Part shown: positions 1-24,278 of the stretch, in pieces
Layout of the letters: the number at the start of each line of letters is the position of its first letter
How positions within the stretch are numbered: the first letter of the stretch is position 1
IMG/VR virus record: IMGVR_UViG_3300028388_003556
Location: 1-24,278 of that record
DNA length: 24,278 nt
DNA from: a virus
Direction: 5' to 3' (one strand)
The notes under the pieces: model-generated
Told to the model about the DNA's origin: nothing
The model's database searches: none
The model's input: the letters and a program-made list of their open reading frames with translations, nothing else
Made by a program: the position numbers and the translations under genes

Positions 1-54
1 CGAAGAGGGGGCTTTGCAACCAAGATGGAGAACAACTATGAGCTATTCACACAC

Positions 55-114
55 CTACTTTTTACCACACACGCACAGCGGTGTGCAACAAAAACCGCAA
101 TCGCAATCTGACAT
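55..114 (-). CDS. 19-residue cysteine-rich microprotein downstream of nrdB
   Basis: The reading frame MSDCDCGFCCTPLCVCGKK has six cysteines in 19 residues, arranged CxC, CC and CxC, and ends with two lysines. A strong ribosome binding site (TAGGAG) lies five bases before the ATG and overlaps the nrdB stop codon, so it should be translated from the nrdB message. The spacing of cysteines recalls metallothionein-like or thiol-redox peptides, but I do not recognise a family. A role in metal supply or in reducing the reductase is inferred only from position. It is short enough to be a chance frame; the SD and the cysteine pattern argue against that. Confidence 0.55.
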   Translation of the reverse strand: MSDCDCGFCCTPLCVCGKK

Positions 115-122
115 GATTACTC

Positions 123-1100
123 CTAACTCTTTGCGTTAACTTCGTAAGACGTGTTGGTCGACTCGAAGAAGTTGACCAACTGCAGGGTGTCGTTGGCTGT
201 CGCCATCCACTTGGCGGGGTTGCTCACGTTATAGTGAGAACCAAAGCCAAGCTCTTCAAAACGACGGTCAGCCAAGTACTTTACGTACTGGTTGACGTAC
301 TCAGAGTTGAGCCCGAGGATTCCATTCGGGAACATCTCCTTGTTGTACTCACACTCCATCTCGACCGCCTCAGTAATCATGTCGTGCACTTCCTGCACAA
401 ACTCCTCGGTGGCGATTTCGGGGTTTTCCTCGAGCACCGTCAGAATCAAATTAATTCCGAACTTGAGGTGAAGGGACTCGTCACGCACAACCCAGTCAAT
501 CAAGGATGCGTAGTTCCGGAGCAGGTTGCGCTGACGGAAGCTCAGCGCGACCATGAAGCCCGAGTAGAACCAGATGCCCTCCATGATGATGTTGTAAGCA
601 ATGAGGTTGCGAACAAAGTCCTGCTTGCCCTCGATGGTGCTGATGTCGAGGGTGTCCTCGGTCATCCGCTTGATGTACTTGGTCTCAAAGTCCTCTTTGC
701 GCTTGATGGTCTCTGCCTCGATGTGCTGAGCATAAACCTTCTCGCGGTCAACCGGGAAGGTCTCCAGCACGTACTCGAAGCTCATGCAGTGGTTTGCTTC
801 CTCCCACATCTGCTTCGCGAGGTAGAGGTGCGCCTCTGGGGCGTTTACATAAGGGTAGACACCAAAAGCAAGGGCCTTATTTACAATAAGCTCAGAGGGG
901 TTAAAGAAGCTCATGAGGAAGGTTAGAGCGTGCTGCTCCTCCTCGGTCATCTTCTTGAAGTCAGCGATGTCTTCACCCAACTGAATTTCGTTGGGGAACC
1001 AAGTGTTAGCAACAGCCTGGTCGTAGAGGTCCATTGCCCACTGGTAACGCACTGGCTTGAGAAGCAAGCCATCCTGAATACCTGTTCCTAAAATACCCAT
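123..1100 (-). CDS. nrdB: Ribonucleotide reductase class I small (beta) subunit, class Ic-like
   Basis: The 325-residue protein is the radical-generating subunit that lets NrdA reduce ribonucleotides to deoxyribonucleotides, feeding phage DNA synthesis in the cytoplasm. The ferritin-like metal site is visible: E70 (in FFNPSE), E101 and H104 (EANH), E174 (MEG), E208 and H211 (ESLH). Two positions are special. E70 stands where most R2 proteins have Asp, and F108 stands where the radical Tyr lies (H104-CMS-F108). Both substitutions are known from the Chlamydia trachomatis class Ic enzyme, which uses a Mn/Fe cofactor. Length is normal for the family. The start has AGAAGGG upstream. It lies 17 bases after a 27-residue ORF that resembles the end of NrdA. 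No complete nrdA is in the window. Confidence 0.95.
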   Translation of the reverse strand: MGILGTGIQDGLLLKPVRYQWAMDLYDQAVANTWFPNEIQLGEDIADFKKMTEEEQHALTFLMSFFNPSELIVNKALAFGVYPYVNAPEAHLYLAKQMWEEANHCMSFEYVLETFPVDREKVYAQHIEAETIKRKEDFETKYIKRMTEDTLDISTIEGKQDFVRNLIAYNIIMEGIWFYSGFMVALSFRQRNLLRNYASLIDWVVRDESLHLKFGINLILTVLEENPEIATEEFVQEVHDMITEAVEMECEYNKEMFPNGILGLNSEYVNQYVKYLADRRFEELGFGSHYNVSNPAKWMATANDTLQLVNFFESTNTSYEVNAKS

Positions 1101-1117
1101 TTTTCTCTATTTCCCTT

Positions 1118-1201
1118 CTACTGGCAACTGTCGCACATCAGTGCTTCCATGGGGTCCATGGGGCACGCATAGCCGTCAATTACATCTACTTCTTCATTCA
1201 T
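1118..1201 (-). CDS. 27-residue ORF resembling the redox-active C-terminal tail of NrdA
   Basis: The frame ends in MCDSCQ, preceded by an acidic stretch and the segment GYACPMDPMEA. Class I large subunits (NrdA) typically end in a CxxC tail such as CEACQ, which passes electrons to the active-site disulfide; I infer that this ORF is a detached copy of that tail. It is immediately upstream of nrdB and co-directional. AAGGAG lies 12 bases before the ATG, which is a long spacing. The frame stays open upstream through the leader but shows no further NrdA sequence or start codon. Alternatives are a remnant left when nrdA was moved, or a free redoxin-like peptide. Confidence 0.55.
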   Translation of the reverse strand: MNEEVDVIDGYACPMDPMEALMCDSCQ

Positions 1202-1248
1202 GGGACGCAAAAACTCCTTAAGTGTGGGGTGGGGTGCTAGAAAAGAGA

Positions 1249-1265
1249 GCCCCTCAAAAAGGGGC
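1249..1265 (-). promoter_or_regulatory. Terminator-like hairpin in the leader of the nrd operon
   Basis: GCCCC and GGGGC form a 5-bp stem around a 7-base loop. On the minus strand the hairpin is followed by the pyrimidine-rich TCTCTTTTCT. It lies between the likely -10 box (1274-1279) and the first ORF (1201), so it could act as an attenuator. The stem is short, so a weak or passive role is equally possible. Confidence 0.35.
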
Positions 1266-1273
1266 AGACATCT

Positions 1274-1281
1274 AGTATAAG
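1274..1281. promoter_or_regulatory. Overlapping divergent -10 boxes
   Basis: On the minus strand TATACT (1279-1274) could drive the nrd operon. On the plus strand TATAAG (1276-1281) lies five bases before a GTG that opens a small gene. No clear -35 is visible for either, so this is a weak call resting on the -10 match and the divergent layout. Confidence 0.35.
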
Positions 1282-1286
1282 AACCC

Positions 1287-1469
1287 GTGTATTGTTCTAT
1301 ATCTAGTGTTCGGAGTACAAAGAAAAGAAAATCCGGTTATTTGCGGAAAATACGTCCCAAGAAAAAAGTTAAAAGTGCTCGGGACAAGTCTCAAGCAAAA
1401 GTTGAAAGTTGGAAAACCAAAAAACCACTTGCTTATTATAGAGAAGATGGTAGTATGGGGGAGCACTAG
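1287..1469 (+). CDS. Small basic protein, unknown function
   Basis: The 60-residue frame is rich in Lys and Arg (KKRK, RPKKKVK) and has no recognisable family. It begins with GTG and has no ribosome binding site, but a TATAAG box lies just upstream, so a leaderless message is possible. The gene ends 17 bases before the exported M23 peptidase gene. A neighbouring frame is also open over much of this stretch, so the choice of frame is uncertain. Confidence 0.4.
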   Translation: MYCSISSVRSTKKRKSGYLRKIRPKKKVKSARDKSQAKVESWKTKKPLAYYREDGSMGEH

Positions 1470-1486
1470 AAAGGCTTAACTTACTT

Positions 1487-2320
1487 ATGCGTAACCGTGA
1501 AATTATTACATCAAAACTAAAAAACGCCGGAGCGGGGTGGACGCTCATCAGTCTCTACATGTTCTTCCCGATGGTTTTTAGCGCAAGCATTCCAGCGCCA
1601 CTCCTGGGAAGTGGTAGTCCAATCGTAGAAGACCGAATAGCCGTAAAAGAAATTGAAAACAGAGAGCCCGGGTTAGGTGGACCAGAAACCGTCGAAGAAG
1701 ACGAAGAAAACATATTCACCATCGAATCCTTTGAAACAAGTGACCCCGCACTAGGCAGACCCCTACAACTCTTCATTACCGGGGGTGAAGAGCCAAAAGT
1801 TTACAGAATTAACTACTTCAACACTGCCGGTGCCAGACTCCCCGTCGACCCCGGGGCAGAAATCTCCAGCGACTACGGATGGCGAACCCCGCCCTGCAAC
1901 GGATGCAGTGCAGACCATCGAGGAGTCGATTTCGTCCCCGGAGAAGGAAAACCCATCTACGCAGTCCTCGACGGAATGGTCATCGAATCAGGATTCCTCG
2001 GAGGCTACGGATATTGGGTAATGCTCGAACACCTCGTCAAAAACCCCGACACTGAAGAAATGGAACGTTGGGAAACCGTCTACGCCCACATGCAAGAAGG
2101 CTCCATCCCCGAAGACGTCGTAATTGGAGCAGTTGTAGAAAAAGGCGATGTCATTGGAAAAGTTGGAAATACTGGTATGTCAACAGGTCCACATCTACAT
2201 TTTGAAATTAGAATCGAAGGAGAAGAAATTGACCCCCTTCCACTCATCTCCTCATACGAAGTAGTTGAAGTAGAACGGGACCAAGAAGGAAACGCGGAAT
2301 ACCGCATCCGATACGAGTAA
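1487..2320 (+). CDS. M23-family metallopeptidase with N-terminal membrane/signal segment
   Basis: The 277-residue protein starts with a basic tip and a hydrophobic stretch (about residues 18-40) that should export or anchor it, followed by an acidic linker (about 60-100). The C-terminal half is a LytM/M23 peptidase domain. Zinc-site motifs are H144-x3-D148 (HRGVD), H201 (YAH) and H236/H238 (HLHFE), so it should cut peptide bridges in peptidoglycan. Two cysteines (137, 140) precede the first histidine. A secreted M23 enzyme in a phage may act on the host wall from outside, or may be a virion or surface protein. The endolysin at 3288-4298 has the same catalytic fold but no export signal. Confidence 0.92.
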   Translation: MRNREIITSKLKNAGAGWTLISLYMFFPMVFSASIPAPLLGSGSPIVEDRIAVKEIENREPGLGGPETVEEDEENIFTIESFETSDPALGRPLQLFITGGEEPKVYRINYFNTAGARLPVDPGAEISSDYGWRTPPCNGCSADHRGVDFVPGEGKPIYAVLDGMVIESGFLGGYGYWVMLEHLVKNPDTEEMERWETVYAHMQEGSIPEDVVIGAVVEKGDVIGKVGNTGMSTGPHLHFEIRIEGEEIDPLPLISSYEVVEVERDQEGNAEYRIRYE

Positions 2321-2329
2321 GAGGTCACC

Positions 2330-2653
2330 ATGCCCAGAAAGATGCAAAATCCTGGGCACATATGTCCCGAAGACCACCAGCACGAAGCAACACAAGTTTG
2401 CCATTCGCATCACAAATGTCGATGCGGTCCATGCGTTTCAGAAGCACGACACCGTTACCAAGAGAAAAACGGAAACGGAAAATGGTTGGCTCACGAACTA
2501 ATAGCTGAAGCAGACCACATGTTAAACCTAAACCAGAGTCTCCACGACACCCTCCACCAAATGGGGGTCAACGTAATCACGGCTAAAACCCTTTTTTACA
2601 AACATGGACGCGGGGACCTCGCAAGAAAACTAAACCGTCAAGACTCCCTATAA
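2330..2653 (+). CDS. Cys/His-rich small phage protein
   Basis: The 107-residue protein has a cluster C12, C24, H25, H27, H28, C30, C32, C35 followed by a basic helix (SEARHRY). The HKCRC-x2-C pattern is common in small actinophage proteins thought to bind zinc and perhaps DNA; that is family memory, not a search. GAGG lies just before the ATG, ten bases after the M23 gene, so the two are co-transcribed. Its 3' end overlaps the end of the convergent gene at 2583-2849 by 71 bases. Confidence 0.83.
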   Translation: MPRKMQNPGHICPEDHQHEATQVCHSHHKCRCGPCVSEARHRYQEKNGNGKWLAHELIAEADHMLNLNQSLHDTLHQMGVNVITAKTLFYKHGRGDLARKLNRQDSL

Positions 2654-2849
2654 GGGAAAAAGCGTCTGTATCCGTCTCAAGACCGTCACTAAGATTGCGC
2701 CACTCTGGCTCACCATCATCATTAATAAAATGAACAGGTGACGTTCCTCCAGTTGCTTGACTAACCAAGTAGCCCAACATTTCGTCAGCAGAACGCCACT
2801 TGCCAGAAGACTTTTCGTATGCAACGAGGTAGTAGATTTCTTCGTTCAT
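2583..2849 (-). CDS. Hypothetical protein, convergent with its neighbour
   Basis: The 88-residue protein starts MNEEIYYLVAYEKSSGKW, a beta-rich opening seen in small phage proteins, and has an acidic middle (NDDGEPEW). GGAGAATAGG precedes the ATG. The last 71 bases lie antisense to the end of the gene at 2330-2653. No function is recognised. Confidence 0.78.
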   Translation of the reverse strand: MNEEIYYLVAYEKSSGKWRSADEMLGYLVSQATGGTSPVHFINDDGEPEWRNLSDGLETDTDAFSLIGSLDGLVFLRGPRVHVCKKGF

Positions 2850-2868
2850 ATATTCCTATTCTCCCACA

Positions 2869-2910
2869 AATAAAAAACATGGACGGGGTCCAGTACTCTG
2901 AGCCCCGTCC
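2869..2910 (-). terminator. Rho-independent terminator on the minus strand
   Basis: GGACGGGG (2881-2888) and CCCCGTCC (2903-2910) form a perfect 8-bp stem. On the minus strand it is followed by a T-rich run (ATGTTTTTTATTT). It ends the membrane-protein gene at 2935-3189 and separates it from the gene starting at 2849. Confidence 0.85.
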
Positions 2911-2934
2911 GCGTTAAAAGTATACAACCAGTAA

Positions 2935-3189
2935 CTACTCCATAGAGGAAGAGCCGACAAGCTCGCCACCAGAGTTGACAACCTGAATTTCGCAAGTTCT
3001 ACAACCTGCGTGGCGAGGTGAGACGCCGTAATTCTGGTCCCATTTTGGGACATGACTATACGCAAGAACTTTTTCAGGAGAAAACTTCCACTGATAGCAG
3101 TCCATTAAATAAGACAAAGCTCCAGCAACAAGAACAACAGCAGTGAGAAAAAACACACCAACTGTCACAAGATGTAGTAGGGAGTCCAT
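2935..3189 (-). CDS. Small single-pass membrane protein
   Basis: The 84-residue product (starting MDSLLHLVTVGVFF) has one hydrophobic segment at about residues 5-28 and a hydrophilic tail with a CxxC (CRTC). A longer frame to 3240 is open, but it would be encoded by the hairpin at 3213-3236, so the internal ATG at 3189 is chosen. There is no good ribosome binding site. It follows the endolysin operon on the same strand, so it could be a lysis accessory protein, but nothing in the sequence proves that. Confidence 0.7.
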   Translation of the reverse strand: MDSLLHLVTVGVFFLTAVVLVAGALSYLMDCYQWKFSPEKVLAYSHVPKWDQNYGVSPRHAGCRTCEIQVVNSGGELVGSSSME

Positions 3190-3212
3190 AAAACTATTGT
3201 TACATGAAATGA

Positions 3213-3236
3213 GCCCCCCGACCGAAGCCGAGGGGC
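3213..3236 (-). terminator. Terminator-like hairpin after the endolysin operon
   Basis: GCCCC...CG and CGAGGGGC form a GC-rich stem around a CTTC/GAAG apex. On the minus strand a weak TCATTT tract follows. It lies 50 bases past the endolysin stop codon. Confidence 0.6.
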
Positions 3237-3287
3237 CCACTTACCAACTAGAAAGGATAAACGAATGGGAATCCGTTACCAAATCAC

Positions 3288-4298
3288 TTAGAGTAGCCCC
3301 CAAGTGACAGGACCAACTATACCATCAACCTTCACTTTTTGCGAACGCTGAAACTCCTTAACCGAACGTTGAGTCTGCGGACCAAAGATTCCATCAGCAG
3401 TAATCCCCAAAACTCGTTGAACATACTTCACGTCAGTGCCCTTAGAGCCCTTCCGCAAAATACCCGGATATTCAGGCTTTTTCAGCTTACGTTTCGGACC
3501 AGAAGGAACTAAAGCCCACGTCTGCGGGCCCACAATGCCGTCAACAGCAATGCCCTTCTCACGTTGAAACTTAAGAACAGCCTTCTTGGTTTGAGGACCA
3601 AAAATTCCATCAACAGTAATACCAAGCTGCTTCTGAAGGTACGCAACCTGCTCATTGTTAGAGCCAACGCGTAGCCACGCCTCAAGGTTAGGTTTGCTCT
3701 TTGGTGCAGAAACTGCTTCTGGTTTTGGTGGTGTAAAGCTGTGAACGGGAGCATCACCAGTCGGACCATTCGGGTCAGCAGGTTCCTGAGCTTTATCCTG
3801 CTCAAAAACCAAATCGCCAAGAGTTTCTAAGAATGGAATTGGGTCCAAGAAACCTACGCCATTAGAAGACCAGCCAAACTTCTTGCCCTCATGAATCTCA
3901 AAATGAAGATGAATTCCAGTACTCGCACCAGAAGTCCCCATAATTCCTAACGGCTGACCCGCCTTAACACGCTGACCCTTGCGGACCATAAATGAGTTCT
4001 TCACCAAATGAGCATAAAGAGCAACATAAAACTTGCCATTAATTTTATGACGAACAGCCACAAAATAGCCGTAACCCTTCGGCTCACCATTTTGATAGCG
4101 ACCCTTTGCGGGTCGAGCCTCCGTAACAACGCCATCATAAATAGCAAGAACAGGAGCATCACTCTCTCGATGCACAAGGTCCTCGCCATTGTGATGCGCT
4201 CTCACACGGCGGATAGGGTGGATACGCCACCCAAAACTAGACGTAGTTCTAAAGTCCTTACCGTACTCGCCCTCTAAAGGCCAAGAAACTTCGGACAC
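3288..4298 (-). CDS. Endolysin: M23 peptidase plus two PG_binding_1 repeats
   Basis: The 336-residue protein should cut host peptidoglycan at the end of infection. The M23 domain covers about residues 15-160, with H36-x3-D40, H97 (YAH) and H130/H132 (HLHFE). A proline- and lysine-rich linker (about 170-203) leads to two peptidoglycan-binding repeats at about 208-264 and 280-336, each with the VDGIFGPQT / VDGIVGP pattern. There is no signal peptide, so a holin should be needed for release. The start is GTG with GAGG about ten bases upstream. A 24-residue membrane peptide gene ends 19 bases before it. Confidence 0.94.
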   Translation of the reverse strand: MSEVSWPLEGEYGKDFRTTSSFGWRIHPIRRVRAHHNGEDLVHRESDAPVLAIYDGVVTEARPAKGRYQNGEPKGYGYFVAVRHKINGKFYVALYAHLVKNSFMVRKGQRVKAGQPLGIMGTSGASTGIHLHFEIHEGKKFGWSSNGVGFLDPIPFLETLGDLVFEQDKAQEPADPNGPTGDAPVHSFTPPKPEAVSAPKSKPNLEAWLRVGSNNEQVAYLQKQLGITVDGIFGPQTKKAVLKFQREKGIAVDGIVGPQTWALVPSGPKRKLKKPEYPGILRKGSKGTDVKYVQRVLGITADGIFGPQTQRSVKEFQRSQKVKVDGIVGPVTWGLL

Positions 4299-4317
4299 AA
4301 AAACACCTCAACAATCA

Positions 4318-4392
4318 TTAATCAGTGAACATTACATATAGCCACAGTCCTAAACCAACAACAAGAACTGAGACCAAAGCTACTAAATCCAT
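4318..4392 (-). CDS. 24-residue hydrophobic membrane peptide upstream of the endolysin
   Basis: The frame begins MDLVALVSVLVV and continues as one uninterrupted hydrophobic segment ending in FTD. It starts five bases after the stop codon of the gene at 4398-5048 and ends 19 bases before the endolysin start, so it looks translationally coupled to both. The position suggests a minimal holin or a regulator of lysis; the length is far below usual holins. The frame could be fortuitous, but its composition is typical of a membrane helix. Confidence 0.58.
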   Translation of the reverse strand: MDLVALVSVLVVGLGLWLYVMFTD

Positions 4393-4397
4393 AGTAC

Positions 4398-5048
4398 CTA
4401 AATATCTTCCTCGCCAGCGGTGCACTCATGCAAGGTCATTAACACGTCGTCTTCGTTACCGCAATACAAACACTCTGACCGTTCAGTAGTGATTACATCT
4501 AAGTCATAATCCAAGTAAAGCTGACCATCAATTTCTTTGTCATCAGGAATGCCAAGATTGTCAACTTCTGCCAACCACTCGCGAACATCCGCAACGGTCT
4601 TTGAAACACCAGGAGCACTCTCCAAGAAAATAAACATTGCTGAGCCTTTAGTCACTGCACTGGTAGGCGCTTTCAATTCCGGGATAGGTCTGCCTGCAAA
4701 AAACTTTCTACCGTTGCCGAGTTGTTCATCAAGCCACCCCTGAATCTCTTCTTTATCTTCTTCCGAAAGATGAGGAGCTTCGGAGTCTTCGTCTTCGTCT
4801 TCGTCAAAAGCCAAGTCATAACCGCGAGAAGTAATCTCCGCCATAGTGTTCAGCAATTCATCAAAAGCCTCTTCAAAGTTCTCTTTTGCCATAGACATCT
4901 GACTATCAGGAATACTAAGGTCAAGTTCAACGGAATTAGTATTGGGGTCGGATGGGTCCATGTTGTTGCGTTTCATCCACGCAACCGTCGCGTTCTCTAC
5001 ATAAATATTGCGAAACTCTTCAAGCGAGAGTGTTTTCTTTTCAGTCAC
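4398..5048 (-). CDS. Acidic hypothetical protein with C-terminal cysteines
   Basis: The 216-residue protein has a run of alternating Asp and Glu at about residues 87-92 and a C-terminal CLYCGN...C pattern that could bind a metal. The GTG at 5048 is chosen because AAAGGAG lies five bases before it; an ATG 15 bases upstream lacks a ribosome binding site and lies at or before the predicted transcription start. It is the first gene of the minus-strand lysis operon. I do not recognise the family. Confidence 0.88.
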   Translation of the reverse strand: MTEKKTLSLEEFRNIYVENATVAWMKRNNMDPSDPNTNSVELDLSIPDSQMSMAKENFEEAFDELLNTMAEITSRGYDLAFDEDEDEDSEAPHLSEEDKEEIQGWLDEQLGNGRKFFAGRPIPELKAPTSAVTKGSAMFIFLESAPGVSKTVADVREWLAEVDNLGIPDDKEIDGQLYLDYDLDVITTERSECLYCGNEDDVLMTLHECTAGEEDI

Positions 5049-5067
5049 TGTGACTCCTTTCATTTAT

Positions 5068-5096
5068 AGAATACGCCTGTCATGCCTGCGGGTCAA
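5068..5096 (-). promoter_or_regulatory. Promoter of the endolysin operon
   Basis: On the minus strand TTGACC (5096-5091), a 17-base spacer and TATTCT (5073-5068) match a sigma-70-type promoter. The predicted start is near 5061, just before the AAAGGAG of the first gene. Confidence 0.75.
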
Positions 5097-5108
5097 GCAA
5101 AACACGGG

Positions 5109-5114
5109 TAGAAT
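5109..5114 (+). promoter_or_regulatory. -10 box of a leaderless promoter for the glycosyltransferase
   Basis: TAGAAT is followed by exactly six bases and then the ATG at 5121, so the predicted transcript starts at the start codon. There is no ribosome binding site and no clear -35. It lies back to back with the endolysin operon promoter. Confidence 0.6.
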
Positions 5115-5120
5115 CCAAAC

Positions 5121-5780
5121 ATGAAAACTCCGCACTATAACGTTGTTATCGCTACGCCTGGTCTTGTCATGCAAGCGCAATACGTACAGTCTCTTATGAA
5201 GACAACAGCGTGGCTATGCGAAAAAGGAATGACCTACACCTATTTAAATAAAACCTCCTCCTTTGTTCCAAGTGCAAGAGAGAAAACAGCTACAGACAGC
5301 AGTGCGAACGACTGGGATGCAACTGAAATTGCAGACGGACGATTCACCTATGACTGGATTGTGTGGATAGACAGTGACATTGTCTGGGAGCCAGAAGTGC
5401 TTGAACGATTGATGTCGCACAACCTAGACGTTGTATCCGCCATTGTCCCTATTAATGCTGGAGGAGCATTAAGCATTATGAAACTGGACGCTGAAGGACA
5501 TCCAAATCAAATGACCTGGAAAGACTTCATCATGGAAGACGCTCCAGTTGAAGTAGACGGAGTAGGTTTTGGAATGGTGGCAGTGAGATACGGCGTATTT
5601 GAGGGAACGTCAAGACCTTGGTTCCATATCAGAAAAGCCAGAATCCCTGCAGTGCCGTTTACAGTGAACTACGGCGAAGACTACAGCGCCTGCTTAAACA
5701 TGAAAGATTCTGGGTTCAAAATCTGGGTAGACCCCTTTGCGAGAGTCGAACATATTAAACAAGTAAATCTTACTGTTTAA
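5121..5780 (+). CDS. GT-A-fold glycosyltransferase
   Basis: The 219-residue protein should transfer a sugar from a nucleotide sugar to an acceptor that cannot be read from the sequence; phage enzymes of this type modify virion proteins, DNA or host surface sugars. The nucleotide- and metal-binding DSD motif is at residues 84-86 (WIDSDIVW). A second block with GEDY (185-188) and VEH (209-211) matches the acceptor/second metal region of related phage enzymes. The N-terminal strand VVIATPG fits the start of a GT-A fold. The gene has its own leaderless promoter and is followed by a 363-base non-coding island. Confidence 0.9.
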   Translation: MKTPHYNVVIATPGLVMQAQYVQSLMKTTAWLCEKGMTYTYLNKTSSFVPSAREKTATDSSANDWDATEIADGRFTYDWIVWIDSDIVWEPEVLERLMSHNLDVVSAIVPINAGGALSIMKLDAEGHPNQMTWKDFIMEDAPVEVDGVGFGMVAVRYGVFEGTSRPWFHIRKARIPAVPFTVNYGEDYSACLNMKDSGFKIWVDPFARVEHIKQVNLTV

Positions 5781-5792
5781 CTTTTATTTCTG

Positions 5793-5812
5793 TATGTTTC
5801 CTGTGAAACATA
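5793..5812. repeat. 8-bp hairpin
   Basis: TATGTTTC and GAAACATA are perfectly complementary around a CTGT loop, 13 bases after the glycosyltransferase stop codon. There is no T-tract, so it is not a standard terminator. Confidence 0.6.
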
Positions 5813-5825
5813 ACATACAAACTTG

Positions 5826-5843
5826 ACAACAACTTCTTGTTGT
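5826..5843. repeat. 7-bp inverted repeat overlapping a TTGACA
   Basis: ACAACAA and TTGTTGT flank a CTTC loop. The left arm starts inside TTGACA (5823-5828), as an operator in a promoter spacer might, although no good -10 follows. Confidence 0.45.
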
Positions 5844-5914
5844 TTAAATGTAACAAATATTCATTTTTTGCTTGACTCTGTGGAAAAGTGTTAGTTAGTC
5901 GAGAAATCAGAGAA

Positions 5915-5978
5915 AAAGTTACTAACAAAAAATTCTCTTTTAGGGGGCAAAAAACCTCCAAAAAGTGTTAGTAACTTT
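5915..5978. repeat. 12-bp perfect inverted repeat
   Basis: AAAGTTACTAAC (5915-5926) and GTTAGTAACTTT (5967-5978) are exact reverse complements separated by 40 bases. The right arm overlaps the second copy of AAAAGTGTTAGT. Confidence 0.7.
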
Positions 5979-5990
5979 AATAGACTATAC

Positions 5991-6079
5991 ATGTTAGATG
6001 ATTAGCGACTTATTTCTCTATACGCGTATGGGATTGCCACTCCGGGCTAAGGAAAAATAGGTCGCTAATCACCTAACAT
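5991..6079. repeat. Large stem-loop, 24 paired bases
   Basis: The arms pair as ATGTTAG/CTAACAT (7 bp), one A-C mismatch, TGATTAGCGAC/GTCGCTAATCA (11 bp), one T-G pair and TATTT/AAATA (5 bp), leaving a 37-base apical region. That region contains the perfect palindrome ATACGCGTAT. The stem is too long and regular for a tRNA and has no T-tail for a terminator. Confidence 0.8.
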
Positions 6080-6131
6080 CGATAATCATAGATTCATGTA
6101 TGGTTATTCATGGATTGGTTCAAATCTGTGA

Positions 6132-6137
6132 TACACT
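6132..6137 (+). promoter_or_regulatory. -10 box of a leaderless promoter for the 6144-8787 operon
   Basis: TACACT is followed by exactly six bases and the ATG at 6144, with no ribosome binding site. This is the only promoter visible for the run of overlapping genes that follows. Confidence 0.55.
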
Positions 6138-6143
6138 CAAACC

Positions 6144-6377
6144 ATGAACACAGAACAACTACTCATCGCTGGAGCAGTGCTCGCAGTGCTGAACTACATT
6201 TCCGTATTCGCAGCACTCGCAACACTGAGATGGAAAGACGCTAGAGACAAGAAAAAAATCGCTAACGTCTTCATGCAACAGGTCGGAGAAAAACTCCAAA
6301 CCGAACACGATTTCCAGGACATCATCAACAACCTGAGAATCCAAGAACAAAACAAAGACGAAGAGGACAACAACTAA
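6144..6377 (+). CDS. Small membrane protein with a charged coiled-coil tail
   Basis: The 77-residue protein has one membrane segment at about residues 6-28, then a basic stretch (RWKDARDKKK) and a polar helical tail ending in Asp, Glu and Asn. The basic stretch suggests a cytoplasmic tail. It is the first gene of the operon, from a leaderless start. Its stop codon overlaps the next ATG by one base (TAATG). No family is recognised. Confidence 0.85.
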   Translation: MNTEQLLIAGAVLAVLNYISVFAALATLRWKDARDKKKIANVFMQQVGEKLQTEHDFQDIINNLRIQEQNKDEEDNN

Positions 6378-6865
6378 TGCCGAGTGCGGAAGAGCTACTC
6401 AAGCAAATGGGAATCGACCCAGAAGAAATCGACAAAAATTGGGACCGAAGAGGAGCCTGGGACCCAGAAGCACGACTAATCTGCTCATGCGGACACGGGA
6501 AAGGCAGACACGTAATTGAGCCAGACTTTGTTACATGTAACCCGAGCAAACTCAACTGCCCCTGCGGAAACTTTGTACCAGTACTCAAAGTGCAAGACAC
6601 CAGAAGCTTTCTCTCTAGAACCCAAGGCAGTGGGATTGACCACGCACTCATCAAAGGTCTTCGAATTGCTATGGAAAAGAACCAAGAAACCGAATGGATT
6701 GACGACCACTACAAATGCTTCCTGTGCGGAACCAAAGGCTACGAAACAGCTTTAACAATTACCGCACTAGAAGGACAACCAGAAACAGGACTGAGGAAAA
6801 GTAACGACGCAGAATTTGCTCGATACAACGGATTCCTCTGCGAAACATGTTGGGACCAAGTATGA
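6377..6865 (+). CDS. Protein with two zinc-ribbon-like cysteine clusters
   Basis: The 162-residue protein has a first cluster C36, C38, C54, C61, C63 (with H40 and H45) and a second cluster C114, C117, C155, C158, each able to hold zinc. The N-terminal helix is acidic. It overlaps its neighbours by one and four bases, so translation is coupled. The specific role is unknown; nucleic-acid or protein binding is the usual guess for such ribbons. Confidence 0.9.
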   Translation: MPSAEELLKQMGIDPEEIDKNWDRRGAWDPEARLICSCGHGKGRHVIEPDFVTCNPSKLNCPCGNFVPVLKVQDTRSFLSRTQGSGIDHALIKGLRIAMEKNQETEWIDDHYKCFLCGTKGYETALTITALEGQPETGLRKSNDAEFARYNGFLCETCWDQV

Positions 6866-7137
6866 AAAACCTAAGCGAACGACTCGACCCAGAACTCAAA
6901 AACATGATGGGAGCAGGACGCCTCGAACCCGAGGTCTACTCTCAACTCAAAACACTCATCGAACACAAACAAAATGAGTGGACCCAAGAAATGTCTGACG
7001 ACCTTAAACAAAAAGCCAAAGACTGGGAAGACATTATGGGACCAGAAAAAGAAGGATTCTATTCACTGGGACTACGACGCTCTGCCGACTTCATCACCGG
7101 GAAAAGCTCACTAGAAGAAGAACAAACCAATGAGTAG
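6862..7137 (+). CDS. Small helical protein, unknown function
   Basis: The 91-residue protein is charged and probably all helical. The ATG at 6862 is preferred over one 15 bases upstream because it forms an ATGA overlap with the preceding stop codon, as elsewhere in this operon. No motif is recognised. Confidence 0.83.
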   Translation: MKNLSERLDPELKNMMGAGRLEPEVYSQLKTLIEHKQNEWTQEMSDDLKQKAKDWEDIMGPEKEGFYSLGLRRSADFITGKSSLEEEQTNE

Positions 7138-7351
7138 AAAACTCGTCTACAGCATCCGACCATCTCGACTTAACCCAAAAATCTATGAAGCAACTGTTGA
7201 GTACATGCCCGGTCAGCGAAAAACCTTCGTAACCACAAGAAAAAATTTTGCGTGGCTAATTGCAGAAATTGAAAAAGCATTAGATAATAAAGTTCCTACC
7301 TTCACCGGAGGACAAAACATACAGAACGAGAAAGACAATGAACGTAACTAG
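7130..7351 (+). CDS. Small basic protein, unknown function
   Basis: The 73-residue protein begins MSRKLVYSIRPSR and looks like a beta-beta-alpha fold with an acidic-polar tail. It overlaps the gene before it by eight bases and the one after it by 14. Its pattern (strands, then LIAEIEKAL) resembles that of the next gene, so the two may be distant paralogues. Confidence 0.83.
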   Translation: MSRKLVYSIRPSRLNPKIYEATVEYMPGQRKTFVTTRKNFAWLIAEIEKALDNKVPTFTGGQNIQNEKDNERN

Positions 7352-7568
7352 CAGAAGAGAAATCACAGTCCACATCAATCCAGTAGAAGTAAACAACGAA
7401 GTAAGCATTTGGATTGGAACACTAGACCTCGACGGAGAGCAAATCATCGAACGCCGAGGAAAAACTTTTGAAGAACTATTTGCTAAAATCTACAAATACT
7501 GTTCAGAAGACAACAGCACGCTACCAGCAAGCTGGATGAAAGCACGCGGAGGAACGCCAATACAATGA
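7338..7568 (+). CDS. Small hypothetical protein
   Basis: The 76-residue protein opens with alternating strands (REITVHINPV, VSIWIGTLDL) followed by a helix (FEELFAKIYKY), a layout like that of the preceding gene. Its stop codon overlaps the next start (ATGA). Function unknown. Confidence 0.83.
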   Translation: MNVTSRREITVHINPVEVNNEVSIWIGTLDLDGEQIIERRGKTFEELFAKIYKYCSEDNSTLPASWMKARGGTPIQ

Positions 7569-7744
7569 ACGAACGACACGAAGTAGAACTTTCTGAAAAA
7601 GAAATTATGTTACTTATCGCTGCGATTCGAATCAGCGGGCTAAACCACTATCACGACAACCCTGAAGGAGCTCGTCCTAACAGGTTTCAACGCAAAATGA
7701 ATAAAATTATGAACAAGTTGGAATCAGCTTTGAGCGATGACTAA
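7565..7744 (+). CDS. 59-residue helical protein
   Basis: The product begins MNERHEVELSEKEIMLLIAAI and ends in ESALSDD; it looks like two helices joined by a polar loop (HYHDNPEG). It is linked by an ATGA overlap at its start and overlaps the next gene by eight bases at its end. No family is recognised. Confidence 0.8.
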   Translation: MNERHEVELSEKEIMLLIAAIRISGLNHYHDNPEGARPNRFQRKMNKIMNKLESALSDD

Positions 7745-7880
7745 TCAAAATCGTCACATCTGCCGAGTGTGTCACGGAGAAGGATTTTTCCAAGATGCAC
7801 AAGGCGGATGGTGGGATTGCCCTTACTGCGATGCAACAGGAACTACGAAACCAGCAGAAAAAGCTTGGTGGAAACGATAA
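7737..7880 (+). CDS. 47-residue DnaJ-type zinc-ribbon protein
   Basis: The protein is little more than a pair of half-sites, CRVCHGEGF and CPYCDATGT, the CxxCxGxG pattern of the DnaJ zinc-binding region. A single pair binds one zinc ion. A protein- or RNA-handling role would be inference. It overlaps the preceding gene by eight bases and lies nine bases before the next. Confidence 0.83.
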   Translation: MTNQNRHICRVCHGEGFFQDAQGGWWDCPYCDATGTTKPAEKAWWKR

Positions 7881-7889
7881 ACTTGCATC

Positions 7890-8639
7890 ATGGAAAAATT
7901 AAACTTTGACGAAGACCATCAAACCTGGGAAGCCTTCAAACATCTTGAAGAGTTTCGTTGGCTGTTCAACAAACTAGAAGTAGCGCTTCGCCAAGGTCTT
8001 CATGCTGGTCCAGCAGGGACAGCCCCCCACCACCCAGGACTCTATGTTTCTCGACCTATCTACAACACATACGGAATGGGAATCGGAGCCAAAAAATTTG
8101 CATACGACCCCGACCACGACTACGAAGATTTTATTAATCATGCCGTAGTCCCGCCAGGACATTTTTGGTGCGAATGGTTGACAGGACCACACCTCTCAAT
8201 CGACTATCAAAAAACATCTGCATCCAATTTTGAAACACGCTCCATCTGGGCCGGAAAACATATTGACGACGACAACCTCGTTAAATTCCAACAGTGGGAA
8301 AAACTACCCAAAGAATCATCACCCAACTGTTTCCTCCTGCCACTTAAATTTCCTTGGTGGGGAGTCAGTGCAACCCAAGACCTTCGAGACTTAGTTGAAG
8401 GTTTTAATGTCGAAATGAGAAACGGAAAAATTATCGAAGTACACCTTCGACATGGAAATGATTTGTATGATGACATGCCAGTCGGAACCCGAGTCATCCC
8501 AGTTTGGAATGATGATGAAATTCCAGAAGGCGTTGAGTTCAGACCAAACCTTCACAGCGACATGGAAAAATATTCAGCCAACGGAAACCTGACAGACGTC
8601 CGACGCGGATTTATCATCACACGACCACAAGACCAATAA
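7890..8639 (+). CDS. Conserved phage protein of unknown function
   Basis: The 249-residue protein has motifs I recall from hypothetical proteins of several tailed phages: SRPIYNTYGMGIGA (about residues 54-67) and GHFWCEWLTGPHLSIDY (about 90-106). The glycine-rich motif and the later acidic and basic residues (IIEVHLRHGND) might fit a nucleotide-binding enzyme such as an ATP-grasp relative, but that is speculation. It is the largest gene of this operon. Confidence 0.85.
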   Translation: MEKLNFDEDHQTWEAFKHLEEFRWLFNKLEVALRQGLHAGPAGTAPHHPGLYVSRPIYNTYGMGIGAKKFAYDPDHDYEDFINHAVVPPGHFWCEWLTGPHLSIDYQKTSASNFETRSIWAGKHIDDDNLVKFQQWEKLPKESSPNCFLLPLKFPWWGVSATQDLRDLVEGFNVEMRNGKIIEVHLRHGNDLYDDMPVGTRVIPVWNDDEIPEGVEFRPNLHSDMEKYSANGNLTDVRRGFIITRPQDQ

Positions 8640-8640
8640 C

Positions 8641-8787
8641 GTGCCAAAAGAAGAAAACAAAAAAGTACCGAGCGGTTGGTGCCTCACTGGTTACCACGCC
8701 AACTGTCCAGTTCGAATCATGCTAAGCGTTCAAAAAGAAGAACGGGTATGCTCTTGCGAATGTCATTCGACACGCCCAAAGAAGTAG
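8641..8787 (+). CDS. 48-residue Cys/His protein
   Basis: The frame starts with GTG one base after the preceding stop codon. It contains C-x3-H...C and then CSCECH, a pattern common in tiny actinophage proteins expected to bind zinc. It is the last gene of the operon that begins at 6144. Confidence 0.72.
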   Translation: MPKEENKKVPSGWCLTGYHANCPVRIMLSVQKEERVCSCECHSTRPKK

Positions 8788-9011
8788 TTTAAAAACACTT
8801 TTTTAACAGACCCAATTTCTACTCCACAACACCCCACTCTGCACCACCTTATTCCCAGATAATTAGAGGGATGCGAGCCTATCTAACCGCACCCCCAAAT
8901 CCAAAATTTGTTTAGGAAACCTGCCAACTCAGCCCATTTTCTCAAAATTTCGTCCGACGCCTTGTTGTAAAGTTATGTATTGAGTTGAAAAGTTCAACTT
9001 GAGGAGTGATT
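8788..9011. other. Intergenic region at a change in base composition
   Basis: The first bases hold a weak AT-rich hairpin (GTTTAAAAA with TTTTTTAAC). No clear promoter is visible. A 6-bp hairpin lies at 8984-8998 just before the next ribosome binding site. Genes to the left are rich in A and C on the plus strand; those to the right are rich in G and T. Confidence 0.6.
8984..8998 (+). promoter_or_regulatory. Hairpin next to the ribosome binding site of the first holin-like gene
   Basis: GTTGAA and TTCAAC pair around AAG, ending two bases before the GAGGAG of the gene at 9012. Such a hairpin could tune translation of a lysis gene or be part of an operator. It overlaps the palindrome AAGTTCAACTT, whose half-sites recur in the repeats at 11367-11687. 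Confidence 0.45.
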
Positions 9012-9284
9012 ATGGCGACGAAGAAAAAGCCTGCGTCTCCCCCGCTTAGTTGGAAGATGCGCCGTCGTGCGGTGTGGATTTCTTTGGGCATGGGAGTTGT
9101 CATGTGTTTGTCTTCGATTGTTCTTCTGTGGAATGACAAACTTGACACCGGCAATCTTATTGCGGGTGGGGTTTCGCTCATTGCCGTGGTTGTGACTGCT
9201 TACATTGGTGGCGCGACGTACGAAGACGTGAAGATGAAAATGAATGATGTCACGAATCAATTCTATGAAGGTTCCGAAAGGTAA
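9012..9284 (+). CDS. Two-helix membrane protein, holin-like
   Basis: The 90-residue protein has a basic N-terminus, membrane segments at about residues 20-40 and 48-68, a short loop with Asp and Lys, and a charged C-terminus. This is the layout of a class II holin or an antiholin. The ATG at 9012 is chosen for its GAGGAG at the proper distance, rather than a GTG six bases earlier. It lies two bases before the r1t-type holin gene, so the pair probably sets lysis timing together with the endolysin made from 3288-4298. Confidence 0.85.
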   Translation: MATKKKPASPPLSWKMRRRAVWISLGMGVVMCLSSIVLLWNDKLDTGNLIAGGVSLIAVVVTAYIGGATYEDVKMKMNDVTNQFYEGSER

Positions 9285-9286
9285 CT

Positions 9287-9496
9287 ATGACCAAGCTACA
9301 GAAGTATCTTGACTACGCGATTGAGCGTGCCATTAAGACGGTTGCTCAGACTGCCTTGGCGACTATTGGTATCGGCGCGGTGGGGTTTTTCACCGTGGAT
9401 TGGATGAACGTCGGTTCGGTTGCGCTCTTGGCGGGTGTGATGTCTTTGCTTAACTCGGTCTTGGATTACGACAAGCCCAAGAACGAGAACGACTAG
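9287..9496 (+). CDS. Holin, r1t type
   Basis: The 69-residue protein matches the r1t holin pattern: RAIKTVAQTALATIGIGAVG followed by VDW and a second hydrophobic helix (about residues 42-59) with a charged C-terminus. Holins of this family form membrane lesions that let endolysin reach the wall. It is followed by a strong terminator, so the two holin-like genes form one unit. Confidence 0.9.
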   Translation: MTKLQKYLDYAIERAIKTVAQTALATIGIGAVGFFTVDWMNVGSVALLAGVMSLLNSVLDYDKPKNEND

Positions 9497-9508
9497 TTTT
9501 CTAGACCG

Positions 9509-9560
9509 GCCCGCCGTTGCCCTCCGCCACCACCTGGGCACGGCGGGTCTTTTTAATTTT
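9509..9560 (+). terminator. Strong terminator after the holin genes
   Basis: CCCGCCGT(T)GCCC pairs with GGGCACGGCGGG through one bulged T. A run TCTTTTTAATTTTTT follows. Confidence 0.92.
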
Positions 9561-9578
9561 TTACTTGGAGGTAAAAAA

Positions 9579-9791
9579 ATGACAATTGACGTTACAAAGA
9601 TGACGGAGAAGCAGCTCGAGGCTCACGTCAAAAAGGAACAAAAAATTCGCGGCGAGATTGAAGCGCTGCGTCTAAAACTAGAGAACGCCGAGTATCGGAC
9701 GAAGACCGAGAAGCTGTTCATCAATAACCAGTATCAGCAGAAGTTCCGCGAGCTGGATATTCACATGGGGTACATCACAGAAGATGAGTGA
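9579..9791 (+). CDS. Small coiled-coil protein
   Basis: The 70-residue protein is a predicted coiled coil (KEQKIRGEIEALRLKLENAE). TTGGAGG lies before the ATG. It overlaps the terminase-small-like gene by eight bases, so the two are coupled. A role in packaging or assembly is inferred only from its neighbour. Confidence 0.85.
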   Translation: MTIDVTKMTEKQLEAHVKKEQKIRGEIEALRLKLENAEYRTKTEKLFINNQYQQKFRELDIHMGYITEDE

Positions 9792-10815
9792 CATTGTCAA
9801 CTTCGAACCGGAAGATAACGGCGAGGATGACACCGAGCCCGCTGTTGATTCACCGGTTGACTTGCGGCCTGACCTTGCCGCGTTGGGTTTGAATGAAATA
9901 GAACGCGGCGTGGTTGAGGACACGTATGAGAACCGTCAAGTGTTACGGCAAGCGCATATGCGTTGGGACGCGGTGTATTCGTCGACGGGTGCACCAACGG
10001 GTTTAATATCGGCCCGCACTGAGGAGCAGGTTCGTGAACGGCGAGTCATAAGTCTTCAGGAGAAGAAGCCTCTGCTTGTTGACCCGACGGATACTAATTC
10101 AGATTACGTAACGGGCTTGGACCTCATCATCGATGATGCCGCGTTGAAAATTACACCACCGTGGGTTGTTTCTGCGACGAGAAAATATCTTGATGAGCAA
10201 GAAGCGGGCGGCCCGCCCACTGCTAAACGTGCACCTCTTGCTCAACCGGTGCGGTGTCGAATTATTAAAACCGACGGCTTGCGCTGCATGTTGTGGTCTT
10301 CGGGTCGGATAAAAGATGACGGCCTCTGCCGGGTTCATTTAAAAACTCAACGGAAGAGCGGCGAGGACATAGAGCGTGCTCGAAAGAAACTTGTTCAAGC
10401 CGCTCCGTATGCCGTCGACATGTTGGAAGAGTTGATGGAGTCTGCGGTTTCGGAACCGGTGAAGCTTAAAGCGTCAACTGAAATTCTTGACCGTGCTGGC
10501 GTTCGAGGCGGCATGGAAGTTGATGTCGGCGTGGACGTGACGGATAGTCGAAGTCCCGCTCAAATTATCGGCGAGCGCTTAGCTCGACTTGCTGACGGTG
10601 CTCAAAGAACGGCTCGCGACTTGGTTGATGAAGCGGATATTCATGACGCTGAAGTTGTAGTTGAGGGTGAAGACGCAGCGGCCAGCGAAGAAAAGAAAGT
10701 TATTGAGAAGTCGGCGAGCGCTGCGTCCGGTGACTCAACGGATGACGGCGAGGACGGCTCGCTCGCTACGGATGAGATAACGGATGATGAGTTAGGGGAG
10801 TTCTCGAATGAGTGA
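9784..10815 (+). CDS. Terminase small subunit-like protein
   Basis: The 343-residue protein has an acidic N-terminus, a small Cys/His element (C158, C168, C182, H185) and a helical block at about residues 196-242 (AAPYAVDMLEELMES...VKLKASTEILDRAGVRGG). That block is typical of actinophage small terminase proteins, which recognise the packaging site and hand DNA to the large subunit. The C-terminal third is acidic and probably disordered. The large subunit gene is not in the window. A different DNA-binding role cannot be excluded. Confidence 0.72.
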   Translation: MSDIVNFEPEDNGEDDTEPAVDSPVDLRPDLAALGLNEIERGVVEDTYENRQVLRQAHMRWDAVYSSTGAPTGLISARTEEQVRERRVISLQEKKPLLVDPTDTNSDYVTGLDLIIDDAALKITPPWVVSATRKYLDEQEAGGPPTAKRAPLAQPVRCRIIKTDGLRCMLWSSGRIKDDGLCRVHLKTQRKSGEDIERARKKLVQAAPYAVDMLEELMESAVSEPVKLKASTEILDRAGVRGGMEVDVGVDVTDSRSPAQIIGERLARLADGAQRTARDLVDEADIHDAEVVVEGEDAAASEEKKVIEKSASAASGDSTDDGEDGSLATDEITDDELGEFSNE

Positions 10816-10975
10816 TGAAGAGTTTGAGGCTTTGGTTGAGGAACATGCTAGACGGCTCGAGGAGGACATTGTTTTGTGTCGAACCCGCGATGAGCATTTG
10901 CGGGTAACGGCCCGCGCTAATGAAGCTCGTCAAATAGCGTCGATTGTTCATGACCGTCGGACAAACACTGTTTAG
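10808..10975 (+). CDS. 55-residue helical protein
   Basis: The protein begins MSDEEFEALVEEHARRLEED and is charged and helical throughout. It overlaps the terminase-like gene by eight bases, so translation is coupled. Function unknown. Confidence 0.78.
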   Translation: MSDEEFEALVEEHARRLEEDIVLCRTRDEHLRVTARANEARQIASIVHDRRTNTV

Positions 10976-10983
10976 TTTTCTTA

Positions 10984-10989
10984 TATAAT
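10984..10989 (+). promoter_or_regulatory. -10 box of a leaderless promoter
   Basis: A consensus TATAAT is followed by exactly six bases and the ATG at 10996. There is no ribosome binding site. The -35 is poor (near 10961-10966). Confidence 0.65.
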
Positions 10990-10995
10990 TTTTGT

Positions 10996-11166
10996 ATGAA
11001 CGGCGAGCGTGACCCCGAGTGGTTTGAGACGGATTGTTTTTGGTGCGGAACCATCTACAACCCGTCCATTAATGTGTGTCCCCGTTGCGCTAGTGATATT
11101 TTAACAGGTCCAATTGAAATTGTCAATTTTAAAGATGACGGCGAGTCCTATGACCACGAACAGTAA
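10996..11166 (+). CDS. 56-residue zinc-ribbon protein
   Basis: The protein has CFWCG and CPRC half-sites 14 residues apart, a rubredoxin/zinc-ribbon arrangement, then an acidic tail. It starts from a leaderless promoter and overlaps the next gene by 17 bases. No specific role can be assigned. Confidence 0.82.
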   Translation: MNGERDPEWFETDCFWCGTIYNPSINVCPRCASDILTGPIEIVNFKDDGESYDHEQ

Positions 11167-11323
11167 ACCGCACCAGGACGAAGACTTCTTACGGCGAGAG
11201 ATTGAAGCGGGTGGTAATTCTCGAAGCATCTCCGCAAAACTCGGCGTGAGCTGGAAGCTCGTTGAGATTTATTTGCGACGGTACGGTATTGAGCACAAGC
11301 CGTATACCTGGGGAGAAAAATAA
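11150..11323 (+). CDS. 57-residue helix-turn-helix protein
   Basis: The segment SRSISAKLGVSWKLVEIYLRR has the pattern of a homeodomain-like helix-turn-helix, so DNA binding is likely. The ATG at 11150 is favoured over one 36 bases upstream because it begins close to the end of the zinc-ribbon gene. The gene borders the repeat-rich segment at 11324-11831, whose repeats are possible binding sites. Confidence 0.75.
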   Translation: MTTNSKPHQDEDFLRREIEAGGNSRSISAKLGVSWKLVEIYLRRYGIEHKPYTWGEK

Positions 11324-11366
11324 CGGCCTGCCCCTAGCACGAACCACCGACATTTACGCAGCGGCC

Positions 11367-11387
11367 TGTCAACTTCTCAATAACTTT
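11367..11387 (+). repeat. 21-base repeat, copy 1
   Basis: TGTCAACTTC, two variable bases, AATAACTTT. It contains two AACTT half-sites 11 bases apart, about one helical turn. Confidence 0.8.
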
Positions 11388-11533
11388 CATTAAACGGCCT
11401 GCCGCGTACAGAGTTAATTCTAAGACTGTACGGTAACGGCCTGGATGAACGGCCCGCGTGTTTACTGGGCTGTAGCACGTTGACGGTGCATGTGCAAAGA
11501 ATTTCCCTGTGGTGGAAATTCAACCGGTAACGG

Positions 11534-11566
11534 GTCCAGGTAAAAAATAGAGTCCAGGTAAAAAAT
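11534..11566 (+). repeat. 15-base direct repeat, two copies
   Basis: GTCCAGGTAAAAAAT occurs at 11534-11548 and 11552-11566, an 18-base period. CAGGTAAAAAA occurs again in inverted form at 11683-11693, against the third 21-base repeat. Confidence 0.8.
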
Positions 11567-11604
11567 TCCGAAAAGTAAAATTTAGCGCTGCGTCCGAAGC
11601 CGGT

Positions 11605-11625
11605 TGTCAACTTCAAAATAACTTT
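11605..11625 (+). repeat. 21-base repeat, copy 2
   Basis: Identical to copy 1 except for the two variable bases (AA here). It starts 238 bases after copy 1. Confidence 0.8.
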
Positions 11626-11666
11626 GTGAACGGATTCCGCCGCAGCGGTTCAAGGGCCATGTAAAA

Positions 11667-11687
11667 TGTCAACTTCCAAATAACTTT
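11667..11687 (+). repeat. 21-base repeat, copy 3
   Basis: Identical to the other copies except for the two variable bases (CA here). It starts 62 bases after copy 2 and runs into TTTTTTACCTG, the inverted form of the neighbouring 15-base repeat. Confidence 0.8.
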
Positions 11688-11753
11688 TTTACCTGAAAGG
11701 CCATCCGCATCAAACCGGGGATGACACGCTAAAAAACTTTTTTCTGTTTCAAC

Positions 11754-11782
11754 TTGACATGGTCTTTTTTGTGTGCAATCAT
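11754..11782 (+). promoter_or_regulatory. Promoter for 11832-12197
   Basis: TTGACA, a 17-base spacer and AATCAT. The -10 is weak, but the arrangement matches the promoter at 16266 (GATTATCTAC there, AATCATCTAC here). Confidence 0.65.
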
Positions 11783-11831
11783 CTACGTATAACTCAATAG
11801 AGAAACCATCTATCAACTAGGGAGGAAATCC

Positions 11832-12017
11832 ATGAAAAAGCAAGAGCTAATAGAGAAGCTGGCCTTCTACTCGGATGACGAGCATCTCGCGTTTGCGTGG
11901 TTCGATAAGGAAGAGATTGGCGAGCACCTTTCTGACGAAGAGTGGGAAGCCAAGTGCGACGACCTCTTCTTAAGCGATACCATCAAGAACATCGCTGAAG
12001 ACATCGTGAACACCTAA
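11832..12017 (+). CDS. 61-residue acidic protein
   Basis: The protein is acidic and probably helical (FDKEEIGEHLSDEEWEAKCDD). GGGAGG precedes the ATG. It is the first gene of a two-gene unit bounded by its own promoter and by a terminator at 12209. Function unknown. Confidence 0.82.
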   Translation: MKKQELIEKLAFYSDDEHLAFAWFDKEEIGEHLSDEEWEAKCDDLFLSDTIKNIAEDIVNT

Positions 12018-12032
12018 GCAAGGGAGCACATC

Positions 12033-12197
12033 ATGAAGTACAAAGTCACCGAGGTTCCCGCCGAGGAGGATGCCAAGCGCAAACTCCCATCGTGGACATA
12101 CACCATCTCCGGGGTTGAGTTCGAAACAGTCACATCGTTTTGGGACTACCTCAAGGCCAGCAAGGTCATCGAGGACTACCAGGTAGAAAAGGTGTAA
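12033..12197 (+). CDS. 54-residue hypothetical protein
   Basis: The product begins MKYKVTEVPAEEDAKRK and contains strands WTYTISGVEFETV and a helix FWDYLKASKVIEDY. AAGGGAG precedes the ATG, 15 bases after the upstream stop codon. Its beta-beta-alpha layout is shared with other tiny genes further right (21763, 23031). Confidence 0.78.
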   Translation: MKYKVTEVPAEEDAKRKLPSWTYTISGVEFETVTSFWDYLKASKVIEDYQVEKV

Positions 12198-12208
12198 ACC
12201 AGGGAAAG

Positions 12209-12235
12209 GGTCCCCGCTTCGGCGGGGGCCTTTTT
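12209..12235 (+). terminator. Terminator
   Basis: GGTCCCCGC and GCGGGGGCC form a 9-bp stem with a TTCG tetraloop, followed by TTTTT. Confidence 0.92.
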
Positions 12236-12266
12236 CTTTGTCAAGTAAAAAATTCTATGTTTCGAC

Positions 12267-12296
12267 TTGACAAGGTAAATGTCAGTGGTCTATGTT
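12267..12296 (+). promoter_or_regulatory. Promoter for 12355-12998
   Basis: TTGACA, an 18-base spacer and TATGTT. The spacer contains ATGTCAGTGGTC, close to the spacers of the promoters at 20731 and 22348. Confidence 0.75.
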
Positions 12297-12304
12297 ATGT
12301 ACCA

Positions 12305-12320
12305 CGGCATTCAAATGCCG
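12305..12320 (+). promoter_or_regulatory. Leader hairpin
   Basis: CGGCAT and ATGCCG pair around TCAA in the 5' leader of the gene at 12355. Flanking TGTTAT and ATAACA could extend the fold. It may protect or regulate the message. Confidence 0.55.
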
Positions 12321-12354
12321 AGAAATGATATAACAACAGAAAGAGAGAAATGAA

Positions 12355-12795
12355 ATGGAAGAAATGAATATCAGTTCCAACGTGGAGTGGAAAGCTCCCC
12401 CGAGGCCGGTGCGTTACAAGCGCAACGTTTACGACTGGAATGAGATTGCCAGCAAGCTGAAGAGCAACCCCAACGAGTGGGCTGTTGTCGCAAGCGATGT
12501 CAATCCATCAGTTGTCACGCACATCCGGCGCGGACGCTTGAAGCCGTTTGCTCCTGAGGGTTCCTTTGAGGCGTCTGGCCAAGGACGCAACGAAAACGGC
12601 TACACCAAGGAGCTCTACGTACGGTACGTCGGTAGCGAGTCGGCAAGCGCTGAAGCTACCGCGGAGGAAGTTCTTCCCGTCACTGAGACGGCGAGCGCCC
12701 CTGAATATCGTGTGGTGAGTTTCAACGACCAGGAACCCACTCCGACGGCAAGCCCCGCTAACCCGACGGACTTCTTCAACGACCCCGAGCTTTAA
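12355..12795 (+). CDS. Conserved actinophage protein
   Basis: The 146-residue protein has the pattern VEWKAPPRPVRYKR, a helix with IASKLKSNPNEWAVV, and GSFEASGQGRNE...LYVRYVG, which I recall from small actinophage proteins of unknown function. The C-terminal 50 residues are Ala-, Pro- and Thr-rich and probably disordered. Its stop codon overlaps the next ATG by one base. Confidence 0.83.
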   Translation: MEEMNISSNVEWKAPPRPVRYKRNVYDWNEIASKLKSNPNEWAVVASDVNPSVVTHIRRGRLKPFAPEGSFEASGQGRNENGYTKELYVRYVGSESASAEATAEEVLPVTETASAPEYRVVSFNDQEPTPTASPANPTDFFNDPEL

Positions 12796-12998
12796 TGAGG
12801 CCCGGCGAGAAGTACCTCGGTCGGACGGTGTACTGCCACAACTCCGACTGTAAACGGTACGGGTATGTGCACTTCCGGCAGGTGATTGTCGAAAGCTTTG
12901 TCGACCACGAAAAGCTGACTTTCACCTGTCCGGGGTGCGGGAGCATGCATATCGTCGAAACCGAACGGGTGTTTGACAACACACAGTTTATGCTTTAG
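12795..12998 (+). CDS. 67-residue zinc-ribbon protein whose stop codon lies in a -10 box
   Basis: Half-sites CHNSDC and CPGCG lie about 29 residues apart, as in a zinc ribbon. It is coupled to the gene before it (TAATG). The last codons (TTTGACAAC) contain the -35 of the next promoter, and the stop codon TAG opens its -10 box (TAGTGT). Binding of nucleic acid is likely for the fold but not shown. Confidence 0.83.
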   Translation: MRPGEKYLGRTVYCHNSDCKRYGYVHFRQVIVESFVDHEKLTFTCPGCGSMHIVETERVFDNTQFML

Positions 12999-13001
12999 TG
13001 T
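12973..13001 (+). promoter_or_regulatory. Promoter embedded in the end of the preceding gene
   Basis: TTGACA, a 17-base spacer and TAGTGT. The first three bases of the -10 are the stop codon of 12795-12998. A dyad (GTTGA-CATA-TCAAC, 13000-13013) covers the predicted start. Confidence 0.78.
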
Positions 13002-13032
13002 TGACATATCAACCCCAACGGAAGGAGACACA

Positions 13033-13212
13033 ATGTCGAATACGGTTGAAGTAGCGGTAATACCAACATGCGACTTCTGCGCACTGGATGCAAAGTATGA
13101 TTCGCAAACCCACCTGGGTCCTTGGGCGTATCTTTGCCAAGAGCACTGGCACGCGTATGGAGTCCAAAAGCTTGGGACTGGTTTTGGCCAAAAGTTGGTC
13201 CTCAAAAAATAA
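13033..13212 (+). CDS. 59-residue actinophage zinc-finger protein
   Basis: The pattern CDFC...GPWAYLCQEHWHAYG...GTGFGQKL is one I recall from many actinophages: two cysteines, then C-x2-H and a conserved Gly-rich end. It should bind one zinc ion. The ATG at 13033 follows GAAGGAG. The gene has its own promoter and terminator. Confidence 0.88.
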   Translation: MSNTVEVAVIPTCDFCALDAKYDSQTHLGPWAYLCQEHWHAYGVQKLGTGFGQKLVLKK

Positions 13213-13225
13213 TTTAAAAACGCAG

Positions 13226-13253
13226 ACCCCCTGACTTGCGTCGGGGGGTTTTT
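13226..13253 (+). terminator. Terminator that also carries promoter elements
   Basis: ACCCCCTGAC and GTCGGGGGGT form a 10-bp stem around TTGC, followed by TTTT. The loop and the first right-arm bases (TTGCGT) serve as a possible -35 for the next gene. Confidence 0.92.
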
Positions 13254-13264
13254 GCGTGTAAAGT
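13236..13264 (+). promoter_or_regulatory. Promoter overlapping the terminator
   Basis: TTGCGT, a 17-base spacer made of the terminator's right arm and T-run, then TAAAGT. The same -10 occurs in the promoter at 23198. Confidence 0.6.
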
Positions 13265-13292
13265 GTCAAATACCAAACAGAAAGGAGAAGTG

Positions 13293-13700
13293 ATGCCCAC
13301 CATCACAATCACGTGGAAAGCATTTGCGAATGACGACCCGAAACGAATGAAAGACTTTGCGGATGCGGGGAGAGCCCCTGTAACTTCAAAGACCATTAAG
13401 ACAGAGATAGGGGAAAATTTAAACCCTCGCTCCGTTTGCGAGATGCTGTTCCACAGCACGAACAGGTACCAGGGAGACCTTTGGGATGCGCTTCAGCCAC
13501 TCCCCGAGGACAGAACCCACACAGCAATGTGCGTGGGCGACGACGTCACGATTGATGGTCGCATCTTCCGGTGTATGGACTTCGGGTTTGCCGAGGTTCT
13601 CGAGTGCCCCAACCACGAAGGCAACTTCGACTGTAACCCCTTCTGCCGTCTTTGCGAAGGCGAGCAAGAGGTTCTTGACACAGGCGCACTACGTAAGTAA
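13293..13700 (+). CDS. 135-residue protein with C-terminal cysteine cluster
   Basis: The N-terminal half contains TITITWKAFAND and a segment GDLWDALQPLPEDRTHTAM that I recall from actinophage proteins; the C-terminus has CPNHEGNFDCNPFCRLCEG, which could hold a metal. The ATG at 13293 follows AAAGGAG. Its final codons encode the next promoter: CTTGACACA supplies TTGACA and the stop codon TAA starts TAAACT. Function unknown. Confidence 0.87.
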   Translation: MPTITITWKAFANDDPKRMKDFADAGRAPVTSKTIKTEIGENLNPRSVCEMLFHSTNRYQGDLWDALQPLPEDRTHTAMCVGDDVTIDGRIFRCMDFGFAEVLECPNHEGNFDCNPFCRLCEGEQEVLDTGALRK

Positions 13701-13703
13701 ACT
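13675..13703 (+). promoter_or_regulatory. Promoter embedded in the end of the preceding gene
   Basis: TTGACA, a 17-base spacer and TAAACT. The TAA of the -10 is the stop codon of 13293-13700. Confidence 0.75.
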
Positions 13704-13732
13704 ACCTAATACCAAATAGAAAGGAGACCCCC

Positions 13733-14176
13733 ATGGGTCAGTATCACAAGCTAGTAAACGTAGACAGGAAAGAGTATGTAGACCCCCACTCGATTGGGCT
13801 GGGTGTCAAGCAATGGGAACACCAGTCGCACCCCGACTTTCCCATCGCTGGTTCCTTGTCTGACGTTCTGTACATTCTCACCATGACGTCTCCAGCGCGT
13901 GGAGGTGGCGACATGCCTCCTTCAGAGATATCCGGGCGCTGGGTCGCTGACCGAGTTATGGTCCTTGGTGACTACACCGAGAACGATGACATTCCTCTTA
14001 TCATCACCTACAAAGGTGAGGAGCTAGAGAACAGGGCGCTGTACCACTACGTCGACGAGCACTACACCGAGATTGGCGAGCAGGTTCGCGAAGCCATGAC
14101 TGCTATCTATGGATACTCATGGAGCAGGGACAAGTACGGCTGGTCAAGGTCGCTCAAAAAACCAGAGTTGGTCTAA
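13733..14176 (+). CDS. Conserved phage protein, MGQYHK-type
   Basis: The 147-residue protein begins MGQYHKLVNVDRKEYVDPH and contains SGRWVADRVMVLGDY, a pattern familiar from hypothetical proteins of actinobacteria and their phages. No catalytic motif is evident. AAAGGAG precedes the ATG. It is a single-gene unit with a terminator at 14192. Confidence 0.87.
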   Translation: MGQYHKLVNVDRKEYVDPHSIGLGVKQWEHQSHPDFPIAGSLSDVLYILTMTSPARGGGDMPPSEISGRWVADRVMVLGDYTENDDIPLIITYKGEELENRALYHYVDEHYTEIGEQVREAMTAIYGYSWSRDKYGWSRSLKKPELV

Positions 14177-14191
14177 TCCGACACGAAGAAG

Positions 14192-14218
14192 CCCCCGACT
14201 TGCGCTCGGGGGTTTTTT
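14192..14218 (+). terminator. Terminator that also carries promoter elements
   Basis: CCCCCGA and TCGGGGG pair around CTTGCGC, followed by TTTTTT. The loop holds TTGCGC, the likely -35 of the next promoter. Confidence 0.92.
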
Positions 14219-14228
14219 CGTGTAATGT
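14200..14228 (+). promoter_or_regulatory. Promoter overlapping the terminator
   Basis: TTGCGC, a 17-base spacer and TAATGT; a second TAATGT follows at 14232-14237. The same -10 occurs in the promoter at 23873. Confidence 0.6.
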
Positions 14229-14271
14229 CTATAATGTCAACAACAAAAGACAAAAAGAAAGGAGTTGACAA

Positions 14272-14943
14272 ATGCCTAACTGGGCTTACAACACCGTTTA
14301 TTTCACAGGAGATGCGGAAAAGTTAGAAGCACTGAAAGAGCAGGTTGGTGCGCCTACGCAAATACCTGGAGTACAGTACGTCCACGGTGAGGATGGAAAG
14401 GTTCTCCTCGATGCCGACAACAATGTAGTGAAAGAAAACACTACCCACGATGACGAAAATCCTGTTTTTTCTTTTTGGAACATCGTTCGTCCCAATCCCG
14501 AAGAGTATGAAGAGTACCGCGACCAAGGCTGGTACGGCTGGAACAACGCCCACTGGGGCACGAAGTGGGATGCTGGAGACGTCGAAGTGATTGAGGAAAG
14601 CGGAACAGGCTGGACTATTCAGTTTCGGACTGCGTGGGCTCCTCCTCAAGAAGTTCTGGTCGCTTTGTCCGAACAACACCCCGACGTTTCGATTAGAAAT
14701 GAGTGGTACGAAGAGCAAGGCTTTGGGGCACACCAGGAGTACTCTGGTGGCATCCACTGGCTTGACAAGGAGTGGGATATTCCCTCCTCTCACGCCGAGT
14801 ACATCGAAAACCTCACTGAGGAAGATTGCCCTTGTAACTTTGGATATGATGACGACGAGCTTCCTTTTGATGACTGCCCTCGTTCTAAAAACCCGACACA
14901 AATCGCTGTCGAAGAACTTGAGAAAGTCAGCGAGCTCATATAA
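14272..14943 (+). CDS. DUF1281/Api92-like ferredoxin-fold protein
   Basis: The 223-residue protein opens with MPNWAYNTVYFTGD and has WYGWNNAHWGTKWDA (about residues 87-101) and TAWAPPQEVL (120-129), marks of the DUF1281 / Api92-like family of mobile-element proteins with unknown function. The C-terminus adds C186-x-C188, C202-P and AVEELEKVSELI, which recurs in the next gene. Its last codons and stop codon form the next promoter (CTTGAGAAA gives TTGAGA, TAA starts TAAACT). Confidence 0.87.
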   Translation: MPNWAYNTVYFTGDAEKLEALKEQVGAPTQIPGVQYVHGEDGKVLLDADNNVVKENTTHDDENPVFSFWNIVRPNPEEYEEYRDQGWYGWNNAHWGTKWDAGDVEVIEESGTGWTIQFRTAWAPPQEVLVALSEQHPDVSIRNEWYEEQGFGAHQEYSGGIHWLDKEWDIPSSHAEYIENLTEEDCPCNFGYDDDELPFDDCPRSKNPTQIAVEELEKVSELI

Positions 14944-14946
14944 ACT
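14918..14946 (+). promoter_or_regulatory. Promoter embedded in the end of the preceding gene
   Basis: TTGAGA, a 17-base spacer and TAAACT, whose TAA is the stop codon of 14272-14943. Same -10 as the promoters at 13675 and 17941. Confidence 0.7.
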
Positions 14947-14978
14947 CAATACACCAACTATCAAACGAAAGGATAAAA

Positions 14979-15497
14979 ATGTATAGGTATAGGTTCTACG
15001 AGATTGGACTTAGCGGAACTGCTGAGCAGGTAGAAGAGTTCGGCAAGGTAATCAGAGAACGCGATGAAAACTTTTGGTCGGGGACGTATAGAGAAGACAC
15101 AAAACGCTCCTTCCAACGTTTTATCGGGTACACCGATGACGTTGTTTTGACCGATATTCAGGAAACCGCTCGAAAGTATTCTTTGGACTTCCAGGGCGCA
15201 GAGACTTTCTACTATGTAGAGAGCCAAGAGACTGTGGGACGTTCTCGGTTCAGCAATACGACCATTACCTACGGCTCGTATGTGGGTGGCTCGCCCACTG
15301 GGTCGGACACAATCAAAACTCACGCCCAACACAAAGTTCACTACTACGGGCTCAAAGATTGCGATTGTGAGAACATAAGAGTCAAAAATGACCCGACTTT
15401 TGCTCCGTATCCAGATTGTCCTTCACGGGTAGACCCTCCGACGGTTTGGGCGGTCGAAAATATTTTGGAAGCAAACGAATATATTGGGAGGAGGTAA
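14979..15497 (+). CDS. 172-residue protein sharing a C-terminal module with its neighbour
   Basis: The N-terminal part (RYRFYEIGLSGTAEQVEEF) looks like a beta-alpha unit resembling the start of the DUF1281-like protein upstream. The C-terminus has C128-x-C130, then DCPSR at 146-150 and a closing helix AVENILEANEYI, matching the module of 14272-14943. AAAGGATAAAA precedes the ATG. The two are probably diverged relatives; function unknown. Confidence 0.85.
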   Translation: MYRYRFYEIGLSGTAEQVEEFGKVIRERDENFWSGTYREDTKRSFQRFIGYTDDVVLTDIQETARKYSLDFQGAETFYYVESQETVGRSRFSNTTITYGSYVGGSPTGSDTIKTHAQHKVHYYGLKDCDCENIRVKNDPTFAPYPDCPSRVDPPTVWAVENILEANEYIGRR

Positions 15498-15499
15498 AA

Positions 15500-15760
15500 A
15501 TGTCAGAAACAGAAACACTCACTCGCACTTTGAGCTACTTCGCCACTGACGGCAACTACGGAAGTGCGGACGGCATTCTCGTTTTGGAGACGACTAGTTG
15601 GAGCGAACTCGATTGGCAAATGATTGAGGAAGTGTCAGACGAAGACCGCCCGACTGTTGCTCGGCTGATTGTCGAAAGCTACGAGCCTGATGCCGACCAA
15701 GCGTTTATTCGCAAGAAGTTGGAAGATGACTTCGGGTTTGACTTCAGCGAGCACGAGTAA
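15500..15760 (+). CDS. 86-residue acidic hypothetical protein
   Basis: The protein starts MSETETLTRTLSYF at an ATG with GGAGGAGG upstream, two bases after the previous stop codon. The middle has DGILVLETTSWSELDW and the end is acidic with FGFDF. No known domain is recognised. It ends a two-gene unit that stops at the terminator at 15778. Confidence 0.84.
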   Translation: MSETETLTRTLSYFATDGNYGSADGILVLETTSWSELDWQMIEEVSDEDRPTVARLIVESYEPDADQAFIRKKLEDDFGFDFSEHE

Positions 15761-15777
15761 AAGTAAAAAATAAAAGA

Positions 15778-15804
15778 GCCCTCGCCTAGTGCGGGGGCTT
15801 TTTT
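15778..15804 (+). terminator. Terminator
   Basis: GCCCTCGC and GCGGGGGC pair around CTAGT, followed by TTTTTT. Confidence 0.92.
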
Positions 15805-15862
15805 ATGTGTGTTCGTACGGACGCAAGTGTCGCTTAGACTTGGAAAAGTTTTTTGGAAGTTG

Positions 15863-15891
15863 TGTTGCGCAGTCCAGGAAGATGGTATAAC
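15863..15891 (+). promoter_or_regulatory. Promoter for 15939-16223
   Basis: TATAAC (15886-15891) preceded by TGG is a good extended -10. The -35 is unclear: TGTTGC fits a 17-base spacer and TTGCGC a 15-base spacer. Confidence 0.55.
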
Positions 15892-15938
15892 ATTAGTTCA
15901 TAACCAAATATGGACACTCAAACGGAAGGAATAAACAA

Positions 15939-16223
15939 ATGGGAAAACTACAAGCAATGGAAATGGCAGAGCTGGCGTGGCTGGGCTCTACGAGTCTGAA
16001 CCAAGCTGTGTCTTGGCACCTCACCTCTAACCACTTTCCACCAGTCCCAACCAGCATGGTCGCTCCGTGTATCGAAGCGATTGAGAACGCGAACGCTGGA
16101 GAGTGGGACAAGCTAGTTCAGCTACCTGAGGGAGTTGGCTACAAGGGCAGCACCTCTGCCCCAACCTACGCAATGGTCGAGCAACACCACCTCGAAAGTT
16201 TCTTAGACCAAGAGGAGGAGTAA
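15939..16223 (+). CDS. 94-residue hypothetical protein
   Basis: The protein starts MGKLQAMEMAELAWLGS and looks helical, with a proline-containing middle (FPPVPTS) and acidic end. GGAAGGA precedes the ATG. No family is recognised. It is a single-gene unit lying before the MoxR-type operon. Confidence 0.82.
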   Translation: MGKLQAMEMAELAWLGSTSLNQAVSWHLTSNHFPPVPTSMVAPCIEAIENANAGEWDKLVQLPEGVGYKGSTSAPTYAMVEQHHLESFLDQEEE

Positions 16224-16229
16224 GACCTC

Positions 16230-16256
16230 GGGGGGTGGGCAACACGCCCACCTCCC
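16230..16256 (+). terminator. Hairpin, probable terminator
   Basis: GGGGGGTGGGC and GCCCACCTCCC form an 11-bp stem around AACAC. No T-run follows, so termination may be weak or assisted. Confidence 0.65.
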
Positions 16257-16265
16257 AAAATAAAC

Positions 16266-16294
16266 TTGACAGTAGATTGTTTGTATGAGATTAT
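16266..16294 (+). promoter_or_regulatory. Promoter for the MoxR operon
   Basis: TTGACA, a 17-base spacer and GATTAT. A perfect leader hairpin follows at 16302-16317. Confidence 0.72.
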
Positions 16295-16301
16295 CTACAT
16301 A

Positions 16302-16317
16302 GCTTAGAAAACTAAGC
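16302..16317 (+). promoter_or_regulatory. Leader hairpin
   Basis: GCTTAG and CTAAGC pair around AAAA, almost at the predicted 5' end of the MoxR operon message. It could stabilise the RNA or act as a binding site. Confidence 0.55.
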
Positions 16318-16345
16318 AATGACACACAACGAAGGAGACACCCAA

Positions 16346-16804
16346 ATGCTAGACAAAGAGAAAGACGTACAAGGGATTGCTTTGTACGCCCAGTTCCACA
16401 AACCAGGAGCTATGACCCAGCTCATCGTTACCCCCGATGGGTACGACGAGCAGGGAGAGAAGGTACTTGCCTCTCTCTACCGCCGAGTGGTCACCACCGA
16501 GTCGCCCAAGAAACAATGGCGCTCTAGTTTCATTCGCCCCGCCAATGCGGATGACGTGGACTTTGAGAGTGGCGCAGAGCGAGCCGACTTCGCAGAAAGT
16601 CGTCTCAACTTTGCCACCCAACTGTTCGACAGCTTGCTGAACGGAAAATGGGAACTTCACAAAGACCCTATCTACCTCGAAGTATCCAAGAAAGACCTCT
16701 CGGATATTAGAGATGCCAAAACACCCAACAAACTTTTGTATCGGGTAAACCAGTCCCGCGAAGCTATGAACTTCGAGACTGACATCCCCGCACGAGCAGA
16801 ATAA
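16346..16804 (+). CDS. 152-residue hypothetical protein in the MoxR operon
   Basis: The ATG at 16346 follows GAAGGAG at a good distance; an in-frame ATG 27 bases upstream has no ribosome binding site. The protein mixes strands and helices (YAQFHKPGAMTQLIVTPDGYD) without a recognisable catalytic motif. It ends 25 bases before the AAA+ ATPase gene and shares its promoter, so it may be a partner or regulator. Confidence 0.84.
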   Translation: MLDKEKDVQGIALYAQFHKPGAMTQLIVTPDGYDEQGEKVLASLYRRVVTTESPKKQWRSSFIRPANADDVDFESGAERADFAESRLNFATQLFDSLLNGKWELHKDPIYLEVSKKDLSDIRDAKTPNKLLYRVNQSREAMNFETDIPARAE

Positions 16805-16829
16805 TCAACTAGAAACAGGGAGAAAGAAA

Positions 16830-17870
16830 ATGAATGAAAAACTGATTGACCGTTACGCAGAACTTGGTGGCAACACCGAACTGTGGAAAGGGATTGCCGA
16901 AGTTGTCAGCCAAGCAGGTAGCACCTCTGCCTCGCTGGAGCTGAACAGCAAGGTTATCCCCCAAGGGCGCTATGTCGCCCGAGCTTCTGGTGAGGCTCGC
17001 AAAACTCGCAAGCGTGAGCAAGAAGCTAAGAGTGTCGAAGGTATGGCAGGCGATGAATACTTCGAGCGACCCAATGGCGACAAATACTTTGGTCGTCAAT
17101 GGGGCATCCACTCGGACGTGATGACTCTCCGCAAGGCACGCGAAGCAACCTCAAACGCCAACTCTGGTGGAGGCGGGTCGGCAATGTACGCCCTCCTTTA
17201 CGGAGCGCCTGGTACTGGTAAGACTGCTCTCGTGGAAGCCTCGTTCGACAAGGTGTACACCTTGATGGGAACTGGCGACACCGAGGTTTCCGACCTCGTG
17301 GGTGGCTACGTTCAGACCCCCTCGGGAGGTTTCGAGTGGGTGGATGGCGACCTCGTTCGCTCTGCCGAAGAAGGCGCTGTCTACTTTATTGACGAGATTG
17401 GTCTGATTGACCCGAAGGTTCTGTCCATCGTTTACGGACTGATGGATGGTCGCCGAGAGGTAAACATTAGCGCCAACCCAGACCGCGGTACGGTGAAGGC
17501 TCACCCCGACTTTTATGTCATCGGTGCGACCAACCCGAACGCTCCTGGAGTTCGCCTCTCCGAGGCTTTGCTCTCTAGGTTCACTCTCCAAGCTGAGATG
17601 ACCACCGACTGGTCGTTGGCTCGAAAGCTGGGAGTTCCGACCACGATGGTCACCGCCTCACAAAACCTCGCCAAGAAGCAGGTTGCTGGGGAGACCTCGT
17701 GGGCACCGCAGATGCGAGAGCTGATTGCTTTCCGCGACATCGCGGAAACCTTTGGCACCACCTTTGCGATTGCCAACCTCCTTGCCAGCGCCCCCGAGAT
17801 TGACCGACCAGTTGTGTCGGACGTTCTCACTCGGGCATACGGTGAGGAATGTAAGCCAGCGAAAATCTAA
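16830..17870 (+). CDS. MoxR-like AAA+ ATPase
   Basis: The 346-residue protein has Walker A GAPGTGKT (125-132), Walker B YFIDE (185-189), sensor 1 N235 (GATNPN) and an arginine finger near R250 (LLSRF). This is the MoxR/CobS-like branch, ATP-driven remodelling chaperones that act with VWA-domain partners. The first 100 residues are a charged helical region. A GGGGS-like linker precedes the ATPase core. The next large gene encodes a VWA protein, the expected partner. Candidate roles are remodelling a phage or host complex or metal insertion; nothing in the sequence names the target. Confidence 0.93.
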   Translation: MNEKLIDRYAELGGNTELWKGIAEVVSQAGSTSASLELNSKVIPQGRYVARASGEARKTRKREQEAKSVEGMAGDEYFERPNGDKYFGRQWGIHSDVMTLRKAREATSNANSGGGGSAMYALLYGAPGTGKTALVEASFDKVYTLMGTGDTEVSDLVGGYVQTPSGGFEWVDGDLVRSAEEGAVYFIDEIGLIDPKVLSIVYGLMDGRREVNISANPDRGTVKAHPDFYVIGATNPNAPGVRLSEALLSRFTLQAEMTTDWSLARKLGVPTTMVTASQNLAKKQVAGETSWAPQMRELIAFRDIAETFGTTFAIANLLASAPEIDRPVVSDVLTRAYGEECKPAKI

Positions 17871-17894
17871 GCTTCCCTGTCTTAGGTTTCGCTC

Positions 17895-17932
17895 GGGGAG
17901 GGGGTTTGAGAAAGGGTGTCTCCCCCCTCCCC
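17895..17932 (+). terminator. GC-rich hairpin after the MoxR gene
   Basis: GGGGAGGGGG and CCCCCTCCCC form a 10-bp stem with an 18-base loop. There is no T-run, and the next promoter starts nine bases later. Confidence 0.6.
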
Positions 17933-17940
17933 ACCCCAAC

Positions 17941-17969
17941 TTGACACCCGATTGTTTATATAATAAACT
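17941..17969 (+). promoter_or_regulatory. Promoter for the VWA gene
   Basis: TTGACA, a 17-base spacer and TAAACT. CAGA-TAG-TCTG (17970-17980) forms a dyad centred on the predicted start. Confidence 0.75.
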
Positions 17970-18016
17970 CAGATAGTCTGCTGGACACAGACACCAAAAA
18001 ACGAAAGGACAAGAAG

Positions 18017-19798
18017 ATGGCACACATCAAAAACTCAAATGAAAGAGCAGAAGCAACAGCTCCCGAGTGGCTACCGCTGGGTCGCCAGATTGGCGAACTC
18101 GCTAACAAGTGGTCAGGACGTTATGACCTCGTGGGCTACGTCGGAGAAAATGCCGGTCACGGCGCTCCCGCTTGCTACAACCCAGCGCTCGCAGAAATCG
18201 AAGTAGACGTTGCCCGTGCCTTTGGCGCAGGTATCAAGCCAGAGATGATTGGCGACCTCAGCGAACGAGCCACCCAATACGAGTTCCCCAAGGCGATTGG
18301 CGCTCTGTACCACGAAGCTTTTCACGCTTGCTTTTCCGAGTGGAATATGCCCAAAGCATCCTCCGACCTCAACAACCAAGAGTACGATGCTCTGGTCTTA
18401 CTGGAAGAGAGTCGCATCGAAGCGCAAGGACTGCTCGCCAAACCCCGAGCCAAGTCTTTCCTCCGAGCCTCCGCGATGGAGCTGGTCGTTGCCGACTCCG
18501 CCGAAAGCTTCGGGCAGATGCCAGACACCAAGAAAGCAGGGATGCTGGTCGGACTCATCCACTCCCGAGTCGAAGCTGGCATCCTCGATGCTGAAGAAGT
18601 TGCCGAAGTGCTCGACCTCACGGAGTCTTTCCTTGGTGCCGACACAATCACAAAACTTTTAGAAGTTGCGGATAAGTTTCGAGCACACGAAGACCACGCC
18701 AACGCTGACCCCGTTCTCTACGACCTCGCCCGAGAGTGGGTTCGTATTCTCCAAGAGAAGGCAGAAGAGAATGGCGAAAGTCTCGATGCTCAACCTGGTG
18801 ATGGAGAAGGCGAAGGAGAGCCCTCCGAGTTCTCCGAAGCTGTCCAAGATGCTTTGGAGGAAGTTGCCCGAGCTGTTCAGGTTTCAGCTCAGGGCGACCT
18901 TGACGACCAAGAGCAGAAAGAGGATTGGCAAGAGCAGGTCGAAGAAAAAGCCAGCAAGGCGAAAGAAAATCAAATCAACGCAGACACCGCCAAGAAGGTG
19001 TTTGCTCGTGGCTCGGGTGGCACGGGTAAGTCCTCCACTCGACTCCGCGAGCGCCGACTGCCTACGAGCAAAGAACGCCAAGCCTCGGTGACGATTGCGA
19101 AGTGGCTGGAGCGAGCGAAGTACCGTGACCGCGACGTGACGGAGATTGACAGCGAGACCCCTCCTGGTCGCCTCCGCACCCGAGCTGTCGTCCAAGCTAA
19201 GGCGATGGAGGAACGCGGTGTTCGAGAACGAGTCGCTCCGTTCCGCAAGAAGGTTCGCAAGATGACCGACGACCCCACCCTCTCGGTGGGCGTGATGGTG
19301 GATATCAGCGGTTCGATGATGGGCGCGATGGAGCCGATGGCAACCACAGCGTGGGTTATGTCCGAGGCTGTCCGACGAGTCCAAGGCAGGACGGCGATGG
19401 TCTACTACGGCAACGAGGTCTTCCCGACTCTCAAGCCTGGTCAGCACCTCGACCAAGTGAATGTATGGGAAGCCACCGACGGCTGGGAGGCGTTCGATGA
19501 AGCGTTCCGAGCGCTGGACGGCTCTCTGAACTTGCTCAATGGCACGGGGGCACGCTTGCTCGTCGTGACTAGTGACGGGGCGTACCGTAGCAAGGAGGAG
19601 GAGCGCTCCCGATACTGGGTGAAGCGCTGTGTCGAAGCTGGTGTCGCGGTGCTTTGGCTACCGTTCGACCACGGGGGCTATGCCCGAGGCGTAGAGCGTG
19701 CTGGAGCACGAGTTCTCGCTGGAGTGCTTGACCCCGCAGACTCGGCGCTGGAGATTGGCAAGGAAGCCTCTCGGGTGCTGACAAGCGTGGGGCGGTAA
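18017..19798 (+). CDS. HExxH metallopeptidase-like plus VWA protein, partner of the MoxR ATPase
   Basis: The 593-residue protein has HEAFH at 99-103 with a downstream acidic helix LLEESRIE (128-135) that could give the third zinc ligand, as in DUF2201-type putative metallopeptidases. An acidic, Gly/Glu/Gln-rich linker (about 250-320) follows, then a VWA domain at about 420-593 with the metal-ion-dependent adhesion motif DISGS (429-433), and a later T510 and D520 at the positions expected for the rest of the site. MoxR ATPases are known to work with VWA proteins. Whether the peptidase-like site is active is unknown. ACGAAAGGA precedes the ATG. Confidence 0.9.
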   Translation: MAHIKNSNERAEATAPEWLPLGRQIGELANKWSGRYDLVGYVGENAGHGAPACYNPALAEIEVDVARAFGAGIKPEMIGDLSERATQYEFPKAIGALYHEAFHACFSEWNMPKASSDLNNQEYDALVLLEESRIEAQGLLAKPRAKSFLRASAMELVVADSAESFGQMPDTKKAGMLVGLIHSRVEAGILDAEEVAEVLDLTESFLGADTITKLLEVADKFRAHEDHANADPVLYDLAREWVRILQEKAEENGESLDAQPGDGEGEGEPSEFSEAVQDALEEVARAVQVSAQGDLDDQEQKEDWQEQVEEKASKAKENQINADTAKKVFARGSGGTGKSSTRLRERRLPTSKERQASVTIAKWLERAKYRDRDVTEIDSETPPGRLRTRAVVQAKAMEERGVRERVAPFRKKVRKMTDDPTLSVGVMVDISGSMMGAMEPMATTAWVMSEAVRRVQGRTAMVYYGNEVFPTLKPGQHLDQVNVWEATDGWEAFDEAFRALDGSLNLLNGTGARLLVVTSDGAYRSKEEERSRYWVKRCVEAGVAVLWLPFDHGGYARGVERAGARVLAGVLDPADSALEIGKEASRVLTSVGR

Positions 19799-19807
19799 CC
19801 CTCACGC

Positions 19808-19833
19808 AAGCCAGACTGTCCATCTGGCTTTTT
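19808..19833 (+). terminator. Terminator
   Basis: AAGCCAGA and TCTGGCTT pair around CTGTCCA, followed by TTT. Confidence 0.88.
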
Positions 19834-19909
19834 GGGTGGGGAGAGGTTTCCTCCTTTCGTTCCTCTCCTCACCCTCCAAAAACTTTTTTGGAAATAATCA
19901 AAAATCAAC

Positions 19910-19939
19910 TTGACAAGAGAAAACTTATATGCCTAAAAT
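19910..19939 (+). promoter_or_regulatory. Promoter for 19992-20309
   Basis: TTGACA, an 18-base spacer and TAAAAT. The palindrome TGTACA (19941-19946) overlaps the predicted start. Confidence 0.72.
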
Positions 19940-19945
19940 GTGTAC

Positions 19946-19965
19946 ATCAAGCAATCCCGCTTGAT
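19946..19965 (+). promoter_or_regulatory. Leader hairpin
   Basis: ATCAAGC and GCTTGAT form a perfect 7-bp stem with a 6-base loop in the 5' leader, about 30 bases before the start codon. Confidence 0.6.
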
Positions 19966-19991
19966 AATCCAACTAAGTGAAAGGCTCGAAA

Positions 19992-20309
19992 ATGGCTACC
20001 ACTACCATCACCACCACAACCCAGACCACCTCCGTGGAGCTGGACACCGAGGCTCAGGCTCTCGTGAACGAGTTGCGGACTCTCCGCGACCAGACCACTG
20101 CTCTGGAGAAGCGCAAGAGCGCCCTCCGCGACGAGTTGCTGGAGGTTCTCGGGGAAGCCGAGGTCGGACTCGTGGACGGCGTTGTTCGCCTCCGCCAGCG
20201 TGAAGAGTCGCGCCGTAGCGTGGACTACGGTCTGCTCCTCAAGGAGTACAGCGAGATTTACAACATCGTGGTCTCCTCCTCCACCCACAAGAAGCTCGAC
20301 ATCAAGTAA
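19992..20309 (+). CDS. Coiled-coil protein, possible recombination accessory
   Basis: The 105-residue protein has a Thr-rich start, a coiled coil (ELRTLRDQTTALEKRKSAL) and a C-terminal unit VVRLRQREESRRSVDYGLLL ending in HKKLDIK. That unit recalls the segment found at the end of some YqaJ-type phage exonucleases, so a DNA recombination role is possible but only an inference. GAAAGG precedes the ATG at 19992. Confidence 0.84.
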   Translation: MATTTITTTTQTTSVELDTEAQALVNELRTLRDQTTALEKRKSALRDELLEVLGEAEVGLVDGVVRLRQREESRRSVDYGLLLKEYSEIYNIVVSSSTHKKLDIK

Positions 20310-20316
20310 GAGCTTC

Positions 20317-20344
20317 GGGGGGTCTCCCTTCGGGGAGGCTCCCC
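20317..20344 (+). terminator. Hairpin with TTCG loop
   Basis: GGGGGGTCTCCC and GGGAGGCTCCCC form a 12-bp stem with two G-T pairs and a TTCG loop. No T-run follows, and no promoter is evident before the next gene, so it may allow read-through. Confidence 0.6.
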
Positions 20345-20371
20345 ACCCCCAGACATAGAGACAGGTAAAAA

Positions 20372-20611
20372 ATGCTAAATCTAAAACAAATCGAAATCAT
20401 CAAAGAATACGCAATCGGAGCTGTATTTTCCGACACGGCGGAGCTGGGATACTCGGCTCTCGTCGAAGAGCTTGACCAAGACAACATCCCCGAAGAGGTG
20501 ATTGTCTATCAGCCCTACGAGGGGCTAGACCCCCAAGACTTGCTGGAGGCTGTCGAGGAGCACTACGACGTCTTCGAGACTTTTGCGGAGCAGATAGTGG
20601 AGGTCGGATAA
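20372..20611 (+). CDS. 79-residue acidic protein
   Basis: The protein is acidic and helical (LLEAVEEHYDVFETFAEQIV). CAGGTAAAAA precedes the ATG. Its stop codon overlaps the next ATG (TAATG). No family is recognised. Confidence 0.82.
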   Translation: MLNLKQIEIIKEYAIGAVFSDTAELGYSALVEELDQDNIPEEVIVYQPYEGLDPQDLLEAVEEHYDVFETFAEQIVEVG

Positions 20612-20706
20612 TGGCGACTCTTTATATCCACTGTTGGCGTTGCGGTGACCCTATGGAGGTCGAGGAGCGCGACTACACTCACGGCAGGGTCTGCGGTGAC
20701 TGCTAG
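20611..20706 (+). CDS. 31-residue zinc-ribbon microprotein
   Basis: The product has CWRCG and CGDC half-sites 13 residues apart and almost nothing else, so it is a minimal zinc knuckle. It is coupled to the preceding gene by TAATG. The small size lowers confidence, but the cysteine pairs and the overlap support it. Confidence 0.72.
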   Translation: MATLYIHCWRCGDPMEVEERDYTHGRVCGDC

Positions 20707-20730
20707 TAAAAAATAAAATGTCGAATGTAC

Positions 20731-20759
20731 TTGACAATGTCAGTAGTCGGCATTAGGCT
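20731..20759 (+). promoter_or_regulatory. Promoter with operator-like dyad
   Basis: TTGACA, a 17-base spacer (ATGTCAGTAGTCGGCAT) and TAGGCT. The perfect dyad CTAGGTGTATCACCTAG (20758-20774) spans the predicted start. Confidence 0.8.
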
Positions 20760-20787
20760 AGGTGTATCACCTAGAAAGGACGGACAA

Positions 20788-20979
20788 ATGGAAGACAAAG
20801 AGACAACACTTCGGCAGGTAGACCTTAGCGATGCTCGCTTCCGCGAAATCCTCAGCACGGCTCAGGCACGCTGGGGCACGGAGGAGGGACTTCGCTACCT
20901 CTACTTCTACCTAGCCAAGGGGGCGGAACTGAACAGCCCCAAGGTGCTGGACTGGCTAGAGGAGTCCATCAAGAACTAA
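20788..20979 (+). CDS. 63-residue hypothetical protein
   Basis: The protein begins MEDKETTLRQVDLSDARFRE and continues with GLRYLYFYLAKGAELNSPKV, two amphipathic helices. AAGGACGG precedes the ATG at 20788. It is a single-gene unit with its own promoter and terminator. Function unknown. Confidence 0.82.
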   Translation: MEDKETTLRQVDLSDARFREILSTAQARWGTEEGLRYLYFYLAKGAELNSPKVLDWLEESIKN

Positions 20980-20987
20980 TCGGAACG

Positions 20988-21013
20988 GCTCGCCCCCACG
21001 GGGGCGGGCTTTT
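20988..21013 (+). terminator. Terminator
   Basis: GCTCGCCCCC and GGGGGCGGGC form a 10-bp stem with one T-G pair, followed by TTTT. Confidence 0.9.
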
Positions 21014-21048
21014 CCTATAACCAAGTAAAAAAGAAAGGAAAGTAAAAA

Positions 21049-21300
21049 ATGGGAAATATAAATCTAGAAGGACTAACACACGCGGAGCAATATGTGCGTG
21101 ACGAATACGGAAGCCTTGTCGGCAAGACCGTTGCCGAGGTGCGACCCCTAGACCGTGATGAGTTGGACGAGTTCGGGTGGGACGACTCCCGCACGGTGCC
21201 GTTTGTTATCTGGTTCACCGATGGCTCATACGCCATACCATCACGGGACGAAGAGGGAAACGATGCTGGCGTGTTGTTCCTGCCAGGAAGGGTCGGGTAA
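21049..21300 (+). CDS. 83-residue hypothetical protein
   Basis: The protein has EYGSLVGKTVAEVRPLDRDE and TVPFVIWFTDGSYAIPSRDE, beta-rich and acidic; similar small proteins occur in actinophages, without known function. AAAGGAAAGTAAAAA precedes the ATG. No TTGACA-type promoter lies between it and the terminator upstream, so read-through or a weak promoter must supply the message. Confidence 0.84.
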   Translation: MGNINLEGLTHAEQYVRDEYGSLVGKTVAEVRPLDRDELDEFGWDDSRTVPFVIWFTDGSYAIPSRDEEGNDAGVLFLPGRVG

Positions 21301-21303
21301 AAA

Positions 21304-21510
21304 ATGGACGAGATACCCCAAAGTAAAAATGTGATGTTTGTCGGCGAGTACTTCACTTTGCTGACGACCGTACAACTTGATGACCGACTAAGGACGGAGG
21401 AGGACGAGTCGGAGGACGACTTCGCTATACGGCTGGCTTCTGTGTGGCTAGGTGAATACTACGGCTGGGACGTCCTGGGAGCATCAAAAGAGGTCGGTAT
21501 CGTCGAATAA
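21304..21510 (+). CDS. 68-residue acidic protein
   Basis: It starts three bases after the preceding stop codon and has an acidic core (RTEEDESEDDFAIRLASVWL). No family is recognised. The context GGGTAAAAA before the ATG overlaps the previous stop codon. Confidence 0.82.
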   Translation: MDEIPQSKNVMFVGEYFTLLTTVQLDDRLRTEEDESEDDFAIRLASVWLGEYYGWDVLGASKEVGIVE

Positions 21511-21640
21511 AAGTAAAAAATATCTTTTATCATTGAGATACCGGATACGGTCGAGAACTCCCGTGTTCGATGAGTGGTTCGCTACACCACGCATCTCCCC
21601 CCGTCACTCCCTGCGGGGGTGAGGTGTATTTTTTTACTTT
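21511..21640 (+). ncRNA. Possible structured RNA ending in a terminator
   Basis: The stretch has no good gene but several pairings: GAGATAC (21535) with GCATCTC (7 positions, one A-C mismatch), ACCG/CGGT around GATA, and GTGGT/ACCAC around a 7-base loop. A terminator follows directly. It is too short between arms and lacks a proper T-loop for a tRNA. Another reading is a regulatory 3' region of the gene before it. Confidence 0.35.
21604..21635 (+). terminator. Terminator
   Basis: TCACTCCC and GGGGGTGA form an 8-bp stem with a TGC apex; GGTGTA and seven T follow. Confidence 0.82.
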
Positions 21641-21657
21641 AGAAAAAGTAAAAAATA
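21627..21657. repeat. Inverted pair of the GTAAAAAAT motif
   Basis: TATTTTTTTACTTT and AAAAGTAAAAAATA face each other across three bases, between a terminator and a promoter. Confidence 0.65.
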
Positions 21658-21685
21658 TCCCACCAAAAAAAGTTTCTGTTTTGAT

Positions 21686-21714
21686 TTGACATTTGACATT
21701 TGATGCCCTAGGCT
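21686..21714 (+). promoter_or_regulatory. Promoter for 21763-21933
   Basis: TTGACA, a 17-base spacer and TAGGCT; ATTTGAC is repeated in tandem across the -35. GGTAGTACC (21716-21724) is a dyad on the predicted start, and GCCAA/TTGGC form a leader hairpin at 21727-21741. Confidence 0.78.
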
Positions 21715-21762
21715 CGGTAGTACCAGCCAAAAAGGTTGGCACCAACTACACAGGGAGGCAAA

Positions 21763-21933
21763 ATGCCAAAGTTCACTATCCGCCAGACCGTTGAGTACTG
21801 GGCTGAGGGTATCGAGGCAGACACCGAGGAAGAGGCGCGTAACCTCTATCTCCAAGACCAGGATATGTACTACCACGGGGTCGAGTCCGAGACAATCACC
21901 GAGGAAGAGGACGAGGAGGAAGAGGACGAGTAA
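21763..21933 (+). CDS. 56-residue acidic beta-beta-alpha protein
   Basis: The pattern KFTIRQTVEYWAEGIEAD then TEEEARNLY is a strand-strand-helix unit; the tail is almost entirely Glu and Asp. It resembles the gene at 23031 in layout. GGGAGG precedes the ATG at 21763. Function unknown; the acidic tail could mimic DNA or simply keep the protein soluble. Confidence 0.8.
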   Translation: MPKFTIRQTVEYWAEGIEADTEEEARNLYLQDQDMYYHGVESETITEEEDEEEEDE

Positions 21934-21942
21934 AGAGAGGGA

Positions 21943-21962
21943 GGGGGGTCGAAAGACCCCCC
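21943..21962 (+). terminator. Hairpin with GAAA tetraloop
   Basis: GGGGGGTC and GACCCCCC form a perfect 8-bp stem around GAAA. A weak TTTCTC follows. Confidence 0.75.
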
Positions 21963-22032
21963 AACCTTTCTCAGGAAAATATCAGGTTTGTTTTGTAATG
22001 TATCAACTATCAACCAACAGGAAGGGGTCGCA

Positions 22033-22290
22033 ATGACCACGGAAGTAAAAAACGAAATCACCAGTATCTATCTTTATGAACTGGAAAATCGTTTCGAGGA
22101 ATACATCAACGAGCGCTATGCCGAATACCACTTTCCCCACATCGTCGGGAACCACACCATCAGCATCAAGCCCTACGACATTCTCAAGAAGACTGAGCCG
22201 ATTGTCTACGACAACGCCCTCTATGAGTACGCGCTTTCGCTGAAGGAAGAGGAAGCCATCGAGGTCCTGGGATACAACGACAACGAGTAA
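22033..22290 (+). CDS. 85-residue hypothetical protein
   Basis: The protein begins MTTEVKNEITSIYLYELENR and contains HTISIKPYDILKKTEPIVYD; it is mixed helix and strand. The ATG at 22033 follows AGGAAGGGG. No clear TTGACA promoter precedes it. Function unknown. Confidence 0.82.
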   Translation: MTTEVKNEITSIYLYELENRFEEYINERYAEYHFPHIVGNHTISIKPYDILKKTEPIVYDNALYEYALSLKEEEAIEVLGYNDNE

Positions 22291-22307
22291 AAGAAAGGAA
22301 GGCAAAG

Positions 22308-22337
22308 CACCCCCCAACACGGGGGGTGTTTTGTTTT
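22308..22337 (+). terminator. Terminator
   Basis: CACCCCCC and GGGGGGTG pair around AACAC, followed by TTTTGTTTTT. Confidence 0.92.
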
Positions 22338-22347
22338 TGTTTGATAC

Positions 22348-22376
22348 TTGACAATGTCGGTGGTGTGTACTAGTGT
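22348..22376 (+). promoter_or_regulatory. Promoter with operator-like dyad
   Basis: TTGACA, a 17-base spacer and TAGTGT. GTGTCGGTATTACCAACAC (22373-22391) is a 19-base dyad, one mismatched pair, centred on the predicted start. Confidence 0.8.
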
Positions 22377-22405
22377 CGGTATTACCAACACGAAGGGAGA
22401 GCCAA

Positions 22406-22681
22406 ATGGCTAACACACCAACCACCTGCGGTATCTGCGACAAAGTAATCACGGACACCGCTGAGGATATGTATCAGGACGACTCTGGTGAGTACCACGA
22501 GGATTGCCACTACGAGGAGTCGCTTGCGGAGCAGCGAGCCTGGGCGAAAGTCTTTCCCCCCAAGCCCTACTACGAGCACACCGCCTACGACCCGAGGGAC
22601 GCTTACGAAATCAACGACCCTAAGCACCCAGACTTCCTGGAGTGGGCAGACGAACAGCGCGACATCGCACGGGGGAAATAA
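22406..22681 (+). CDS. 91-residue zinc-binding (LIM-like half) protein
   Basis: The pattern CGIC...YHEDCHYEE gives two cysteines and a His-x2-Cys pair, like half of a LIM or treble-clef finger. The rest is acidic with a PPKPYY segment. GAAGGGAG precedes the ATG. Its stop codon lies in the loop of a perfect hairpin (22668-22690). Confidence 0.84.
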   Translation: MANTPTTCGICDKVITDTAEDMYQDDSGEYHEDCHYEESLAEQRAWAKVFPPKPYYEHTAYDPRDAYEINDPKHPDFLEWADEQRDIARGK

Positions 22682-22690
22682 TCCCCCGTG
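22668..22690 (+). terminator. Hairpin enclosing a stop codon
   Basis: CACGGGGGA and TCCCCCGTG form a perfect 9-bp stem; the loop AATAA contains the TAA of 22406-22681. No T-run follows; the next promoter-like sequence overlaps its right arm. Confidence 0.6.
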
Positions 22691-22710
22691 TCGGTGGTCG
22701 GCATTAGGCT
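22688..22710 (+). promoter_or_regulatory. Promoter-like copy lacking its -35
   Basis: GTGTCGGTGGTCGGCAT then TAGGCT is nearly the same as the spacer and -10 at 20737-20759, but the bases at the -35 position are TCCCCC, the right arm of a hairpin. It precedes the gene at 22744. Confidence 0.5.
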
Positions 22711-22743
22711 TATCACAACACCGAACTAGAGAGGAAAGTAAAA

Positions 22744-23013
22744 ATGTACACCAACTACCCAGAGGGCGTTACGGGCAACGAATGGCAGATTGCTGGCGCT
22801 AGTGCCGAGTTTGACGAGACCCGAGAGGTTCAGTGCGGTAACGACGATTGCGCCAAGTTCGAGGAACTTGTCGAAGTAGGTGTCTACACACGGGCATACG
22901 ACGACGGTGTCCGCGTATTCGAGTGGACTTGCCCGACTTGCGGTAAGCGCGACGAGGACGAGTACTACTACGAGCACCACACCGAGTACGAGCCAGATAT
23001 GTTTATGGACTAA
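22744..23013 (+). CDS. 89-residue zinc-ribbon protein
   Basis: Half-sites CGNDDC and CPTCG lie about 29 residues apart, the layout also seen at 12795-12998 (CHNSDC, CPGCG), so the two may be paralogues. The C-terminus is acidic and Tyr-rich. GAGGAAAGTAAAA precedes the ATG. Confidence 0.85.
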   Translation: MYTNYPEGVTGNEWQIAGASAEFDETREVQCGNDDCAKFEELVEVGVYTRAYDDGVRVFEWTCPTCGKRDEDEYYYEHHTEYEPDMFMD

Positions 23014-23030
23014 AACTAGAAAGGTAAAAA

Positions 23031-23189
23031 ATGGGAACCTACACAGTAGAAGCAACAAAAAGAATATTTCTTACAACCACGATAGAGGCGGAGAGTCTGG
23101 AAGAGGCAGAGCGTATTGCCGACCAGGAACTCATCACAGATGACTTCGAGGAAAAGAACACCGATTTTCGCATCACAGAGGTTGGCTAG
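23031..23189 (+). CDS. 52-residue beta-beta-alpha protein
   Basis: The pattern YTVEATKRIFLTTTIEAES then LEEAERIADQEL is the same strand-strand-helix arrangement as at 21763. AAAGGTAAAAA precedes the ATG, 17 bases after the upstream stop codon. Function unknown. Confidence 0.8.
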   Translation: MGTYTVEATKRIFLTTTIEAESLEEAERIADQELITDDFEEKNTDFRITEVG

Positions 23190-23197
23190 ATTTCGAT

Positions 23198-23226
23198 TTG
23201 ACAATGTCATATGTCGGGTATAAAGT
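23198..23226 (+). promoter_or_regulatory. Promoter for 23272-23864
   Basis: TTGACA, a 17-base spacer (ATGTCATATGTCGGGTA) and TAAAGT. Confidence 0.78.
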
Positions 23227-23271
23227 GTAAACATAACTAAATAGAGACCACCAACTACCAAAGGAGAGAAA

Positions 23272-23382
23272 ATGGACAACCCATTCGACACCGACCAGAT
23301 TATTAACCAGGACGCGATTGACGCCCTCACGGACGAACAAGTCGAAGAGGTCCTAGCAATCCTAACCAAAGCGGGATACTAA
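23272..23382 (+). CDS. 36-residue acidic microprotein
   Basis: The product begins MDNPFDTDQIINQDAIDALT and ends LTKAGY; it looks like a helix pair resembling a UBA-like or small dimerisation helix, though nothing specific is recognised. AAAGGAGAG precedes the ATG, directly downstream of a good promoter, which supports translation. Confidence 0.7.
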   Translation: MDNPFDTDQIINQDAIDALTDEQVEEVLAILTKAGY

Positions 23383-23386
23383 AAGA

Positions 23387-23410
23387 GGGGGGCGGGGAGA
23401 CCCGCCCTCT
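23387..23410 (+). terminator. Hairpin with GAGA tetraloop
   Basis: GGGCGGG and CCCGCCC pair around GAGA, with further G-T and G-C pairs outside. No T-run follows, so partial termination is possible before the next two genes. Confidence 0.65.
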
Positions 23411-23435
23411 TCCTCCCGAGAAAGGAAAGTAAAAA

Positions 23436-23603
23436 ATGACCTACACGCTCACGGTAAACCTACACGCCAACAAAGCGTTTAGAACACAGAAAGAAGCAGA
23501 AAGATACGCCAACAAGTGGCTAGACAGATTAGCCGAACTAGATAAGCCCCACACTTGGGACGAGTGTGATTGGGACATCAAAGAAGAAACGAAAGGAAAG
23601 TAA
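23436..23603 (+). CDS. 55-residue hypothetical protein
   Basis: The product begins MTYTLTVNLHANKAF and continues RTQKEAERYANKWLDRL, again strands then a helix. AAAGGAAAGTAAAAA precedes the ATG. Its last codons (ACG AAA GGA AAG TAA) are the ribosome binding site of the next gene, so the C-terminal TKGK is partly dictated by that signal. Confidence 0.78.
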   Translation: MTYTLTVNLHANKAFRTQKEAERYANKWLDRLAELDKPHTWDECDWDIKEETKGK

Positions 23604-23606
23604 AAA

Positions 23607-23864
23607 ATGCCGTTTGGAATACCGAACAACGACCCCGAGCCAAAGGTGTACCACTTTGTGGTGACCTACGACACGGGGACAGGAGAGTTTGACCTGGACT
23701 ACGAAGCACAACACCATTTCCAAAATGGACCCGTCTACGAAAGTAAAAAAGGCGAATGGCGGAGATTGTACGCACACGAGTGGGAAGAAGACAAAACCGA
23801 CTACAACATCGCCGGTGATGCGCTCTTCCGCGAACTACAGTGGAACCTAAATAAAAGAATGTAA
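23607..23864 (+). CDS. 85-residue hypothetical protein
   Basis: The protein begins MPFGIPNNDPEPKVYHFVVTYD and is beta-rich, then acidic with aromatic residues (YAHEWEED). It starts three bases after the preceding stop codon with AAAGGAAAGTAAAAA as its initiation region. Function unknown. Confidence 0.82.
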   Translation: MPFGIPNNDPEPKVYHFVVTYDTGTGEFDLDYEAQHHFQNGPVYESKKGEWRRLYAHEWEEDKTDYNIAGDALFRELQWNLNKRM

Positions 23865-23872
23865 AAATGTAC

Positions 23873-23901
23873 TTGACATTTGATTGTTGATGCCGTAATG
23901 T
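23873..23901 (+). promoter_or_regulatory. Promoter for 23934-24125
   Basis: TTGACA, a 17-base spacer and TAATGT. The TGATGCC before the -10 is shared with the promoter at 21686. Confidence 0.78.
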
Positions 23902-23933
23902 GTATTTCACAACACCACAGGGAAAGGAAAAAG

Positions 23934-24125
23934 ATGCTACAGACACTGTTCGGTATCGACACTTCCAAATGGAACAAGGAACCCAAGTATCGGGTACGGA
24001 GAGCGATTGTCTTCACGGCGCTCGCAACAATCTTCGTGTTCGCTACCTACCAGATAGGAACCAATCTCCACTGGACAGCCACAGGCTATTGCTGGGGCGA
24101 TTACTTCCAATGTGTAGTTGGATAA
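23934..24125 (+). CDS. 63-residue single-pass membrane protein
   Basis: A basic N-terminal region (YRVRR) precedes a membrane helix at about residues 27-45 (AIVFTALATIFVFATYQIG); the short C-terminus has two cysteines and aromatic residues. By the positive-inside rule the N-terminus faces the cytoplasm. GGGAAAGGA precedes the ATG. No known family. Confidence 0.82.
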   Translation: MLQTLFGIDTSKWNKEPKYRVRRAIVFTALATIFVFATYQIGTNLHWTATGYCWGDYFQCVVG

Positions 24126-24146
24126 AGAAAGAAAGGGAAAAGGAAG

Positions 24147-24171
24147 CCCCCCGCATCAAGCGGGGGGTTTT
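24147..24171 (+). terminator. Terminator
   Basis: CCCCCCGC and GCGGGGGG pair around ATCAA, followed by TTTTCTT. The right arm and T-run form the spacer of the promoter-like sequence at 24178. Confidence 0.92.
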
Positions 24172-24177
24172 CTTATG

Positions 24178-24183
24178 TAAAAT
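24178..24183 (+). promoter_or_regulatory. -10 box of a leaderless promoter
   Basis: TAAAAT is followed by exactly six bases and the ATG at 24190. No -35 match is present. Confidence 0.5.
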
Positions 24184-24189
24184 GTAAAA

Positions 24190-24278
24190 ATGGTAAAAAA
24201 GCACAAAGGAACCCACAATCCCGAGTATGCCCGCGCTATGGCAGAACTACGCCGTAGCGGTGCTAGTGGAACCCACGC
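24190..24278 (+). CDS. Partial gene, small basic protein
   Basis: The frame (MVKKHKGTHNPEYARAMAEL and onward) is open to the right edge of the window, so at least 29 residues are encoded and the end is missing. It is rich in Lys, Arg and His. There is no ribosome binding site; the start fits a leaderless message. The family cannot be named from this fragment. Confidence 0.65.
   Translation, partial: MVKKHKGTHNPEYARAMAELRRSGASGTH

What the first reader, a model, noticed from the sequence alone, without database searches (positions are those of the whole stretch)
1118..1201. Detached NrdA C-terminal tail encoded as a 27-residue ORF before nrdB
The ORF ends in MCDSCQ after a CPMD segment, like the swinging redox tail of class I NrdA, yet the rest of nrdA is absent upstream. 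If translated, it would be a free redox tail acting in trans, or the trace of a rearranged or split nrdA. I know of no described stand-alone tail.
Basis: partly seen in the sequence, partly recalled or inferred. Interest (0 to 1): 0.7.

Follow-up and report, generated by a model that had tools for sequence, protein, structure and literature searches.

The report
Free-standing redox tail of ribonucleotide reductase
A 27-residue gene beside the phage nrdB gene is a real, conserved, free-standing copy of the redox tail that normally ends the large subunit of ribonucleotide reductase; in related bacteria the large subunit has lost that tail and keeps it as a separate small protein, and many phages and plasmids carry the tail gene alone, a split of an essential DNA-building enzyme that I found described nowhere.

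Summary
ORF 1118-1201(-), MNEEVDVIDGYACPMDPMEALMCDSCQ, is a conserved gene: 23 of 33 related phage contigs carry it, at varying positions. Where nrdA lies nearby, NrdA lacks C-terminal cysteines. The system is bacterial in origin: Microbacteriaceae and Saccharibacteria encode a tail-less nrdA, a separate 21-58-residue tail gene and nrdB. In 83 of 83 such NrdA no Cys follows the Tyr-Tyr pair; close relatives keep the same tail fused. Detachment probably happened several times. Tail ORFs are under purifying selection in their own frame only. In eight of nine host genomes tested this is the only RNR found, so the tail probably acts in trans. Detached-tail Microbacteriaceae carry two or more tail genes. 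About 300 IMG/VR contigs hold relatives of the tail; 75 of the best 80 show no nrdA or nrdB nearby, and 32 such contigs searched whole have neither. Complete phage phiPsal1 and several plasmids also carry it. Best reading: a detached redox subunit of class I RNR that has become mobile cargo. Translation and activity are inferred; no protein or enzyme evidence was available.

The parts
1118..1201 (-). stand-alone NrdA-type redox tail ORF, 27 aa (MNEEVDVIDGYACPMDPMEALMCDSCQ)
   Evidence: (E=2.8e-17)
1124..1135 (-). codons of the CDSC (CxxC) redox motif, residues 23-26 of the tail
   Evidence: direct reading; invariant Cys pair in alignments A1/A2
1214..1219 (-). AAGGAG, probable ribosome-binding site of the tail ORF, 12-nt spacer
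123..1100 (-). nrdB, class I RNR beta subunit, 325 aa; closest solved structures are Chlamydia trachomatis class Ic R2 (1syy, 4d8f); Phe108 at the radical-Tyr position, Glu70 as first ligand
1487..2320 (+). M23 peptidase (endolysin-like) that borders the tail-nrdB pair; no nrdA between

Best explanation
The ORF is a free-standing redox subunit of a class I ribonucleotide reductase. In this RNR lineage the C-terminal swinging tail of NrdA was cut off by gene fission and is now a separate small protein ending in (V/I/C)PxDPM(D/E)xLxC(D/E)SCQ. Shown here: the tail ORF exists, is conserved and under protein-level selection; the partner NrdA keeps the active-site Cys pair, the radical Cys and the Tyr-Tyr pair but has no C-terminal Cys; relatives keep the same tail fused. 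Inferred: the peptide is translated, approaches the active site of the tail-less NrdA, reduces the disulfide formed at each turnover by thiol-disulfide exchange, and is re-reduced by thioredoxin or a glutaredoxin-like protein. In the phage it would let phage NrdB plus phage tail serve either a phage NrdA elsewhere in the genome or the tail-less NrdA of its Microbacteriaceae-type host.
For: Tail ORF in 23 of 33 phage contigs including the window. NrdA is tail-less wherever it is found beside a tail in phages and in Microbacteriaceae/Saccharibacteria; 83 of 83 detached-type NrdA have 0 Cys after the Tyr-Tyr pair, 44 of 44 fused ones have 2-4. The same tail is fused in close relatives, e.g. ...VDGVACPVDPMERLQCESCQ. 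Detached and fused states change 3 times among 60 NrdA on the tree; a further tail-less NrdA (L134) has its candidate tail about 66 kb away. pN/pS 0.28, 0.23 and 0.34 in frame against 1.4-2.3 in the other frames, on loci chosen by nrdB alone. Tail starts overlap or closely follow the nrdA stop in Microbacteriaceae, and the tail stop overlaps the nrdB start in phages L001-L005. Eight of nine host genomes tested hold one alpha subunit, the tail-less one, and no NrdD. Catalytic residues are invariant in the 27-row NrdA alignment. Saccharibacterial tails carry their own conserved N-terminal helix.
Against: No protein-level or enzyme evidence. Ten of 33 phage contigs show no tail by the profile; several of them are short or cut near nrdB, and two (G023, G024) have a more divergent tail-like ORF. 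The NrdA of this phage is not in the contig. The paper search covers open-access papers only, so an existing description could have been missed. The NrdA model is of middling quality (mean pLDDT 68) and shows no docking site; its C-terminal stub 767-804 is disordered.
Confidence: 0.87

Rival explanations
1. The tail is joined to NrdA after all, by programmed frameshifting, stop read-through or trans-splicing, so there is no free peptide.
For: In 64 of 76 bacterial loci the tail lies in the same relative frame just after the nrdA stop.
Against: The other 12 loci use the other two frames; Saccharibacterial tails start 23-84 nt after the nrdA stop. In phages the tail lies upstream of nrdA (L027, L025, L136) or is not with it at all. 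Most tail ORFs have their own start with an SD-like site. No split-intein sequence precedes the tail.
Confidence: 0.03
2. The ORF is a dead remnant of a rearranged nrdA, or an attachment-site fragment that mobile elements carry to rebuild a host gene.
For: It is short and lies at the junction with nrdB in this window.
Against: Purifying selection in one frame, synonymous sites near saturation between copies (pS 0.58-0.78), complete ORFs with starts; recurrent neighbours in phages include M23 endolysin, r1t-type holin, WhiB and YqaJ, and none of those identified is an integrase; no NrdA coding sequence upstream of the tail.
Confidence: 0.03
3. The tail in bacteria is the redox subunit, but copies carried by phages and plasmids without nrdA/nrdB do something else: a general dithiol shuttle, a decoy that slows the host RNR, or a lysis-related or anti-defence role.
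For: 75 of 80 best viral tail loci have no RNR gene nearby; many sit near lysis genes, in phiPsal1 with the tail ATG overlapping the holin stop.
Against: Phage tails keep the same motif as the host RNR tails, DPM(D/E)xLxC(D/E)SCQ; a place next to lysis genes is a usual site for small cargo genes (general knowledge).
Confidence: 0.15
4. The tail-less NrdA needs no peptide: glutaredoxin or thioredoxin reduces the active site directly and the tail ORF is incidental.
For: Small dithiols such as DTT can reduce RNR active sites without the tail; low activity without NrdJb was seen for the split class II enzyme (PMC4520616).
Against: Strong conservation and retention of a tail ORF in the detached genomes read; in the class II analogue the redox subunit is essential in vivo.
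Confidence: 0.05

Closest known systems
C-terminal swinging redox tail of class I NrdA/NrdE
   Same: C-terminal CxxC; same sequence as the fused tails of the nearest relatives
   Different: separate gene with its own start; no NrdA on the same polypeptide
Split class II RNR NrdJa/NrdJb of Pseudomonas aeruginosa (PMC4520616)
   Same: catalytic subunit without redox cysteines; a second polypeptide mediates thiol-disulfide exchange; both genes in one operon
   Different: class II, B12-dependent; NrdJb is 229 residues; here class I, 21-58 residues, several detachments, mobile copies. The paper calls it the only split RNR of a non-viral organism
Aeromonas phage Aeh1 split nrdA (PMC3653736)
   Same: phage class I nrdA in pieces
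   Different: two nrdA coding regions, nrdA-a and nrdA-b, separated by an inserted element; no free tail peptide is described there
Chlamydia trachomatis class Ic NrdB (1syy, 4d8f)
   Same: closest solved structures of the window NrdB; Phe at the radical-Tyr position, Glu as first ligand
   Different: concerns the beta subunit only; metal content here unknown
NrdB-glutaredoxin fusions (PMC3019208)
   Same: rearrangement of redox parts among RNR polypeptides
   Different: there a redox domain is gained by fusion; here one is released

Membership tests
Class I RNR redox tail (as a detached form) | CxxC pair at the extreme C-terminus, homologous to the NrdA tail | tested here: met
   alignment of detached and fused tails, invariant D, P, C, C, Q
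Class I RNR redox tail (as a detached form) | partner NrdA keeps active-site Cys pair, radical Cys and Tyr-Tyr | tested here: met
   C229, C458, C443, N441, E445, Y761, Y762 invariant in 27 NrdA
Class I RNR redox tail (as a detached form) | partner NrdA lacks its own C-terminal Cys | tested here: met
   0 Cys after Tyr-Tyr in 83 of 83; not testable for the window phage itself, whose nrdA is not in the contig
Class I RNR redox tail (as a detached form) | dithiol exchange with the NrdA active site and with thioredoxin/glutaredoxin | not testable with these tools
   needs an enzyme assay
Split class II RNR (NrdJa/NrdJb) | B12-dependent catalytic subunit without a beta subunit | tested here: not met
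   NrdA with ATP-cone, encoded with NrdB, class I
Class Ic RNR (beta subunit) | Phe in place of the radical Tyr and Glu as first metal ligand | tested here: met
   Phe108 and Glu70 aligned with Chlamydia
Class Ic RNR (beta subunit) | Mn/Fe cofactor | not testable with these tools
   needs metal analysis
Split nrdA of the Aeh1 kind | internal split of nrdA by an inserted element | tested here: not met
   the cut lies between the GFG motif and the tail; the bacterial nrdA-tail gaps are too short for an insert; only in phages such as L027 does a LAGLIDADG-like ORF lie between tail and nrdA, with the tail upstream

The most novel reading that the evidence does not exclude
Detaching the tail turned a part of an essential enzyme into a mobile gene: phages and plasmids that carry no RNR subunit bring only a 24-35-residue redox tail and use it to service, boost or re-wire the tail-less RNR of their host during replication.
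Probability: 0.6. Interest if true: 0.9.

Novelty: new variant of a known kind. Interest (0 to 1): 0.86.

Why it matters
How the RNR tail reaches the active site, and whether it must be tethered, are classical questions of RNR enzymology. Here nature appears to have made the cut several times, in organisms where this is the only RNR found, so tail and enzyme can be titrated, swapped and labelled as separate parts. It would be the smallest RNR subunit I know of, a case of repeated gene fission at one point, and a new type of phage/plasmid cargo gene. It is also a blind spot of annotation: the phage and Microbacteriaceae peptides match no Pfam, NCBIfam or PHROGs family, the one in phiPsal1 is unannotated, and one plasmid copy is named 'subunit beta' in the public record.

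Tried and rejected
Frameshift or read-through fusion (frames and gene order speak against it). Attachment-site or pseudogene fragment. Pfam, NCBIfam and PHROGs give no family for the 27-aa peptide. A hidden nrdA in the phage contigs by PF02867 and by phage NrdA protein: only 4 of 32 records, one of them a 24-residue fragment. The G005 PF02867 hit (3e-4) lies in a frame whose ends do not resemble NrdA and the phage NrdA query gave nothing there, so I read it as spurious. The NrdA structure model gave no hint of a docking site. My first upstream scan missed most tails because their stop codon overlaps the nrdB ATG (corrected). Literature searches found no description of a stand-alone class I tail. 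A protein search for nrdB in named phages found only relatives below 60% identity.

Full report
WHAT IS THERE. The minus-strand ORF 1118-1201 encodes MNEEVDVIDGYACPMDPMEALMCDSCQ. An AAGGAG lies 12 nt before its ATG and its stop lies 17 nt before the ATG of nrdB. nrdB is a good class I beta subunit (PF00268, 1.5e-76). No alpha subunit is in the record, which is a linear, probably incomplete virus contig. The motif at an ORF end did not arise once in 300 resampled windows.

RELATED PHAGES. Thirty-one IMG/VR loci carry a relative of this nrdB, most at 80-92% identity. Reading around them showed a homologous small ORF in many: immediately before nrdB with the tail stop overlapping the nrdB ATG (L001-L005), 71-82 bp before it (L008, L014), about 1.04 kb before it (L011, L012, L028, L030), 3.4 kb before it (L025, L027), or after it (L007, L015, L016, L019). 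A profile of 22 tails found the tail in 23 of 33 phage contigs, the window included, at E 1e-13 to 1e-17. Changing position with constant sequence is what a real gene shows.

IS NRDA TAIL-LESS? nrdA was found whole in three phages. In L027/L032 it ends ...YYLHMKPRHTAEQSTVKVNKTEQISTNDTAGAPKKGFGFAVAKN and in L025/L033 ...GAPRKGFGFKSAN, both without cysteines, with the tail ORF upstream of nrdA; L136 is the same. Apart from a 24-residue fragment in G006, the other phage records, up to 120 kb, have no nrdA by family or by protein search. They are fragments, so its absence is suggestive only.

THE SAME SYSTEM IN BACTERIA. Eighty bacterial loci with the nearest nrdB (mostly Microbacteriaceae and Saccharibacteria) were fetched. 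In nearly all complete ones the order is tail-less nrdA, small tail ORF, nrdB. In Microbacteriaceae most tail starts overlap or closely follow the nrdA stop; in Saccharibacteria gaps of 23-84 nt in all three frames separate them. Over all loci read, 83 of 83 detached-type NrdA have no Cys after the Tyr-Tyr pair, and 44 of 44 fused ones have 2-4. Active-site and radical-transfer residues are invariant in both kinds (C229, C443, C458, Y761, Y762 in P0001 numbering).

FUSED RELATIVES AND THE ORDER OF EVENTS. Other members of the order, one further actinomycete and some Patescibacteria keep the tail fused...VDGVACPVDPMERLQCESCQ...KACPIDPQERLQCDSCQ. A tree of 61 NrdA needs three changes between fused and detached: a Microbacteriaceae clade (support 99), a Saccharibacteria clade (100), and L129, nested among fused Patescibacteria (quick tree, SH-aLRT only; the root is not inferred, so one refusion instead of two detachments cannot be excluded for the first two). 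L116 and L129 have the tail after nrdB, and L134 has a candidate tail about 66 kb away. Saccharibacterial tails are 57-58 residues with a conserved N-terminal segment EKLAAIDxAM predicted as a helix of residues 13-37 (block pLDDT 83-88), absent from fused tails, as expected of an independent protein. The phage NrdB mostly fall inside the Microbacteriaceae part of the tree.

SELECTION. On loci chosen by nrdB and not by the tail, pN/pS of the tail is 0.28 (Microbacteriaceae), 0.23 (Saccharibacteria) and 0.34 (phages), against 1.4-2.3 in the other two frames. In the larger viral set most starts have an SD-like site (that set was chosen by tail similarity, so its conservation is partly a product of the search).

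NEED FOR THE TAIL. Eight of nine host genomes tested have one PF02867 alpha subunit, the tail-less one (the ninth, G041, has two), and none of the nine has a class III NrdD. If the assemblies are complete, this RNR is their only one, so a way to reduce its active site must exist, and the neighbouring conserved CxxC peptide is the obvious candidate.

EXTRA COPIES. All 17 detached-tail Microbacteriaceae genomes searched hold two or more tails; five fused-tail genomes hold only the fused one, and the Saccharibacteria one. A recurrent extra site is upstream of FAS1-like/MaoC dehydratase and murB genes.

TAIL-ONLY MOBILE ELEMENTS. A profile scan of IMG/VR found 300 contigs with relatives of the tail. 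Of the best 80, all are small ORFs, 75 without nrdA or nrdB within about 6 kb. Thirty-two of these contigs (11-75 kb) searched whole have neither PF02867 nor PF00268. Named records: the circular 31-kb Pontimonas phage phiPsal1, where the tail ORF is unannotated, its ATG overlaps the holin stop and no nrd gene is listed in the 28.7 kb shown; Pseudanabaena phage Pan2, 27-aa hypothetical protein; plasmids of Leifsonia and Gryllotalpicola. One plasmid copy is named 'ribonucleotide-diphosphate reductase subunit beta' in the public record (WP_223361114.1). Clavibacter plasmids also gave hits but were not opened. Except for Pan2 and one weak Rhizobium hit, all named hosts are Microbacteriaceae, the family with detached tails.

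MECHANISM. Shown: gene structure, conservation, selection, loss of cysteines from NrdA. From established RNR biochemistry: each turnover oxidises the active-site pair (C229/C458 here), and C-terminal cysteines pass electrons from thioredoxin or glutaredoxin. Inferred: the free peptide does this in trans. The split class II enzyme of Pseudomonas is a tested precedent for a separate redox subunit (PMC4520616). Why phages carry the tail is inference: the peptide may be limiting, or phage tails may be better substrates of the reductant present during infection. For the phages with tail plus nrdB and no nrdA seen, use of host NrdA is attractive but unproved.

NOVELTY. PMC4520616 calls split NrdJ the only split RNR of a non-viral organism; PMC3653736 discusses split phage RNR genes, and in the passages read no free tail; PMC9669993 surveys RNR extensions and, in the passages read, mentions only the class II split. 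No paper on a stand-alone class I tail was found in the open-access library, which does not cover most subscription journals. I call it a new variant of a known kind (split RNR); the tail-only mobile genes may deserve more.

Noticed in passing
L033 760-4170 (phage contig G025): The NrdA reading frame of 1136 aa matches the phage NrdA in two blocks (residues 2-445 and 441-802) with about 920 nt between, so an intein-like insert sits next to the radical cysteine (C443).
   Followed up: partly
L032 2-799 (same as L027 between tail and nrdA): A LAGLIDADG_3-like ORF lies between the tail gene and nrdA in phage L027; frames with a similar ending (NGIL/NGML near the C-terminus) lie between tail and nrdB in L011, L012, L028 and L030.
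   Followed up: partly
window 123-1100: NrdB has Phe108 at the radical-Tyr position and Glu70 as first ligand, like class Ic of Chlamydia, so this Microbacteriaceae/Saccharibacteria/phage RNR is probably free of a tyrosyl radical.
   Followed up: partly
L287, L290, L299 and further loci: A second chromosomal tail gene of Microbacteriaceae sits upstream of FAS1-like/MaoC dehydratase genes and murB at a recurrent site.
   Followed up: partly
L285 3983-4084 (plasmid NZ_CP065038.1): The public annotation names a 33-aa tail peptide 'ribonucleotide-diphosphate reductase subunit beta', a misleading name that may spread.
   Followed up: no
L212 and L218 (same contig, IMGVR_UViG_3300043469_000360): One 48.9-kb phage contig carries two slightly different tail genes near its two ends.
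   Followed up: no
L023 7082-7264, L024 same: A more distant phage type has a tail-like ORF with a long charged N-terminal part (MPEELTQEQIEQNKEESLRN...CDSCQ) after nrdB.
   Followed up: no
window 16830-19798: A MoxR-like AAA ATPase (AAA_5) followed by a VWA/CoxE-like protein, an unusual pair for a phage.
   Followed up: no
window 9287-9496: r1t-type holin (PF16945), the family that also lies near tail-only genes in other phages.
   Followed up: no
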